Assembly: GCF_029633965.1 (NCBI RefSeq)
Contig: NZ_CP091277.1
Location: forward strand, 803,940-867,939
Direction of reading: 5' to 3'
Source of the DNA: Methanogenium sp. S4BF
GTDB taxonomy: Archaea; Halobacteriota; Methanomicrobia; Methanomicrobiales; Methanomicrobiaceae
Length of the DNA: 64,000 nucleotides
Position 1 is the stretch's first letter. Each line of letters opens with the position of its first letter. The notes under the pieces are model-generated. The model did no database searches, was not told where the DNA came from, and worked only from the letters and a program-made list of their open reading frames with translations. The position numbers and the translations under genes were made by a program. This document shows positions 1-64,000 of this stretch, one piece after another.

Positions 1-354
1 CACCCGCCCGCCGTTCATCTGAACCATCAGGTCAGCGACACTGGATGTCCCCGCGATATAAATTTCATTATTCAGGTCCTGCTGGAGCGTGTAGATGTAC
101 TCGATGACATCAATGTCGGTGATGTCATTTCCTTCAACGATGATGATGACAGCCGATGTGCTGAATATGTCCAGATACTCGTTCAGCACGGCGCCCTGAG
201 GGGTCTCGATATCCACATAGGTCTCGATGCCGGTCTCCATGGAGAGATTGGTGGCGCCATAGAGTGAGACCAGAACAAGCAGGATAACGGCCGCTGCGAC
301 CGCCCAGGGTGTCGTGTCAATGATATCTGCAAGTATCGTGAATGGCGAGCGCAG
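1..354 (-). CDS. RND/MMPL-superfamily exporter, N-terminal fragment
   Basis: The gene runs off the left edge, so only about 118 N-terminal residues are present. After a short cytoplasmic start there is one hydrophobic helix (residues around 18-35, rich in A, V, I and L), then an extracytoplasmic stretch containing METGIETYVD and a segment reading VIIIVEGNDITDIDVIEYI. This order is typical of archaeal HAE3-type RND exporters (MMPL superfamily), which carry hydrophobic or lipid-like substrates across the membrane. No ATG, GTG or TTG fits. The best ribosome-binding site (AGGGGGA) stands six bases before a CTG at 352-354, which I take as a tentative start. Substrate unknown. Confidence 0.65.
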   Translation of the reverse strand, partial: MRSPFTILADIIDTTPWAVAAAVILLVLVSLYGATNLSMETGIETYVDIETPQGAVLNEYLDIFSTSAVIIIVEGNDITDIDVIEYIYTLQQDLNNEIYIAGTSSVADLMVQMNGGRV

Positions 355-784
355 TTTGGTTCCCCCTGATAGTGATAGATTGCAGTGGGAGATAAAAATG
401 ATGGGAGGTCTGGAGGTTGTGGTGCTGATAAGGGCAGATGATAATGCGACTGGTTCTGTTCATCGCATTCTTACGACCGGAGAGAGGTGAATGGATAAGG
501 GCAGCGGGCTGTTGGTATTGGTGCATTGCAGGCATCGGATGCATAAAGAGGAACATACGCACCGGTACCATTGAGTAACAAGGACTCTCTGTGGTGTGTG
601 GAATGGAATCCTGCATGATAGACAATAGCATGAGCAGGCCGCAGAGCGTGTAGTAGAATTGAACTTTTTTGAGAGATTCGTTCAGGTATACCCGAACTAC
701 CTGGGGGATAAGATACGAATTGTGACCCCGGGACAGGATTGGTTCCGGGACGATTCGTATGCCCATTATGGTAACGGCAGGCAT

Positions 785-1190
785 ACGGGAGATAGGAATT
801 GCAACAGAAGTTCCACTCTTCCACCTCATTTCCACCCGGATCCGGCAAAAAGTGGAAACATAAACAAGGTGCATTTTGCTGATAATTTAGGAAAATAGGA
901 CAATATAAAAGATATATGTACAGATAGAACAGGAGTTTTCCACCACATTCTGATATCATTCAGCGATCCCGTTTCCTGTAAGGATGGTCGTGGTGGTATG
1001 TGTGATCCCGCGGAGAGTGGAACTGAAATAGAAATAACGCCAATTTACAGTCAGATTTCAAATCCATCAACATAATCGACCCGGAATGAGTGGAAAACAA
1101 AGTGGAACATAGTGGAAATGGGTGGAACGGTGGGAATGAAAAAGGCAGGGACCACATTTCCCCTGCCCAACATCCTCGATCACCGTTGAG
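785..1190 (-). repeat. Iteron-like dispersed repeat, copy 1
   Basis: This stretch is similar along its whole length to 30290-30690 read on the other strand. It carries about ten TTCCAC/GTGGAA units. Near 811-858 are TTCCAC copies, including TTTCCAC at 829-835 facing GTGGAAA at 852-858 with 16 bases between. TTTCCAC is also at 937-943, and GTGGAA at 1017, 1090, 1102, 1112 and 1122. An AT-rich block (about 895-930) lies inside. Short strings such as GATCACACATACC, CGCTGAATGATATC and TGTACATATATCT are conserved between the copies. I see no coding signal. The layout resembles an archaeal origin with ORB-like boxes, but no orc1/cdc6 gene is in the window. Confidence 0.75.
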
Positions 1191-1371
1191 GCGTAGGCCG
1201 ACGGGAAACCTGAACTGGCCTGAAAACAGCCTGATGAATACCAGAAACAGAGGTAGCCTCCATCCCCTGTTTTTGATGTGGTTTGCAGAGATTCCCAATT
1301 CAGACAGAAGATGATTTATTTCCGTTCTGTTTTATCGTGATCTTCCTGAAATAATTACTCCTGTCGCATTC

Positions 1372-1707
1372 TCACGGCTCCGACATCTCTTTTACCACTA
1401 TCTGCAGTTCGGGTATTTTGTTACGGATGATGTCCCATATAATTTCATTATGCACTCCAAAATATGCATGAATGAGGATATCCCGCAGTCCTGCAACCTT
1501 CCTCCATGATATATCCGGATGCTCTTCTTTTTGGGACACGGGAATGAGTTTAACAGCTTCCCCGATAACCATGAGGTTTCGTATCACCGCATCCTGCACA
1601 AGATCATTTTCCCTGAAATCTTCATAGGACATCCCATGTGTATACCGCTGTATTCTTTCAACGGATTCCAGAATGTCGTGGAGATAGAGGCTATAATCCC
1701 GGGGCAT
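1372..1707 (-). CDS. hepT: HepT-like HEPN ribonuclease toxin (DUF86)
   Basis: The 111-residue product is an all-helical HEPN protein of the DUF86/HepT family. The catalytic RX4HXY motif of the toxin RNase is present as R75-DILI-H80-A-Y82. HepT proteins are RNases that are silenced by their nucleotidyltransferase partner MntA, which AMPylates the Tyr of this motif. The mntA gene lies immediately upstream on the same strand and overlaps this start by 17 bases, the usual pair layout. The start is well placed: residues MPRDYSLYLHDILESVERI match the family N terminus. The gene looks intact and at full length. Activity and target are inferred from the family only. Confidence 0.85.
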   Translation of the reverse strand: MPRDYSLYLHDILESVERIQRYTHGMSYEDFRENDLVQDAVIRNLMVIGEAVKLIPVSQKEEHPDISWRKVAGLRDILIHAYFGVHNEIIWDIIRNKIPELQIVVKEMSEP

Positions 1708-1993
1708 ACCTGACGCTCCGAAGGATATATGGTCTGAGACCCGTTTTTATCGCATCACGGTCAACAAGGTCTACTTTTCTTCTGAAGAGATCTTCAAGGA
1801 AGAATTTGAGGTCCATATATGAGTCAAAAGAACGCCTCCCCTCATCAAATTCGACCAGAATATCAATATCGCTATCTTCCCGTGCCTCATCACGAACAAA
1901 GGAACCGAACAGTCCAATTCGCCGAACCCCAAGGTCTCTGATCCGCATCTCGTTTCCAGCCAGCTCTCTAAGGATATTCTCTGCTGTGAGCAT
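1691..1993 (-). CDS. mntA: MntA-like minimal nucleotidyltransferase antitoxin
   Basis: The 100-residue protein is a minimal nucleotidyltransferase of the polymerase-beta fold. The active-site pattern GSX10DXD is intact (G30, S31, D42, D44). Its partner HepT is encoded just downstream with overlapping ends. In characterised pairs MntA transfers AMP to a tyrosine of HepT and so neutralises it. The gene appears complete, and the second half (DLKFFLEDLFRRKVDLVDRD) matches the family's third carboxylate region. The pair sits in accessory DNA beside decayed genes, fitting the mobile habit of such modules. Confidence 0.85.
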   Translation of the reverse strand: MLTAENILRELAGNEMRIRDLGVRRIGLFGSFVRDEAREDSDIDILVEFDEGRRSFDSYMDLKFFLEDLFRRKVDLVDRDAIKTGLRPYILRSVRYAPGL

Positions 1994-2405
1994 ATTGACC
2001 TTTCATATTCATCTTAATCCCCATTTTTGATAACGCTTTTCCCGATTTTGATTGTCTCTTTTCGATCCAGTGCCTGTCTCGTGCATGTTAAATAATTATC
2101 CAATGCTGATTTCACTCCCACTCACCACAGAGTGAGAGTGTGAATAAAGTTCTGTAAAAGAGATATCCCTCCTATCCACACATGAACATCTATCTCCCTT
2201 CGACAATGTTGGATACGGGTCATCTTCTTTTTTGTATAACTTTTCTGATACTATCACCATTTCCACGAATATCATTTCAAACATTTACGGACTCTTCAGC
2301 CACGATACACTGATACCTGCCTGAAATTGCACAGATTAAATGATGGAATAATTGGATTATGTGACGAATTTTTTCTGTAGATGAGGAGCATAATCAATAC
2401 GTCAC
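1994..2405. other. Gap without recognised gene
   Basis: This stretch separates the toxin-antitoxin pair from the broken TIM-barrel gene. It is AT-rich, and the short open frames in it have no family resemblance and poor codon texture. Upstream of mntA (about 2000-2035) are AT-rich bases that could hold its promoter, but I cannot point to a convincing BRE/TATA. Nothing else seen. Confidence 0.5.
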
Positions 2406-3288
2406 TTATACCCCCTTCACCGCCGGTCCCCGACAATACGAATACAATGTGAAGAAGTTCTCCATTGTATGGATCTCAGGGTTGATGAATATGGGATGAT
2501 CGATGGTTCTCATCCATTCACGGAAATATGCCCAGAACGCCGGGACATCTGCTTCATTGAAAGGCTGGTGCTTCAGGTGAACATGCAGCCCTTTCACCGC
2601 TCCTGTTGGGACAGCGTCGAATGAAACCCGGTATTCCTCTTTTTTCTGTTTGTCTGCTGTCCGGATGCCTGATATATCAACAACAAATCCACAGGATTCC
2701 ACCAGATCGGGATTCGTTACCTCAAGCAATTCACCAATCTCTGCAAGATGGACACCGGAATGAACACGTGATACCATAAGGTTTCCAGCACAATATCCGG
2801 CATCTGCCCGGTACGTTCTTCAAAGACATTTCTGAGAATGTTCATTGCGAGAACATAATAGCCGGCAGTGCTCTTTGGCGAACCGGGATGGATCTCGATG
2901 GTGTACGGGACTTTCCCAAGGTGTTCGGAAATTTCGGTAAGCATCCGGGCATATGCTTCGACCCACGTCCGGTCGTACCATTTGAGATATGCAGGAGTGT
3001 TGCCGCTTCCGGTGCTATCAAATCCCGGATCGGTGTGGAGGATATATTTCAAATCATCCGGGAGGACTGACCCTCTGGTATAAAGGAGGGAAAGTGAGTC
3101 TGTGGTCAGCAGTTCGCCATATGACTGCCCGGTCAAATCTTTTTCGGTGTAAGTATGGATAAACGGTGCAGGCACCTCAATATAGCGGCAATTATGCTGT
3201 TTTGCAAATCCCAGCGTTCAGCAAGACCGACCCGGTTTCCGGCATGCAGGATATTGGGGAAGACATAATCAATGGTATTGACGGACAT
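2406..3288 (-). pseudogene. TIM-barrel (xylose-isomerase-like) protein, two frameshifts
   Basis: Three pieces in different frames join into one protein of about 290 residues. Piece one starts at ATG 3288 (MSVNTIDYVFPNILHAG...GLAER). A frameshift near 3224 leads to GFAKQHNCRYIEVPAPF, which continues as a long open frame to about 2777. A second frameshift near 2770-2777 leads to RVHSGVHLAEIGELLEV and on to the stop at 2406. The text resembles the sugar-phosphate isomerase / endonuclease IV-like TIM-barrel superfamily: IEVPAPF, TIEIHPGSP, VVDISGIR and GLHVHLKH look like strand ends with metal or sugar ligands. Two independent frameshifts mean it is probably dead, unless both are sequencing errors. 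No partner genes are adjacent. Confidence 0.7.
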
Positions 3289-3895
3289 AATCCGTTGGAT
3301 TCAGGAAAGATGAGTGTTTTGGATTGAATGGAGACTATTCAGGTTGCTGAGGGACTCTGGGATCATTGGTATCACGGATTTTATGAGCTGTTGTATGATC
3401 CTACTACGGTGAGCGGTAACAGTATACAACGTGTGGTATATCTGAAGTTTTTCAGGGAATTTTTTATGGTATACTCGAAGTCTGGAAGAAATGATCCGAA
3501 TTGTGACCTCCGATACGCTGAAAAGTCCACTAGGGATTGCATTCGTGGCAAAGAGAAGCTCCCGCCACACTAAGAGATCCTTTGACTGAGTATCTATCAG
3601 TATGGTATGGTATGGAATAAACCCAATTGTCGGGTCCCGTGATATGATGATCCCTGCAAACAGGTGCTTTACGGTGGAAAAACCCATACGGCGGGAATAT
3701 CAGCATGCCCCTTGCGTTCACATGAATCAAGGCATGCATCAGGGCGGGCATGCATCCGGTTTTTCATTTTCGGAAATGCCTGAAAATCGACATTTCGCAC
3801 GTATACGAACAAAAATTAACCAAAATTATCCGAAATTTACCGATAATAACCAAAATTATCCGAAATTTACCGAAATAATCCAAATGCCAATATCA
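3289..3895. other. Gap without recognised gene; holds a short tandem repeat
   Basis: Several frames of 70-130 codons are open here on both strands, but none matches a family I know and they overlap each other. The right end (3817-3873) carries a two-unit tandem repeat, listed separately. The stretch may be old mobile-element debris, since frameshifted genes lie on both sides of this part of the window, but I see no terminal repeats. Confidence 0.4.
3817..3873. repeat. Two-unit tandem repeat, 30-base period
   Basis: A 27-base unit beginning TAACCAAAATTATCC and ending TTTACCGA occurs at 3817-3843 and again at 3847-3873, identical in both copies and separated by three bases. A partial, diverged third unit may follow (AATAATCCAAAT). 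It lies just past the stop codon of hflX. Two units are too few for a CRISPR and the spacer is too short. Confidence 0.8.
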
Positions 3896-5143
3896 TCAGG
3901 AAGACACGGCGAAAGGCTTCACCTTTTGAATGATCTCATCCCGTGCTTCTATTTCCATGAGAATGGAATCCCCATACTCGATTGAGTGCACAATGCCTTC
4001 ATCATACAGCCACGATACCATGGATATACTCTCTTTAGAGAGCGGGATGGATATCCTGCACTGTTCCCACGGAGGAAGCATCTCAAAGAGAAGTTGTTTC
4101 AGTTCGGTAAGACCCTCTCCTGATTGTGCAGATATCATGACAGGAGCAGGAGCAAGATCACGAATCAGTTCCCGTTTTTCCTGCAGTTCTTCATCAGGAA
4201 GAAGATCGGCCTTATTAAGAGCAGTAACTATCACAGCACCCTCTGTTCTCTTCCAGAAGATATCATGGCTGACAGCCAGTTTTTGTCGTATAATATCCAC
4301 CGGATCACTCATATCCACCACAAGAAGAATGACATCAGCCAGGAATATCTCATCAAGCGTTGACCGGAAAGCATCCACCATAAAGTGTGGGAGGTCTTCA
4401 ATAAATCCCACCGTATCTGTCAGAAGCATTTTTCTATTATGTACGGTGAGAGCACGTGTTGTAGGAGAGAGTGTCGTAAAGAGCATGTCCCTGACCACTG
4501 TCTCTTCCTCTACAAGTGACTGGAAAAGAGTACTTTTTCCCGCATTCGTATACCCAGCCAGAGCTACAAGGGAGAATCCCCTTTCATGCCTGAAAATGCG
4601 TTGTGACTCGCTCCCAATTCCCTCCTGAAGAAGTTCGGCCCTTATGCGTGCTATTCTACCCTTTATATCCTGCTCACAAGAATCATCATAGCCACCAAGA
4701 CCCATAAACCCCTGCCGTTCCTTCTTTTTTACCAGGAAATTGAGAGCCCGTATTTTCGGAAGCTCATATTGTAATCTCGCAAGCTCCACCTGCAGTTTTG
4801 CACGCCTTGTAGTGGCTCTTGCAGCAAATATCTCAAGGATAAGCTGGAATCGGTCTATTACTTCACATTTGCACATCTCAGAGATATTATAGATCTGCGG
4901 CATTGACAGCGGGTTGTTAAAAATTACTTTTTCAGCATCCAGAGATTCCACAAGCTCCGCAAGCTCATCCACCTTACCGCGACCTATCTGGTACTTCCGG
5001 TCAGGATATCTTGTTTGCACAAATGTGCCAACAACCACATAATCAGCAGCATGTGCTAACTCTTTGAGCTCCGAGAGCTTCCGCGAATTTGTAGCAGGAT
5101 CAGCATTCTGATCATTTCGCTGGACAACAATAATTTTTTTCAT
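3896..5143 (-). CDS. hflX: HflX-family ribosome-associated GTPase
   Basis: The 415-residue protein matches the HflX family. An N-terminal HflX domain and a helical linker rich in R and K (about 110-180) are followed by a TRAFAC GTPase domain. P-loop GYTNAGKST lies at about 197-205, G3 DTVGF at 243-247, G4 NKAD at 310-313 and G5 SAQSGEGL near 338. The family binds the large ribosomal subunit and splits or rescues stalled ribosomes. All GTPase motifs are intact and the length is normal for archaeal members. The gene stands alone between decayed DNA on both sides; there is no operon partner. Confidence 0.92.
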   Translation of the reverse strand: MKKIIVVQRNDQNADPATNSRKLSELKELAHAADYVVVGTFVQTRYPDRKYQIGRGKVDELAELVESLDAEKVIFNNPLSMPQIYNISEMCKCEVIDRFQLILEIFAARATTRRAKLQVELARLQYELPKIRALNFLVKKKERQGFMGLGGYDDSCEQDIKGRIARIRAELLQEGIGSESQRIFRHERGFSLVALAGYTNAGKSTLFQSLVEEETVVRDMLFTTLSPTTRALTVHNRKMLLTDTVGFIEDLPHFMVDAFRSTLDEIFLADVILLVVDMSDPVDIIRQKLAVSHDIFWKRTEGAVIVTALNKADLLPDEELQEKRELIRDLAPAPVMISAQSGEGLTELKQLLFEMLPPWEQCRISIPLSKESISMVSWLYDEGIVHSIEYGDSILMEIEARDEIIQKVKPFAVSS

Positions 5144-5232
5144 AGTAGAGCCATGGACGTGATCATTTTGTACAAATTCTGTTTCGAATGTCCGTTTAAT
5201 TCTCCATCAATAATGCCATTCATACGTCATTA

Positions 5233-5805
5233 TCAACGTCGGGTTACTTTTCCCCAAGTATGCCATAATATTTTACCACAATTATAATTATACTTCCCTA
5301 TGAATACACCACAAACCGGTGGGACTCCCCCGGCCTTCTGACGTTCTTTCATACGGCAGCACTCACCTCTGTTATTCACCGTTGTGCAGTGATGCAAAAC
5401 CCTGTTTAAAAATTGCCGAAGCAGTGTTTTGACGGCATCCGAAATATTCCGCCACACTGGCTGTATATGACTTATTGGGGGTGCAGGCTGCGTGGACCGT
5501 TTCTCATACCGGGTGCAAATCAGCTGAAAGAAACAGTATACAGCATCGGAATCGAACGGCAGATACCCAATCCATATCGACAATCAACAATTGCCATGTG
5601 GAGATAAAGAGAATTCAGATACCCCTGTATTCTGCCCTGATTGTATGCGTTGAGCCGTTTTTCAGTCAGGATGGACGCATTGATGAAATATATCTGCACT
5701 CCTGCGTGATTGGCTGCCATTCCCAGGGCACCAGCAGGATGCGTCTTTCCCACCCCACCATTGCCTTGTGTGGGTGGTATTCCTTTTTACCAGATTGGTT
5801 TGCAT
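5233..5805 (-). pseudogene. istB: IS21-family IstB helper ATPase, decayed remnant
   Basis: Fragments of an IstB ATPase can be followed on the minus strand in shifting frames. From about 5800 to 5600 one reads GNGGVGKTH (Walker A), then ALGMAANHAGVQIYF and a helical stretch. From about 5583 another frame gives IGYLPFDSDAVYCFFQLI followed by TRYEKRST, the conserved region just after Walker B. Further on comes LNRVLHHCTTVNNRGE followed by RMKERQKAGG, the IstB C terminus. The middle is scrambled and the N terminus is missing. IstB assists the IS21 transposase IstA, and no IstA remnant or terminal inverted repeat is evident. This is an old, inactive insertion. Confidence 0.75.
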
Positions 5806-6019
5806 ACTGCCTCATTTTCCGGAATGAAAAAATATGATCATGCCTTTCAATGAGTCATTTCTCTCACAAAAATAGTTGCAAAATCGTAAGATACCAATTT
5901 TTTTCCCCGAGATTGTGGTCAGGTGGTATGATTCGAACCTGCGATATTCCAAACCAGGTTCAAAGCTCCACGCTCGAAAACGCAAAAACGACACGAAAAC
6001 AACCCAAAAAAGAACCGAA

Positions 6020-6104
6020 TGCGAGGGAAGGGATTCGAACCCTCGAACATCTACATGACTAGGCCCTGAACCTAGCGCCTTTGACCTGGCTCGGCAACCC
6101 TCGC
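6020..6104 (-). tRNA. tRNA-Leu (CAG)
   Basis: Read on the minus strand the gene starts GCGAGGG at 6104 and ends CCCTCGC at 6021, followed by discriminator A at 6020. The T arm contains GGTTCGAATCC, and the anticodon loop TTCAGGG gives CAG. The long variable arm (about 14 bases) marks a class II tRNA, so leucine fits. No CCA is encoded. The acceptor stem pairs over seven bases. No intron is apparent. Confidence 0.95.
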
Positions 6105-6200
6105 GCCTGATGCTATTCGTTGTTCAACAAAATAAAGATGTGTATTTGAGATTCCTTTTTCCCTTCGTCGGGCAGTGATTTTCGGAATGGGGGGAAATGA

Positions 6201-6291
6201 TTTTGGGTAAATTTTGGATAGGTTTTGGATAGGATTTGGAAACTATCCGGGTTACGATTTGGAGTTTGATTTGGAGTTTGATTTGGCGTCC
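6201..6291. repeat. Short direct repeats after the acyl-CoA synthetase gene
   Basis: Immediately downstream of the stop codon at 6292 lies a T/G-rich stretch made of short direct repeats. TTTTGGATAGG occurs twice with a partial third unit, and GATTTGGAGTTT occurs twice followed by GATTTGGCG. No gene is visible. It may act in transcription termination or be replication slippage next to the repetitive 3' end of the gene. Confidence 0.6.
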
Positions 6292-8322
6292 TTACTTCCC
6301 GGTCTTTTCCTCAGGTTTCCCATCTTTCCTGCTCTCAGCCATGGCCGGTGCCGTTGATGGTGCGGTTTCGCTGCCTTTCTTACTTCCGGTCTTGCTTTCA
6401 GCTTTGCTCTCTTTTTTGCCTTCAGCTTTTACGCCGGTATTGATCTCAGCCTTCATCTCAGCCTTACTCTCAACCTTCACCTCGCCCCTGGCCTCTTTCC
6501 TGTTCTCCGTCTTCTCAATCTCCCGCTGCTTCAGCTCCTTCCTCTTTATTTTCCCGGAGATCGTCTTCGGCAGACTGTCCACGAATTCGATGGCCCGCGG
6601 ATACTTATACGGGGCAGTCACCTGTTTGACATACTTCTGGATATCGCGGATAAGGGCCTCCGATGGCGTATATCCGGGTGAGAGCACGATAAACGCCTTC
6701 ACCACCTGGCCGCGGATGACATCCGGTGTGCCGACGACCGCTGCCTCCTGCACAGCAGGGTGCTCAATCAGTGCGCTCTCCACCTCGAACGGGCCGATGC
6801 GGTATCCGGACGCCTTTATGACATCATCGTCCCGGCCGACAAACCAGAAATACCCGTCCTCATCCTTGTATCCCTTGTCGCCGGTGTAGTAATAGCCCTC
6901 GGAGAACGAGCGGGCATTCTCCTCCGGATTGTTCACATACTCCCTGAAGAGGCCGACGGGCCGCGGGTCTGTCTTAATGGCGATATGCCCTTCCTCGTGC
7001 AGGGGCGCAGGTTTACCCTCGTCATTCAGGATTTCAATCTGCCATCCCGGCGCAGGCTTGCCCATGGACCCGAACTTCGGCTTCATGCAGGGGAAGGTGC
7101 CGATGCAGAGCACCGTCTCGGTCTGGCCGTATCCCTCATAAATCGTGAGATCGGTCGCCTCCTTCCAGACCTTTATGACCTCGGGGTTGAGCGGCTCGCC
7201 CGCACTGCAGCAGTGCCTCAGTTCATTGAAGTCATACTTTTCGAGGTCTGCGAGAATCAGCATCCGGTAGATGGTCGGCGGGACACAGAAGGTGGTGACG
7301 CCATACTTCTCGATGATCGGCAGCAGTTCGGTCGCATTGAACTTGCCCCGGATGTCATAGACCATGATGGCCGCACCCTCATTCCACTGGCCGAAGAGTT
7401 TTCCCCACGTGCTCTTTCCCCACCCGGTGTCTGCCACCGTGAAATGGAGGTCTGTGCTCCTGACATCATGCCAGAACCGCCCGGTGACGATATGGCCCAG
7501 CGCATAACTGTGGTCATGCAGCACCATTTTCGGCTCCCCGGTGGTGCCTGATGTGAAGAAGATCAGCATCGGGTCGGTGGCTTTCGTCCGCACCATCCCG
7601 TGGAACGCCACCAGTTTGCTGGAGACCGGCGCCGGATAGGCCAGCTCGACCGGGTAGCTAATCCAGCCCTCGCGTTCGTCGTCCACGATGAATTTCGACA
7701 CCAGAGACGGGCACTCATCAAAGATCGCATCCACCTTATGCGCATTCTCTGCATTGGTGATGACCATCTTGATGTCAGCAGCATTAATCCGGTATTTTAA
7801 GTCCTGTTCGGTGAGCATCGTCGGCGCCGGGCAATAGACCACACCCATCTTGATCATGCCGAGGACAAAGAACCACCATTCCGGGACACGCGGCAGCATA
7901 ATCAGGACCCGCTCCCCCTTCGCCGGGCCGTATTTGATGAGCATGTTGGCCACCTGATTGGAGAGGCGCGAGAGATCGCGGAAGGTGTATTTCATCTCCC
8001 TGCCCTTCTGGTCGACCCAGATCATCGCAAGTTTGTTGCGGTCCCGCCTGGCCCATGCATCGATGACGTCGAAGCTGAAGTTGTAATACTCCGGCACATC
8101 GATGGCAAACGACCGGTAGGCCTCATCGTAATCCACCATATTGTGCCGGGCGGCATCGCCGTTCTCATCTATTATCTGGGGTGTGCCGCTTCCCATGAGT
8201 TCGGGAAACCGTGTGGTGCAGACCTCAGATATCCAGTCTGAACGGGATATACCCAGATTTTTCGTCTCTTTGTCGATCTTTTGTACCAGATCGTCATCCA
8301 TCGAAATAGAATAGCGCACCAT
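6292..8322 (-). CDS. Ribbon-helix-helix domain fused to acyl-CoA synthetase (MacS-like)
   Basis: The product has about 676 residues in three parts. Residues 1-45 (VRYSISMDDDLVQKI, then LGISRSDWISE) read as a CopG-type ribbon-helix-helix DNA-binding domain. Next comes a full AMP-forming acyl-CoA synthetase of about 545 residues with TSGTTGEPKM (ATP loop), YEGYGQTE, YYTGDKG and the catalytic-lysine motif PKTISGKIKR. It ends in a 73-residue tail rich in K, E and A. The enzyme core resembles archaeal medium-chain/branched acyl-CoA synthetases, which make acyl-CoA from acid, ATP and CoA. The family normally lacks both the RHH and the tail. An ATG at 8334 also fits, but a TATA-like box near 8350 puts the transcript start close to ATG 8322. 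It follows a paralogue after a short gap and may control its own promoter. Confidence 0.88.
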   Translation of the reverse strand: MVRYSISMDDDLVQKIDKETKNLGISRSDWISEVCTTRFPELMGSGTPQIIDENGDAARHNMVDYDEAYRSFAIDVPEYYNFSFDVIDAWARRDRNKLAMIWVDQKGREMKYTFRDLSRLSNQVANMLIKYGPAKGERVLIMLPRVPEWWFFVLGMIKMGVVYCPAPTMLTEQDLKYRINAADIKMVITNAENAHKVDAIFDECPSLVSKFIVDDEREGWISYPVELAYPAPVSSKLVAFHGMVRTKATDPMLIFFTSGTTGEPKMVLHDHSYALGHIVTGRFWHDVRSTDLHFTVADTGWGKSTWGKLFGQWNEGAAIMVYDIRGKFNATELLPIIEKYGVTTFCVPPTIYRMLILADLEKYDFNELRHCCSAGEPLNPEVIKVWKEATDLTIYEGYGQTETVLCIGTFPCMKPKFGSMGKPAPGWQIEILNDEGKPAPLHEEGHIAIKTDPRPVGLFREYVNNPEENARSFSEGYYYTGDKGYKDEDGYFWFVGRDDDVIKASGYRIGPFEVESALIEHPAVQEAAVVGTPDVIRGQVVKAFIVLSPGYTPSEALIRDIQKYVKQVTAPYKYPRAIEFVDSLPKTISGKIKRKELKQREIEKTENRKEARGEVKVESKAEMKAEINTGVKAEGKKESKAESKTGSKKGSETAPSTAPAMAESRKDGKPEEKTGK

Positions 8323-8334
8323 TACACCACACAT

Positions 8335-8380
8335 TGGTGCACATCATAATAAAAAATTGTGGTCAGACGCACCACGTGCG
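8335..8380 (-). promoter_or_regulatory. Promoter with palindromes before the RHH-acyl-CoA synthetase gene
   Basis: The 65-base gap between the two synthetase genes holds an inverted repeat CGCAC-CAC-GTGCG (8367-8379), an AT-rich TATA-like run near 8344-8357 and a palindromic GTGCAC (8337-8342) at the expected transcript start. GGTG-type half-sites recur into the start region. Placement around the TATA box suits a repressor site, and the RHH domain of the downstream protein is an obvious candidate to bind it. That link is inference. Confidence 0.45.
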
Positions 8381-8399
8381 TGAAAAAAGAAGAGGCCGA

Positions 8400-10064
8400 T
8401 CAGGAGTCGGCCGCACGCTTCAGTTCTGCTTCGCGCAGCACATTGCGTTTTATCTTTCCGGAGATAGTCTTTGGGAGCGAATCGACAAATTCGATGACCC
8501 GTGGATATTTGTATGGTGCAGTGGTCTGCTTCACGTGATTCTGCAGTTCGCGGATCAGGGGTTCCGAGCCTTCGAATCCCTGGTTCAGGACAACAAATGC
8601 CTTTACCACCATACCCCGTATCCGGTCCGGTGAACCGACAACCGCCGATTCCTGCACAGCCGGGTGCTCAAGGAGGGCGCTTTCCACCTCGAACGGCCCG
8701 ATGCGGTATCCGGAACTCTTGATGACGTCATCGTCCCTTCCGACAAACCAGAAGTAGCCGTCTTCATCGCGGTAGGCCTTGTCGCCGGTGTAATAGAATC
8801 CGTTCACGAAGGACTCTCTGTTGGCCTCTGCATTCCCGACATATTCCACAATCAGCCCGACGGGCCGGGGATTTAGGGAGATCGCGATACGCCCCTCTTC
8901 GTAGTCGCCGACCGGGTGCCCGTCGTCGTCGTGGAGCTCGATATGCCATCCGGGCGACGGCTTCCCCATGGAGCCGGGTTTGTTCTGGATGCAGGCAAAC
9001 GATGCGATGGCACAGCAGGTCTCGGTCTGGCCGTATCCTTCGTAGATCGTCTGGCCCGTCCCCTCTTCCCATACCTTGATGACTTCCGGGTTGAGCGGTT
9101 CACCGGCACTGCAGCAGTGGCGCAGTTCGGTGAGGTCATATTTTGCCAGATCGGCGATGATGAGCATCCGGTAGATAGTCGGGGGACAGCAGAATGTCGT
9201 CACCTCATACTTCTCGATGAGCGGGAGCAGTTCGGTCGCCTTGAATCGTCCCCAGACATCATAGATCAGCAGACACGTGCCCTGAATCCACTGGCCAAAG
9301 ATCTTTCCCCAGCCGCATTTCGCCCATCCGGTATCAGAATAGGTAAAATGCACGTCATTATCCCGGACATCCTGCCAGAGCTTTGCAGTGACAATGTGGC
9401 CCAGCGGATACGCATTGTTGTGCAGCACCATCTTTGCCTCCCCGGTGGTGCCGGAGGTGAAGTAGATGAGCATCGGATCGGTCGAACGGGTCCGGTTCGT
9501 ATACGGCATACTGACCTTGCGGTGGGATACCGGTGCCGGGTACAGCAGCTCCTCTTCATAGCTGACCCAGCCGTCCTTCTCCCCGTCGATAAGGAGCCGC
9601 GTCTGGAGTGACGGGCATTCCTCGTATATCTTATCGATTTTATCCGAATTTTCAAAGTCCGTGATGACCAGCCGGAAATTTCCCGCGTGAATCCGGTAAT
9701 GGAGATCTTTTGGGGTCAGGAGCGTGGGCACCGGACAGACAACGGCACCAAGTTTGATGATGGCAATGACAAAGATCCACCACTCAGGAACGCGGGGCAG
9801 CATGATCATGACCCGGTCGCCCTTGTTGATGCCAAATTTCAGCAGGATGTTTGCTGCCATATTGGAGAGGTTTTTCAGGTCCCGGAAGGTGTATTTCTTC
9901 TCATCCCCTTCCTGATTGGCCCAGATCATCGCCAGTTTGTTTCTGTCACGCCGTGCCCAGTCGTCGATGACATCATACCCAAAATTAAAAAATTCAGGTA
10001 CATCGATGGAGAATGTACGATAGGTCTCATCGTAATCCACCATGTTATACTCTGCATCTGCCAT
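8400..10064 (-). CDS. AMP-forming acyl-CoA synthetase (MacS-like)
   Basis: The protein of about 554 residues is a member of the acyl-adenylate-forming family and a close paralogue of its downstream neighbour. Both share long identical stretches such as LPKTISGKIKR and FVGRDDDVIK. Motifs seen are FTSGTTGEAKMV (ATP loop), YEGYGQTET, YYTGDKAY and the C-terminal lysine loop PKTISGKIKR. It should activate a short- or medium-chain carboxylic acid to acyl-CoA via acyl-AMP. The exact acid cannot be told from sequence. An upstream TTG at 10112 would add 16 residues, but a BRE/TATA at 10091-10105 places the transcript start just before ATG 10064, so I prefer that. Unlike its neighbour it has neither RHH domain nor charged tail. 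Confidence 0.92.
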   Translation of the reverse strand: MADAEYNMVDYDETYRTFSIDVPEFFNFGYDVIDDWARRDRNKLAMIWANQEGDEKKYTFRDLKNLSNMAANILLKFGINKGDRVMIMLPRVPEWWIFVIAIIKLGAVVCPVPTLLTPKDLHYRIHAGNFRLVITDFENSDKIDKIYEECPSLQTRLLIDGEKDGWVSYEEELLYPAPVSHRKVSMPYTNRTRSTDPMLIYFTSGTTGEAKMVLHNNAYPLGHIVTAKLWQDVRDNDVHFTYSDTGWAKCGWGKIFGQWIQGTCLLIYDVWGRFKATELLPLIEKYEVTTFCCPPTIYRMLIIADLAKYDLTELRHCCSAGEPLNPEVIKVWEEGTGQTIYEGYGQTETCCAIASFACIQNKPGSMGKPSPGWHIELHDDDGHPVGDYEEGRIAISLNPRPVGLIVEYVGNAEANRESFVNGFYYTGDKAYRDEDGYFWFVGRDDDVIKSSGYRIGPFEVESALLEHPAVQESAVVGSPDRIRGMVVKAFVVLNQGFEGSEPLIRELQNHVKQTTAPYKYPRVIEFVDSLPKTISGKIKRNVLREAELKRAADS

Positions 10065-10090
10065 AGAATCAGTATTTGTACGATGTGCGC

Positions 10091-10105
10091 GGGTATAGTT
10101 TTTCC
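10091..10105 (-). promoter_or_regulatory. BRE/TATA promoter of acyl-CoA synthetase gene
   Basis: On the minus strand GGAAAAACTATACCC gives a purine-rich BRE followed by a TATA-like core. It is about 30 bases before ATG 10064, the spacing expected for a leaderless or very short-leader archaeal transcript. It also argues against the upstream TTG start, which would overlap the promoter. Confidence 0.45.
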
Positions 10106-10130
10106 TTCTCAATAACGCCTTCCCGCCCGT

Positions 10131-12821
10131 TCACCAGAACCGATGGGTCTTGATGTAATTGCGTTCAGCCTTCAGAATTTCCCGGTAGAATTCGTCGCCG
10201 TCACACATCCGGGCAATGATGCGCGAGGCGTTCTCCGGCCCCACACCGCGTGCGGCAAGCGCCACCACCGCTTTTCTCCCGCTGGACAGCACGATGTTGG
10301 CATTCTTCATGAACCGCCGTTCCGTCGCCGCTTCATCCTCGTTCTTCTGCTTCTTTTTCACCGCGGGTATCAGTTCATCCTCCCACGGTTTGAGGGCGGC
10401 CACCAGCCGTGCCCCGCATTTCGGGCACTGGGGCGGATCGGCTACCCGGGACACTTTGGTCAGGCTCTTCCATGCCCGGCAGTTCATGCAGAACAAAAGG
10501 ATGTTGTCATCCTCGATTCGGCGCCGGACCGCGGCGATGATGGCATGATCGGCGCTGGGCGGCGGAATGAGGTCACGGGACGACGAAAGGCCCTCCCGCC
10601 CGATGGCCGAGAGCGGTGCGATGACCACCTCCGTCTCCCCGGACTGGATCTGCTGCACCAGCATTGCGGCCTCGTGCACGTCCATGATGGTGGTGAAGAG
10701 CTCCCGGTAGGTTTCGGTCTGGATGGGGGTGCCCTCAAAGGTGTCCAAAAGGCGGTGAATGCTGATCCGTTCGTAGTCGGCCTGCGGATCGATGGCCCCG
10801 AACTTCTTTGCGATCTGCACAATCTTCCACTTAAACAGAGCCGTTCGCTTCATCGCCAGCCGGAGCAGCCCTTCGATATGGGACGGGTCAACGGAATACA
10901 AGAGATCACGGATGTCTGCGGCCCGTATGGATGATGGGAGGCGGAACAAAATCCGGTAAGCACCCACCTCAATGCCCACACTTGACCCGTACCGGGCGGT
11001 CAGCAGAATGGAGAGAACGCGGGAGAGGGCCTCGTTTGCCTTATGCCCCCCGCAGATATTCATCACGACGCCTTCATCAAAGTGTTCGAGCGTCACCAGC
11101 CGGTCCGAACCGACCGGTGCACCACTCTCATCCATCGAGATGAGGATATCCTCGGCATAGGCCTCGGAGAGGGCTCCGGCATCATACGCCGCAAAGGAGC
11201 GGGTCCGGCGGAGGCGCCCGGTCTCCTGTGCGATGGCAAACGGCACCGGAATCTGCTCCCCCTCCCACGAGGGCAGTTCGCCGCGGGCTGCATGCGCCGG
11301 TTCAACGATGATCTTCCCGTCATCCAGATCAACGACCTCCCAGAGCTGGCCCTTCACAATAAAGGTCGCACCGGTGTTGATCCAGCCGATAACAAAGGAC
11401 TCGTCAAGGGTGCCCACCGTCCGGCGGGAGACCAGATCAAAGATCTGCACCTTCTTCTCATCCGGGATCATCGAGAGATTGCCGTACAGGTAGGTCCGGC
11501 ACCTCCCCGTCCGGGTCAGGAGACTGCCATCCATCCGGATGAGCCGGTGCTCAGCCATCTGCCGACATACGTCAGGGATTGCACCGGTGTCCGAAAACCC
11601 GTAGGCCCGCTCAATAATGGCCGTCACCCGTTCCAGGGTGATTTCGCCATACTCCACCAGAAGGGCCGCAATCTGGTTCGCGAGCACATCCAGTGCACCA
11701 TGGATGATGCTGACATCCTCGGACTCATTCTCCTTCGCCCGGCGGGTAATCACCAGCGATTCACAGAGGTCGTCAAATCCGGTGGAAAGAATGGTGCCAT
11801 GCGAAACGGTGTCCAGACGGTGGCCGGCCCGCCCTACCCGCTGGAGAAGGCGCGAGACCTCACGGGGGGAGCCGAACTGGATGACCCGTTCGATGTGCCC
11901 GATATCAATGCCCAGCTCCATGGACGAGGTGCAGATGAGGGACCGGATCTCCCCCCGTTTAAAGCGGTCCTCAGCGTCGATACGGATCTCCTTCGAAAGC
12001 GAACCGTGATGCACCTCCACATCGCCCCGCTCGTACAGGCGGTGCCCCAGCGCCTCGGCGGTCGAACGCGTATTGACAAACAGCAGGGACGATTTTTCAT
12101 GGTCGATGCACCGCTCCACCGCCCGCACCTGCGAATCAAAGTCCTCCCCGGCAAACCGGACCGAAACATCCATATGCGGTGCGGCGGGGATATTGACAAT
12201 CGCATGCGGCCGTCCGTTCCCCGTCAGAAAGGCCGCCACCTCTTCCGGATTTCCCACCGTAGCCGAAAGGCCGATTCGCTGGAACTCCCCCGCATATGCG
12301 GCAAGGCGCTCAAGGGCGATGGATAACTGCGCCCCGCGTTTGCTTCCGGCGAGTTCATGAATCTCATCGATGATGACATACCGGACATTCGGCAGATGCT
12401 CCCGGAGGCGTTTGCCGATGAAAAGCGCCTGCAGGGTCTCCGGCGTGGTGATCAACAGGTCAGGCGGGTTCAGCGCCTGTTTTCTCCGTTCATACTGCGA
12501 GGTGTCCCCGTGCCGGACGCCAACGGAGAGCCCCAGCTCATGGCACCACCACTGCAGGCGAAAGAGAATATCACGGTTCAGGGAGCGAAGCGGGGTGATA
12601 TAGATGGCCTTAAACCCGCTCCCTGGCACCCGGAGCAGCTGGTCAAATACCGGGAGCATCGCACTCTCCGTCTTGCCGGTGCCCGTCGGTGCGATGAGCA
12701 GGAGATGGTGCCCTTCACAGATCGGCGGGATGGCCTTCTGCTGGGTAAAAGAGAGCTCCTGAAAATTTCGCTTCAGCAGGGTCTCCTGAATTTCCGGAGA
12801 CAGCAGGCTACGCACGGGCAT
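10131..12821 (-). CDS. lhr: Lhr-type superfamily 2 DNA helicase
   Basis: The 896-residue protein is an Lhr (large helicase-related) family enzyme. Walker A APTGTGKTES lies at about 44-53, DEIH at 152-155 and SAT at 186-188. The second RecA domain contains FVNTRSTAE and the QRVGRAGHR box. Winged-helix and Lhr-core C-terminal regions follow. Near the C terminus is a zinc-ribbon pattern CMNC...CPKC (about 770-800). Family members are 3'-5' helicases used in DNA repair and restart of stalled forks. The start overlaps the end of the phosphoesterase gene by 14 bases, so translation of the two is probably coupled. Length and motifs are complete. Confidence 0.92.
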   Translation of the reverse strand: MPVRSLLSPEIQETLLKRNFQELSFTQQKAIPPICEGHHLLLIAPTGTGKTESAMLPVFDQLLRVPGSGFKAIYITPLRSLNRDILFRLQWWCHELGLSVGVRHGDTSQYERRKQALNPPDLLITTPETLQALFIGKRLREHLPNVRYVIIDEIHELAGSKRGAQLSIALERLAAYAGEFQRIGLSATVGNPEEVAAFLTGNGRPHAIVNIPAAPHMDVSVRFAGEDFDSQVRAVERCIDHEKSSLLFVNTRSTAEALGHRLYERGDVEVHHGSLSKEIRIDAEDRFKRGEIRSLICTSSMELGIDIGHIERVIQFGSPREVSRLLQRVGRAGHRLDTVSHGTILSTGFDDLCESLVITRRAKENESEDVSIIHGALDVLANQIAALLVEYGEITLERVTAIIERAYGFSDTGAIPDVCRQMAEHRLIRMDGSLLTRTGRCRTYLYGNLSMIPDEKKVQIFDLVSRRTVGTLDESFVIGWINTGATFIVKGQLWEVVDLDDGKIIVEPAHAARGELPSWEGEQIPVPFAIAQETGRLRRTRSFAAYDAGALSEAYAEDILISMDESGAPVGSDRLVTLEHFDEGVVMNICGGHKANEALSRVLSILLTARYGSSVGIEVGAYRILFRLPSSIRAADIRDLLYSVDPSHIEGLLRLAMKRTALFKWKIVQIAKKFGAIDPQADYERISIHRLLDTFEGTPIQTETYRELFTTIMDVHEAAMLVQQIQSGETEVVIAPLSAIGREGLSSSRDLIPPPSADHAIIAAVRRRIEDDNILLFCMNCRAWKSLTKVSRVADPPQCPKCGARLVAALKPWEDELIPAVKKKQKNEDEAATERRFMKNANIVLSSGRKAVVALAARGVGPENASRIIARMCDGDEFYREILKAERNYIKTHRFW

Positions 12822-13566
12822 CTGACATCAGTGCTCCCAGTCGGTCAATGTATGTCCCGTCGCCTAAGAATACTTCGGCAGATTCTGTATCAAAACACCG
12901 GGACACCGGGCTCAGTCTGCTCGCATGAATGGTGCGGACATCAATCCCTCCTGCGTACTCAAAGAAGGCCGGCATGAAGAGAATGCGGGTGCTCCGGCCG
13001 CCGGTATGGGAAACAATCCCGGCACACGCCTCCTTCACCTCTGCCAGCAGATAGGCCGGCTGTGCCCGCAGTGCACACCCCACCTCGTCATACAGGCTCA
13101 CGACCGGATGGTGATGGCCGCATACAATCAGGTTCCCCGCCGATTCGGGAGGCAGGTGCATATGCCCGTGCACATACCACGTGCCGTCAAGCATGGCGCC
13201 GCTCTTCGGCAGCAGCTCCGCCTCCTGTAAGAACCGTTCGATGCCCCCGTCGTGGTTCCCCGGTATCAGCCGGAACGCAATTCGTTTTCGGATGGTTTCC
13301 AGAATACCGGGGAGTTCTGCAAACTCCTGCCGGCTCATCATGGGAACCGAATGCTTCAGGTCTCCCAGAAACAGCAGCAGATCCGGGTCTGTTTCGTCAA
13401 TACACGCACAGATGCGACTGAGGCGGTCATTGCTGTTGCTTGCGATGTGCACGCCGTTCCGGGAGAAGCCGGATTCGGCACCGAAATGGGCATCAGCAAT
13501 CACGAGCAGCCTGCACCGGTTTTTCATCAGGAGCGCAGGGCCGCCGGGAATAAACTCCGGGGTCAT
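12808..13566 (-). CDS. Calcineurin-like phosphoesterase (Rpe-like, COG1407)
   Basis: The 252-residue protein carries all metallophosphoesterase motifs in order: DAHF (25-28), GDLKH (68-72), GNHD (103-106), HGHMH (133-137) and GHHHP (150-154). It fits COG1407, predicted ICC-like phosphoesterases. In haloarchaea a member called Rpe is encoded with RPA and the RPA-associated protein. Here it sits between an RPAP-like gene (four bases upstream) and lhr (overlapping), so a role in single-stranded-DNA metabolism or repair is a fair inference. Two metal ions in the active site are expected; the substrate is unknown. An internal ATG at 13527 is a possible shorter start. Confidence 0.85.
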   Translation of the reverse strand: MTPEFIPGGPALLMKNRCRLLVIADAHFGAESGFSRNGVHIASNSNDRLSRICACIDETDPDLLLFLGDLKHSVPMMSRQEFAELPGILETIRKRIAFRLIPGNHDGGIERFLQEAELLPKSGAMLDGTWYVHGHMHLPPESAGNLIVCGHHHPVVSLYDEVGCALRAQPAYLLAEVKEACAGIVSHTGGRSTRILFMPAFFEYAGGIDVRTIHASRLSPVSRCFDTESAEVFLGDGTYIDRLGALMSDARA

Positions 13567-13570
13567 CGTC

Positions 13571-14272
13571 TTACAATAGTCGTATCAGGTCCGGTTTTGG
13601 CTGATAACAGTCGCCGTCCTCGATCATCGTCTTCAGAGCGGCACGGGTTGTTTCGCGGGTGATGCCCCTGGTCTCCAGTGCGGCCATCAGTGCATCGAGA
13701 CGTACGGTATTTTTCTCATCGGAGCCGTTCCGGATCTCCTGAACAACGGCTATCAGTACAGCATCGTCCACCACCGGTTCCGGCGCTGCAGGGGCCGGGG
13801 TTCCGGTGAGCACGGTGGAAAGTGCCGTTTCAGTCATTTTGCACAGCTGTTTTTTCCGGTCCGGCTCCATATCCGGCTGCTCAAGCAGGGTGATAAGGTC
13901 GTCTGCTGCTGCAAGAACAAACGTGTCCCGGACGGAACGGGACACCGGCACCAGCGTTTCGAGCATGGGCATGCATTCCCCTGCCGTGCACCGAATGCCT
14001 GCCGCACAGAGCACAAACGCCGGAAGGGCAGTCTCTTTCAGAACAGCAGAGATATCCTTATTTGCGGTATGATACCCCACAACAAGCATGCCCGTCGGGT
14101 CATAGAGCGTGAGATGGACAACAGGTTTATTCGTATCCGGAACCTCCGTAAGTGCGCCGCAAAAAAGGCATTTGGTTATTGTTCTCCCGGAAAGAGCACG
14201 AATCCCATTATTCTTTATGGTGGCCCTCCCGGAATTCAGATCGCCGGCGAATAGTTTCTGGTACGGTTCCAT
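13571..14272 (-). CDS. RPA-associated protein-like OB-fold protein (COG3390)
   Basis: The 233-residue protein starts with an OB-fold-like segment: SGRTITKCLFCGALTEV, then VVHLTLYDPTGMLVVGYH. It has a helical middle, an A/P-rich linker and a C-terminal winged-helix-like part ending DGDCYQPKPDLIRLL. This order fits the archaeal RPA-associated protein family (COG3390), whose members are encoded with RPA and help form single-stranded-DNA-binding complexes. It is the first gene of a tight operon with a phosphoesterase and Lhr, and diverges from rfcS-mcm. No RPA gene is adjacent. The family call rests on layout and context and is less certain than that of its neighbours. Confidence 0.65.
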   Translation of the reverse strand: MEPYQKLFAGDLNSGRATIKNNGIRALSGRTITKCLFCGALTEVPDTNKPVVHLTLYDPTGMLVVGYHTANKDISAVLKETALPAFVLCAAGIRCTAGECMPMLETLVPVSRSVRDTFVLAAADDLITLLEQPDMEPDRKKQLCKMTETALSTVLTGTPAPAAPEPVVDDAVLIAVVQEIRNGSDEKNTVRLDALMAALETRGITRETTRAALKTMIEDGDCYQPKPDLIRLL

Positions 14273-14472
14273 GCAAGTATCCTGTTCTATTTCTTTGTGC
14301 GGACAATCCTATATGCTATCGGATGGGGGCAAACACACCATTCATAAAAAATATGAGGCAGATACAAAATAATAGACAACAACCGGTTTATCTTATACTC
14401 TTTATGTGCAGAATATGTTAGCAACAAATGTATACTGTCTGCGGTATCTGAGTACACAGGTTAGGGGAATAT

Positions 14473-15441
14473 ATGACTGCAAATACAATCTGGATTGAAA
14501 AATACCGTCCGATGGTGCTGGATGATATTGTCGGGCAGGACGAGATCGTTTCCCGCCTGAAGTCATATGTCATTTCAGGAAACCTCCCGCATCTGTTGTT
14601 CACCGGCAATGCGGGCATCGGAAAGACAACATCTGCCGTTGCTCTGGCACGGGAATTTTTTGGCGATACCTGGCAGATGAATTTCCGGGAACTGAATGCG
14701 TCGGATGAGCGGGGAATCGATGTCGTCAGAAACCAGATCAAGCAGTTTGCGCGGACAGCACCGCTCGGGGGAGCGGAGTTCAAGATCCTCTTCCTCGATG
14801 AGGCGGATGCACTGACCCCGGATGCACAGGCCGCCCTTCGCCGCACGATGGAGAATTACGCACCAAACTGCCGGTTTGTTCTCTCCTGCAATTACTCCTC
14901 AAAAATCATCGACCCCATCCAGAGCAGATGCGCCATATACCGCTTCCGGCCCCTCTCAAAAGAAGCCATTACAACTGAAATCTCCCGGATTACCACGACA
15001 GAAGGCCTGGAATGCTCCCCGGAGGCGCTGGATGCCATCGTCTATGTCGCACAGGGCGACATGCGAAAGGCCATCAATGCACTGCAGGGCGCGGCAATTG
15101 TCAGCACGCAGATCACAGGCGACATGGTGTATGAGATCACATCGACCGCACGGCCGGAGGAGATTGAGGGGCTGATGCAGACGTCGGTTGCCGGTGACTA
15201 TGAAGGGGCAGAGGCCCTGGTGCATGAACTCCTCTATTCACGCGGCATTGCGCCCAATGAACTGATAAACCAGATGTACCGGTCCATTATCCGGCTTCCC
15301 CTTGAACGCCGGCTGAAGACACAATTAATATCGCACCTTGGCGAAGCAGATTTCCGCCTCAGTGAAGGGGCGAACAGCGAGATACAGATGGAAGCACTGA
15401 TAGCAAATATTGTCCTGAGTGCTGATTCCATGAAACAGTGA
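14473..15441 (+). CDS. rfcS: Replication factor C small subunit
   Basis: The 322-residue AAA+ protein starts [19 protein letters not shown], the standard RFC small subunit opening. Walker [10 protein letters not shown] is at about 44-52, Walker B LDEADALT near 107-114 and the SRC arginine-finger motif near 152. RFC loads the PCNA sliding clamp onto primer-template junctions at replication forks. All catalytic motifs are canonical, unlike the second copy at 23797. The mcm gene follows after 14 bases, so the two are probably co-transcribed. The start has GGTTAGGGGAAT just upstream. Confidence 0.96.
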
Positions 15442-15455
15442 GGAGGCACAACCGG

Positions 15456-17585
15456 GTGGAAGACGAGATTGACGACATAGAGATTACCGACCGGGCAGCC
15501 GACTGGAACAAATTTCTCAAGAAACACTACCGCAAAGAGATAGGCGAGATCAGCGCACAGTATCCGCACCTGAAATCCCTTGAGATCGATTACCGTGAAA
15601 TCTCCAAGTGGGGAAAGACCGGGCTTGAAATCGCCGATGAACTCCTGAACAATCCAGGAAAGGTGATCGGAGATGTGAAGGATGCCATCCGGAACTACAA
15701 CCTGATCTTCACAAAGGATGAGGAGGGAAAAACGGATACGATCAATATCCGGTTCCGGTGCCTTCCCCGCAAAATCGATGTGCGTGACATCCGCTCCCAC
15801 CACATCAACACCTTCATCTCGGTGGAGGGGATTCTCAGGAAGACCACCGAAGTGCGTCCGCGGCTGACCCATGCGGTCTTCCGCTGCCTGATGTGCGGCA
15901 CCATGACCGCACCCTACCGGCAGGAGTATGCACGGTTCACGGAACCCTACCGCCCCTGCGCCCAGTGTGAGCGGCAGACCAAAATGGACCTTGTACCGGC
16001 CCTCTCCACCTTTGTCGATGCACAGAAGCTGCGCATTCAGGAGTCACCCGAAGGGCTCCGGGGCGGGGAGCAGCCGCAGACGCTTGACGTAGACGTCACC
16101 GACGACCTGACGGGGACCGTCTCTCCGGGTGACCGCATCATCGTCAACGGCATCCTCCGTTCGGTACAGCGGATGAATCACGGCCAGAAAAGCACGCTCT
16201 TTGACATCTATATCGAAGCCAATTCGATTGAGATAGGCGAAAAGGAGTTCGAAGAGGTGGCCATCTCAGAACAGGAGGAGAAGACGATCCTGGATCTGAG
16301 CAAGGATCCCGAAATATATGAGAAGATATCCCACTCCATCGCACCCTCCATCTACGGCATGCAGGATGTGAAGACGGCCATATCCCTCGTGCTCTTTGGC
16401 GGCATTGCAAAAGAGCTGCCGGACGGCAGTCACCTCCGTGGGGATATCCATATGCTCCTCGTGGGAGATCCGGGTATTGCAAAATCGCAGGTACTCCGGT
16501 ATGTCATCAAACTCTCCCCGCGTGGCATCTACACCAGTGGCAAGTCGTCCACGTCTGCCGGGCTGACCGCAACTGCGGTGAAAGACGAATTTGGTGACGG
16601 ACGCTGGACCCTTGAGGCAGGTGCGCTGGTCCTTGCGGACATGGGTATCGCTGCGGTCGATGAGATGGACAAGATGGCAAAAGAAGACCGCAGTGCACTG
16701 CACGAAGCGATGGAACAGCAGACTGTATCCATCGCAAAGGCAGGCATCACCGCCACCCTGAAGACGCGGTGCGCCCTTCTCGGAGCGGCAAACCCAAAGA
16801 TGGGGCGGTTCGATGAGTATGCCCCTATCGCAGAGCAGATCAATATGCCGCCGTCCCTGCTGTCGCGTTTTGACCTCATCTTCATCATGGAGGACAAACC
16901 GGAAGAGAAACTGGACCGGGCCATTGGTGAGCATATCCTGAAGTCCCACAGTGTCGGTGAGCTGATTCAGCACAACAGCAAATTCCCGATTGAAGGCATC
17001 GATGAGGACTACATCACCCGGCAGCTTGCACCGGTCACACCGGAGATTGAACCCCTGCTGTTCCGGAAATACATCGCCTATGCAAAGAGGAACTGCTTCC
17101 CCATCCTCACGGATGAGGCCCGCGAACACATCATGGGGTATTACCTGAATCTGCGGGCCCTTGCAGACGACAACAGCAAACCGGTCCCGGTTACCGCGCG
17201 GCAGCTGGAAGGACTGGTGCGTCTGGCAGAGGCAAGCGCACGTATCCGTCTGAGTAATGAGATTGATTTTTCTGATGCGGACCGGGTCATCGCAATTGCC
17301 GACCGGTGCCTGAAGAAAGTGGCGTATGACGCGGAGACCGGCACCTATGATATTGACAAGCTGGTCACCGGGGTCTCAAAGAAACGCCGTGATATTGCAC
17401 GGATACTCAAAGAGACGATCCGTGAACTGGCGGACGACAAAGGCTTTGCCCAGACCTCTGATATCACCAGCCATCTGGTGGCATCCGGGTACAACAAGGA
17501 TGACATTGAAAAGATGATCGAACAACTGACCAAATCCGGTGAGGCGCTCGAACCGCGGCACGGGGTCCTGCGGCTTCTCAATTAG
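15456..17585 (+). CDS. mcm: MCM replicative helicase
   Basis: The product (709 residues) is the minichromosome maintenance helicase that unwinds DNA at the fork as a hexamer. The N-terminal domain has a zinc finger, CLMCG...CAQCE (about 144-176). The AAA+ domain has Walker A GDPGIAKS (about 337-344), Walker B DEMDKM (about 402-407) and arginine finger SRFDLIF, and a winged helix closes the C terminus. A GTG at 15438 is in frame, but GAGGAGG at 15440-15446 can only serve the GTG at 15456, so I start there (EDEIDDIEITDRA). It lies just behind rfcS and is a normal full-length single archaeal MCM. Confidence 0.95.
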   Translation: MEDEIDDIEITDRAADWNKFLKKHYRKEIGEISAQYPHLKSLEIDYREISKWGKTGLEIADELLNNPGKVIGDVKDAIRNYNLIFTKDEEGKTDTINIRFRCLPRKIDVRDIRSHHINTFISVEGILRKTTEVRPRLTHAVFRCLMCGTMTAPYRQEYARFTEPYRPCAQCERQTKMDLVPALSTFVDAQKLRIQESPEGLRGGEQPQTLDVDVTDDLTGTVSPGDRIIVNGILRSVQRMNHGQKSTLFDIYIEANSIEIGEKEFEEVAISEQEEKTILDLSKDPEIYEKISHSIAPSIYGMQDVKTAISLVLFGGIAKELPDGSHLRGDIHMLLVGDPGIAKSQVLRYVIKLSPRGIYTSGKSSTSAGLTATAVKDEFGDGRWTLEAGALVLADMGIAAVDEMDKMAKEDRSALHEAMEQQTVSIAKAGITATLKTRCALLGAANPKMGRFDEYAPIAEQINMPPSLLSRFDLIFIMEDKPEEKLDRAIGEHILKSHSVGELIQHNSKFPIEGIDEDYITRQLAPVTPEIEPLLFRKYIAYAKRNCFPILTDEAREHIMGYYLNLRALADDNSKPVPVTARQLEGLVRLAEASARIRLSNEIDFSDADRVIAIADRCLKKVAYDAETGTYDIDKLVTGVSKKRRDIARILKETIRELADDKGFAQTSDITSHLVASGYNKDDIEKMIEQLTKSGEALEPRHGVLRLLN

Positions 17586-17633
17586 AGCATACGAACCAGT
17601 GGTTTAATTGATTCACCGGAGAAACCACAATTT

Positions 17634-17963
17634 ATGACAAGAGATGATATTCAGGCTGCCTTCGAGGCAGGAATAAAACTGGGTGCCCTGTACCACCAGT
17701 GGGTGGGCACCCCGATATCCCCGGATACGGCCAAATCCGTTGAGACGGCCATCGCAAACGCGGTCGCCCTGCAGCCCTGTGTGGACTCGGTTTCTGTCAC
17801 CATCAACACCGATATGATGGAAAGAAATCCCTTCGGGTACAGCGAACTGGCAGGAAAGATGCTCGAGGTTGAGATTCAGACCACCGCAGGAGACGCGACA
17901 TGCACCGCATCCCTGAAATTTGACGGTGAATATCCCCTGATGGAAATTCTTGATATCAGATGA
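17634..17963 (+). CDS. mptD: Archaeal dihydroneopterin aldolase MptD (DUF372)
   Basis: The 109-residue protein opens with FEAGIKLGALYHQWVGTP, the hallmark of the MptD family, and later has NPFGYSELAGKMLEV. MptD cleaves 7,8-dihydroneopterin to 6-hydroxymethyl-dihydropterin and glycolaldehyde in the biosynthesis of tetrahydromethanopterin, the C1 carrier of methanogens. It is unrelated in fold to bacterial FolB. The ATG is preceded by ACCACAATTT and the gene follows mcm by 48 bases. Its stop overlaps the ATG of the TatD-like gene. The length agrees with the family. Confidence 0.85.
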   Translation: MTRDDIQAAFEAGIKLGALYHQWVGTPISPDTAKSVETAIANAVALQPCVDSVSVTINTDMMERNPFGYSELAGKMLEVEIQTTAGDATCTASLKFDGEYPLMEILDIR

Positions 17964-18790
17964 CCGGACTGGGCATACCGGTAACTGACGACCACATCCA
18001 CATCGACCGGGAGAACGGGAGAGGAACAGAGGCAGCGAAGGACTTCTTCCGGGCCGGCGGCACCCATATGTTCCTCGTCACCAAGCCCTCGTGGTCGCAT
18101 GCCGTCCACCCCGTAACAGGTGACGAGTTCAGGGACGTCTATGAAATAACCCTGAAGACCGCAGCGGCCATCCGGGAGACAGGCGTGGTCGTCTTTCCGA
18201 TCTTCGGCGTTCATCCGGCGGAGATCGGCAGGCTGACTGAACGGATGCCGCTGGCTGAGGCAGAAGCGGTGATGAAACGCGGCCTTGACATCGCAGCGGA
18301 ATATGTAGAGGAGAAAAAAGCCGTCGCACTGAAATCCGGCCGCCCGCATTACCCCGTTAACGCGGAGGTCTGGGAGGCATCGAACCGTATTCTGGCGCAC
18401 GCCCTTGCCCTTGCGCATGACACCGGCTGCGCCCTGCAGATTCATGCAGAGACCGGGCCGTGCGCCGATGTTGCTGAGATGGCAGCAAAAGCCGGCATCC
18501 CGGTCAAACGCGTGATCAAACATTTTGGCACGCCGGATACGCCCCTGATGCCCTCCCTGCTTGCACGCAGTGAGGATATCCCGTCCTGTGCACAGAGCGG
18601 CCTTACCTTCACGATGGAAAGCGACTATATGGATGACACCTCCCGCCCGGGGGCAGTCATCGGCCCGAAATCAGTACCCCGCTATACCCGGAAATATCTC
18701 GAAGAGGGATCGTTCACGGAAGATGACGCATGGAAAATTCATGCCGAAACTCCCGCAGAGGTATATGGTGTGGAAATAACACTTTCCTAG
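17960..18790 (+). CDS. TatD-related metal-dependent hydrolase (COG1831)
   Basis: The 276-residue protein has TatD/amidohydrolase TIM-barrel ligands. DDHIHID sits near the N terminus, FGVHPAEIG, LQIHAETG and KHFGTPD follow, and a late acidic stretch reads MESDYMDD. It matches archaeal COG1831 (predicted metal-dependent hydrolase) better than the TatD nucleases. No activity is assigned; a phosphodiesterase, nuclease or amidohydrolase reaction needing two metals is likely. It overlaps mptD by four bases (ATGA), so the two are translated together, but a role in pterin synthesis is only a guess. Confidence 0.78.
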   Translation: MTGLGIPVTDDHIHIDRENGRGTEAAKDFFRAGGTHMFLVTKPSWSHAVHPVTGDEFRDVYEITLKTAAAIRETGVVVFPIFGVHPAEIGRLTERMPLAEAEAVMKRGLDIAAEYVEEKKAVALKSGRPHYPVNAEVWEASNRILAHALALAHDTGCALQIHAETGPCADVAEMAAKAGIPVKRVIKHFGTPDTPLMPSLLARSEDIPSCAQSGLTFTMESDYMDDTSRPGAVIGPKSVPRYTRKYLEEGSFTEDDAWKIHAETPAEVYGVEITLS

Positions 18791-18835
18791 TGCTTTCCCC
18801 ATATTTTTATTCATTCCCGCCAAATAGTATACCTA

Positions 18836-19129
18836 ATGTACATGAAGATACACCGGTATGCTGGTGTAGGTCAAATTGTTGCGGTTTGCGACACAGAACT
18901 TCTCAACACAACCCTTACAGACGGAAACCTTACGATACACATAACCGAAGGATTCTACGGCAATACGCCCTGCACACCGGAAGAGGTCAAAACAGCAATT
19001 CAGCATGCCTCAAACTGCAACCTTCTCGGAGAGAAAGCGGTTCAGGCAGCAATTGAGTGTGGAATTCTGAAAGAAAACGGATATATGAGAATCGGGACCG
19101 TGCCCCACGCCCAGATATACCGAACCTAA
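18836..19129 (+). CDS. DUF424 family protein
   Basis: The 97-residue protein belongs to the small archaeal DUF424 family (COG2412). The sequence GQIVAVCDTELL, then LTIHITEGFYG and PHAQIYRT are typical. The function is unproven; members are commonly beside translation or RNA genes, as here before nmd3. A T/A-rich box about 30 bases before the ATG suggests a leaderless transcript starting near 18832. ATG 18842 is an alternative start. I infer a translation-linked role from its neighbour only. Confidence 0.8.
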   Translation: MYMKIHRYAGVGQIVAVCDTELLNTTLTDGNLTIHITEGFYGNTPCTPEEVKTAIQHASNCNLLGEKAVQAAIECGILKENGYMRIGTVPHAQIYRT

Positions 19130-19152
19130 ACACAAAAGAGAACGCAGGATTT

Positions 19153-20199
19153 ATGTCAATACAGGAAAATTTTTGCCCGAAATGCGGGGGCAAAACTGAA
19201 AATGAAGGGCTTTGCAATAAATGCCTGAGATCATCTGTCGAATGGCTGGTCTGTGAGCCACGGGTACAGTGCGTGTTCTGCCCTACCTGCGGCTCGATAC
19301 GAAAGGGAAGCATCTGGACTGACGTGCCGTATGAGCGCATGAAACTGGCAGAAGAACTGGCATTCGAGGCAGTCGCCGTGCATAACGATGTGCAGGATCT
19401 GGAACTGGGCATCACCATGACCGAACCCACACCCAACCGCACCCTCTGTACGGTGTATATACGGGGGACGCTGTTTGGCGAACCGGTTTATAAGACCTGT
19501 GAAGTGCTTATTGTCTGGAGGAAAGAGCAGTGTGACCGCTGCAGCCGGTTATCCGGGGGGTACTATGAATCCATCATTCAGGTCCGGGCAACCGGCAGAC
19601 GGCCGGATCTCTATGAACGCCAGCGGGTGGATAAGATTGCCCACGAGGTGGAAGATAGTACGCAGGAGTCCGGAGAGCGCCTCTCCTTCATCACCCGGAT
19701 TGATGATATTCGTGACGGGGTGGACATCGTCGTATCCAGCCACAATATCGGCGATACCATTGCACGCCAGATCGTAACCGAGATGGGAGGAAAAATCACC
19801 CGCCATCCAAAACTGGTGGGTGAGCGGGAAGGAAAAAAATTATACCGCATCACCCTCCTCCTCCGCCTGCCGCAGTTCCGGAAAGGCGACGTGATCACCC
19901 ATAAGGACCGGTACTACGAGGTCAGGGGAACCGATTCGGGCCTCCTCAGGGTATTTGATCTCAGGGAAGGGATCTCAAATGTGCTGCATGACGATTCCGG
20001 GTACCGGCTTATTGGCAACGTCCGGGAAGCAGAAACGGCGGACGTCACCTATATTGATCAGGATATGGCGGGCATCCTTGACCCGGTTTCCTACGAGATA
20101 CGGGAAGTCAAGGCACATGCATGGCTGAGACTCACCGATCACGAAAAGGTGCGTATTCTTCGGGACCCGGAAGGCGGCGAACTCATTCTGGTCGGATAA
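19153..20199 (+). CDS. NMD3-like ribosome-associated protein
   Basis: The product (348 residues) is the archaeal homologue of eukaryotic NMD3, the 60S export adaptor. The N terminus carries zinc-binding CPKCGG...CNKCL, then CVFCPTCGS and CDRCSRLSGGYYE. A beta-rich region follows with RITLLLRLPQFRKGDVI and a KOW-like end. In archaea it probably acts in large-subunit assembly, not export. A GTG at 19057 would add 32 residues but overlaps DUF424, so I take ATG 19153, which is preceded by GCAGGA. The methyltransferase gene begins two bases after its stop. Confidence 0.88.
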   Translation: MSIQENFCPKCGGKTENEGLCNKCLRSSVEWLVCEPRVQCVFCPTCGSIRKGSIWTDVPYERMKLAEELAFEAVAVHNDVQDLELGITMTEPTPNRTLCTVYIRGTLFGEPVYKTCEVLIVWRKEQCDRCSRLSGGYYESIIQVRATGRRPDLYERQRVDKIAHEVEDSTQESGERLSFITRIDDIRDGVDIVVSSHNIGDTIARQIVTEMGGKITRHPKLVGEREGKKLYRITLLLRLPQFRKGDVITHKDRYYEVRGTDSGLLRVFDLREGISNVLHDDSGYRLIGNVREAETADVTYIDQDMAGILDPVSYEIREVKAHAWLRLTDHEKVRILRDPEGGELILVG

Positions 20200-20201
20200 C
20201 A

Positions 20202-21086
20202 ATGAGGGTCCGGAAATATCCGCGTGATATGCTCCCTCTCCTCAAGGATGCGGAATGGGTGGATACGTTCCGCCGCCCGTATGTCAAAGGAGATGAGGCG
20301 TTCATTCCGGTCAGAGAGGGATATGACGCGGATCAGGAGCTTGCAGAGAAGGCTCCCTATTCCGGACGGGGCTACCAGCTGCTGGGGGACATTGCCGTCC
20401 TGCACGGCACCCGGCCGACCCGGCAGGATATAACGGCAATCCGTGACTGGCTCCATCCCCGCGGGATTGTCTACATCTCCGGGTACCACGGAGAGAAACG
20501 GGTTCCTGCGGCGTCTCTGGTGTATGGCGAATGCGGGGAGGTCTGCCACCATGAAGCGGGATTCATTTTTCATCTGCATCCGCTCAAAGTGATGTTTGCG
20601 ATGGGGAACCGAGAGGAGAAGCTCCGCATCTCCCGCATAATCGCGAAATCCACCGAAAACCGGACGATCCGGTGTGCCGATATGTTTGCGGGCATCGGAT
20701 ACTTCACCATCCCTGCGGCAATGAGTGGTGCAACGGTCCATGCGATGGAGATTAATCCGGACTCATTCTCTTATCTAAAGAAAAATATCGCTGCAAACAA
20801 CGTTTCATCTGCGGTCACCCCGGAGCTCGGCGACTGCAGGGACTCCCTGAAGGGCGTCTATGACCACATCCTGATGGGCCATTTTGACGCTCCCGCGTTT
20901 CTTTCCGATGCCTGCGCCCATGTGCGGACGGGGACGGTGCTCTGTGTCCACACGGTGGGGGAGCAGTCAGAAGAGATCTCCCGGTGCTGTGCTGAGGCGG
21001 GATATGCCACAGAGATTATCCCGTACCGGGTCAAAAAATATGCACCGGGTGTCTGGCATATGGTGCACGATGTGGTGATACAATGA
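20202..21086 (+). CDS. taw2: TYW2/Trm5-family tRNA methyltransferase-like enzyme
   Basis: The 294-residue protein has a SAM-binding Rossmann fold: DMFAGIGYFTIPAA (motif I) and HAMEINPDSFSYLKKNI (motif II). Before this comes GEVCHHEAGFIFHLHP, characteristic of the Met-10+/Trm5-TYW2 group. Where Trm5 methyltransferases have an N-P-P-like motif, this protein reads ILMGHFDAPAF, closer to TYW2. TYW2/Taw2 transfers the aminocarboxypropyl group of SAM to the wybutosine precursor at tRNA-Phe position 37. I favour that reading but a Trm5-type m1G37 enzyme is possible. The ATG is two bases after nmd3, and its end overlaps coaBC by four bases. Confidence 0.72.
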   Translation: MRVRKYPRDMLPLLKDAEWVDTFRRPYVKGDEAFIPVREGYDADQELAEKAPYSGRGYQLLGDIAVLHGTRPTRQDITAIRDWLHPRGIVYISGYHGEKRVPAASLVYGECGEVCHHEAGFIFHLHPLKVMFAMGNREEKLRISRIIAKSTENRTIRCADMFAGIGYFTIPAAMSGATVHAMEINPDSFSYLKKNIAANNVSSAVTPELGDCRDSLKGVYDHILMGHFDAPAFLSDACAHVRTGTVLCVHTVGEQSEEISRCCAEAGYATEIIPYRVKKYAPGVWHMVHDVVIQ

Positions 21087-22237
21087 ATACGATACGGACA
21101 ACACTGGCAGGAAAAGAGATTGTTTTGGGCATTACGGGCAGTATCGCCGCGGTTGACGGGGTAAAGCTCGCACATGCACTCCGCCGGTGCGGTGCTGATG
21201 TACAGGGCGTGATGACCGACGCTGCCTGCGGTATCCTGCACCCGGATGCTATTACCTACGCAACGGGCCATGAGACTCTGACCCGGTGCGGGGGGCTGGT
21301 TGAGCATGTCACCTACTGCGGCGACGGAGGGAGTGCTGACCTGCTCCTGATCGCCCCGGCAACCGCCAATACCATCTGCAAGATTGCCCACGGCATTGAT
21401 GACACGCCGGTGACGACCTTTGCCACCACCGCCATCGGCAGCGGCATGCCGGTGATTCTCGTGCCGGCGATGCACGAGAGCATGTACCGCCATCCGGGTG
21501 TTTGTGCCTGCCTGGAAACCCTCAAAACATGGGGCATCACCGTTGTTGACCCCCGGATTGAAGAGGGAAAAGCAAAGATTGCCAATATCGATACCATCGT
21601 GCATGAGACCGAACGGGTCCTCTCCGGCATGCCTCTTCGGGGGAAAAGCGTGCTGATCACCAGCGGCCCCTGCCGGGAACGTCTGGATGACGTACGGGTG
21701 CTGACCACCCGCTCCTCAGGGAGAATGGGAAAGGAACTCGCACGGGAGGCCTCCCGCCTCGGTGCTGAGGTATGGCTGGTGCACGCAGATACCCTCTCCG
21801 TGCCGCACGTCCGGAATGTATATGCGGAGTCTGCCGGCGGGATGCGGGAGAGCATCCTCAGCCTGTGTGCAGAGCAGACATTTGACTATTATATCAGTGC
21901 TGCCGCGATCTCCGATTTCGCACCGGCACCCTACGAGGGGAAGATTCCCAGCGGGCAGACCATATCCATCGACCTGCTGCCCCGGCCGAAGATCATTCAG
22001 GACGTGATGCAGGCAAAGAACCGGCCGAAAAAGGTCGTCGGATTCAAGCTGGGATGGAACAGCCGTGAAGAAGCCCGGCACCTGCTGGATGCAGGGGCGG
22101 ACATGGTGGCGGCAAACACCCCGGATGCACTGGGCGCGGAGACCGGAGCATACGAACTCATGACAACAGAGACGTCCGTGCACGCGGAAGGGACAAAGGC
22201 CGAGGTGGCAGAGATTCTATGGCGCAATCTGCAGTAG
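21083..22237 (+). CDS. coaBC: Bifunctional CoaBC: PPC synthetase/decarboxylase
   Basis: The 384-residue protein has two halves. The N-terminal flavin decarboxylase (CoaC) contains LGITGSIAAVDGVKLAHALR, LLIAPATANTICKIAHGI and PAMHESMY. The C-terminal ligase (CoaB) contains LITSGPCRERLDDVR, TTRSSGRMG and VVGFKLGW. The enzyme joins cysteine to 4'-phosphopantothenate (with CTP in most organisms) and decarboxylates the product to 4'-phosphopantetheine on the way to CoA. It is followed by pantoate kinase (19-base overlap) and phosphopantothenate synthetase, so three successive parts of the archaeal route sit in one operon. It is complete. Confidence 0.93.
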   Translation: MNTIRTTLAGKEIVLGITGSIAAVDGVKLAHALRRCGADVQGVMTDAACGILHPDAITYATGHETLTRCGGLVEHVTYCGDGGSADLLLIAPATANTICKIAHGIDDTPVTTFATTAIGSGMPVILVPAMHESMYRHPGVCACLETLKTWGITVVDPRIEEGKAKIANIDTIVHETERVLSGMPLRGKSVLITSGPCRERLDDVRVLTTRSSGRMGKELAREASRLGAEVWLVHADTLSVPHVRNVYAESAGGMRESILSLCAEQTFDYYISAAAISDFAPAPYEGKIPSGQTISIDLLPRPKIIQDVMQAKNRPKKVVGFKLGWNSREEARHLLDAGADMVAANTPDALGAETGAYELMTTETSVHAEGTKAEVAEILWRNLQ

Positions 22238-23082
22238 GATTTTCTCCCGGCCATATCTCCGGATATTTCCGGAGAGTGGACGGGGAGAGCCCGGAGTTGA
22301 CCGGAAGCTGCGGCGGGGGCATTGTCATCGACAAAGGGGTCCATGCGCTGGTGACACCGGCAGAGAAGACTTCAGTTTCCGTTCATGTGGCGCGAAGCCC
22401 GGATGAGGATACCTGCATCGCCCATACCTCACCCCCTGTCGAGTATGCACTCCAAAGACTGGGGGTAAGTGCAGCGGTGAAGACGGTCACCACCCTGCCG
22501 CCGGGCGCCGGGTTCGGCCTCTCCGCCGCGGCACTGCTCGCAACCCTTGCCGCGGCAAATGCCCTCTTTGAGACCGGCCTTTCCGAGGAGGCGCTTGCAC
22601 GGATTGCCCATGAGTCCGAACTGGAGTACCAGACCGGACTGGGCGATGTGGCGGCATGCACCGGAGGCGGCATCGTCTGCCGGATGCATCCCGGCATCAC
22701 CCCGGATATCATCCGGATGAAGGGGGAAGGCGTTCGAATCTCTGCACTGAGCTTCGGGGAGCTCCATACCGCGGATGTCATCACCTCCCCGGTGCAGATG
22801 GCCCGCGTACAAGAGGCATATACACCGGAATGCGCGAAGAGCCCGGAGGATTTCTTCCGCATCTCACGCCGGTTTGCAGAGAAGAGCGGGCTTGTGTCGG
22901 ATGAAATACGGCCGGTGCTGGAGGCATGTGATGATCACGGGATACCTGCCTCCATGACCATGCTCGGCAAGGGTGTTTTTGCCCTTGGCGACAAATCGTT
23001 CTCTGTATTATCAGAGTTCGGCATCCCTGTTGACCTGCAGGTGGCAGAGCAGGGATTCAGACTTATTGAAGTGATACCATGA
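22219..23082 (+). CDS. Pantoate kinase (GHMP family, COG1829)
   Basis: The 287-residue GHMP kinase matches archaeal pantoate kinase. The N terminus has FSPGHISGYF, and the ATP loop is PPGAGFGLSAAALLATL with glycine and serine in the expected places. GLGDVAACTGGGIVCR follows later. The enzyme phosphorylates pantoate, replacing the bacterial order of reactions in CoA synthesis. Its product is the substrate of phosphopantothenate synthetase, encoded next with a four-base overlap. The ATG lies inside the end of coaBC. No defect is seen. Confidence 0.92.
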   Translation: MAQSAVGFSPGHISGYFRRVDGESPELTGSCGGGIVIDKGVHALVTPAEKTSVSVHVARSPDEDTCIAHTSPPVEYALQRLGVSAAVKTVTTLPPGAGFGLSAAALLATLAAANALFETGLSEEALARIAHESELEYQTGLGDVAACTGGGIVCRMHPGITPDIIRMKGEGVRISALSFGELHTADVITSPVQMARVQEAYTPECAKSPEDFFRISRRFAEKSGLVSDEIRPVLEACDDHGIPASMTMLGKGVFALGDKSFSVLSEFGIPVDLQVAEQGFRLIEVIP

Positions 23083-23810
23083 TACCCGAAGATCATCCCC
23101 GCTACCGGTCACTGGTGGCACGCGAACGGATTGCAGACGCCGTCCGGTCAGGCATTGTCGTTGTCGAGGGAGCAAGTGCGCACGGAAGAGGAGAGGCATT
23201 CGACTATCTCCTCGGGGAACAGACCTCAGCGTCGGCGAAGCGTGCGGAAAAGACCGCTGCCGCATTCCTTCTGGCAGCGATCCGCCCGGTGATATCCGTG
23301 AACGGAAACACCGCCGCCCTTGCCGCAGAGGAGATCCGTGACCTTGCCAAGGCGTCCGGCGCCGCGGTGGAGGTCAACCTCTTCCACCGCACCGAAGAGC
23401 GGATGGCGGCCATCACCGCACACCTGAAGGCACACGGGGTCACCGTCCTCGAAGGCACCGCTGAACGCCTTCTGCCCCTCTCGCATGACCGGGCGCTCTG
23501 CCTGCGGGACGGCATCTATGCAGCAGACGTGGTCTTAGTCCCGCTCGAAGACGGGGACCGGTGTGAGGCACTGGTCGAAATGGGCAAGACGGTCATCACC
23601 ATCGACCTAAATCCCCTCTCACGCACCGCACAGACCGCCACCCTGACGATTGTGGATGAACTGACACGGGCGCTGCCGAACATCACGCAGGCGTGCAGGA
23701 CCCTGACCCATGAGGCAGGGGAGCAGCTGATTGCAGACCATGACAATTCGCGCCTTCTCTATGCCGCATTACAGACAATGCAGGAGCATCTGACCGATGC
23801 TATGGATTGA
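23079..23810 (+). CDS. 4-phosphopantoate-beta-alanine ligase (COG1701)
   Basis: The 243-residue protein is the archaeal phosphopantothenate synthetase (DUF137 family). It opens with IPEDHPRYRSLVARERI and GIVVVEGASAHGRGEAFDY. Later come SVNGNTAALA, EVNLFHRTEERM and TIDLNPLSRTAQTA. It condenses 4-phosphopantoate with beta-alanine using ATP. The gene is embedded between pantoate kinase and rfcS2 with overlaps of 4 and 14 bases. Archaea use it with pantoate kinase in place of bacterial PanC/CoaA. Confidence 0.92.
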   Translation: MIPEDHPRYRSLVARERIADAVRSGIVVVEGASAHGRGEAFDYLLGEQTSASAKRAEKTAAAFLLAAIRPVISVNGNTAALAAEEIRDLAKASGAAVEVNLFHRTEERMAAITAHLKAHGVTVLEGTAERLLPLSHDRALCLRDGIYAADVVLVPLEDGDRCEALVEMGKTVITIDLNPLSRTAQTATLTIVDELTRALPNITQACRTLTHEAGEQLIADHDNSRLLYAALQTMQEHLTDAMD

Positions 23811-24801
23811 GAAATACCGCCCCCGGACGTTTGAGGAGATCCGGGGACAGGATGCGGTCATCGCCATGATGAAGGCGTTTTCGTCCGACTCCATGCTGCC
23901 GCATCTCCTGATCAGCGGCCGCCACGGAACAGGAAAGAGCGCAGCCGTTGAATGCATCGCAAAGGAGCTCTATGGCGAGTTCTGGCGGGAGAATATGACG
24001 GTCATCCAGACGGGTGCGCTCTTCCGCGGCGGCAGGGCCTATCTGGAGAACGAGGAGAAGTTCTCCCATCTCTACAAAAAAGAGGCCAGCGTCATCTCAA
24101 ATTTCAAGTATATCGTGCGCTGGTTTGCCTCGGTGAAGCCGCTTGATGCAGAGTTTAAGCTGATGGTCTTTGACGAGGCGGAGGCCCTGACGTTTGAGGC
24201 GCAGCAGGCGCTGCGCAGAATGATGGAACGCTTCTCCGGGACCTGCCGGTTCATCTTCATCACGCGGACCCAAAGTGCAATCATTCCCGCGATTGCCTCC
24301 CGTGCGCTGCCCCTCTTCTTCCGGCCGCTTTCGGATGAGACCGTGCTTGCCCTGATGACGGAGATCCTTGAAAGCGAGCAGGTGCCGGAAACGGCATTTG
24401 ACCGGGACGAGATTGAGCTGATCGCCGCCGCTGCACGGGGGGATGCCCGGAAGGCCATCCTCTTCTGCCAGATGAACTGTGACGGAAGAATTGAAGGCGG
24501 CTTTGACGAGTACCTGGAATCGGAGACCGGCAATATCGCACGCTCCGTCTTCCGGATCCTCCGGAACGGCGATATCGAGAAGGCGAAATCGGTCATCGAG
24601 ATTCTGATGCTGGAGTATGGGCTTTCCGGTGCGGAAGTGCTGGACGAACTCTCACGGGCCAGAAAACAGGAGTACAATGATCCCCGCATCACGGTCGCAA
24701 TCGCGGATGCTGACATGATGATGCGGGATGCGGGCAACGAATTCATCCAGATGGATGCCTTCCTCTCCGGCATCGTAAAAGAAGTATTTTCGGCAGAATG
24801 A
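23797..24801 (+). CDS. Second replication factor C small-subunit paralogue
   Basis: The 334-residue AAA+ protein opens WIEKYRPRTFEEIRGQDAV like RfcS but is diverged. Walker A is GRHGTGKSAAV, Walker B reads VFDEAEALT where RfcS has LDEADALT, and the SRC arginine-finger motif is replaced by SRA. An extra stretch after sensor regions (GALFRGGRAYLENEEKF) is absent from RfcS. Methanosarcinales are known to have a three-subunit RFC with such a second small subunit. It overlaps the end of the CoA gene by 14 bases. It probably takes a special position in the clamp loader with weakened ATPase stimulation. The exact role is inferred. Confidence 0.86.
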   Translation: MLWIEKYRPRTFEEIRGQDAVIAMMKAFSSDSMLPHLLISGRHGTGKSAAVECIAKELYGEFWRENMTVIQTGALFRGGRAYLENEEKFSHLYKKEASVISNFKYIVRWFASVKPLDAEFKLMVFDEAEALTFEAQQALRRMMERFSGTCRFIFITRTQSAIIPAIASRALPLFFRPLSDETVLALMTEILESEQVPETAFDRDEIELIAAAARGDARKAILFCQMNCDGRIEGGFDEYLESETGNIARSVFRILRNGDIEKAKSVIEILMLEYGLSGAEVLDELSRARKQEYNDPRITVAIADADMMMRDAGNEFIQMDAFLSGIVKEVFSAE

Positions 24802-24802
24802 G

Positions 24803-26131
24803 TTATTCTGCCCGCTGAAGAGAACGAAGGATCTTCTCTTTTTTATCCCGTGCGGCGTCTGCGGCCTGTGCCACCCGCTTTTTCATCGCCTCAAGGTCAT
24901 GCGGGGTGGTATCGACGACTTTTTTCACCGGCGTATATGCCGATTCACGGAAGCGCGGAATGAAATCTGTCATCTCACCGCCGGAGACCAGTTTCGCATC
25001 TCCCGGCCCTTCGGTGACATAGCCGATTTTCTTCATGGTGACGCCGGTGGAACGCACGATGTCGATGACCGCATCGGCATCCTCCGGCCGGGTCACCACG
25101 AGGAGGGCGTCAAGGGATACGCCGAGGTAGTCAATCTCGAGGGCGTCCAGCATCCTGAGCACGTCAGGGTCCACGAGGGAGCGCAGCTCCTCTTCCTCGA
25201 TGACGATGCGGCAGCCGGCCGTCTCTGCCATCTCGTAGGCATCGCCGCGGAGGCCGCCGTTGGTGACATCGGTCATCGTGTGGATACGGGTGAGGACGTC
25301 ACTCTTCAGGAGCGCTTCACAGGCCCGGAGGAACTGGAGGTTGATGGTCCGCTCCACGACCTCGGGGAAGCCGGAATAAATAGCGGCCGTTGCAATGGTC
25401 CCGCCGCCGGCCCCTTCGGTCATCAGGATACAGTCGCCGGGCTGGGTTGCGGTGCGGGCGGTGAGGTGATCGGCGATGCCGACTGCGCCGACGCACCCGG
25501 TCATCCTGCTGCCAAGGACCATGTCGCCGCCGATTCTCAGGGTTGAGCCGGTCACCAGCGGGACTGCCATCGCTTCGCTGACCACCGCGATGCCTGCGGT
25601 GTAGTCAAATATCTTTGCCACATCGCCGTCATCCCCCACATGGATGTCGGATAAGAGGGCAACCGGTTTTGCACCCATGACATAGACATCACGCAGGGTG
25701 GCACGGGTGACATGGAACCCGGCGAGGAAGGGATAGTCCGAGAGGCGTGAATGCATGCCGTCCACGGTGGTGATGATATATTTCCCGCCTGCTTCAACGG
25801 CACCCGCATCGTCCATCTCATCGACACCTACCGAGGCGTCCGTGCCGCCGATGATCTTCGGGAACTGCCGGTGTGCAAAGAAATCCCCGGCGCCGCGGGA
25901 GCCGACCCCAAACTCCCCCATCGTCACATCGGCTTTGGTATAGGTGATGATATCTGAAACAGCCCGGTTGCTGTTTTTAACCTCTTCCACTACGGCACGG
26001 GCCATAGCGAGCGCATAGTCAGCTGATACGCCCGGCTTCATCGAAAGAATCTGTTCCCGGAGATGACGGGCACACGCCTCCTCATCCGTTCCTGCTGACA
26101 GGCATTTCCGTGTCAGCTCTTCAATATCCAT
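24803..26131 (-). CDS. AIR-synthase-related (PurM/HypE-like) protein
   Basis: The 442-residue protein is of the PurM/SelD/ThiL/HypE superfamily. The N-terminal part has GVGSRGAGDFFAHRQFP and IIGGTDASVGVDEMDDAG, the ATP- and metal-binding carboxylates. IITTVDGMHSRL and HVTRATLRDVYVMGAKP follow, and later MTDVTNGGLRGDAYEMAE. Length and text fit the methanogen group annotated as AIR synthase-related / hydrogenase maturation factor (COG1973). Superfamily members use ATP to activate an amide, phosphate or thiocarboxylate. The real substrate is unknown. The C terminus is a charged helix. It converges with rfcS2 and diverges from thiD. Confidence 0.78.
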   Translation of the reverse strand: MDIEELTRKCLSAGTDEEACARHLREQILSMKPGVSADYALAMARAVVEEVKNSNRAVSDIITYTKADVTMGEFGVGSRGAGDFFAHRQFPKIIGGTDASVGVDEMDDAGAVEAGGKYIITTVDGMHSRLSDYPFLAGFHVTRATLRDVYVMGAKPVALLSDIHVGDDGDVAKIFDYTAGIAVVSEAMAVPLVTGSTLRIGGDMVLGSRMTGCVGAVGIADHLTARTATQPGDCILMTEGAGGGTIATAAIYSGFPEVVERTINLQFLRACEALLKSDVLTRIHTMTDVTNGGLRGDAYEMAETAGCRIVIEEEELRSLVDPDVLRMLDALEIDYLGVSLDALLVVTRPEDADAVIDIVRSTGVTMKKIGYVTEGPGDAKLVSGGEMTDFIPRFRESAYTPVKKVVDTTPHDLEAMKKRVAQAADAARDKKEKILRSLQRAE

Positions 26132-26198
26132 AGAGAAGTGTTGTCCACCACGCCACTTAAAACCGGCAGAAACTTCAATCTGAGTCAGGCCAAATACT

Positions 26199-27023
26199 AT
26201 GAATATGGAACGACCGCACCTGCCCTGCGCCTGTACGATTGCCGGTTCTGATTCCGGCGGGGGAGCCGGGATTCAGGCAGATCTCAAGACATTCTCCGCC
26301 CTTGGGGTGTGGGGGTGTACGGTTGTCACCGCGGTCACGGCCCAGAATACCCGCGATGTGCTCTCCAGCCTGACGGTCGATACGCATACGCTCTCCCTCC
26401 AGATGGAGGCGGTCTTTCAGGATTTTCCCATCACAGCGGTGAAAACCGGGATGCTCCCGGACGCCGCCACCATCCGGACGGTCGCAGAGCACCTTCCCCC
26501 GGAGATCGCGCTTGTCCTCGATCCGGTGATGATTGCCACCTCCGGAAAACGCCTCTCCTCTCCTGAATGCAGTGCCGCCCTCTCTGACCTGCTCATCCCC
26601 CGTGCTCAGCTCGTCACCCCGAATATCCCGGAGCTGTGTGCCCTGACCGGCAGAGCTGCCATCACCACCACTGACGAGATGACTGAAGCCGGAAGGGAGC
26701 TGATTGCGACGGGAGCGCAGGCGGTGCTCATCAAAGGTGGCCACCTGACCGCAGACCGCTCGCCGGACGTGTATATCAGTCAGGATGAAACGCTCGTCCT
26801 TGACGGCCCCCGCTACCCGTGGGAGGTGCATGGCTCGGGATGCTGCCTTGCCGCGGCCATCACCGCATATCTGGTGCGGGGCGACACCCTCCCCGATGCC
26901 TGCCGAAAGGCGAAGGTGTTTGTCTCAGCAGCTATCCGGACGGCAGTGCCGGCCCTTTCCGGGAGGCGCATGGTGAATCCCAGCGGGATGGTTTCGGGGA
27001 CTCGGGAATTCCGGAGCCGGTAA
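26199..27023 (+). CDS. thiD: HMP-P kinase ThiD
   Basis: The 274-residue ribokinase-fold enzyme has CACTIAGSDSGGGAGIQADLK at the start (family signature), TAVTAQNT, KTGMLPDA, DPVMIATSGKRL and the anion-hole motif HGSGCCLAAA. It phosphorylates hydroxymethylpyrimidine and its monophosphate for thiamine pyrophosphate synthesis. Many archaeal ThiD proteins carry a ThiN domain at the C terminus; this one ends after the kinase, so thiamine phosphate synthase must be elsewhere. ATG 26205 is an alternative start. It is transcribed away from the AIR-synthase-like gene across 67 bases. No riboswitch is visible. Confidence 0.93.
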   Translation: MNMERPHLPCACTIAGSDSGGGAGIQADLKTFSALGVWGCTVVTAVTAQNTRDVLSSLTVDTHTLSLQMEAVFQDFPITAVKTGMLPDAATIRTVAEHLPPEIALVLDPVMIATSGKRLSSPECSAALSDLLIPRAQLVTPNIPELCALTGRAAITTTDEMTEAGRELIATGAQAVLIKGGHLTADRSPDVYISQDETLVLDGPRYPWEVHGSGCCLAAAITAYLVRGDTLPDACRKAKVFVSAAIRTAVPALSGRRMVNPSGMVSGTREFRSR

Positions 27024-27266
27024 CAAAAACAGGAAATAATGGGGTCTTCGCTATTCTGGGCGGGTTGGAAAATATGGTTCTCCGGGAATTGGTGTGGGTG
27101 AATTATACTCAATCGTCATCAGTTCATAACGGACGCAATGGTAATTTCGGGTATTGCCAGGGACTTTGGTAAAAGGGTGGAATGCAAATACCATCTTTGA
27201 CATTCCAAAATAGTTCTCAATTCTAATATTTAGCATATTTTTATCAATTGGAGCACGAAAAACGGA

Positions 27267-27350
27267 GCAATGGGGGTGCCTGCCCACCCCCATTGCGACC
27301 TGTCATCGTCAGGGGAGGGTCTGGCAGGGAGGGGTTTCCCCTCCCTTGCC
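27267..27350. other. Two adjacent strong GC hairpins in a gap
   Basis: The gap 27024-27575 has no gene, but contains two stable stem-loops. The first (27267-27296) is a perfect 12-bp stem GCAATGGGGGTG / CACCCCCATTGC with a six-base loop. The second (27323-27350) pairs GGCAGGGAGGGG with CCCCTCCCT-TGCC across a TTT loop with one bulge. Neither is followed by a T run directly. They may mark a small RNA, an RNA-processing site or a terminator behind thiD. The remainder of the gap is AT-rich and empty. Confidence 0.55.
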
Positions 27351-27575
27351 TTTAATCAAAGAAAAATGAAGGTTCTGTGACAGAAATGGACGATTCCGTA
27401 CGCAGGAGAGTGGATTTTTCGTTTCCAGACACCCGTCCTCCCAAAACAGCGTTCAACAGATAAAAAAATTCAATGAACGAATAATATTCACCCATTCCCC
27501 AAAATCGGAATGTACCTGCACAAAATATATCAGCTCTATGAATGAATATTCAGCATAGAGGGATTGGGGGAACGT

Positions 27576-28028
27576 ATGGATGACATTGACCACGCCATTT
27601 TAACCGAACTTGCCAGGGACGGCAGGGTTTCCATGGCAGAACTGGGGAAGCAGCTGGATATTGCGCCTTCAACAGTATTCAAACGGATTGAAAAGCTGAA
27701 GAGTTCGGGGGTTATTGAAGGGTTTACTATTTCCATCAACCCGAGCTATTTTGCAGAGAGCCTCATCTCCTTTCTGACGATCACGGTAACACCGGACGAC
27801 AAGGATGAGGTGGCATCTTTTCTTGCCGACCACAACGGCGTGCTCGAACTGTATGAGACGCTGGAGCCGAGTGATTTCATGGCAAAGGTGGTCGTATCGT
27901 CCATCACAGACCTGAAAAATGAGATTCTCATCCCGTTATCCCGCTTTGCGGGGGTGAAAGAGATTAAACCCTTTATCACGGTAAAACGCATAAAAGAACA
28001 GAACTGGAGTGTCCGCCGCTATGATTGA
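27576..28028 (+). CDS. Lrp/AsnC-family transcriptional regulator
   Basis: The 150-residue protein has an N-terminal winged helix-turn-helix: DDIDHAILTELARDGRVSM, then GKQLDIAPSTVFKRIEKLKSSGVIEGF. A C-terminal RAM-type alpha/beta domain for oligomerisation and ligand binding follows. Such proteins control metabolic genes, often in response to amino acids. A TTG at 27564 is in frame, but GGGGGAA stands before ATG 27576, so that is my start. The stop overlaps a small membrane-protein gene (ATGATTGA), suggesting a three-gene unit with the next two. The ligand is unknown. Confidence 0.88.
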   Translation: MDDIDHAILTELARDGRVSMAELGKQLDIAPSTVFKRIEKLKSSGVIEGFTISINPSYFAESLISFLTITVTPDDKDEVASFLADHNGVLELYETLEPSDFMAKVVVSSITDLKNEILIPLSRFAGVKEIKPFITVKRIKEQNWSVRRYD

Positions 28029-28308
28029 GTCACAGTTTATCTTAATTCAGCAGATCCTTTCGGTCATCACCCTGATTCTGGGGGCTGCCCTGATCATCTT
28101 CATCTATGATGCATACAAGGTCATCAGACAGCCAACCCTGCTGTTTTTCACCATCGGCCTGTTCACGCTGGTCATCGGCATCGTCCTCCCGGACCTCATC
28201 CTGATGGCCGGGCCGGAGATATCGGTTGTCTACTGGGGGGAAGTGGCCTCAAGAATTCTTGAGATAATCGGCATCGGCGTGATGAATTTCGCGGTGCTGC
28301 GGGGATGA
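28021..28308 (+). CDS. Small membrane protein, about three helices
   Basis: The 95-residue product is strongly hydrophobic. Segments around 8-29 (ILSVITLILGAALIIFIY), 38-60 (LLFFTIGLFTLVIGIVLP) and 72-92 look like membrane helices. I recognise no family with confidence. The ATG overlaps the stop of the Lrp gene, and a further small gene starts seven bases on, so the three are probably one operon. It might be a membrane sensor or partner of the regulator; that is inference only. Confidence 0.7.
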   Translation: MIESQFILIQQILSVITLILGAALIIFIYDAYKVIRQPTLLFFTIGLFTLVIGIVLPDLILMAGPEISVVYWGEVASRILEIIGIGVMNFAVLRG

Positions 28309-28315
28309 TACCTGA

Positions 28316-28756
28316 ATGAAAAAAGGGCAGTTTTCACGTGACTGGTCTCTTCTGAAGCTCGCCCGCACCTGGGAGCCCCGTGACATCGGCGGCGAGGTGA
28401 TCGAACGGGTGCTGCGGGAGGGCGCACCGGAGGCGGTGATGGATATCCTCCACGTCATCCGTGACATCGGGTTTGAAGACGGGGAGAAGGCAAAAGAGCG
28501 GATGCCCCCTTTCATGCAGCCGGCGGAGATTCTGGAGAGCACGCTTCTTGTCGCAGGTGTGCAGATGGAGCGGGAGGAAGAAGGGAGCGGGGAGGACGGA
28601 CTCGTCATCACCGTGCACCTGGATGAAACCGGCCTCTTTGACTACCCCTTTACGATGGCGGAGCCTGCCGCCGCATATGTGGCGGGCTTTGTACAGGCGG
28701 TTGCCGGAGCCGCCACAGTGTCACGCTCAGGGAATTTTCTCCTCATTCATTTCTGA
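28316..28756 (+). CDS. Uncharacterised soluble protein, 146 residues
   Basis: I do not recognise the family. The protein is acidic and soluble-looking, with helices in the first half (SLLKLARTWEP, VIERVLREGAPEAVMDILHV) and a segment PFMQPAEILESTLLVAGVQ. A beta-rich end follows, reading LVITVHLDETGLFDYPFTMA and SRSGNFLLIHF. Codon use is like its GC-rich neighbours, so it is very likely a real gene. It follows the small membrane protein by seven bases in the Lrp operon. No catalytic motif is visible. Confidence 0.65.
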   Translation: MKKGQFSRDWSLLKLARTWEPRDIGGEVIERVLREGAPEAVMDILHVIRDIGFEDGEKAKERMPPFMQPAEILESTLLVAGVQMEREEEGSGEDGLVITVHLDETGLFDYPFTMAEPAAAYVAGFVQAVAGAATVSRSGNFLLIHF

Positions 28757-29079
28757 TACGAACGCCGGAGGAAAAAGACTGGCCCGACCGGTCACGATAT
28801 AAAAATGTGCGCAATGTGCACCAAAAGAAATAATATTCGCTTTGTATAACGATATAAAACTCACTATTGATAACCAATAGGTTCAAATCAAATCCAAAAT
28901 AGGGAAATAATATTTCATATACGACAATATATTGACATAATATTTCACAAAATGGGCCCACAATACCCAATATTCATTCCAGTAAAAACACATTCACAAA
29001 GCATTTATATAGATGAATATTATGTATACTTACCCACCGCGGGGGGATGCGTCGCCCTGTTTGGGAGAGGTGAATTGAA
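28757..29079 (+). promoter_or_regulatory. AT-rich leader and promoter of the pilin gene
   Basis: This gap has no gene. Its right end carries a good archaeal TATA box, TTTATATAG at 29004-29012, and then a leader with GGGAGAGGTGA (29063-29073) six bases before the ATG at 29080. A GC clamp (CCGCGGGGGG) follows the TATA box. A strong, single promoter with an extended ribosome site suits an abundant structural protein. Confidence 0.6.
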
Positions 29080-29481
29080 ATGAAATTTAATAACAATGAA
29101 GAAGCGGTCTCACCCGTCATCGGTGTGATCCTTATGGTCGCAATCACCGTGATTCTGGCAGCAGTCATCGCGGTGTTTGTCTTCGGCATGGCAAGCGACG
29201 TTCAGACAACAAAGACTGTTGCAGCAACTGCAAAGCAGTCTGGTACAGATATAATTGTGACCTATCAGGGCGGTCCCGATGCATCAAAAGTTACATTCAT
29301 AAATGCAACTGTTTACAGCTCATCAGGCGTAGAAATCAACAACTCTTCATCAACTGAATATCCTGAGGTTGGTTATACAACGACATTCATTGGTGATGGA
29401 AGTGCTGCTCAGGAACGTGTTCTCATCACAGCAGATTTCGATGACGGTACCACACAGGTACTGCTTGACAAACTGCTCTAA
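29080..29481 (+). CDS. Archaeal type IV pilin-like protein (class III signal)
   Basis: The 133-residue protein has a short charged leader (MKFNNNEE) followed by AVSPVIGVILMVAITVILAA and VIAVFVFGM, the hydrophobic N-terminal helix of archaeal pilins (DUF1628/Pilin_N). A prepilin peptidase of the EppA type is expected to cut just before AVSP. The rest is a small beta-rich, serine/threonine-rich domain with NSS and NAT sequons (N-glycosylation candidates at NNSS and NATV). It likely forms a surface pilus. No pilus assembly ATPase or membrane platform gene is nearby, so it depends on genes elsewhere. The start is fixed by GAGGTGA. Confidence 0.9.
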   Translation: MKFNNNEEAVSPVIGVILMVAITVILAAVIAVFVFGMASDVQTTKTVAATAKQSGTDIIVTYQGGPDASKVTFINATVYSSSGVEINNSSSTEYPEVGYTTTFIGDGSAAQERVLITADFDDGTTQVLLDKLL

Positions 29482-29502
29482 TCTTTTTTTATCTTATTAT
29501 TC
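29482..29502 (+). terminator. T-rich terminator after pilin
   Basis: The stop codon is followed at once by TCTTTTTTTATCTTATTATT. Archaeal RNA polymerase terminates on such T runs without a hairpin. This fits a monocistronic pilin transcript. Confidence 0.5.
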
Positions 29503-30009
29503 ATTAATGCACCATTTGCATTAGTATGATTTATTCTGCTGTATTTGGCGACACTCACCCAGAAACCACAAAAACAACGACTATTGTTCCAAGTCACACA
29601 TAATCAGATACGGAATATTTGTAATTATATATCTGCTGCATCGAAATTCCAGCTTTGCAATGAATTTAATAAACACTTATTGGGAAATAGGGATGGGAAT
29701 ATCGAGGAAAAAGGATTGTTCCAATTCTTCACAGTTTCAAACGGCGATAGCCAAAGATATTGATCAATTTTAAGCGAGAATATCGTTTGAAGATAGTCAA
29801 AGTCCGACACCTCAGTCAATTAATTTCAAGGGGAGGAAAATACCCTCCTTCTAACCATCCGCAAAAAAGACAAGTCGCAAGAGGATTGGCACCCATCACC
29901 CTTGCCCCAATTGTTAGGCTGTATCACTGGAAATGTGATGTCACCAAAGCACAATTTACGACACCAAAACCAAAAATGCCTTAAAAACGGAAAAAATCGG
30001 TTGTAATTA
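29503..30009. other. Gap without recognised gene
   Basis: AT-rich spacer between the pilin and the DUF447 fragment. Only short frames occur, with no family resemblance. A weak inverted repeat GGAGG-AAAATA-CCCTCC is present near 29832-29850. Nothing else stands out. Confidence 0.5.
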
Positions 30010-30285
30010 TTATTCTTCACAATACATCAGCAGTGCATCAAGCGCCGCACCATGCTCCTTCCCGCCGCACTTCCTGATAGTCCCCGCCGCCTGCTCAATC
30101 AGCGCCCACAACGCCGGAACACCCGTCATCACATACCGCGTCGCATGCACCGTCGCCTCGATAATCCCCGCCAACGCACGATTGGGAGGATGGGGCAGCA
30201 GGCTCATTATTTCAGATGCCACCGGCGTCAGTCCCACGACAAGCGTCTCCGGGTTGTCGCTGACAACGGTGGTGGTGAACGCCGG
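30010..30285 (-). pseudogene. Truncated second copy of the DUF447 gene (3' part)
   Basis: This segment encodes about 90 C-terminal residues of a DUF447 protein (FTTTVVSDNPETLVVGLTP through GGKEHGAALDALL) and then ends. It is about 88% identical by eye in DNA to the 3' part of the intact gene at 31004-31603 and lies in the same direction about 1 kb away. Homology stops abruptly at GTGAACGCC (about 30282), where the iteron-like repeat begins. The frame is still open and extends into the repeat, so a chimeric protein is conceivable, but I consider it a fragment left by duplication. Confidence 0.8.
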
Positions 30286-30289
30286 AAGT

Positions 30290-30690
30290 CCCAGCGGTCG
30301 AGGATGCCCCGCGAGCGGGAGGGAGGGGAGGGGGTGTCCCGCCGTCTTTGTTTCCACATTCCCACCCGTTTCCACCTTCTTTCCACTTCATTTTCCACCC
30401 GATTCGGGTCAATTCAGGTGCTGAAACAGGAATCAGGGTGTGATAGGACGTTTGATCCATTTCATTTCCACTTTCCGCAGGATCACACATACCTCTGTCT
30501 CCGCCTGCACAGGAAACCGGGTCGCTGAATGATATCCGATTTGGGTGGAAAACTCCCGTACTATATGTACATATATCTATACTACTACCCTCTTTACCGG
30601 ATTTATCGTCAGTAAGCGCATCGTTTTATTTCCACTTTTGGCCGGATTTGGGTGGAAAGCTGGTGGAAAAGTGGAAATGTCTCCTTCATC
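30290..30690 (+). repeat. Iteron-like dispersed repeat, copy 2
   Basis: This is the partner of copy 1 (785-1190), in opposite orientation. TTTCCAC occurs at 30351, 30369, 30380, 30392, 30465 and 30629; GTGGAAA occurs at 30545, 30652, 30663 and 30671. The array of direct copies on the left faces the array on the right across an AT-rich block with TATGTACATATATCT (about 30563-30578). The pair TTTCCAC(30629)-GTGGAAA(30652) has 16 bases between, as in copy 1. Conserved strings include GATCACACATACC and CGCTGAATGATATC. No gene is apparent. It resembles a replication or partition site more than a transposon, because I see no terminal repeats or transposase. Confidence 0.75.
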
Positions 30691-31003
30691 AGCATCTCCG
30701 GTATGTTCATCATCTGAATTGTCATCAGAATTGTCATCCGAATCGTCGGGTTTCAGCCAGACATCTGACCCTGCCCCCCGGTCATGATGCACAGTGCAAT
30801 AAAAGGAGAAGGACTGCGTCTGTTGTTTATTGTGCTGAACATTCCGTGAGATTCAGAGAACAGAAGAAGAGAGACCAGTCATACAAACAACAAGAGCCAC
30901 CGTGTATCGCAGAAAATGGGTAGTATCACAACAGGATTTCAACAACAGCCAAACACAAACACGGACACTACCTGAAAAAACGGTCAGAACAGGTCATCTC
31001 ATG
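30691..31003. other. Gap with three 12-base tandem units
   Basis: At 30710-30745 a 12-base unit (TCATCTGAATTG with small changes) occurs three times in a row. The rest is A-rich with CAACAA-type low complexity and holds no recognisable gene. It separates the iteron-like repeat from the intact DUF447 gene. Confidence 0.55.
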
Positions 31004-31603
31004 CTATTCGTGACAATATGCCAGCAGCAGATCAAGCGCCGCACCATGCTCCTTCCCACCGCACTTCCGGATAGTCTCCGCCGCCTGCTCAATCAGGACC
31101 CATAACGCCGGATCACGCGTCATCACATACCGCGTCGCATGCACCGTCGCCTCAATAATCCCCGCCAACGCACGGTTGGGGGGATGCGGCTGCAGGCCCA
31201 TAATTTCAGCAGCGACCGGTGTCAGCCCCACCACAAGCGTCTCCGGGTTGTCGCTGACAACGGTGGTGGTGAACGCCTCCCACGCCTCGCAGGTGCGCAA
31301 CCGCTGCATCGGTTTCGGCAGGTGCAGGCCGCTTTCATCTGCCGTGATATCCGCGAACGCATCCTCCGGCAGATCGCCGAACGCCGACTGCACATACACC
31401 ATCGGGTCAAAGGTGAGATTGCCCACCACCCACCCGGACGCCCGGATGTTTCTTTCCGTATGGGTGCCGTGGAAGAGCCGCATCATGATGCGGCCATTGC
31501 GGCAGATGATCCCCATCGGCGCCGCGTTGGGAGCACCGGTTGCGGGGTCTGCCGTTGTGGCGATGACCTCGTTTATGCCGTCCCCAAGGATTCCCAATCC
31601 CAT
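31004..31603 (-). CDS. DUF447 family protein (COG2457)
   Basis: The 199-residue protein matches archaeal DUF447, a split-barrel FMN-binding-like fold. The N-terminal strand region reads INEVIATTADPATGAPNAAP, then GRIMMRLFHGTHTERNI, followed by WVVGNLTFDPMVYVQSAF. The C-terminal half is helical (NRALAGIIEATVHATRYVM). The function is unknown. The gene begins inside the end of the CitG-like gene (31-base overlap), and that in turn overlaps the marker-9 gene, giving an operon seen in methanogens. A partial duplicate of its 3' end lies 1 kb downstream. A flavin- or pterin-linked role is a guess. Confidence 0.85.
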   Translation of the reverse strand: MGLGILGDGINEVIATTADPATGAPNAAPMGIICRNGRIMMRLFHGTHTERNIRASGWVVGNLTFDPMVYVQSAFGDLPEDAFADITADESGLHLPKPMQRLRTCEAWEAFTTTVVSDNPETLVVGLTPVAAEIMGLQPHPPNRALAGIIEATVHATRYVMTRDPALWVLIEQAAETIRKCGGKEHGAALDLLLAYCHE

Positions 31604-32391
31604 CCCTCTCTGAGTGCGAGATAAATCCCTGCAATCGTGATGTCAGCAATCGATCCCGGATTGATGCCGCGTGCGAGGCATTCCTCATCAAACTCCTCTG
31701 CTGCGTATGTGCCGCGGCAGACCTCTTTGGCACGGGCCTGCGTCCATTCGGCCACTTTTGTGCCATGCTTCTTGATGATGAAGGTGTCCGGCTCTGTCGC
31801 GAGGAGCGAGAAGAAGGCCCGGACAATCGCCTGTTTGCCGTCCGGTGCCGAGAGCAGGTAATCCGCCACCCGGCGGCTGAGGGCAAACCCGTTCGACCAT
31901 TCCCTGCAGACCATATCCCCCGGTGCAGAATAGGAGATGATGTCTTTCAGGGTCAGCCCCTCGTCACGGATGTGGATGGCGGACTGCGGGTCGTTGACAT
32001 CCAGCTCGTCGGTCTCATTCATCCGGACTTCCGTGAGCGCAAACGCCTCGTAAAAGCGGAGGGCATCATCAACGGTGGTCTGGGCGATGACGTCCATCGC
32101 ACCCGCGATGCCGTCACCCATGATGAGGGGGAACAAGAGAATATAGGCGCCAAAATGGGTATTGCCCCCTTCATGCACCGCCGTGAGGGAGACGGCCTCT
32201 TTGATGCGGTCGCCCATCCCGGTTGTCGAGGACTCCGCTGCGGCAAAGGCGGGCCGGACAAGGATGGCTGACGCAAGAAAATGCTCAAGCCACGTATCAT
32301 CATAATCATGGCACCGGTCCACATTCCCCGGCTTGGGGTAGGCGCAGACCTCAAGCATCATCGCGATCTGTGCAGATTCACTCCGTCGCAT
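31573..32391 (-). CDS. CitG-like triphosphoribosyl-dephospho-CoA synthase family
   Basis: The product (272 residues) belongs to COG1767. It has SAQIAMMLEVCAYPKPGNVD at the start (the KPGNV signature), GGNTHFGAYILLFPL, and later KKHGTKVAEWTQARAKE and the conserved end RGINPGSIADITIAGIYLAL. In bacteria CitG makes the prosthetic-group precursor of citrate lyase from dephospho-CoA and ATP; methanogens lack that lyase, so these homologues must do something else, probably another nucleotide or ribosyl-phosphate transfer. Starts at 32400 and TTG 32409 are also in frame; ATG 32391 overlaps the marker-9 stop and has GAGGG upstream. It is co-transcribed with marker 9 and DUF447. Confidence 0.82.
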   Translation of the reverse strand: MRRSESAQIAMMLEVCAYPKPGNVDRCHDYDDTWLEHFLASAILVRPAFAAAESSTTGMGDRIKEAVSLTAVHEGGNTHFGAYILLFPLIMGDGIAGAMDVIAQTTVDDALRFYEAFALTEVRMNETDELDVNDPQSAIHIRDEGLTLKDIISYSAPGDMVCREWSNGFALSRRVADYLLSAPDGKQAIVRAFFSLLATEPDTFIIKKHGTKVAEWTQARAKEVCRGTYAAEEFDEECLARGINPGSIADITIAGIYLALREGWDWESLGTA

Positions 32392-33511
32392 AGAATGCAT
32401 CGCCCTCAAACACCCGCTTCATCAGCTTTTCTGACAGACGTCTCTTGTAGCGCATATAATCCGGCAGACTCAGACCGACCTGCTGCAGGGCCATATTCCG
32501 GAAGATGCAGGGGGTGGAGCTCTTGCAGCACCAGGTGAGACTCCCGAAACAGGTATTCTCCCCGCCTTCGATGAGCGTGTTTTTTACCCCGTCAAGTTTT
32601 ATCGACATAAACTCATTCCGGGAGATGCCCAGATGCTCCAGTGACGGAATCAGGGGGCAGTTTTTCACCGGCATACAGCAGAAGGTCAGGCTCCGGATAT
32701 CCCCACCGCGGCAGAGCTGCTTGGGTGCGTTGTACCACCCGGTTTCATCGGCGTACGCAGCCATCTTTGTATCCAGGTCTGCAAGTGTCGCCGGATCGGC
32801 ATGGCGGGCAAGAGAGACCATATCGGCCCCGTGGGCAAGCATGTCCTTTACCACCGAAAATGAGGTGATGGAATTGTTTGCAATCAGAATGAGCGGGCAG
32901 GCATTCCTGATCTGGCGGAGTTTGGTGTGCCCGAAGTCCATCAGGTCGATATGGAGGATATCAGCGCCCGCATGCCAGAGCGCCTGTGCAAGGGCCCGGT
33001 CATCATCGGCCACACCGGCACGGATCTTCACCGAGACGGTGACATTCTCGGCCTTGAGCGCCCGGACAGTCTCTTCCAGCTGTTCGGTATTTTTCAGCAG
33101 TGCCTCACCGCAGCCTGCTGCAATCATCGGCTCCTGCCGGCAGTGCGCATCAATTTCATATACCATGCCGGGGCCGAGGGCGCGGGCCGCCGCAGCAAAC
33201 GACTCCGGCGCACTTCCGCGCATATTCACCGCAACAACAAGACCGCTTTCTGCAAGCATCTCTGCCTGTGCCCGGATCTCTGCGACCGGGTCATCGGTCA
33301 GAAACTCGTCCCGTCCGGCCTCCACGAGCAGGCGGGATGCTGCCAGAGTGGCTTCGTCGATGGAATATCCCCCGATACAGACCATGCCGGCATGCTCCTT
33401 TCGTGCCAGGGCATATGCAGCATCAACCACACCAGCCATTGATGCAAGTACAATTGGTGTCTTAACTACCGTTCCGTTCACCATTAATTCATACCGGTCA
33501 TAGGGGTCCAT
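32378..33511 (-). CDS. Methanogenesis marker 9-type protein, Dus-like barrel plus cysteine domain
   Basis: The product (377 residues) starts as a TIM barrel like dihydrouridine synthases: VLASMAGVVDAAYALARKE, VAVNMRGSAPESF, VKIRAGVADDD and ILIANNSITS. It ends in a cysteine-rich domain, FCCMPVKNCPLIPSLEHLG and TCFGSLTWCCKSSTPCIF. That domain is diagnostic of the methanogen-only marker 9 family and probably binds an iron-sulfur cluster. The biochemical role is unknown. Upstream in-frame starts exist to 33607, but AGGAA seven bases before ATG 33511 supports this one. It heads the operon with the CitG-like and DUF447 genes. Confidence 0.85.
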   Translation of the reverse strand: MDPYDRYELMVNGTVVKTPIVLASMAGVVDAAYALARKEHAGMVCIGGYSIDEATLAASRLLVEAGRDEFLTDDPVAEIRAQAEMLAESGLVVAVNMRGSAPESFAAAARALGPGMVYEIDAHCRQEPMIAAGCGEALLKNTEQLEETVRALKAENVTVSVKIRAGVADDDRALAQALWHAGADILHIDLMDFGHTKLRQIRNACPLILIANNSITSFSVVKDMLAHGADMVSLARHADPATLADLDTKMAAYADETGWYNAPKQLCRGGDIRSLTFCCMPVKNCPLIPSLEHLGISRNEFMSIKLDGVKNTLIEGGENTCFGSLTWCCKSSTPCIFRNMALQQVGLSLPDYMRYKRRLSEKLMKRVFEGDAFYATE

Positions 33512-33903
33512 GATCATTTCCTGTGTATTCTTTTTTTTCTGCATATGTAATGGCTTCCTATATGGCCCCGACGGGATACCCTGCAGGACAGGTGCAGGGA
33601 AAAGCATCCCGTCCTCTTTGGTTTGCCGGATACGAACGCGTCCCTATAGGCCGGTCGCGGGGATGATAACGGCTCCTTTATTTCCCAGGAAGCTTCGGAA
33701 TGCACCGGCGCATCCCCCGCCTCCGGGGTTTCTCAGCAAAATCAGGAGCAGCCATTCCCCGGTTCCAACGCATGAAGGCAGAGGGAATCTGCGGAAAATA
33801 CAGCGCCATCCCCATCCTGATTGCCCCATGCAATACGGGTTTAAAAAAGACTGCGAAAAGAACCGGTAATTATTTTATTCACTATCGTGTTACATAGTAT
33901 TAT
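33512..33903 (+). promoter_or_regulatory. Divergent gap with cfbA promoter
   Basis: The space between the marker-9 operon and the cfb operon. A BRE/TATA-like GGTAATTATTTTATTC at 33865-33880 is about 25-30 bases before ATG 33904, so the cfb transcript is probably leaderless. I find no cobalamin-type riboswitch or nickel-box I could recognise. The other short frames here have no family match. Confidence 0.5.
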
Positions 33904-34308
33904 ATGTCACATACAGGATTCTTACTAGTCGGACACGGAAGCCAGAAACCGTACAATAAAGAACTGATTGAAACGACCGCAAATCAGATTGCAGCAAAGG
34001 AAGAGCGTTTCCTGGTGAAGTCAGGGTTTATGAGCATCAACGAGCCCACCGTGGAGGAAGTGCTTGAGGAGTTCAGATCAGCAGATATTGAGAAACTGGT
34101 TGTCGTACCCCTCTTCCTCGCAAAAGGTGTCCACATTCTGGTCGACATTCCCAAAATCCTCGGCCTTGAACAGGGAAGCTACGCCGGCACATTCACCCTT
34201 GCGAACGGAACCGAAATTCCCCTGCTCTATGCACAGCCCATCGGCAGCGATCCGTTACTCGCTGACCTGATGATTAAAAACGCAGACAACGCAATGAACT
34301 GTCAGTGA
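33904..34308 (+). CDS. cfbA: Sirohydrochlorin nickelochelatase
   Basis: The 134-residue protein is a small CbiX-type chelatase: GFLLVGHGSQKPYNKELIE with the catalytic His, and VVVPLFLAKGVHILVDIPKIL with the second His. The short archaeal form works as a homodimer. CfbA puts Ni2+ into sirohydrochlorin, the first committed step to coenzyme F430 of methyl-coenzyme M reductase. It leads the cluster cfbA-cfbE-cfbD-cfbB. The stop is close to or overlaps the start of cfbE. It is complete. Confidence 0.93.
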   Translation: MSHTGFLLVGHGSQKPYNKELIETTANQIAAKEERFLVKSGFMSINEPTVEEVLEEFRSADIEKLVVVPLFLAKGVHILVDIPKILGLEQGSYAGTFTLANGTEIPLLYAQPIGSDPLLADLMIKNADNAMNCQ

Positions 34309-34325
34309 ATGATCTCCTGATTCCC

Positions 34326-35525
34326 ATGAATATTCTGGTGGTTGACACCATCCATGGCGGAACCGAAATATCCCGCCACCTTTTATCCAACGGGCATGCC
34401 GTTGACACGGTCGATGTGTACCGCGGAGAGGGCAGCATCACGGTTGACGAAGCCCTGACCCGCACGTATGATATTGTGGCCGCACCGGTTCATCTGGACC
34501 CGGACCACCCCCTGATGCATCTGACAGCGGAGTACCGGACGCACCATCAGATGATCCCGTTCTGCCTGGGGGATGTCCGGCCCCGGTGTATGGTTGAGAT
34601 TACCGGCGCACGGGGGAAAACCACCACCGCCCACGCTCTTGCATCCATTGTTCCGGGAAGAGGCGTACTGCTCTCATCCATCGGCATCACGGAATATCCG
34701 TCCCGTGCCAATGCAGGAAAAAAAAGCATTACCCCTGCATCAACCATCCATGCGGCGAGCGTAGCCATTGCGTCCGGCGGCTGGCTGGTGGCAGAAGAGT
34801 CCATCGGCGTCAGCGGCATGGGGGATCTGGGCATCCTGACGTCTGAGGACGATTATCTCTGTGCGGGCGGGAAGAAGCATGCATCTGCACTGAAAAAAGA
34901 GCTGCTTCTCTCCTGCAAAAAAATCCTCGCTGCACCCGGAATTGTCTGGCACGATGAGCGGGTCATCCATGCAGAGGACATGGTGTCCTGCGACGGCACG
35001 ACATGCACGTGGTCATACGGGGGAGAGGAGGATTCGTTCACCAACAGTCTCATGGTCCTCCCCGCGTACCGCAATGCCATGGAGACAGCCGCTGCTGCAG
35101 CCTGCATTCTGGGATTCCGTCCGGACAGGCTGAGTGAATTTACGGCACTGCCGGGACGGCTGCAGGTGCACCACCATGGTTCTTCGGTCATTATTGACGA
35201 TGCGAATTCCGGCACATCACGTAAAACCGTACCGGAAGCAGTGCGGTACGGACGGTCCATGCTCCCGGAGGCGCCGCTGATCCTGGTCATCGGTGCTGAG
35301 GCGGAAAATATCTGCGAAGGCTTTTCCCTCGCAGATATCAAACAGGTAATCGACAGCACCGATCCGGACTCCATTATACTTGTCGGAGATATCTATCCGG
35401 AAGATGCAGCAGCATACCTTTCCCACCCATGCGTCCATGTATCCTCCCTTGCCCGCGGAGAGGAGCTGGCAAAAACCCTATCTGACACAGGAGTCATTGT
35501 GCTCGCTGTAAAAACCTGGAGATGA
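34326..35525 (+). CDS. cfbE: Coenzyme F430 synthetase (Mur ligase-like)
   Basis: The product (399 residues) is a Mur-ligase-family enzyme. It starts MNILVVDTIHGGTEISRHL, has the P-loop ITGARGKTTTAHALASI, and later GRLQVHHHGSSVIIDDANSGT, the ligase substrate and metal region. CfbE uses ATP to close the carbocyclic ring on 15,17(3)-seco-F430-17(3)-acid, giving F430. A GTG at 34305 overlaps the cfbA stop, and would add seven residues; neither start has a clear ribosome site. I prefer ATG 34326 because family members begin with this strand. The end overlaps cfbD. Confidence 0.9.
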   Translation: MNILVVDTIHGGTEISRHLLSNGHAVDTVDVYRGEGSITVDEALTRTYDIVAAPVHLDPDHPLMHLTAEYRTHHQMIPFCLGDVRPRCMVEITGARGKTTTAHALASIVPGRGVLLSSIGITEYPSRANAGKKSITPASTIHAASVAIASGGWLVAEESIGVSGMGDLGILTSEDDYLCAGGKKHASALKKELLLSCKKILAAPGIVWHDERVIHAEDMVSCDGTTCTWSYGGEEDSFTNSLMVLPAYRNAMETAAAAACILGFRPDRLSEFTALPGRLQVHHHGSSVIIDDANSGTSRKTVPEAVRYGRSMLPEAPLILVIGAEAENICEGFSLADIKQVIDSTDPDSIILVGDIYPEDAAAYLSHPCVHVSSLARGEELAKTLSDTGVIVLAVKTWR

Positions 35526-35530
35526 CACAT

Positions 35531-36595
35531 ATGCACTACATTCAGCCACGCCCCAGTTCCATTGTTGCCGCCCTCTACACCGCCCGTGATCTCGGCTGTG
35601 ACCTTGCCATACTGCACGGACCATCCGGATGCTCGTTCAAACACGCACGGCTTCTGGAGGAGGACGGGCTGCGGGTTCTGACGACCTCCCTTGCAGACAA
35701 TGAATTCATTTTCGGAGGGCATGAAGCGCTTGAACGTGTCCTGCAGTATGCAGAGAAGACCTTCTCCCCGTCCCGCATTGCGGTTGTCGGCACCTGCGTC
35801 TCGATGATCATCGGTGAGGACATGGAGGCCGCCATCCGCGATTCGGGAATCACCACTCCGGCAATCGCCATGGATATCCATGCAGGGTTCCGGGAGAATA
35901 TTGACGGCGTGATGGCCGCCCTGCGTCCGGCGGCGGATGCCGGATGGATCAGTGAAGAAGAACTGAGCCGGCAGGAGCGTCTGCTTGCCGGCGCAAACGC
36001 AGTAGAACGGGCCCGCGGTGCTGCATGCAAACCCTATATCCAGCCGTCCCGCGGGGACCTGAAGCATGTTGCTGCAGGACGCCTGCTTGAGTGCGTCCGT
36101 GCCGGAAAGAAAGGGATGATCATCCTGAATGCAAAGAAGGAGACGGCCTATATGTTCGCCGACATCCTGATTGCCGTGCATGAAGCGGCCCCCGCCGCAG
36201 ACATTCAGTATTATGCAAACCTCTCTGAACTCGGCCTTGCCAAGGTCCGCAGGGATGCGGCGCATATCCGGGACGGGCTGAAGGCCCATGGCATCGAACC
36301 GGTGATCACCGGAGCGCTGGATGAATACGGCGTCCTCGGCGATGCGCTCGGAGAGATGATACAGGAGGCAAAACCGGATTTTGCCGTCATTGTGGGCGTC
36401 CCCCATGCAATTCCTCCGGAGTATACCGGGGATGTCGAGGTATTCTCCGTCACCAACGGCCCCCGGCAGGTTGAGCCCCTGCGTGACATCGGGCACCAGC
36501 ATGTGGTCGTCGAAGTTGACCTGCACCCCAAGACACTGGGCGTTCAGGAGATTGTTCCAAGCGAGTTCGGGGAGACCATCCGGAGCCTTTTATGA
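35531..36595 (+). CDS. cfbD: Ni-sirohydrochlorin a,c-diamide reductive cyclase, CfbD
   Basis: The product (354 residues) is the NifD-like component of the F430 reductive cyclase (methanogenesis marker 13). It opens YIQPRPSSIVAALYTARDL, then ILHGPSGCSFKHARLLEEDG and VVGTCVSMIIGEDMEAA, with cysteines at the expected cluster-ligand places. With its reductase partner CfbC (NifH-like) it performs the six-electron reduction and lactam closure. cfbC is not in this cluster. ATG 35522 overlaps the cfbE stop, but GGAG fits ATG 35531 better. The end overlaps cfbB by four bases. Confidence 0.92.
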   Translation: MHYIQPRPSSIVAALYTARDLGCDLAILHGPSGCSFKHARLLEEDGLRVLTTSLADNEFIFGGHEALERVLQYAEKTFSPSRIAVVGTCVSMIIGEDMEAAIRDSGITTPAIAMDIHAGFRENIDGVMAALRPAADAGWISEEELSRQERLLAGANAVERARGAACKPYIQPSRGDLKHVAAGRLLECVRAGKKGMIILNAKKETAYMFADILIAVHEAAPAADIQYYANLSELGLAKVRRDAAHIRDGLKAHGIEPVITGALDEYGVLGDALGEMIQEAKPDFAVIVGVPHAIPPEYTGDVEVFSVTNGPRQVEPLRDIGHQHVVVEVDLHPKTLGVQEIVPSEFGETIRSLL

Positions 36596-37971
36596 AGAGC
36601 CTCCTGATTACCGGGGACCGCTCCGGAAGCGGCAAAACCAGCACCACCCTCGCAATCGCCGCACTGCTCTCTGAAGAGCATGTCGTCCAGCCCTTTAAGG
36701 TGGCGATGGACTATATCGACCCGTCCTACCTCACCGGCGTCACCGGCAGACCATGCCGGAATCTGGACAGTTTCGTGATGGACGCACCCCTGATTCATGA
36801 TGTCTATGACAACGGCTCCGTCGGTGCGGACATTGCCATTGTGGAAGGAGTCCGGGGCCTCTATGAGGGATCAGACGCCCTCACGGACCGCGGCTCGACG
36901 GCAAGCGTTGCAAAAACCCTTGCACTGCCGGCCATTCTGGTGGTGGATGCCCGGAGCATCACCCGCAGTGCGGCGGCCCTCGTCAAAGGGTTCCAGATGT
37001 TTGACCCCGACGTCCGGATTGAGGGAGTTATCCTCAACCAGATAAACGGGGAGATTCACCGGGAGAAGGCAACGAAGGCAATAGAGCATGCCTGCGGCAT
37101 CCCGGTCATCGGTGCGATTCCCCGGCGGGACGAGATGAAACTGACGATGCGCCACCTGGGACTGGTGCCGTACCTTGAAGGGTCGCAAAAAGAGGTGTTC
37201 CATGAGAAAATCCATGCGATCACCCGGATCATCGGCGGTCATGTCGATGTTGACCGGCTGCTCGATATCGCAAAGGAATCCCCCGCACCGCAAAAGCAGC
37301 CCGCACTCTTCTGCCCTGCAGAAGAGACAGATGTGAAAATCGGCATTGCCCTTGATGAATCATTCAACTTCTACTACAACGATCTCTTCGACATCCTCCG
37401 GGCACAGGGTGCAGAACCGGTGTTTTTCAGCCCCATCCATGACCGCCTGCCGGATGCGGACGGGTATATCATCGGCGGAGGATACCCGGAGCTCTTTGCA
37501 GAGAAACTGGAGCACAACGGCCGGATGCGGGAAGCCGTCCGGGAAGTGTCTGCAAACGGCACCCCCATCTATGCAGAATGCGGCGGTCTCATCTATCTCA
37601 CTGAAGACCTCATTCTTGCGGGCGGGCATGACGGACGGACAACAGACGAACACTATGCGATGGCAGGCGTGTTCAGGGGAGAGACACGTATGCCGGTCAG
37701 GCGTGTCATCGGCTATGTGGAGGGAACCGCATCAGAGAAAAGCCCCCTCGGAAGCGGTGCATTTGCGGGCCACGAATTCCACCACACCGATGTCCGCCTT
37801 GCGGATGACACGGAGTACGCATACCGGCTGACGCGGGGAAAAGGCATCAAAGACAATCTGGACGGGGCAGTCGTCAACAATACCCTTGCGGGATATACCC
37901 ACCTCCACCCGTCCTCGGTGCCCGCCATGTTCGGGCATTTCACGGAAAGGTGCAGGCACCATTCTAAATGA
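36592..37971 (+). CDS. cfbB: Ni-sirohydrochlorin a,c-diamide synthase
   Basis: The 459-residue protein is a CbiA/CobB-type amidotransferase. The N-terminal dethiobiotin-synthetase-like ATPase has LLITGDRSGSGKTSTTLAI and IVEGVRGLYEG. The C-terminal glutaminase domain has GGGYPELFAEKL and the nucleophile in YAECGGLIYLT, with a late HEFHHTDV. It amidates the a and c acetate side chains of Ni-sirohydrochlorin with glutamine and ATP. Being in the cfb cluster, the F430 role is preferred over cobyrinate amidation. It ends 64 bases before ilvE. Confidence 0.93.
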   Translation: MKSLLITGDRSGSGKTSTTLAIAALLSEEHVVQPFKVAMDYIDPSYLTGVTGRPCRNLDSFVMDAPLIHDVYDNGSVGADIAIVEGVRGLYEGSDALTDRGSTASVAKTLALPAILVVDARSITRSAAALVKGFQMFDPDVRIEGVILNQINGEIHREKATKAIEHACGIPVIGAIPRRDEMKLTMRHLGLVPYLEGSQKEVFHEKIHAITRIIGGHVDVDRLLDIAKESPAPQKQPALFCPAEETDVKIGIALDESFNFYYNDLFDILRAQGAEPVFFSPIHDRLPDADGYIIGGGYPELFAEKLEHNGRMREAVREVSANGTPIYAECGGLIYLTEDLILAGGHDGRTTDEHYAMAGVFRGETRMPVRRVIGYVEGTASEKSPLGSGAFAGHEFHHTDVRLADDTEYAYRLTRGKGIKDNLDGAVVNNTLAGYTHLHPSSVPAMFGHFTERCRHHSK

Positions 37972-38035
37972 TCCTTTTTTTCAAACCTGATTTTCAAGCA
38001 CAAATCATTTGAAACCCCACAGAGTATACTAGTGT

Positions 38036-38902
38036 ATGCTGATTTACCTGAACGGAGAATTTGTTCCGCAAGAGGACGCAAAAGTTTCCGTCTTTGATCA
38101 TGGCCTCCTGTACGGAGACGGCGTTTTTGAAGGCATCCGTGCCTACAACGGGAGGGTGTTCCGCCTCCAGGAGCACATCGACAGGATGTGGGATTCTGCA
38201 AAGACCATCGACCTGAAGATCCCGATCTCAAAAACAGAGATGGAGGAGATCATCCTCGAGACACTCCGGAAAAACGACCTCAAAGATGCCTACATCCGCC
38301 CGATCATCACCCGGGGCGTAGGGGACCTTGGGCTGGACCCGAACAAGTGCAGCAAACCGACAATCATCGTGATCGCAACCGGATGGGGTGCGATGTACGG
38401 CGACCTCTATGACAAGGGGCTCACCGCCATCACCTGCTCAATCAGAAGGAACCCGGCAGAAGCGCTCCCCCCCAATGTAAAAAGCCTCAATTACCTCAAT
38501 AACATCATGGCAAAGATTGAAGCAAATTACAAGGGCGGCGACGAGGCAATCTTCTTTGACACCAACGGCTATGTCGCCGAAGGCTCCGGTGACAACATCT
38601 ATGTGGTAAAAAACGGCGTCATCATCACCCCGCAGACGCTCAATAATCTCAGGGGAATTACCCGCATGGTGCTCATTGAAGCCGCAGAAGAGATGGGCAT
38701 TACGGTGCTTGAGCAGAACCTGGGCTATTTTGATCTCTACTCGGCAGATGAAGTCATCGTCACCGGGTCTGCAGCAGAGGTTGCCCCGGTCACCAAAATC
38801 GACGGGCGTGAGATCGGCACCGGAAAGCCGGGCCCGATTGTCAAACAGCTGATGGCCGCATTCAAAACCAAAACCGAGACAGAGGGCACCCCTGTCTACT
38901 AA
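38036..38902 (+). CDS. ilvE: Branched-chain amino acid aminotransferase
   Basis: The 288-residue fold-type IV PLP enzyme has [20 protein letters not shown] at the start, [13 protein letters not shown], and the lysine in [17 protein letters not shown] that should bind [19 protein letters not shown] and [16 protein letters not shown] follow. It transfers the amino group from glutamate to the keto acids of leucine, isoleucine and valine. It has its own spacer after cfbB, and is followed by the tRNA-Glu gene. It is normal in length and motifs. Confidence 0.94.
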
Positions 38903-39035
38903 CTTTTCTTCGGTGTATTTTTGCACGTTTTTCCGGACTTCTCTCCGAAATGTTCTCAGTAACATTCTCCAAAATTCAATCCACAAATTATATATCCAAA
39001 AGACCCGTATATATTCAGGCACAACTGTGCCCATT

Positions 39036-39108
39036 GCTGATATAGTGTAGGGGCCAATCATGCCGGCCTTTCACGCCGGCGACTGGGGTTCGAATCCCCA
39101 TATCAGCA
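39036..39108 (+). tRNA. tRNA-Glu (TTC)
   Basis: The gene starts GCTGATA and ends TATCAGC with discriminator A at 39108. The anticodon stem is GCCGG/CCGGC with loop CTTTCAC, so the anticodon is TTC. The T arm is GGGGTTCGAATCCCC. No intron and no encoded CCA. A TATA-like TTATATATCC lies about 45 bases upstream. The AT-rich glycan island begins just after it. Confidence 0.96.
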
Positions 39109-39820
39109 TACCCTGATTGTTTCAGTCACCTTTTTCGGAATCTGTTAATAAACATCAAATCGTATTTATTTTTGTAATAGCGTGAATGCATCACATCCAA
39201 ACGCAGCATTATCCTTTTTCAGACAACCGTCACCGGACGATACATCCCGGATGGGAATTATCTGCCACCCCGTTTCAGGCTTCCCGGTGTTTCAGCCTTT
39301 CAGCCATCTCTGAGGATTCAGATGCACCTGTAACCAGAGGCCCCTTGCCACCACCAATAATAAAGAACGGGTCCAATACCTGCCGGCAAGGCTTCAGTAT
39401 CAGGTTTTTATGCACCATGCAATAATGATCCTGAATAGATACCTGCCAGTACACCTGACGGATACCATCGTCTATTCCGGTAAAAACAGAGACGCCCGAG
39501 GGGGAAAACAGATGCTCATAGAAACGAGACTTAAAATCAGGATAACATAAAGTATTTATACTAATTTATTGTGCCGCGAACGAAATGTTTGATATTCCTC
39601 GATTCTATTCTCTTGATAATTTTCTACAAATAGCTTATTTATTCACAATATGGAATTATTATCTGCCAAAGGACGTAATTTGAGGATTTTTATCTCGTTG
39701 GCACGAGAGAAATCATTAAATATTATAATGCGTGCACATACGCAATATACCATCAATCTCACCATTTGCATCAGAACAGAAGTACATTTCACTTTAGAAT
39801 TCATGAAAATGGAGAAATGC
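39109..39820. other. Gap at the GC-to-AT transition
   Basis: Between tRNA-Glu and the first glycosyltransferase there is no gene I can support. Short frames around 39186-39425 look accidental. Base composition changes from GC-rich to AT-rich across this stretch. I looked for a repeat of the tRNA 3' end that would mark an integration site and saw none nearby. Confidence 0.5.
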
Positions 39821-40756
39821 ATGCAGCAAATAGAGAATCAGGTCGTTAATAAGTCGACTCCAACCAGCACATATCCCATACATAATAAAAACCTGTCCGC
39901 AATTATTCCTGCGTATAATGAAGCATTGTCTATTGGCAGTCTTGTCCTGCAGACAAAGAAGTACGTTGATCAGATCATTGTGATTGATGACGGTTCAAAG
40001 GACAAAACAGCAGATATTGCAAGGCTCGCCGGTGCAACAGTAATCCAGCTCGACAAAAATCAGGGAAAGGCACAGGCCCTGATGTATGGTTTTGAACTGT
40101 TAAAGCAGACGGGATGCACAGCAGCAGTGATGTTCGACGGAGATGGGCAGCATAATCCTGACGACATTCCTGCCGTTGTAGATCCGGTCCTCAGAGGTGA
40201 GGCGGATCTTGTAATCGGTTCCCGTTACCTTGGAAAGGAATCCGCCATCCCTGCCTATCGAATGCTCGGGCAGAAAACACTGGGTGCATTCACAAATTTT
40301 GGATCACAGACAAAAACAACCGACTCGACATCAGGTTTCAGGGCATTGAGCAGTACCGCCATGGAGAATCTGGATTTCAAATCCGATGGCTACAGTATCG
40401 AATTTGATATGATCAACCACTTCGCCTCACGGAATTTGCAGATCGCCGAAGTCCCTATAGAGGTCTCCTATGGCAACCCGAACTTTCATAAGAAAAATGC
40501 ATTTACGCAGGGTCTCGGACCCCTCTATGATCTCATCGGAACCATAGGATATAAGCGTCCCATGGTGGTTTTTGTATTCACAGGCGCATTCATTGCGTTC
40601 TTTGGAGTCATAGCAGGGTACATGGTCTTTCCTGAGCAATTCCCCTTCATCCTTACCATGCTAAGCGGTATAACGATACTTCTTGGATTCCTCCTCATAT
40701 CATCGGGACTGCTGCTCAATTCACTCGTCCAGATTATGAAAACCTACAAAAAATGA
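39821..40756 (+). CDS. GT2 glycosyltransferase, dolichyl-phosphate mannose synthase-like
   Basis: The product (311 residues) has a GT-A domain: AIIPAYNEALSIGSLVL, IVIDDGSKDKT, then the DXD-containing FDGDGQHNPDDIPAV and LVIGSRYLG. Two C-terminal membrane helices follow (VVFVFTGAFIAFFGVIAGYMV and a second). It likely moves a sugar from a nucleotide donor to a dolichyl-phosphate-type lipid. Earlier in-frame ATG codons exist to 39650, but GGAG eight bases before ATG 39821 decides the start. It opens the glycan island. Confidence 0.86.
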   Translation: MQQIENQVVNKSTPTSTYPIHNKNLSAIIPAYNEALSIGSLVLQTKKYVDQIIVIDDGSKDKTADIARLAGATVIQLDKNQGKAQALMYGFELLKQTGCTAAVMFDGDGQHNPDDIPAVVDPVLRGEADLVIGSRYLGKESAIPAYRMLGQKTLGAFTNFGSQTKTTDSTSGFRALSSTAMENLDFKSDGYSIEFDMINHFASRNLQIAEVPIEVSYGNPNFHKKNAFTQGLGPLYDLIGTIGYKRPMVVFVFTGAFIAFFGVIAGYMVFPEQFPFILTMLSGITILLGFLLISSGLLLNSLVQIMKTYKK

Positions 40757-40779
40757 AAGAAAAGACCATTTGAAAGAGA

Positions 40780-41169
40780 ATGAAGACGGTTGTAATCAGA
40801 ATCGCCACCCATCCCGAAATCATAAGCATGCCAACCACAATGCAGGAATGTGAACAGGAAATGAATAATGACTTGATTCCCCATACGGGCCGGCACCTCT
40901 CCCACGAGAGGGACCGGACATTCCCTGAAGGATCCGGGTTGCCTGAACCACCATATAATCCCGATGATAGTTCCGGCACCCCTGCTGAGCAGATTGGGAG
41001 AGGCCGTGCTGGTGTTGAAACGATACTGATGAGAGAACATCCGGATGCTGTCAGGGTACAGGGCAATACAAACAATGCTCCTGCCGGAGTTCATGCAGCA
41101 TCCATATGTCACAAATACACCGTACCAATGGAGCCGGAAGGGGAATCTGATAATCTGGTGCACGCATGA
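40780..41169 (+). CDS. Doubtful ORF, 129 residues
   Basis: An open frame whose stop overlaps the start of the next glycosyltransferase (ATGA). The text is polar and proline-rich, with no motif or membrane segment and no family I recognise. An open frame of similar length runs on the other strand, so it may be chance or the worn remains of a gene. I keep it because of the tight junction with the next gene. Confidence 0.25.
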   Translation: MKTVVIRIATHPEIISMPTTMQECEQEMNNDLIPHTGRHLSHERDRTFPEGSGLPEPPYNPDDSSGTPAEQIGRGRAGVETILMREHPDAVRVQGNTNNAPAGVHAASICHKYTVPMEPEGESDNLVHA

Positions 41170-42287
41170 AAGTACTATGCCTTTGTTTTTGGTTTTATGA
41201 CTACACGATTCAGTTTGCCAATGCACTCTCCAGGCGATGCACCGTTATGCTCCTTATTCCCGACACCGTATCACAGGAATACCTGAACCTCATCGATGAA
41301 CAGATAGAGGTACAGCAATTTGAATACTATAGATCCTCTTCGGGAGGGTTTTTTTCGATATTCCCCATGATACGTACGATTATCAGGCAGGCAAGGGCGT
41401 TCAATCCTGATATAATTCATTATCAGGCCCATAATCCGGTATTATGTGCGATACTGCCGTTTCTGAGGAGCTACCCCCAGGTGGCCACAATCCATGATGT
41501 AAAACCGCATCCGGGTGAAGACAGCATATTTCACAGAGGAGCTGTTCCGCAAAAGATCCTCCTGTATTACTCAAGAAAATACTCTGACAAGATCTTTGTT
41601 CACGGTGAATATTTGAAAAAAGAGATGATGGAGAATTATTCAGTCCGCGGTGAAATAGTGCACGCAATCCCAATGGGAGAGCATGAAGTCGAGCCATTTA
41701 CACGATATTGGAATGAACATCTGCCGGAAGATGCCGGTACCATACTCTTCTTCGGCAGGATTTATGCGTATAAAGGACTGGATTGCTTAATTAAGGCAGA
41801 GCCGTTCATCACAAAAGAGGTGCCTGATGCAAAGATTATCATCGCCGGAGTGGGTGAAGATTTTTCAAAATATGAGAAGATGATGGTAAACCGGGAGAGG
41901 TTTATCATACACAATTATCTCATCCCCTATGCTGAAGGGGCAGCATTATTTCAGAGAAGCAGCGTAGTTGTCCTCCCCTATAAAGAAGCCTCGCAAAGTG
42001 GCGTCATTACCACAGCATATGGATTTGGAAAACCGGTGATAGTGACAGATGTTGGCAGTATTCCGGAAATGGTAGATGAAGGGAAAACCGGGTTTATCGT
42101 ACCCCCCAGGGATCCGGAGGCTCTGGCCGGAGCGATCGTCACCCTGCTGAAGAACAATGAACAAAGAAAAATGATGGGAGAAAATGGCCTGAAAAAACTG
42201 AAAACCGATTTGTCATGGGAGACAATCGTAGAAACGGCGATTTTTCCGGTGTATGAACAAGCACTCCCAAAAAGAGTTAGTGGATAA
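41166..42287 (+). CDS. GT4-family glycosyltransferase
   Basis: The 373-residue protein is a GT-B glycosyltransferase. The N-terminal domain begins VLCLCFWFYDYTIQFANALS. The C-terminal domain has TILFFGRIYAYKGLDCLI, KIIIAGVGEDF, and the donor-binding end VVVLPYKEASQSGVITTAYGFG, then VTDVGSIPEMV. It retains the anomeric configuration and would add one sugar to a surface glycan. The donor cannot be told. The ATG overlaps the doubtful ORF before it, and DUF2206 follows. Confidence 0.88.
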   Translation: MKVLCLCFWFYDYTIQFANALSRRCTVMLLIPDTVSQEYLNLIDEQIEVQQFEYYRSSSGGFFSIFPMIRTIIRQARAFNPDIIHYQAHNPVLCAILPFLRSYPQVATIHDVKPHPGEDSIFHRGAVPQKILLYYSRKYSDKIFVHGEYLKKEMMENYSVRGEIVHAIPMGEHEVEPFTRYWNEHLPEDAGTILFFGRIYAYKGLDCLIKAEPFITKEVPDAKIIIAGVGEDFSKYEKMMVNRERFIIHNYLIPYAEGAALFQRSSVVVLPYKEASQSGVITTAYGFGKPVIVTDVGSIPEMVDEGKTGFIVPPRDPEALAGAIVTLLKNNEQRKMMGENGLKKLKTDLSWETIVETAIFPVYEQALPKRVSG

Positions 42288-42344
42288 CGTTCTTTTTATC
42301 GATTCTGGATTATTTAAACAACATTACGGGAGACTATCGAAAAC

Positions 42345-44555
42345 ATGAGAGCAAAAATGAAGGTATCAGATCCTCTTCAAATGAATGACTGGGAAATCAT
42401 TCCGTTTCTAAAAGCAGTTATTACTATTCATCTCATCTTTCTTGGTTTAATATGCCTCGATATTTTAGGATTTTCAATTCCGGTCATACAACCGCTTAGC
42501 AGTATTCTGTACCTCACATTCATCCCCGGAATACTCATCATCAGAATTCTTAGGCTCCATAATCTTGGACCAATAGAAACACTGCTCTATTCAGTCGGAT
42601 TGAGTATTGCAGCGCTGATGTTATCCGGGTTTTTTATAAACATGGTGTATCCGTTTTTCGGAATTCAGGACCCATTTTCGTTCATTCCTTTGGTTATCAC
42701 AATAAGCGCAATGACATTTATCCTTTGTATTCTCTGCTATGTCAGGGATAAGGGCCATGTTGTTTTGCATATCATCAATTTCTGTACAGAAGATTATCTG
42801 CCCATATTTTTCTTATCTCTCATCCCCTGCATGTCGGTGCTGGGAGCGTATCTGATGAATGTTCATCACAATAACACTCTCCTGATGTTCATGGTCGTTG
42901 CAATCGCCATTATTGCCTTGTTAATCGGTTTTGATAAGGTCATCCCTGCAAAATTCTATCCTCTTGCAATATTTATGCTGGCACTCTCTCTTCTGCTCCA
43001 CAGATCACTCATATCAATGAATCTGTGGGGATGGGATATCTTTCATGAATATTATATTGCCAATTTGGTGATAGAAAATGCATTCTGGGATTCAACGATT
43101 CCTTTCAATACCAATGCCATGCTCAGTATTGTATTTATTTTACCGATCTATTCGTCCCTATGCTCCATGAGCCCGGTCTGGGTACTGAAAATTATTTATC
43201 CCTTCATATTTTCTTTCGTCCCTCTGGGATTATATCAGGCAGTTCAAAAACAGACGAATGAGAAGATTGCATTCTTTGCAATGTTCTTTTTTATATCATT
43301 TTTTACATTTTATTCAGAGATGCTCTCACTGGCACGGCAGCAAATGGCAGAATTATTCCTTGTCCTGACAATTTTAATTATAATCGATAAAACGATGGGC
43401 AGAAGACAGAGCCTCTTTTTGCTGGTTATATTTGGTGCTTCAATAATTGTATCCCATTATGCACTGACATGGGTATATCTCCCCTCTCTCATCGCCGCAT
43501 GGATACTGTTGCTCTTAATGGAACAAACAGGGATGCAGACAATTAAACAGAAGATTTATTCCAAAATCAGAAAATATGGAGAGCACTATCCCGACAATCC
43601 CTATTCACCAGTACAGCCCAGGACAATAACCCTGCCCTACGTCCTGTTCTTTGTACTATTTACGGTTTTTTGGTACACAACCTTTTCAGGTGGCTCCACA
43701 CTTGAATCGATTTTGAATATTGGAGAGAATATCGCGACCAGCTTCTCGGAGGAATTTCTGAATCCTGATGCTGCACAGGGGCTGGGCCTCATAATAAAGG
43801 AAACCACATCGCCTTTGAACACCATTTCCAAATCTCTCCATTTGATGACAATCTTTTTTATTGTATTCGGACTTCTCATCCTCATCTATAAAAAACACAA
43901 ATTCAGATTTGAGAACGAATACATGGTATTTTCCTGGATAAATCTACTGATATGCATTGGCGGTGTTACCCTCCCCTTCTTTGCCAGCGCACTTAATACA
44001 ACCAGATTATATCAAATCACCCTCATTTTTCTGGCGCCGTTCTGTATAATCGGTGGGATAATAGTCTTTAAAAGTATATTGAGGCCTGTTTACACAGGAA
44101 ATCCGTATGTGGCAATATCCATATTTTTAGTGATATTTCTGGCCTTCAATTCGGGATTCGTTGATGAAATTGCAACGGGCGAATCATCTTCAATAGCGCT
44201 GAATCCCACATACCTTGCAGGCACCACCGATTTTGCACTCTTCAATGACCGTGAAGTTTCTGGTGCTCAGTGGTTGTACAGTGTACATAACAATTCAATC
44301 TATGCTGATGCAACTCAGCAGAATTTATGGAGAATCTATGGAGATGCACAGGCAGGACGTCTGCCGGAGAAAACGATTGAAATCGGGGATGACTCGTACC
44401 TCTATTTAGGGACGTACAACATTGAGAAAAACCAAATTCGGGTCCTGCATACGGAACAGGCATTTACGTACGAAAGATATATTGATTCCCGGAGGATTCT
44501 CCGGAATAATCATAAAATTTTCGCCAACGGTGGTGCGGAAGTCTATTATGGGTGA
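42345..44555 (+). CDS. DUF2206 multi-pass membrane protein
   Basis: The 736-residue protein has about 14-16 hydrophobic segments over residues 20-600 and a soluble C-terminal domain of about 130 residues (FALFNDREVSGAQWLYS onward). It matches the archaeal DUF2206 family, large membrane proteins found in glycan clusters. Length and domain order recall lipid-linked-sugar glycosyltransferases of the GT-C type, though I see no certain catalytic acid motif. MRAKMKVSDP is the likely start. A role in glycan assembly is inferred from its neighbours. Confidence 0.75.
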   Translation: MRAKMKVSDPLQMNDWEIIPFLKAVITIHLIFLGLICLDILGFSIPVIQPLSSILYLTFIPGILIIRILRLHNLGPIETLLYSVGLSIAALMLSGFFINMVYPFFGIQDPFSFIPLVITISAMTFILCILCYVRDKGHVVLHIINFCTEDYLPIFFLSLIPCMSVLGAYLMNVHHNNTLLMFMVVAIAIIALLIGFDKVIPAKFYPLAIFMLALSLLLHRSLISMNLWGWDIFHEYYIANLVIENAFWDSTIPFNTNAMLSIVFILPIYSSLCSMSPVWVLKIIYPFIFSFVPLGLYQAVQKQTNEKIAFFAMFFFISFFTFYSEMLSLARQQMAELFLVLTILIIIDKTMGRRQSLFLLVIFGASIIVSHYALTWVYLPSLIAAWILLLLMEQTGMQTIKQKIYSKIRKYGEHYPDNPYSPVQPRTITLPYVLFFVLFTVFWYTTFSGGSTLESILNIGENIATSFSEEFLNPDAAQGLGLIIKETTSPLNTISKSLHLMTIFFIVFGLLILIYKKHKFRFENEYMVFSWINLLICIGGVTLPFFASALNTTRLYQITLIFLAPFCIIGGIIVFKSILRPVYTGNPYVAISIFLVIFLAFNSGFVDEIATGESSSIALNPTYLAGTTDFALFNDREVSGAQWLYSVHNNSIYADATQQNLWRIYGDAQAGRLPEKTIEIGDDSYLYLGTYNIEKNQIRVLHTEQAFTYERYIDSRRILRNNHKIFANGGAEVYYG

Positions 44556-44836
44556 CCTTTCACGACAACTATTTTAGCGTCAGGGGAAGGCCCAAACCGA
44601 TTTTTGCCCATCCCGTAGTGGACTACAAATACGGGTGAAATTTCTTCAATTTTTTTCATACAGGAAAGACAATAGCCGAATTCGTGTTTTTGACATTATA
44701 GGAGAACGGCAACCTGAGTCTTGCATACCTGTTGCAATGAAAGCATCATCTCCTGATTTGATCCAAACCGATATGCACAGCCACCTGAAAGTGACAGATA
44801 CTTTGTTATGCTCACCTACGAATAAGTAGATTATTT

Positions 44837-46288
44837 ATGCCCTCTTCTGGCACCCAGACTTTCACAAAAGATGTCATGAAACTTGTAACCGGCACCACCT
44901 TTGCCCAGGTCATCACCATTTTAGCTTCACCACTCCTTACTCGTCTTTACGGCCCTGAGGCCTTCGGACTCGTTGCTATCTTCACCTCGATTACGAGCAT
45001 CATCGGGGTTATCGCCTGCATGCGGTACGAACTTGCGATCATGCTCCCAAAAGACGACCGCGAAGCCGCAAATGTGCTGTGCCTTTGTCTCCTCTGTGCA
45101 GTAATGGTCAGCCTGCTTACGATACCGTTTATTTATTTTGGGGGAGATGTTCTTCTCTCTCTGCTCAAAGCACCCAATCTTGCACCGTATCTAATCCTAA
45201 TCCCACTGATTGTTTTTATCGGCGGTGTCTTTCTTGCGCTGAACTACTGGAATTCACGTACCAAACTTTTCGGACGTCTTTCGATTGCTCAGGTCATCAG
45301 TTCTCTCTCGGGAACAGGCACAAAGGTGGGGGCCGGTTTAGCCGGGTTTGCATCAGGGGGGAGCCTCATTGCCGGAAACCTGGTAGGGTCGTCTGTCTCC
45401 ACCATGGTGCTTGGCTGGCAAATCTGGCGCGATGATCATGTCCTTTTGCGTGAAAGCACCTCCTTGGAAGAAATGCTGGCAGCATTGAAGCGGTACAAAA
45501 AGTTCCCCCTCATCGAAAGTGGTTCAGCCCTTCTGAACACCATTTCATGGCAGCTGCCGGCGTTTCTTCTGGCGACTTTTTTCTCCCCGGTTATCGTAGG
45601 ATACTATTCTCTGGGCTTCATCATGCTTCAGCTGCCTATGAGTCTTATTGGCGGTGCAATAGCACAGGTCTTTTATCAGCGGGCATCAGAAGCAGATCGT
45701 GACGGCAATCTTGCAGCGCTGGCTGAAAATGTATTTAATGTGCTGCTGACCCTGAGTATGTTTTCCATGCTCCTGCTTGCTGTTGTTGGCAAGGATCTTT
45801 TTCTCGTGGTCTTTGGAGACGCATGGGGCGAGGCCGGGGTATATGCACAAATTCTCAGCATTTGGGGGATATTCTGGTTTATATCTTCGCCGCTCAGTAC
45901 GATTATCGCTGTGCGGGAGAAACTCACCCTCGGCCTCAATATAACGATACTCAATTTCGTTACCCGATTATTGTCTCTGGTCATCGGCGGCATAATGGGG
46001 AATGTACTGGTTGCAATCACATTGTTTTCAGTATCAGGCATTTTTACCTATGGCATTGCCTGTATTATATTCCTGAAAATGGTTGGCATACCCGTTTTGA
46101 AGACGCTCAGGATAATTGCCAGTCACATCCGGTTGCCTCTGCTCTTCCTGACTCCGCTCCTTGCAATCAAGTATTTTGCACTATCTCCATATATCGTGGT
46201 TATTTCTGCAGCACTCATTTTCGTTGGCTATTACCTCTATGTTTATTTCAGGGATTCTCAGCTGCGCATCATTGTTGGAAATTTATAA
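44837..46288 (+). CDS. Wzx-type polysaccharide flippase
   Basis: The 483-residue protein has about 12-14 membrane helices and opens with TKDVMKLVTGTTFAQVITILASPLLTRLYGPEAFG, cut here into two known pieces of the MATE/MVF polysaccharide-synthesis family start. Such proteins move lipid-linked oligosaccharides from the cytoplasmic to the outer membrane face. RGDREAANVL-like and MRYELAIMLPKDD loops are also typical of the Wzx group. GC content is higher than in its neighbours, hinting at a separate origin. It sits in the middle of the glycan island, as expected. Confidence 0.88.
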   Translation: MPSSGTQTFTKDVMKLVTGTTFAQVITILASPLLTRLYGPEAFGLVAIFTSITSIIGVIACMRYELAIMLPKDDREAANVLCLCLLCAVMVSLLTIPFIYFGGDVLLSLLKAPNLAPYLILIPLIVFIGGVFLALNYWNSRTKLFGRLSIAQVISSLSGTGTKVGAGLAGFASGGSLIAGNLVGSSVSTMVLGWQIWRDDHVLLRESTSLEEMLAALKRYKKFPLIESGSALLNTISWQLPAFLLATFFSPVIVGYYSLGFIMLQLPMSLIGGAIAQVFYQRASEADRDGNLAALAENVFNVLLTLSMFSMLLLAVVGKDLFLVVFGDAWGEAGVYAQILSIWGIFWFISSPLSTIIAVREKLTLGLNITILNFVTRLLSLVIGGIMGNVLVAITLFSVSGIFTYGIACIIFLKMVGIPVLKTLRIIASHIRLPLLFLTPLLAIKYFALSPYIVVISAALIFVGYYLYVYFRDSQLRIIVGNL

Positions 46289-47236
46289 TGTAAGAGGGGC
46301 ACAGATATAATCCAAATATGAAAATCCTGGATTCTTTGCCGGATTCTTTCATCGGCGATTTACCCTTCTTTTTTCTCATGGCCAATAAAGACTATTATTT
46401 ACCCTGATTCCTTCGAAGACAGGCGCAGAAATACCATGAGACACCCGATACGGGCCACCAAGGCCCGTCTCAGGGATAGAGCTAAGTGTTGGAGCCGTAT
46501 GAAGCAAAGATTTCAGGTACTGTTCTGAGGAAGACCGAAAGGGAATTCTCTGCCCTTCCCCGACGTGGGCGGGATATGGGAGGACCCCTGACCTGAACGA
46601 TTGCTGACACCTCTTAAGTGAAACAAAGGAAGTATACTTCGAAACAGGGTAAAGAGCCGGTTATATTTCGTTGTGGCGTTTCCGGGGAGAAACACCAGTC
46701 ACCTTCTCATTCATCATGCATATGCCATGCGTAAGCATACTGCGGTGAATATCGAAAGGTATGTGTTTCCTCAAGGGGGTGATGACAACAACTCCATGCG
46801 ATTCAACCCGGCACAGTCTGAAGGATAATGCTCAATCCACCGCGAAAGATATTTTGATCTATTCTGGTATGTTATGGTCTGTTTATGCCCATTCAACAAT
46901 GAACGATGAGTTCTCAAACATTTCGGTTCAGGATATGATGCCAACGCCGAATGACAGAACACTTTTTTTGCAGATGTCCCGGAAATGAATCGAAGATAAA
47001 AACGAAATGAATCCTTAAAACAACAGGAACGGTTTAACCATTTGGCGGCAGGGAGAATACCATTATGAAGAATTACCGGTTGTAACGGAAATTTGTCGAA
47101 ATTTTCTTATACTATAAGTCCCTAAAGCGGGATATTATCATACAAAATCGCATATCCAAAAAAATCAATTGACGATTATGTCATAAACCATAATATATTG
47201 AGAAATCACGTATTGAACCGGCGTTTATTGATTGAC
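46289..47236. other. Long gap with gene debris
   Basis: No intact gene is present. A group II intron 3' end is listed separately. Another piece near 46738-46830 reads HTAVNIERYVFPQGGDDN and ends in a stop after FNPAQSEG, and looks like the tail of a lost gene, but I do not recognise it. Right of that the DNA becomes very AT-rich up to the next glycosyltransferase. Confidence 0.45.
46470..46564 (+). ncRNA. Group II intron 3' end remnant (domain V)
   Basis: Bases 46492-46525 are exactly 34 long and have the shape of group II intron domain V. The strand GAGCCGTAT, with the catalytic AGC triad, pairs with GGTACTGTTC apart from one mismatch (C opposite T, where functional introns have C-G). A hairpin closing GAA/TTC follows. 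After it, TGAGGAAGACC to CCTTCCCCGAC (46526-46564) could be domain VI. No reverse transcriptase gene is upstream, so this is a fragment. The family is well known in Methanosarcina. Confidence 0.55.
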
Positions 47237-48379
47237 ATGTATAAAAACTTACTGTGCATCGGGGATATTAATGGTCCATACCGTAGCCCCATCATTATGA
47301 CAAAATTGATGGATTATGACCCAAATAAAGAGCTAAATGTAATTCTTATATCAAAAGCATATCCATTCAGTCACAATCATAGAAATATATGTGCCAGAAT
47401 TTTCATAGTATTTATTAGCGAATTATATTACTGGATTGAACTTTTGCAGAAACTTCCGTTTTCCGATGCAGTTTACATGATGCCCATGAACCACAGATAT
47501 TTTTTGCCACTCTATTTTCTCAATATCTTTTTCAGAAAACCAATTCTCTCCGACCTGTATATCTCAATTTATACTACCAGTCTCGATCGGGGCGTCAATG
47601 AACATAGTGTAATAGAGAGAACATTAAATTCCCCCGCTTATTTAAAAATGCTGGATCGGCTCATTATCGAGAAATCCAGATTGGTGACACACCCTACAAA
47701 AAGTGAATTGGTACATATTTCTGAGATGGTTGGAGCAAAACTTGGAAATAATTATGCAATATTGCCATTGGCCGTGGAAAGAAGAAAATATGCAAATCCA
47801 ATTCAATCGGATATCTTTAGAATTTGTTGGTGGGGAACCTGGATCCCGCTTCATGGAATTGAAAATATATTAGAATCAGTTAAAATAACTGCTCAAAAAA
47901 ATTCTCGTATTCACCTGGATTTATTAGGGACTGATTCACCGGAAGCAGAGAATTATAAAGGGATCATTGAAACCTTATCGATCCAGGAATTTGTTACCAT
48001 TTATACGGATAAAAATTTCACGAATGGTTTACTTGAAGAACATCTAGTCAGCCATTGTGACCTTGCATTGGGTAATTTTGGTAGTTCTGAAAAGTCCAAA
48101 AATGTCTTTACCAATAAAATAATTGATGCTATGGCAATGGGAATCCCCGTATTTACAATGAATAATCCGGTTTTAAATGAATTTTTTGACATAGATAACG
48201 ATGTATTTGTCTCTTCAAATGATCCTGCCGATATGGCTCAGGAATTAATTCAAATTATGAATAATCCTTCCGAACGCGAAAGGCGAGCTTGTAACGGGCA
48301 TAATCGCTACATACAGGATTTTACTCCTGAAAAATACTATGATGACTTTATTTCATTGATCCATGGGATAATGAAATAA
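47237..48379 (+). CDS. GT4-like glycosyltransferase
   Basis: The product (380 residues) is AT-rich in coding. The C-terminal half has GT-B features: FRICWWGTWIPLHGIENIL, IHLDLLGTDSPEAENYKG, then TNKIIDAMAMGIPVFTMNNP, the donor-binding region. The N terminus, YKNLLCIGDINGPYRSP, fits the first strand. A GTP- or UDP-sugar donor is unknown. In-frame starts begin at 47198 but ATG 47237 directly precedes the strand. The gene is isolated by long gaps on both sides. Confidence 0.78.
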   Translation: MYKNLLCIGDINGPYRSPIIMTKLMDYDPNKELNVILISKAYPFSHNHRNICARIFIVFISELYYWIELLQKLPFSDAVYMMPMNHRYFLPLYFLNIFFRKPILSDLYISIYTTSLDRGVNEHSVIERTLNSPAYLKMLDRLIIEKSRLVTHPTKSELVHISEMVGAKLGNNYAILPLAVERRKYANPIQSDIFRICWWGTWIPLHGIENILESVKITAQKNSRIHLDLLGTDSPEAENYKGIIETLSIQEFVTIYTDKNFTNGLLEEHLVSHCDLALGNFGSSEKSKNVFTNKIIDAMAMGIPVFTMNNPVLNEFFDIDNDVFVSSNDPADMAQELIQIMNNPSERERRACNGHNRYIQDFTPEKYYDDFISLIHGIMK

Positions 48380-49072
48380 CATGAATAATTATGATTTTGA
48401 TTTCAAAACTCCCACAGCCAATTTGTTCGGCACCTGTTTATCCTCCGTTAAATTGTTGCAGCCTTTTTTCCACCCTTAATGAATACATATGGGAGCTGCC
48501 GAATCACCGGGGGTTCAATCCTGAGCGGGGAGATGAGAGTATGAAACAATTCACCCAGATTAAGGGATTTTTGCGTGAGAACAGGAATAGCAGCATAAAA
48601 TGTGATTTCACCATAACAGATCTTTCCATGTATAGGAGCTATCAACAAATAGGACCACAAAAATCAGTATTTCAACCATTCTTCCGGATATAAGGTGCAA
48701 AATCAGAATTATCAGGCGTGTGGCAGACCAAGAAACCATTTTTTACTGATCTCTCTGATGCCCAAAAACATCTGAGTCGTTCTGCAGTTCAGAGATTTCT
48801 CACGGAGGGAAATGAACCGGGGAGACATGACGAGATCAATTCATATTACCGGTAAAAGAATGGATACAGAATACCATTTCAGCTTATCAGCAACAATTCC
48901 GATTAAATAGCTTCACTATAGTGATATGAATAATGGTGCAGATGCAGGAAATAAATTGGGAAAAATAATCAGGGAAGTGCCTGAGTATACGCTCAATGTA
49001 GTAACCGGTAAAGTCATGCGTATCAGGGATAAGAATACCGTTTCTTCATCCGGATGGTATAACTCAATACAT
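48380..49072. other. Long gap with possible ORF tail
   Basis: No intact gene. Around 48722-48855 a frame reads QTKKPFFTDLSDAQKHLS, then SAVQRFLTEGNEPG, and stops after EINSYYR. Its texture is protein-like and it may be the end of a decayed transposase or other gene, which I cannot identify. The other open frames are short and conflict with each other. Confidence 0.35.
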
Positions 49073-49522
49073 TTAGCTATTCCTGATATTCCAGTCATAC
49101 CCAATCTCTTCATTAAAGGGATCGAGGCGCTCAATCTCGTCAGGATCATGGGGAATTGATGCACAGTTGGCCACGATTGCCTTTGTGTCACCGATTGCCT
49201 TGAATCCGTTCACCACGTGAGGCGGTACCTTTGCAAGTACATAATTCTCCTCCCCCATGAAAATTTCCTGAATTTCTCCGCGAGTCGGTGAATGCTCCCG
49301 TCCGTCATAGAGCACCAATTTAATATTTCCATAAATTACTGCATAATTCAGTTCCATCTTTTTATGGACATGCCACCCTTTTATCGCATTTGGATAGATT
49401 ACAGAGAAGTAAATCTCGCCGAATCCGCTGAAATATGGATCCGTTGACTTCATCAGATGTCTGATGTAGCCACGCTCATCGAGAATAGTTTTCAAGGGAA
49501 TTATGTGTACACCTTCAATCAT
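49073..49522 (-). CDS. RmlC-like cupin sugar epimerase
   Basis: The product (149 residues) is a cupin of the dTDP-4-dehydrorhamnose 3,5-epimerase group: IEGVHIIPLKTILDERGYI, then FSVIYPNAIKGWHVHKKME with the conserved His, NIKLVLYDGRE and VPPHVVNGFKAIGD. These enzymes epimerise carbon 3 and/or 5 of a 4-keto-6-deoxysugar. With rfbF, rfbG and rfbH upstream on the same strand it could act as the C5 epimerase of CDP-ascarylose synthesis. A TATA-like TATATTTATATT about 30 bases before ATG 49522 suggests a separate leaderless transcript. Confidence 0.78.
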   Translation of the reverse strand: MIEGVHIIPLKTILDERGYIRHLMKSTDPYFSGFGEIYFSVIYPNAIKGWHVHKKMELNYAVIYGNIKLVLYDGREHSPTRGEIQEIFMGEENYVLAKVPPHVVNGFKAIGDTKAIVANCASIPHDPDEIERLDPFNEEIGYDWNIRNS

Positions 49523-49767
49523 CGAGCAATCATGACCGCACCACAATATAAATATATCTGCAACTCGAAACGCACGGGATCTTAAAAATGAATTACAGAA
49601 TTATCAGCCGGGATATTCTGAAAGAGAAACTCACACCGGGCAGATCGAACAGTATGCCTTCCGTTTCCCCTCCCCCTATCCTGAAGGGATGAAACACGGG
49701 GAGGCGGCGACATCAGTTCATGAACTATCATCATCCCGACCGGAGCAGATGTTTCTGCACTATTTTA

Positions 49768-51105
49768 TTACTCATATTTTTTTACAAACTCCCGTATTTT
49801 TTTTACCACGTATTGTAATGCTTCAGGCCTCATACCCGGATAAACCCCAATCCAGAAACTGTCATTCATTATCTTATCCGTATTTGGCAGACCACCAATT
49901 ACCCGGTAATGAAGGTCTTTACCTATCGTGTCAAATGCAGGTTGGCGAAGGATATTTCCGGCAAACAGGTTCCGGGTTTGGATATGATGAGATTCCAGAT
50001 ACTCAACGAGATCATTTCGAGTGAATTTCAGCCCATTTTTAAGCGTTATCATAAAGCCAAACCAACTCGGCTCACTTTTTGGTCCAGCTTTGGGAAGGAT
50101 AAAATAATGATCCAGATCACGTAAACCACTGTATAGTGCAGCAAAATTCTCTTTTCGTTTCTCTGTAAAGCCGGGTAATTTTTCCAGCTGAGCGAGCCCA
50201 ACTGCCGCCTGCATGTCTGAGACTTTAAGGTTAAACCCAAAATGGCTATACACATATTTGTGATCATAGCCCCAGGGCAACGTTCCAAACTGTTGAGAAA
50301 ATCGTGCATTGCAGGTATTGTCCATACCACTCTCACAGTAACAGTCACGCCCCCAGTCTCTCATGCTCAGCATAATCTTTTTGAGCAGGGGGTTATTGGT
50401 ATACACTGCCCCCCCTTCTCCCATTGTCATGTGATGAGGAGGATAGAAACTGCTCGTACCGATATCACCCCAGACACCCGTGAATGTACCATCGTATTTT
50501 GATCCCAGTGAATCACAATTGTCCTCGATAAACCATAGGTTGTGCTCATCACAAAAATCTTTAATGACATCCAGATTAACGGGGTTGCCAAGCGTGTGGG
50601 CCACCATAACCGCTTTCGTCAAAGGGCTTAGCGCTTTATCGAGTTGCGCCGTATCGATATTAAAAGTCTCAAGTTCCACATCCACAAAAACCGGGATGGC
50701 TCCGTATTGTATTATAGGAGATACGGTAGTCGGGAATCCGGCTGCTACCGTTATAACTTCATCACCTCTTTTTATCTGTCGCTCTTTCAACAGCGGAGAG
50801 GTCAGCGTAAAAAATGCAAGAAGATTTGCTGAGCTACCACTATTTACAAGGAATGCCCAGCGGACACCCAGATATTGGGCAAATCGGGTTTCGAATTCTT
50901 TTGAGTATGTTCCATAGGTGAGCCAAAAATCCAATGAACTATCGACAAGGTTTATCATTTCTTTTTCATCAAAGACACGCCCTGCATAATTAATTCGGCT
51001 TGTATCTTCGATGAAAGGAGCACAAAAGGCGGGTTGATGAACTTCAGCATAATATTCTTTTACTTTTTCAAAAATCTCTTTTTTAATCTGTTCTTTTCTC
51101 TCCAT
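49768..51105 (-). CDS. rfbH: CDP-4-keto-6-deoxyglucose 3-dehydrase (RfbH/E1)
   Basis: The 445-residue protein is an aspartate-aminotransferase-fold enzyme in which the usual PLP-binding lysine is replaced: FYPPHHMTMGEGG gives histidine, as in E1. The [2Fe-2S] ligand spacing C-X57-C-X-C-X7-C is exact, from DNC to CYC and NTC. RfbH uses PMP and electrons from a reductase to remove the C3 hydroxyl of CDP-4-keto-6-deoxyglucose, forming 3,6-dideoxyhexoses. The reductase RfbI/E3 is not in the window. The gene follows rfbG by five bases. Complete. Confidence 0.93.
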   Translation of the reverse strand: MERKEQIKKEIFEKVKEYYAEVHQPAFCAPFIEDTSRINYAGRVFDEKEMINLVDSSLDFWLTYGTYSKEFETRFAQYLGVRWAFLVNSGSSANLLAFFTLTSPLLKERQIKRGDEVITVAAGFPTTVSPIIQYGAIPVFVDVELETFNIDTAQLDKALSPLTKAVMVAHTLGNPVNLDVIKDFCDEHNLWFIEDNCDSLGSKYDGTFTGVWGDIGTSSFYPPHHMTMGEGGAVYTNNPLLKKIMLSMRDWGRDCYCESGMDNTCNARFSQQFGTLPWGYDHKYVYSHFGFNLKVSDMQAAVGLAQLEKLPGFTEKRKENFAALYSGLRDLDHYFILPKAGPKSEPSWFGFMITLKNGLKFTRNDLVEYLESHHIQTRNLFAGNILRQPAFDTIGKDLHYRVIGGLPNTDKIMNDSFWIGVYPGMRPEALQYVVKKIREFVKKYE

Positions 51106-51110
51106 TCAAA

Positions 51111-52205
51111 TCACCCTGCCCACTCAATTTTTTTCTCTTTTGCGTCATGTATGTATGATTCGAGATTCTCCTGTGTCTCGATTATACCATTCTCATAATA
51201 GCTTTTGTACCAGTTCACGGTTTTTTCAAACGTCGTCGTGCTATCCCACACACTCCTCCAGTTGAGTTTTATTTGAGATTTCGAGCAGTCCAGCCTGAGA
51301 AGATTTGCCTCATGAAGCTGCTCTGTTGCGGGACTTATTTCAAAACTAACGTCATTCCAGTATTTTTTTACATTTTCTACAACTTCCTTAACGGACATAC
51401 TTTTCCCGTCACCGGGGCCAAAATTCCACCTGTCTGCAAACTCTGTCTTTTCCTCCAGTAACTTTTGTCCAATCTGCAGATATCCACTCAGAGGTTCCAG
51501 CACATGCTGCCAGGGTCTGGTTGCATTTGGATTTCTGATATGAATTAATTTATTTTGAGAAACAGAAAGCATGATGTCTGTCATTAATCGGTCTTTTGCC
51601 CAGTCACCACCACCGATAACATTTCCTGCGATACAACTTGCCAAAAGGGTAGTATGAACATTTTTATAATCCTTAAGATTAAAGAAGGAGTTTCTATAAC
51701 TGCTGGTTAATAATTCTGCACACGCCTTACTGGAACTATAAGGGTCATAACCACCCATGGGATCATTTTCTCTATAGCCCCAGACCCACTCCTTATTTTC
51801 ATAGCATTTGTCGCTGGTCACATTGACTATTGCCCTGACGTTATGCTTTCTGCACGCTTCAAAAACCTGAAGGGTCCCTATAACATTTGTCTCGTACGTT
51901 TCTACCGGTTTCTCGTATGAAAGTCTGACAATCGGTTGGGCAGCGAGATGAAAGACAATTTCCGGTTGGTATTTACGAAAGGCAGAGTCAAGGTTTTTGT
52001 CATCCCGGATATCTCCGGTAACTGATTCAATAGCCAAGTGGAGCAGGTCGAAATGATTGGGATTTGTTGGAGCGGAAAGTGAGTAGCCCACCACATCTGC
52101 TCCCAGTTGATTGAGCCAAAAAACTAACCAGGAGCCTTTGAATCCGGTATGACCGGTGACTAATACCGTCTTATTTTTGAAAATGCCACCAAAAAGAGTC
52201 TCCAT
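51111..52205 (-). CDS. rfbG: CDP-glucose 4,6-dehydratase
   Basis: The product (364 residues) is an extended short-chain dehydrogenase. The NAD site is VLVTGHTGFKGSWLVFWLN, and catalytic YSSSK lies in GGYDPYSSSKACAELL. GHTGFKGSWL and PWQHVLEPLSGYL are characteristic of RfbG. It converts CDP-glucose to CDP-4-keto-6-deoxyglucose. The ATG overlaps the rfbF stop (TAATG), which fixes the start; a TTG at 52220 is less likely. It is between rfbF and rfbH, in pathway order. Confidence 0.94.
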   Translation of the reverse strand: METLFGGIFKNKTVLVTGHTGFKGSWLVFWLNQLGADVVGYSLSAPTNPNHFDLLHLAIESVTGDIRDDKNLDSAFRKYQPEIVFHLAAQPIVRLSYEKPVETYETNVIGTLQVFEACRKHNVRAIVNVTSDKCYENKEWVWGYRENDPMGGYDPYSSSKACAELLTSSYRNSFFNLKDYKNVHTTLLASCIAGNVIGGGDWAKDRLMTDIMLSVSQNKLIHIRNPNATRPWQHVLEPLSGYLQIGQKLLEEKTEFADRWNFGPGDGKSMSVKEVVENVKKYWNDVSFEISPATEQLHEANLLRLDCSKSQIKLNWRSVWDSTTTFEKTVNWYKSYYENGIIETQENLESYIHDAKEKKIEWAG

Positions 52206-52978
52206 TACCAGACTCTCCAAGGGGCTTTATTGGTTTCCCACAGATCCTGGAGTAAGAATTTATCCCTGAGAGTGTCCATAGGTTTCCAAAATCCTTCGTG
52301 CATATAGGTATTTATCTCACCATCTTTTGCAAGATTTTTCAACGGATCCTGCTCAAATATGGTATCATCACCTTCAATGTAATCGAACACTTCTGGTTCG
52401 CACACAAAGAAACCTGCATTGATCCAATTGTTACCATCCCCTTTTATCTTCTCCACAAAATTTACGACTTTAGTACCATTTTCAATTTTCAGAACCCCAA
52501 ATCTTCCATCCGGCTGGACAGATGTTATTGTCATGGCTTTGCCATGTGATTTGTGAAACTCCAATAATTTGCATATATTTATATCAGCCACCCCATCGCC
52601 ATACGTAACCATAAACGGCTCATCCCCGATTATCTCCTGAGCTCGCTTGATTCTGCCACCTGTCATGCTATTCAGCCCGGTATCAATAAGGGTGACTTTC
52701 CATGGTTCACTGGAATTGGAATGCACCTGCATCTGGCCGGTCTTTACATCAATTGTCAAATTACTCTGGTGAAGAAAATAATTAGCAAAATATTCTTTAA
52801 TCTGGTACCCTTTATACCCAAGTAATATAACGAAATCATTGAAACCGTAATAGGAATAAATTTTCATAATGTGCCATATAATGGGCATTCCCCCAATTTC
52901 CACCATCGGTTTTGGCCGGACTTCTGTCTCTTCACTCAGTCTCGTGCCATAACCCCCGGCAAGCAGCAAAACTTTCAT
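52205..52978 (-). CDS. rfbF: Glucose-1-phosphate cytidylyltransferase
   Basis: The 257-residue nucleotidyltransferase starts MKVLLLAGGYGTRLSEETEV and continues RPKPMVEIGGMPIIWHIM, the RfbF signature. Later ITSVQPDGRFGVLKIENG and NAGFFVCEPEVFDYIEGDD are typical. It makes CDP-glucose from CTP and glucose 1-phosphate, the entry to CDP-dideoxysugars. It is first in the operon rfbF-rfbG-rfbH. Complete. Confidence 0.95.
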   Translation of the reverse strand: MKVLLLAGGYGTRLSEETEVRPKPMVEIGGMPIIWHIMKIYSYYGFNDFVILLGYKGYQIKEYFANYFLHQSNLTIDVKTGQMQVHSNSSEPWKVTLIDTGLNSMTGGRIKRAQEIIGDEPFMVTYGDGVADINICKLLEFHKSHGKAMTITSVQPDGRFGVLKIENGTKVVNFVEKIKGDGNNWINAGFFVCEPEVFDYIEGDDTIFEQDPLKNLAKDGEINTYMHEGFWKPMDTLRDKFLLQDLWETNKAPWRVW

Positions 52979-53035
52979 TTAGCCATTTCTCCTTTTTACC
53001 GTAAAATCAATTTTCAGTAGTCATCCACTCATTGT

Positions 53036-53400
53036 CAATCGAATTTTTTCAATAAATCGTTCCCGAATGGCATACTCTCTTGCCTCTTCCAATTCCCCAT
53101 TCCGAACCCCCACTCAATCCATGCATCAGGATCCACCACATCCCGACCATCCATAATAATGGGCGGTCACAACTGCAGAGTTTTTTGAACGGTTCGGGCA
53201 CAAGACCCATGTAATCCTTGTGCCCTTCAGGAATTTTCTCACCAGATTTGACGTTCCGGTCCTGTAGCCTGAACTCTTTGAAAGACACCGGAATTTAGTA
53301 TGCACTTTCAAATTCCGGTGCACTCTCAAACGAGCACAGCTTTGGGAATCCTCAGATAGCCCATGCTAATGACGCCGCCTTTCTTAATTCATTCCCCCCC
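53036..53400 (-). pseudogene. Nucleotide-sugar dehydrogenase, internally deleted remnant
   Basis: On the minus strand, near 53395-53330, the frame reads GGVISMGYLRIPKAVLV, like the N-terminal NAD-binding loop of UDP-sugar dehydrogenases (GVIGMGYVGIP). Right after it come pieces of the C terminus in other frames: EGHKDYMGLVPEPFKKL, then PIIMDGRDVVDPDAW and WGFGMGNWKRQESMPFG, to a stop at 53036. The whole middle, including the catalytic cysteine region, is gone. The parent enzyme would oxidise UDP-GlcNAc/ManNAc or UDP-glucose to a uronic acid. Confidence 0.7.
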
Positions 53401-54290
53401 TTTCAAAGATGTGCTGAAGTTTTTTGTCAGCGTTTGGGTCTCCTTTATCATAGTTTACATATATATAGGTTTTTACGACAGGTGCCAACCATTTTCCTAT
53501 CGTAACCTACGGTGAATAAAGAACGATCTCAGCCCGCCTCAAACATCCATAATCTCCGGTTTATTGACGGCACCCTATTAGATCAAAGAAATACACCGTT
53601 ACCTCTGGATTGAATACACATCACGGATTCTGAATTTGTCCGTCCTGAATAGTGCCAAACCACCTGGTAAGCGTATAATGCCTCCAGAGAAGATCTGGCA
53701 TCATCTGAACACCGGCATCGATACTCTTCTTCTTTCCCGGGTATCCCGCGTCGAATACGGGGAGACTGCATAATCTGCCTGATTCTGATTCTGTTTGGCG
53801 AGGAAACAGATGGATCTGCCCCTCTCATGATAGTTGCTCTTCATCATGGCAAATAAGATGGACATTCCCCGCATCATATGTGTTCCAGATAATGGTATGA
53901 AATACAAATCAAACGCGTTACTGAAGATTATATGGTACGATCCAGAGAGCCGGTATGTTTCTCAGACGTAGCATCACCGGGAACCGATGAAACGCCATGC
54001 CGGAAAGGTCACCAGTATATCCCGGTTGCCCGGATACGGATTTTCGGTATGCAACTTAGCCCCCCTGATGTTTCCCGGGATGCTTCACCCTGTACATTTC
54101 TACCAAATCGGAAGTGAATCGAATAGGTAGATAAAATTCGTGAATAAAATGCACGTTTTATCATCAGAATATCATTTTTTTCTGAAAGGTAAAGCAAAAT
54201 GAGGAGAATTCATGGGGTGTTTTCCAAATACATGCACCTTTCAAATTTTATTCCGCCGCAATCGGGTGAATCTGAGTGAGAGCGGCACAC
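53401..54290. other. Gap without recognised gene
   Basis: Many stop codons break every frame and the longest (about 80 codons) matches no family. The stretch is moderately AT-rich and may be remains of older genes, since a dehydrogenase wreck lies directly beside it. I see no repeats worth listing. Confidence 0.45.
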
Positions 54291-55304
54291 TTAGTATTTA
54301 AACCACTTAAAACAGTGAAGACCCTGATTAAATACCCAGTATAATGTATTTTTGGCACGATAATCGACCGATAATTGAATTATTCCATTATTTCCAGCAA
54401 TACAATAGCCATCAGATAATTTGATAATCACTCCTTTATCCATATCATCCGCATTATCTTTTTGATATTCACCCACATCCCACCTTTGGCCAGCATAAAT
54501 ACCACCTGGCGGTTCGATAAGATCCATGTATTTTGCATACCCCCTTAATACGTGCCAGATACGTTCAATATCCCATTTTTCCCAGTCAATGATATTTTTT
54601 TGTTCCCCGGATAATATCTGCCTCGCCCGTAATGTAGGGCTATGTACCGGTTGAATAATTTTCGGAGCATCCCCCCTTTCTATCGCATCTATTGCCTTCA
54701 GGAAAAGAGGAACACCAATCGTTTTGATCATGTTGTTATTCAGTTCCGGTCCATCACTCCCGGGCGGAATATCATACCATTCCTGAAATATTATTTCCCC
54801 ATTATCCTCTCCTTTACTGATAAAATGGACAGTAACCCCCCCAGATTTTTCCATATTGTAATACATCCAAAAAAACGGATTTGGCCCCCGATATGAGGGT
54901 AAGAGTGATGGGTGCAGGTTGACTGCACCACATTTCGGAATGGAAAGAATATTTTCATTCAACAGGTGAGACATTGAATATACAGCGATAATATCAGGGT
55001 TTTTCGATCGAACCCAGGACGCAAAAAGGTCCTGATTTTCATTGGTTAAATAATAATATGGAATATTCTTTTTTTTGCACAAAGAATGCAGATTTTCGGT
55101 ATTATTCAATTTTTCGTATAATCCGGAAAGGTTCCGTTTCAATTGTGAGGGAACAATTCTTGGAGCGTCTTCCGCTATCCCTGCAATAGTATGTTTTGAA
55201 CTCAGAAATGCCGGCATTATTGGAGACATTCCCTGAGTAATAATTATAATAATAATGGTAACCACCCCTAAACCAATAGTCAGGGCCCTTTTTGAGACGT
55301 ACAT
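54291..55304 (-). CDS. Formyltransferase-family enzyme (sugar N-formyltransferase-like)
   Basis: The 337-residue protein has the 10-formyl-THF-dependent fold. The core motif is VNLHPSLLPSYRGPNPFFW with catalytic N and H, and the third residue is Asp in GEDNGEIIFQE. A C-terminal domain like methionyl-tRNA formyltransferase follows. In this setting an amino-sugar N-formyltransferase is the likeliest reading. The N terminus VTIIIIIITQGMSP is a beta strand and not a membrane anchor, and the true start may be a little after 55304. It precedes the GNAT and deacetylase genes on the opposite side of the cluster. Donor sugar unknown. Confidence 0.8.
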   Translation of the reverse strand: MYVSKRALTIGLGVVTIIIIIITQGMSPIMPAFLSSKHTIAGIAEDAPRIVPSQLKRNLSGLYEKLNNTENLHSLCKKKNIPYYYLTNENQDLFASWVRSKNPDIIAVYSMSHLLNENILSIPKCGAVNLHPSLLPSYRGPNPFFWMYYNMEKSGGVTVHFISKGEDNGEIIFQEWYDIPPGSDGPELNNNMIKTIGVPLFLKAIDAIERGDAPKIIQPVHSPTLRARQILSGEQKNIIDWEKWDIERIWHVLRGYAKYMDLIEPPGGIYAGQRWDVGEYQKDNADDMDKGVIIKLSDGYCIAGNNGIIQLSVDYRAKNTLYWVFNQGLHCFKWFKY

Positions 55305-55331
55305 GTGGTGCGTGAAATAAAAATATTCAAT

Positions 55332-56333
55332 TCAGAATTTCCTCCTGATTTTCATTGCAAGCTCAATAATTGATGAATAATTCTCCACACTGTAATATGG
55401 AACCAGCTTTGGGTTAAATTTGGCAGCAAATTCTGCCAGATTCGGAATATTTCCCTGCATCATATTTACTTCCCCAAAACCTTTGCTGCATAATTCCTGA
55501 AGAATAGTATATACTGAGAAAATATTCACTCCGCTGTTTCTAAAATCCGGATCAGAGGCAACACTCCATATATATGCTCTTTTTGTGTCCCACAACCAGA
55601 TTTGTGACCCGATAATTTCATCATACTGATTTTTTGCAATCCACATGTCACCAATTTTATTCCGGTTTATGTGTTCAATCACTTTATTAAATGCAGTAAT
55701 ATCTGCAGGTGGCAGAAGATTTTGCCGCTCAAATACTTTTTGAAACAAAGTATTGTGAATCTCTGCATTCCTGATGCTTTGGAGGCTTATACCGGATTTC
55801 GTCGCACGCGTAATCTCTCTTTTAATCTCTCTTGAGGCATTGTTCAGATCAAAAGAATTCAGGTCAAGATAATACGTATAAAAAACTCTGCTTATCCATC
55901 TATTCCATGTTAACGGCCTGACGTCCAATATGTCAGGAGAATTCGTAATAATTGTGGATAAATACTTTTGATTCCGAATTAATTTTTCCAGACTATGAAT
56001 GCAAAGGAAGTAATCTTCTTCCATTTTTCGAATTTTAGTGCTATTAGACGGCCTTAAAACAAAACCACCGTATGGTGTCATTACACTCGTTGAAATTGCA
56101 TTTTTAAAAATACCTTTTGATTTATAAATGAATAGTGAGCACCCGCACATTAATTCATTTTTATCATTAAAGCAACCGAATATTTTTGGTTCAGCTTTAA
56201 ACGATTCACTGCAAAGACCCAGCCAGTCACTGGTATGAAATATCGTACCCTGGACAGAATTCTCTACCAATTCATCCCAAACTGAGTATTCGGATTCTTC
56301 CAGAACTCTGGCTTCAATGGTTGATTTACCCAT
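55332..56333 (-). CDS. GNAT/FemAB-like acyltransferase
   Basis: The product (333 residues) has the two-lobed layout of FemAB/BioF2-like GNAT proteins: YSVWDELVENSVQGTIFHTSDWL at the start, and later IGSQIWLWDTKRAYIWSVASDPDF plus the helix-strand FGEVNMMQGNIPNLAEFAAKF. Homologues in glycan clusters acylate amino sugars or peptides. ATG 56333 is preceded by GGTGGAAAAG, and an earlier ATG at 56354 lies within the previous gene. It overlaps the deacetylase by eight bases, so the two are coupled. An amino sugar exposed by deacetylation could be its substrate; that is inference. Confidence 0.75.
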   Translation of the reverse strand: MGKSTIEARVLEESEYSVWDELVENSVQGTIFHTSDWLGLCSESFKAEPKIFGCFNDKNELMCGCSLFIYKSKGIFKNAISTSVMTPYGGFVLRPSNSTKIRKMEEDYFLCIHSLEKLIRNQKYLSTIITNSPDILDVRPLTWNRWISRVFYTYYLDLNSFDLNNASREIKREITRATKSGISLQSIRNAEIHNTLFQKVFERQNLLPPADITAFNKVIEHINRNKIGDMWIAKNQYDEIIGSQIWLWDTKRAYIWSVASDPDFRNSGVNIFSVYTILQELCSKGFGEVNMMQGNIPNLAEFAAKFNPKLVPYYSVENYSSIIELAMKIRRKF

Positions 56334-57378
56334 TACTTTTCCACCACTTTGCAATATCCTCCCCGCTCGTCATCCAGGCGCCCTTATCAGAACAGTACTC
56401 CAGAATCTTCCTGTACATCATCTGCTCAGGCAGGTCATCCACCAGAGAGTCATTGTGCCAGAGGAGCGTAAAGACACCCCGGCACTCTGCTGTGGAGTCT
56501 ATAAGGCAACGCACCACTTTCAGGGCAGCCTCTGTGTCCAGACGCATATACGGATCTAAGAGCGAGGTTTCCATGACAATCAGGGGGATCTCGACAATCC
56601 CAACATATTTTTTTGACTCAAGATTGTATGGTAGAAAAGGATGGCACATCCCATTCCTGAAGCCCACACAATCGCCATATCCAAAGGTGGTATCATACAT
56701 AAATCCGGCATGGCTCAGATATTCCCACGTATCCGGCACCCGGAAGTGGAGATAGTGATTCCGATATCCGACTACATCTGAACCAAGGGCATCCTCCAGT
56801 CTCTTTTTTTCTTCACAAATCCGTTCATAGGAATTATATGCCGTATGCCCTCCGTGAAGTCCCACCTCCCATCCCCTCCCCGGGATATTTCTGATCTCAT
56901 CTTTTAAATCCAGAATATCATATGAATAATCCTTATCTCCGGGTTTTAAGGCAAGAAAATAAAAACTTGATTTTGCGCCATAATTCTCTTCCATATCCAT
57001 AATTTTTTCAAAATTGCACAAAGGATTTCTTTTATTGTATACGTCTTTGATAGACCTTGAAAAGGTATTTTTGTTTTTTCTATACAGAGATTGTGCTACA
57101 TGAAACCCTCGTTCGGGAACGCCCCGGTAAACAAAGTCAATGTCATGAGTGAGGCAGACTGCAAATCTCATGCCATCAGGATATTCAGGTTTGTACCCTG
57201 AATCTATCAGAAATCTGGATACGTCCGGCTGAAAAATGTCTCTTGTTTTGCTAAGGTAATAGGGGAAACGATCATGCTTATCCCTGAATGCAGAATTGTA
57301 TTCTTCCTTTCTTGAAAAATGATCCCATAAATCCGGCCGGTTTTTCAATAATTCATGGTATTCCCTGTTCATAAGCAA
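56326..57378 (-). CDS. Polysaccharide deacetylase family protein
   Basis: The 350-residue protein has a NodB-like barrel. The metal-site Asp pair is in CLTHDIDFVY, the two His are in VGLHGGHTAYNS, and GYRNHYLHFRVPD is the third motif. LLWHNDSLVDD near the end supplies the catalytic His. It probably removes an acetyl group from an N- or O-acetylated sugar of the surface glycan. It starts a short operon with the acyltransferase and then, after 27 bases, the formyltransferase. ATG 57378 or 57372 are both possible. Confidence 0.85.
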   Translation of the reverse strand: MLMNREYHELLKNRPDLWDHFSRKEEYNSAFRDKHDRFPYYLSKTRDIFQPDVSRFLIDSGYKPEYPDGMRFAVCLTHDIDFVYRGVPERGFHVAQSLYRKNKNTFSRSIKDVYNKRNPLCNFEKIMDMEENYGAKSSFYFLALKPGDKDYSYDILDLKDEIRNIPGRGWEVGLHGGHTAYNSYERICEEKKRLEDALGSDVVGYRNHYLHFRVPDTWEYLSHAGFMYDTTFGYGDCVGFRNGMCHPFLPYNLESKKYVGIVEIPLIVMETSLLDPYMRLDTEAALKVVRCLIDSTAECRGVFTLLWHNDSLVDDLPEQMMYRKILEYCSDKGAWMTSGEDIAKWWKSNG

Positions 57379-58399
57379 CCCTTCAACAGTGAATAGAGAG
57401 CATTTCAGAAGGCATCGTTCCTACAGCATCTCCTTTACCAATATACCGGGGGTTTCCATCCTTTTCGATGGTATTTCATGGAATATTTCAACAATCTTCG
57501 TTTAATCAGCCCCAATCGGCTCATTCCACCCACCTTCCAATGTCTCAGCGCACCCGGTGCTCTCCCGCAGCCGTATGCAGGGTACTTCAGCATATCCCGC
57601 CGCCAGAGACCCGCCCCCCTGTCCCGGAGTCAGTGAGAATCATCTTTGATGTTTCATCAATGGAGTATGCCCAAATACGCGAGGGATTCAGTCAGTCAAA
57701 TATTCTTCGGGAGATTATCATATGAGGCAATAAGCCTTTCGGGTTTTCTTCAGTCCGGGATAGCGGGAATAAAATGATCGAACGATTGCAGTTTCATCAC
57801 CATGCTCTCAAATTTCACCAGACATCTCCATAATACGCCCCACGTACTCTTCTGTGTTCATGTTCGACGCCTGGTGAACGGTAGCGACATCATACGCCCC
57901 CACCACCTGATCTGTATCATCACATTGTACCTGATTAACCTCATATATCCACCATCACATCGGATTTGGCGTACGGGAAACTGAATATAACAGTTCAAAA
58001 ATTGAAACATTACAATCCTGAACATATCCTAAAGAAAATACCATAAATTCCGCTATACACCGGTTATGTCACATTGAGGACATCGGGGAAATTATGGTGC
58101 TCACGGTGCGACAATCAGAACCACCCCCGGCCCAGCGACAGATATCATTAAATATTGTTACGAAAATAGCAGAGCGGAATATGGTAATAATTTCCACCAA
58201 AATAACCTCCATATTGTGAGTATTATTGCAATTTAAAGACAAAAAATAGGCCATCATTTATTTTTAATGAAGAAACGTAAAGAAATGCCAACAAATATGC
58301 AGACATATTTATATAATAGTACAGCAAGGGTGCCCGGAAAAATGGAGAACAACTATTTATACAATTTGATATGTATAGACCATCAGACCGGGTGAAAAT
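57379..58399. other. Gap with gmd promoter and possible gene remnants
   Basis: No intact gene. On the minus strand, 57920-57810, an open stretch reads DDTDQVVGAYDVATVHQAS, then MNTEEYVGRIMEMSGEI and stop; it looks like the tail of a lost gene, unidentified. The right end is very AT-rich, with a TATA-like ATTTATATAATAG near 58308-58320 that may serve gmd. GGGTGAAA stands just before its ATG. Confidence 0.4.
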
Positions 58400-59443
58400 A
58401 TGACAACAGCATTAATTACTGGAATCACGGGCCAGGATGGTTCATATCTTGCAGAATTACTGCTCCACAAGGGTTATGAAGTGCATGGCCTGATCAGACG
58501 ATCATCCACTTTTAACACCTCACGGCTTGGCCACATCTACGAAGATCCCCATGACCCCGGGGCCCGCCTTTTTCTTCATTACGGCGACCTCTCAGACTGT
58601 GAGCAGATATCCAATATCGTCTACAATATCAAACCAGACGAAATTTATCACCTCGGTGCTCAGAGCCATGTGCGGGTGAGCTTCGATACACCTGAATATA
58701 CCGGGTCTGTAACCGGCCTCGGAACGACCCGCCTCCTGGAAACGATACGGAAGAGCGGAAATGGGATAAAATTCTACCAGGCATCAAGCAGCGAGATGTT
58801 TGGAGCAACACCTCCCCCCCAGAATGAAAAAACGCCATTTTGGCCAAGAAGCCCGTATGCGTGTGCGAAAGTCTACGCATATTGGATGACGAAAAATTAT
58901 CGTGACGGGTACAACATGTTTGCCGCCAATGGCATTCTCTTCAACCATGAATCACCTCGTCGCGGTGAAACATTTGTCACACGGAAGATTACCCGTGGAA
59001 TAGCAGGAATCCTTTCCGGAAAGGAAAAATACCTCTATCTTGGAAATTTGGACGCTCGCCGGGACTGGGGTTTTGCCCCGGAATATGTCGAGTGCATGTG
59101 GCGTATCCTGCAGCAGGACGACGCTGATGATTTTGTTATTGGGAGCGGACAGACCAACTCAGTCAGAGAATTTGTTGAAGAATCGTTCACATACGCAGGT
59201 TTGGATACCAACGAACATGTCAAAATCGATCCAAAATATTTCAGGCCTACCGAAGTCGAATCATTGATCAGCGATACACAAAAAAGTAAAGAAAAACTGG
59301 GATGGACACCAAAAATTAAATTTTATGACCTTGTTCGAATAATGGTCGATGCTGATCTCCGTGCTTATGGTTTAACTCCACCAGGTGAGGGGGATGAAAT
59401 TCTTCAGAAGGTTTTCCCGGATAAATGGTGGCATGGTGACTAA
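58400..59443 (+). CDS. gmd: GDP-mannose 4,6-dehydratase
   Basis: The 347-residue extended SDR starts [20 protein letters not shown] with the GXXGXXG NAD site. It has [31 protein letters not shown], quoted here as its first two-thirds of the Gmd signature. Catalytic residues are in [10 protein letters not shown] and [12 protein letters not shown] (Y-X3-K). It forms GDP-4-keto-6-deoxymannose, the precursor of GDP-fucose, rhamnose or perosamine. The next gene, fucose-synthase-like, begins two bases after its stop. Complete. Confidence 0.95.
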
Positions 59444-59444
59444 A

Positions 59445-60395
59445 ATGGAATTCTGGGATAACAAAAATATATTAGTAACAGGCGGAGCCGGATTCCTCGG
59501 CACCTTCCTCATCGAAAAACTTCTGCTAAAAGGTGTACAGAAAGAAAATATCAGAATACCAAGAAGCAAAGACCTCGACCTCCGAGAGTGGGAGGGCTGT
59601 ACAGAGGCAGTTGAAGGCATTGACATTGTCATTCACCTTGCTGCACGTGTCGGGGGAATCGGGTACAATCAAAAATATCCGGCAAACCTCTTTTACGACA
59701 ACGCGATGATGGGCATTCAACTGATTGAAGCAGCCCGGTTAGCGGGTGTTGATAAATTTGTCGAGGTCGGTACAATCTGTGCATATCCGAAGTATACACC
59801 AGTACCATTCAAAGAGGAAGATCTCTGGAACGGTTATCCCGAGGAGACAAACGCCCCTTATGGCCTCGCAAAAAAGATGCTCCTGGTTCAGACCCAGGCA
59901 TACAGACAACAGTACGGGTTCAATGGCATCTATCTCCTTCCCGTGAACCTCTATGGGCCGGGAGATAATTTTCATCCCGAACACTCCCATGTCATTCCTG
60001 CCATTATCAGAAAAGTAGTTACAGCAAGGGACAATGGTGACCGATATATTGAAGCATGGGGAAACGGCAGTGCATCCCGCGAATTTCTCTATGTCGAAGA
60101 TGCAGCTGAAGGAATTATCCTTGCATCCGAAAAATATGAAAAAGCCGATCCGGTGAACCTTGGTTCAGGCAGAGAAATTACCATAAAAGAGTTGATCACT
60201 CTCATTTCTGACCTCGCCGGCTACGATGGCGATATCCACTGGGACACCTCAAAACCAGACGGACAGCCAAGGCGGTGTCTTGATGTCTCCCGGGCGGAAA
60301 AAGAGTTTGATTTCCGGTCAAAGACATCTTTTGAGGAGGGCCTGAGAAACACGATCAGCTGGTATGAAAAAACTGCAGCGGAGGGATTAATCTGA
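59445..60395 (+). CDS. GDP-L-fucose synthase-like epimerase/reductase
   Basis: The product (316 residues) is an extended [61 protein letters not shown] and the catalytic [10 protein letters not shown]. The order and text match GDP-fucose synthase (Fcl/WcaG). Next to gmd it should turn GDP-4-keto-6-deoxymannose into GDP-fucose. Members acting on other sugars exist. In-frame starts run back to 59385 inside gmd; ATG 59445, with GGTGA upstream, is my choice. Its stop overlaps the CTG start of the next gene. Confidence 0.87.
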
Positions 60396-61552
60396 AGATC
60401 CTCGTCGCATGTTCAACGCTTGACATGAAGTATAAACTTGGCTGCACCCCATCCTGGTGGCAGCTGCTCAAAGCGCTCCATGAGATCGGCAACGAAGTGA
60501 TCGCCGTCCCTTACCTCGGTGACCCGGTTGAATCGCCATGGTGGAGAACATATCCAAATCCATGCAGTTGTGAGAGTAAAATGTATAATCGCATTCTCGA
60601 GCACAAAAAGCGATGCGGAACACTTGCAAGTCACAATGAAAATCCAAATTCTCTCCTGAACAGGTTTGCCGAACGGTATGTAAAGCGAAAATGGGAGGAC
60701 CATATCTTCTCCATACTTCAAAGTGAGAAGGATGTTGATGCCGTCTTTATCATGAACATCCCTCTCAATCACATCAAAGGGATTGCAGAAAAGATACATG
60801 AGGAATTCGCGATACCTGTCGAGTATTATGACGGCGACATGCCAACAATTCTTCCAAAATATGCAACAGGAAGAGGATTTAAATTCAATTATTATGTTGA
60901 TGCAGACCTTTCGGAGTTTGATGCATTCTTTACGAACTCAAAAGGTGTCATACCCGACCTTGAAGAGATGGGGGCCAGAAACGTTCACCCCCTCTATTAT
61001 GCGGCAGATCCGGATCTCTTTACACCGGTCAATATTGAAAAGGATATTGACATCTCATTTTTTGGTTATGGGAGCGAATTCAGGGAGGAATGGATGACAA
61101 AGATGATTGCCAATCCTTCAATGCATCTTGCCGATGTAAACTTCAGCGTTGGCGGGAGAGGATTTGGAATCCCCATGAAAAAAGTACACCTCATCGGAGA
61201 TCTCTCATACAGTGCCTTCAGAGAGTTTTGCTGCCGAAGCAAGATATGCCTGAATATAACCCGGTGGTCACATACGAACGTCTATGCCTCGGCAACGGCA
61301 CGACCATTTGAGCTGGCAGCATATGGTGCATGCATCGTGTCACAGCCCTACAATGGAATTGAAGAGTGGTTTGATGTTGGGAAGGAAATTATGGTTGTCC
61401 AAAATGAACGTGAAGCAATTGAAATATACAACTGGTTGCTGTCTTCCGGGGAGGAGAGAGAAAAAATGGGGGAAAATGCACGGAAACGGATTATGATGGA
61501 ACATACATTTCATCACCGAGCTAAGAAAATCGTTCAGAATTTTGCGAAATGA
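60392..61552 (+). CDS. CgeB-like glycosyltransferase with CTG start
   Basis: The 386-residue protein belongs to the CgeB/DUF3880-type GT-B group: [47 protein letters not shown], then [21 protein letters not shown] and [16 protein letters not shown]. It likely adds a sugar to the glycan. The frame is open upstream of ATG 60425 and encodes [11 protein letters not shown], the missing first strand of the fold. The only start in reach is CTG at 60392, six bases after a perfect GGAGGG and overlapping the stop of the epimerase gene. So I take CTG as the start. Confidence 0.8.
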
Positions 61553-61683
61553 GACTGAAAATACCCGGAATATCAGAAACAGAAGAGAAAAATGAGCAGG
61601 ATCAAAACAGCACATGAATCGGTATGCTTGAAAAAAACCGGGTTTAATTTGAAACGACATATAAATTGATCAGAGGTGAAAAC

Positions 61684-62829
61684 GTGAAAATCCTTCAGGT
61701 AATTCCTTATTTAAACCCCCAAAAAGGAGGAGATGTAAATGTGTGTTGTAATATATCAAAGAAGCTGGCGGAGAAAGGCCACTCTCTGACGATTATTACA
61801 TCCGATTATGATTATGATGAGAACTTTTCATCAGAACTGCAATCAGGCGGAATTGAAGTGATCCCGTTTCATTGCAGTTTTAATATGTCGTATTTTTTCA
61901 TCTCTCCATCAATGAAAAAGTGGTTGGAACAACAGATGAAATCTTTTGATATAATCCACCTCCACAGCTATCGGTCGTATCAAAATTTATTGACATGCCG
62001 GTTTGCGAAATCAAATAATATACCATACATTTTGCAGGCACATGGGTCGTTATGCACTTTTTTTCAAAAAAAAGAAATTAAAAAAGTATTTGATTATCTA
62101 TGGGGTTTTGATCTCCTGGCTGATTCTGCCGGTTTTATTGCACTTTCCACAGCAGAAATGATGCAATACGAATCAATGGGTGCAAAAACAGAAAATATTG
62201 AAATAATTCCAAATGGAATATCACTTGACAAATATGATGGATTAAATAAATACGAATCATTTAAACATCAATATGGTATTGAATCTGAGAAAGTGATTCT
62301 CTATTTAGGGCGTGTTAACAAGGGCAAAGGATTAGATCTGCTGCTTAAAGCATTTTCTCTCGTTAAGATGAACTACAATAATGTAAAATTAGTAATAATT
62401 GGTCCTGACGATGGTGCCCTGAATGATCTCAAGACAATTGCAAACGAATTAGCAATCGATCAGGATGTCATATTCACCGGTTTCGTTAGTGAAGAGGAAA
62501 AAATAGCAGCATTACTCGATGCAGACATCTTTGCTACTCCATATTATTGGGGATTTCCGGTAACTTTTATTGAAGCCATGGCATGCAGAACTCCAATAAT
62601 TACATCCAGAAACGAAAATAATCTGGAATGGATCGATAATTTTGTAGGATATACAACTGACTACAGTGAAACATGTTTCGCCACCTCTATTGAAAAATTG
62701 TTACTGGATGATGAGGTCAGAGAACGGTTTGCTTCAAATGGACTTCAGCTTGTTAAACAAAAATATGACTGGAATAAAATTGTTGATGATGTTGAAAAAA
62801 TATACTCAAAGCATTCTATATCTAAGTGA
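61684..62829 (+). CDS. GT4-family glycosyltransferase
   Basis: The product (381 residues) is a GT-B enzyme: KILQVIPYLNPQKGGDVNVC, the donor domain VILYLGRVNKGKGLDLLLKAF, KLVIIGPDDGALNDL, and ADIFATPYYWGFPVTFIEAMAC with the EX7E-type glutamate. It probably makes one glycosidic bond of the surface polysaccharide with retention. The GTG at 61684 has AGAGGTGA five bases before it; an ATT/ATG at 61666 has no such site. The donor is unknown. Coding DNA is AT-rich like the rest of the island. Confidence 0.87.
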   Translation: MKILQVIPYLNPQKGGDVNVCCNISKKLAEKGHSLTIITSDYDYDENFSSELQSGGIEVIPFHCSFNMSYFFISPSMKKWLEQQMKSFDIIHLHSYRSYQNLLTCRFAKSNNIPYILQAHGSLCTFFQKKEIKKVFDYLWGFDLLADSAGFIALSTAEMMQYESMGAKTENIEIIPNGISLDKYDGLNKYESFKHQYGIESEKVILYLGRVNKGKGLDLLLKAFSLVKMNYNNVKLVIIGPDDGALNDLKTIANELAIDQDVIFTGFVSEEEKIAALLDADIFATPYYWGFPVTFIEAMACRTPIITSRNENNLEWIDNFVGYTTDYSETCFATSIEKLLLDDEVRERFASNGLQLVKQKYDWNKIVDDVEKIYSKHSISK

Positions 62830-62892
62830 TAATTAAAATGATTGCATTCAGATACATAGATTATTTTACAAGTCAACGAATTATAAAATCAA

Positions 62893-63948
62893 TTATGCCA
62901 TCAATATTTTCAATCCGTCTTTTGTTCCCTTCAGGTAGGCCTGAGTCTGATCCAGGTTCTTTTCGTAGAGCAGATATACTCCAACATTAAACCAAAATTC
63001 CATAATAAAAAAATAACACAGATAAAATAGCTGTTGGTAAATTTTTGCGTGTTTCTTCATAAATAAAAACTCATTTCGCACCATGTAGTATATTGCAATA
63101 GATCTCCCTTTCCCACTTTTTGTTGACCCCCCTCCTTTATGCCAAACCTTCGAATTATATGCATACACTGATTTCCAGCCTTCCCTATATCCTCGCATAC
63201 CCCAGTCATTCTCTTCTCTAAATGAAATGAAGGTGCTATCCAGCATTCCCACCAGTTTTATCATACTGACCTTTGCCAATAGACAGGAACCATGAATATA
63301 AGCAACCTCGTTGTTCTCATCATATTGGCCAACATCATTTTGATTATACCCAATATGCTTAGGATGAAAAGTCCAGGTATTCTGTTTCGCTCCTGCAAAC
63401 TGAATCGTCTTTTTGCTCCCATTATAGTTATAATAATATATTTTTGGTCCGACAAACCCGACCTGACAATCACTTTCTCCAGCAGTAATTAGTTCTGTCA
63501 GAAAATTCCTGTCAACCACGGTATCATTATTGAGAAGCAAAACATATTGAGGATTTAAATAATCAATTGCGAATCTCATCGCAATGTTATTGCCTTCCGT
63601 AAAACCTTCGTTTTTTTCATTTTTCACCAGTATTAATCTCTGATTTGAGGGGATAGACTGAAAAGCATTTTCGTAAGATGATACTGATTCAATATATTTT
63701 TGCTCATATTCAAAAATGTGAATTGGTTTGTTACCCATTTGGTAATCTATAAAGTCTGATTGGACAGGCGTATTGCCACAACAGTAATTTCTGATCTGAT
63801 CCAGTGAATCATTTTCTGATCCATTATCCACAACCACCACATCAAAATTGGGATACGATATCTGATAGACAGACTCCAAACACTCGATTGTATCCTCCCA
63901 TCCATTCCAGTTCAGAATAATGATCGAAACACGAGGAGCTGCTTCCAT
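62893..63948 (-). CDS. GT2-family glycosyltransferase
   Basis: The product (351 residues) is a GT-A enzyme of the rhamnosyltransferase-like GT2 type. It starts PRVSIIILNWNGWEDTIECL, then VVVVDNGSENDS, has LVKNEKNEGFTEGNNIAMRF and the DXD-like LLLNNDTVVD, and FREENDWGMRGYREGW, the acceptor loop. A hydrophobic stretch near 305-325 suggests membrane contact. ATG 63948 follows GAGGGGTG by eight bases; GTG 63957 lies within that site. It is oriented against the gene to its left. The sequence 63949-64000 beyond it is a short upstream spacer. Confidence 0.87.
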   Translation of the reverse strand: MEAAPRVSIIILNWNGWEDTIECLESVYQISYPNFDVVVVDNGSENDSLDQIRNYCCGNTPVQSDFIDYQMGNKPIHIFEYEQKYIESVSSYENAFQSIPSNQRLILVKNEKNEGFTEGNNIAMRFAIDYLNPQYVLLLNNDTVVDRNFLTELITAGESDCQVGFVGPKIYYYNYNGSKKTIQFAGAKQNTWTFHPKHIGYNQNDVGQYDENNEVAYIHGSCLLAKVSMIKLVGMLDSTFISFREENDWGMRGYREGWKSVYAYNSKVWHKGGGSTKSGKGRSIAIYYMVRNEFLFMKKHAKIYQQLFYLCYFFIMEFWFNVGVYLLYEKNLDQTQAYLKGTKDGLKILMA

Positions 63949-64000
63949 ATTATTCACCCCTCTTGCATATCATCAGGCATCTTCCTTCCAAATTTTATTT

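Follow-up and report, generated by a model that had tools for sequence, protein, structure and literature searches.

The window analyzed here, 64,000 nucleotides of the closed, 2.51-Mb genome of an archaeon of the genus Methanogenium (G000; positions 803,940-867,939), carries an array of short repeats in two copies of inverse orientation, 29.5 kb apart, which raises the question of what the array is and what two such copies could do in a chromosome. The word TTTCCAC/GTGGAAA was matched 27 times in the whole window compared to 10.7 times expected from shuffled sequences, and none of 100 shuffles reached 27. Ten exact units were found in copy 2 (30351-30677). Four TTTCCAC units (30351, 30369, 30380, and 30392) form a left cluster on the plus strand (30351-30398), followed by a fifth at 30465-30471 (+), a GTGGAAA unit at 30545-30551 (-), a facing pair TTTCCAC-16-GTGGAAA at 30629-30658, and two more GTGGAAA units at 30663 and 30671 (30663-30677, -). 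Between them lie three conserved non-iteron boxes on the plus strand, GATCACACATACC (30481-30493), CGCTGAATGATATC (30523-30536), and TGTACATATATCT (30566-30578), whose inverse counterparts in copy 1 were found at 996-1008, 952-965, and 910-922, respectively; that of the facing pair is at 829-858. The preliminary description had reported that the order of units, the strings, and the facing pair recur inversely at this distance, and this was borne out (741-1185 versus 30351-30677), except that several units in copy 1 read TTCCAC rather than TTTCCAC.

For a comparison of the two copies, a third, independent copy served to define the units. Copy 1 then differed from copy 2 at 1/54 unit positions and at 94/275 other core positions (p = 5e-8), and in the wider region 168 of the 437 non-unit positions differed (p = 1e-9). 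The units are iterons and have been kept far beyond their surroundings, as had been proposed, and the equal substitution rates that were to speak against this proposal were not observed. A transposase-linked family and terminal repeats over the same span were both looked for, and neither was found. A DNA sequence search of G000 returned four copies, at 804,750 (-), 834,269 (+), 1,744,771 (+), and 2,156,744 (-), together with a half copy of the array at 1,743,863.

The copy at 1,744 kb discloses what the array is. An intact reading frame of 1072 aa, designated Rep, runs across it on the opposite strand; the array is part of a gene for a replication protein, a point that the preliminary description had missed. 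The iterons fall within the rep coding sequence, in a linker of low conservation between the HTH and the zinc finger. In the window, the entire stretch of copy 2 (30289-30807, +) was homologous to the rep 3' region by profile match (nhmmer, 1.7e-149) and was recovered in the DNA search, as was copy 1 (741-1185, -). Tblastn recovered from copy 2 a rep relic corresponding to residues about 856-1016 of the 1072-aa Rep (30321-30810, -), with a frameshift and stops, and from copy 1 a relic corresponding to residues about 873-1022 (740-1189, +), with several stops. Taken together, the relics of rep match Rep residues 851-1035, with stops. Judged by their sequence, both window copies are rep-less 3' fragments of the rep gene, hereafter called solo origins. 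The proposed link of the units to replication therefore stands, and the notion that the inverse pair consists of partners designed to pair is not supported, since the copies are two separate rep-gene relics.

Two full Reps of 67-68% identity are also encoded in G000, at 435,748 and 1,276,943, near Cdc6-like genes (PF22703). The 11 full Reps of the genus have in common a primase-polymerase-like N-terminus, a Walker-type ATPase, an HTH, and a C-terminal zinc finger, and the CxxC...CxxC at the C-terminus is invariant in all 11. As to a primase-polymerase domain, the N-terminus gave a weak PHROG match (3e-4), with the motifs DxDPVRPSG and SGNG, and no Pfam match. For the middle part of Rep, a 403-residue model based on 54 sequences had a pLDDT of 85, and the HTH helices were placed at 321-328 and 332-340. 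The helicase model aligned with MCM over 285 residues (Z 22, rmsd 3.4), and its matches in BFVD included Sulfolobus spindle-virus ORFs (hits 3 and 6). The Rep helicase is predicted from this model to have an MCM-like AAA+ fold; the AF2 model of full-length Rep, made from 11 alignment rows, was poor. By sequence, PDB yielded no match to Rep, and IMG/VR, phage, and plasmid records contained no full Rep relative; cryptic plasmids of Methanothermobacter gave distant helicase matches. A Cdc6-like gene was present within the fetched flanks of 26 of the 92 Rep loci, and Cdc6 was set aside as a candidate reader of the iterons because these loci are too few for covariation.

The occurrence of the array was next considered across Methanomicrobiales. 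An embedded array was called when the word count of the linker exceeded the maximum of 100 dinucleotide shuffles as well as that of any equal window elsewhere in the gene. It was present in 47 of the 82 full Reps with a usable linker (43/76 after the removal of six loci fetched twice), although the G009 Rep at 237 kb was flagged for an Asp-rich coding repeat and not for its GTGCAC iterons. Intact Rep ORFs run through the array. Many iteron words across elements read nTGnnA. In Methanogenium, GTGGAA, GTGCAA, GTGAAA/ATGAAA, GTGCAC, or TTTGCA occupy identical aligned positions; the iterons of one element switch word in concert, and the TGTACAT box is unchanged. The core of the TGTACATATATCT box is likewise retained in origins having other iteron words.

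Outside the linker, the column that covaried best with the word was residue 807, where the predicted recognition helix begins in the structure model; its score was reached by 18 of 500 label permutations. This residue is K where Methanogenium has GTGGAA. Elements with GTGCAA, TTGCAA, or CTGCCA have Y or H, those with GTGAAA/ATGAAA have Q, and those with CTGTCA have Q-K. In one Methanoculleus clade, SYQKTRR accompanies CTGTCA and SYYQTRR accompanies CTGCCA. The match between residue 807 and the word is a correlation.

Some intact Reps have no detectable linker iterons (G000 C1:435748-438636, L054; G010 C1:1630884-1633778, L102; G013 C51, L114), and the array is therefore not always required. 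These Reps are the reverse of solo origins and have perhaps been kept for another role. Adjoining copy 2, three 12-bp direct repeats TCATCTGAATTG were noticed at 30710-30745, which, read in the rep frame, encode the Asp-Asp-Asn-rich start of the linker. Longer versions of TCATCTGAATTG-like coding repeats have enlarged the linker in the Rep at 237 kb in G009.

Whether a solo origin is maintained can be followed at the copy at 2,156,744 in G000 (locus 3), which is syntenic in two other species, G010 (1,384,524) and G009 (1,579,883). Locus 3 of G000 and that of G010 have a frameshift and stops (alignment columns 241, 220, and 199) in common, and therefore rep had been inactivated before these two lineages parted. 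Nevertheless, the core is constrained, since it differs at 13% between G000 and G010, compared to 44% (388/887) of fourfold sites when seven ORFs close by are taken, of which a few could be antisense shadow frames. The two locus 3 sequences are 87% identical, and their identity to rep-borne origins is 67-70%, which disfavors gene conversion from an active copy. By these comparisons, selection has kept the locus 3 solo origin, and the cell probably uses it. Within the core, 2/54 unit positions and 39/264 other positions differ, a contrast that is modest when taken alone (p = 0.025). Selection on the window copies would follow from locus 3 only, because copy 2 has no counterpart and no syntenic counterpart was found for copy 1. 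Copy 2 and locus 3 have a 1-bp deletion in common, possibly a homoplasy in a T run, with low tree support.

Based on these observations, we consider it fairly probable (about 0.62) that Rep elements integrated in the chromosomes of Methanomicrobiales use the array as their replication origin and that its solo copies are bound by Rep in trans. The identity of the array as a Rep-iteron origin, as read from sequence, appears well supported. In an intact element, the origin would lie inside rep, as about ten short iterons and three boxes in the stretch encoding the winged-helix/zinc-finger linker. Rep would bind the iterons, most likely via the winged helix, and would then initiate replication by means of the MCM-like helicase and putative primase that it carries, in many cases with an Orc1/Cdc6-like partner encoded close by. 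The solo origins of the window could be bound only in trans, here by the GTGGAA-type Rep at 1,744 kb, and by titrating or handcuffing Rep they may hinder related elements.

Such a decoy or handcuffing function against related elements is the most likely role of the solo origins, with a chance that we put somewhat below even. A precedent exists, since ectopic copies of lambda ori arrest lambda in an engineered experiment (PMC4488673). Furthermore, two GTGGAA solo origins are kept in G009 (assembly completeness rated at 81%), and none of the four intact Reps found in it has the GTGGAA word. Solo origins of GTGGAA type with no matching Rep found fit a decoy and speak against an accessory origin served by a resident Rep. 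However, the non-iteron boxes are kept like the iterons in solo origins, which is more than plain titration should need. It is more doubtful still that chromosomal rep-less origins, as decoys blocking incoming or resident relatives of the same word, have driven the joint switching of iterons and recognition helix.

The retained boxes would be expected if the resident Rep, acting in trans, fired the solo origins as accessory chromosomal origins or used them as replisome-loading sites, a role that we regard as rather less probable than that of decoys, even though the full origin anatomy is preserved. Measured from orc1, the position of locus 3 is +189 to +198 kb and that of a syntenic rep-borne origin -205 to -236 kb in G000, G010, and G009 alike, and a matching GTGGAA-type Rep is encoded in G000 and G010. 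However, the equal distances to orc1 may reflect only common synteny. Moreover, the sampled GC skew of G000 has one origin-like change, to positive values close to orc1 at 1.95 Mb; it forms a plateau over 0.70-0.84 Mb, becomes negative beyond that, and has no clear extra switch at 2.16 Mb.

The window copies stand at the right edge of this GC-skew plateau (700-836 kb). For the four G000 copies to be uniform relative to fork direction, the terminus must fall between copies 1 and 2. An orientation rule by replichore was rejected, as it is contradicted by the copies at 519,484 in G010 and at 1,009,484, 738,028, and 2,048,134 in G009. The suggestion that the two sites mark borders thus found no support, given that the orientation relative to the fork fails in both of these genomes. 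A fork barrier at the terminus was discarded as well, since the plateau edge is a single case, and where the skew peaks locally it tracks gene direction.

How the solo copies arose is a separate matter. They could be the remains of non-autonomous mini-elements from which rep was deleted and the origin kept, with a helper Rep replicating them in trans; this possibility, which we hold tentatively and at less than even chance, can be combined with a decoy, an accessory, or a relic role. Two derivatives have the structure of such elements. At G010 C1:519353-520006 (L057), rep residues 267-289 are joined to 877-1072 with the origin kept, and this 519-kb derivative retains a Cdc6-like gene and the module flanks. 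In G011 C26 (L107), rep residues 227-275 are joined to 833-1071, also with the origin kept, and a 290-aa open frame covers part of it. Copy 2 is likewise an insert with a direct duplication. It adjoins an intact DUF447 gene (31004-31603, -; Pfam PF04289/PF20766), and a 273-bp direct duplicate of the 3' end of this gene (30011-30283, -), 89% identical to it and about 79% identical to orthologues, abuts the rep relic. Both the array and the duplicate are absent at the DUF447 site of four relatives (G010, G011, G013, and G008), and copy 2 is therefore most simply an insert of the G000 lineage. A single crossover of an origin-carrying circle would leave this pattern. However, no free circle was seen, the status of G009 C1 (62 kb) aside, and a mini-element origin alone leaves the constraint at locus 3 unexplained.

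It is unlikely that the solo copies are plain decaying relics without function, whose units would seem conserved because the divergence of the copies took place when they were still part of active elements. Stops or frameshifts in the relics and rep fragments that differ from locus to locus agree with decay, and for the difference between copy 1 and copy 2 this explanation is possible. It does not account for locus 3, where the core has stayed similar beyond fourfold sites after the frame had died and where the identities argue against gene conversion. In addition, the linker survived in 10 relics of G000, G009, and G010 and the helicase in 0, which has a chance near 1e-5 if retention is proportional to length (about 130 versus 290 codons). 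Finally, a transposon family or chromosomal Orc1/Cdc6 origin-recognition boxes unconnected to the Rep gene are very improbable, for although the array is multi-copy, its word resembles half of the known archaeal origin-recognition boxes, and Cdc6-like genes lie near several modules, the word is not clustered around the main orc1 gene (1,958,723; the arrays are 200 kb and 1.1 Mb away), it varies between elements while the Rep frame runs through, and neither inverted terminal repeats nor, one DUF447 case excepted, a flanking duplication was found as in a transposon or MITE.

Several neighboring features were also recorded. Beside copy 1, a HepT/MNT-like gene pair was recognized by eye at 1372-1993, and its DNA relatives (84-91%) stand beside Rep modules or relics in G009, G010, and G013 (L104, L057, and L065), as if such pairs and Rep modules were travelling together. 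CRISPR-like repeat arrays immediately upstream of a Rep module were noted in each of two species (L055 1-5800, which also has cas-like ORFs, and L062 1-4300). Elsewhere in the window are the chromosomal MCM gene (15438-17585) and a low-GC polysaccharide/glycosylation cluster (39650-62829) with glycosyltransferase, DUF2206, flippase, and GDP-mannose dehydratase genes.

By analogy, the embedded array would work like lambda ori, which maps within gene O (PMC5043065). In both, iterons and adjacent boxes lie inside the initiator coding sequence. The present system differs in being archaeal and in its initiator, which has a predicted MCM-fold helicase, a primase-polymerase-like N-terminus, and a C-terminal zinc finger. 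Moreover, the four 19-bp repeats of lambdoid origins are replaced by about ten 6-7-bp units in both orientations, and rep-less copies are fixed in chromosomes. Concerning the protein, Rep resembles the arCOG07809 family (Mpal_2033) of integrated elements in its domains and its hosts, as these appear in the open text of Makarova et al. 2014 (PMC4158269): a methanomicrobial host, and primase (putative in Rep), helicase, HTH, and zinc finger in a single protein. In that text the helicase is related to fusellovirus proteins, comparable to the spindle-virus matches of our model; however, it is named a superfamily I helicase, whereas the Rep model is MCM-like AAA+. The pRN1 protein ORF904 is a comparable archaeal replication protein in which a primase-polymerase (putative in Rep) is combined with helicase and winged helix, and an essential cis region is located at the rep 3' end, yet the open account gives it as a 100-nt stem-loop downstream of the gene, not as iterons within it (PMC4234260). 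As far as these open papers go, an origin of the iterons-in-linker kind is described neither for pRN1 (PMC4234260) nor for arCOG07809, for which no origin or iterons are mentioned (PMC4158269). The PLE satellite of Vibrio cholerae provides the nearest likeness for the word switching, as the specificity domain of RepA and the iterons of its ori co-vary and switch between related elements, and cognate pairing is required (PMC8263062). In PLE, however, the origin is separate and noncoding and modules are swapped, whereas here the change is concerted within the rep gene.

The analysis proposes where replication starts in a family of archaeal integrated elements found throughout the order; the open text of PMC4158269 describes no origin for them. 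It also presents a case, outside the lambdoid phages, of an origin encoded within the linker of the initiator itself. The dozens of natural pairs of Rep and iteron word offer material for a DNA recognition code. If the solo origins are decoys, they would be a natural case of a defense that, in the paper cited, was demonstrated only by engineering in lambda (PMC4488673), and methanogens would possess, if this is true, an origin-decoy immunity with an evolving recognition code.
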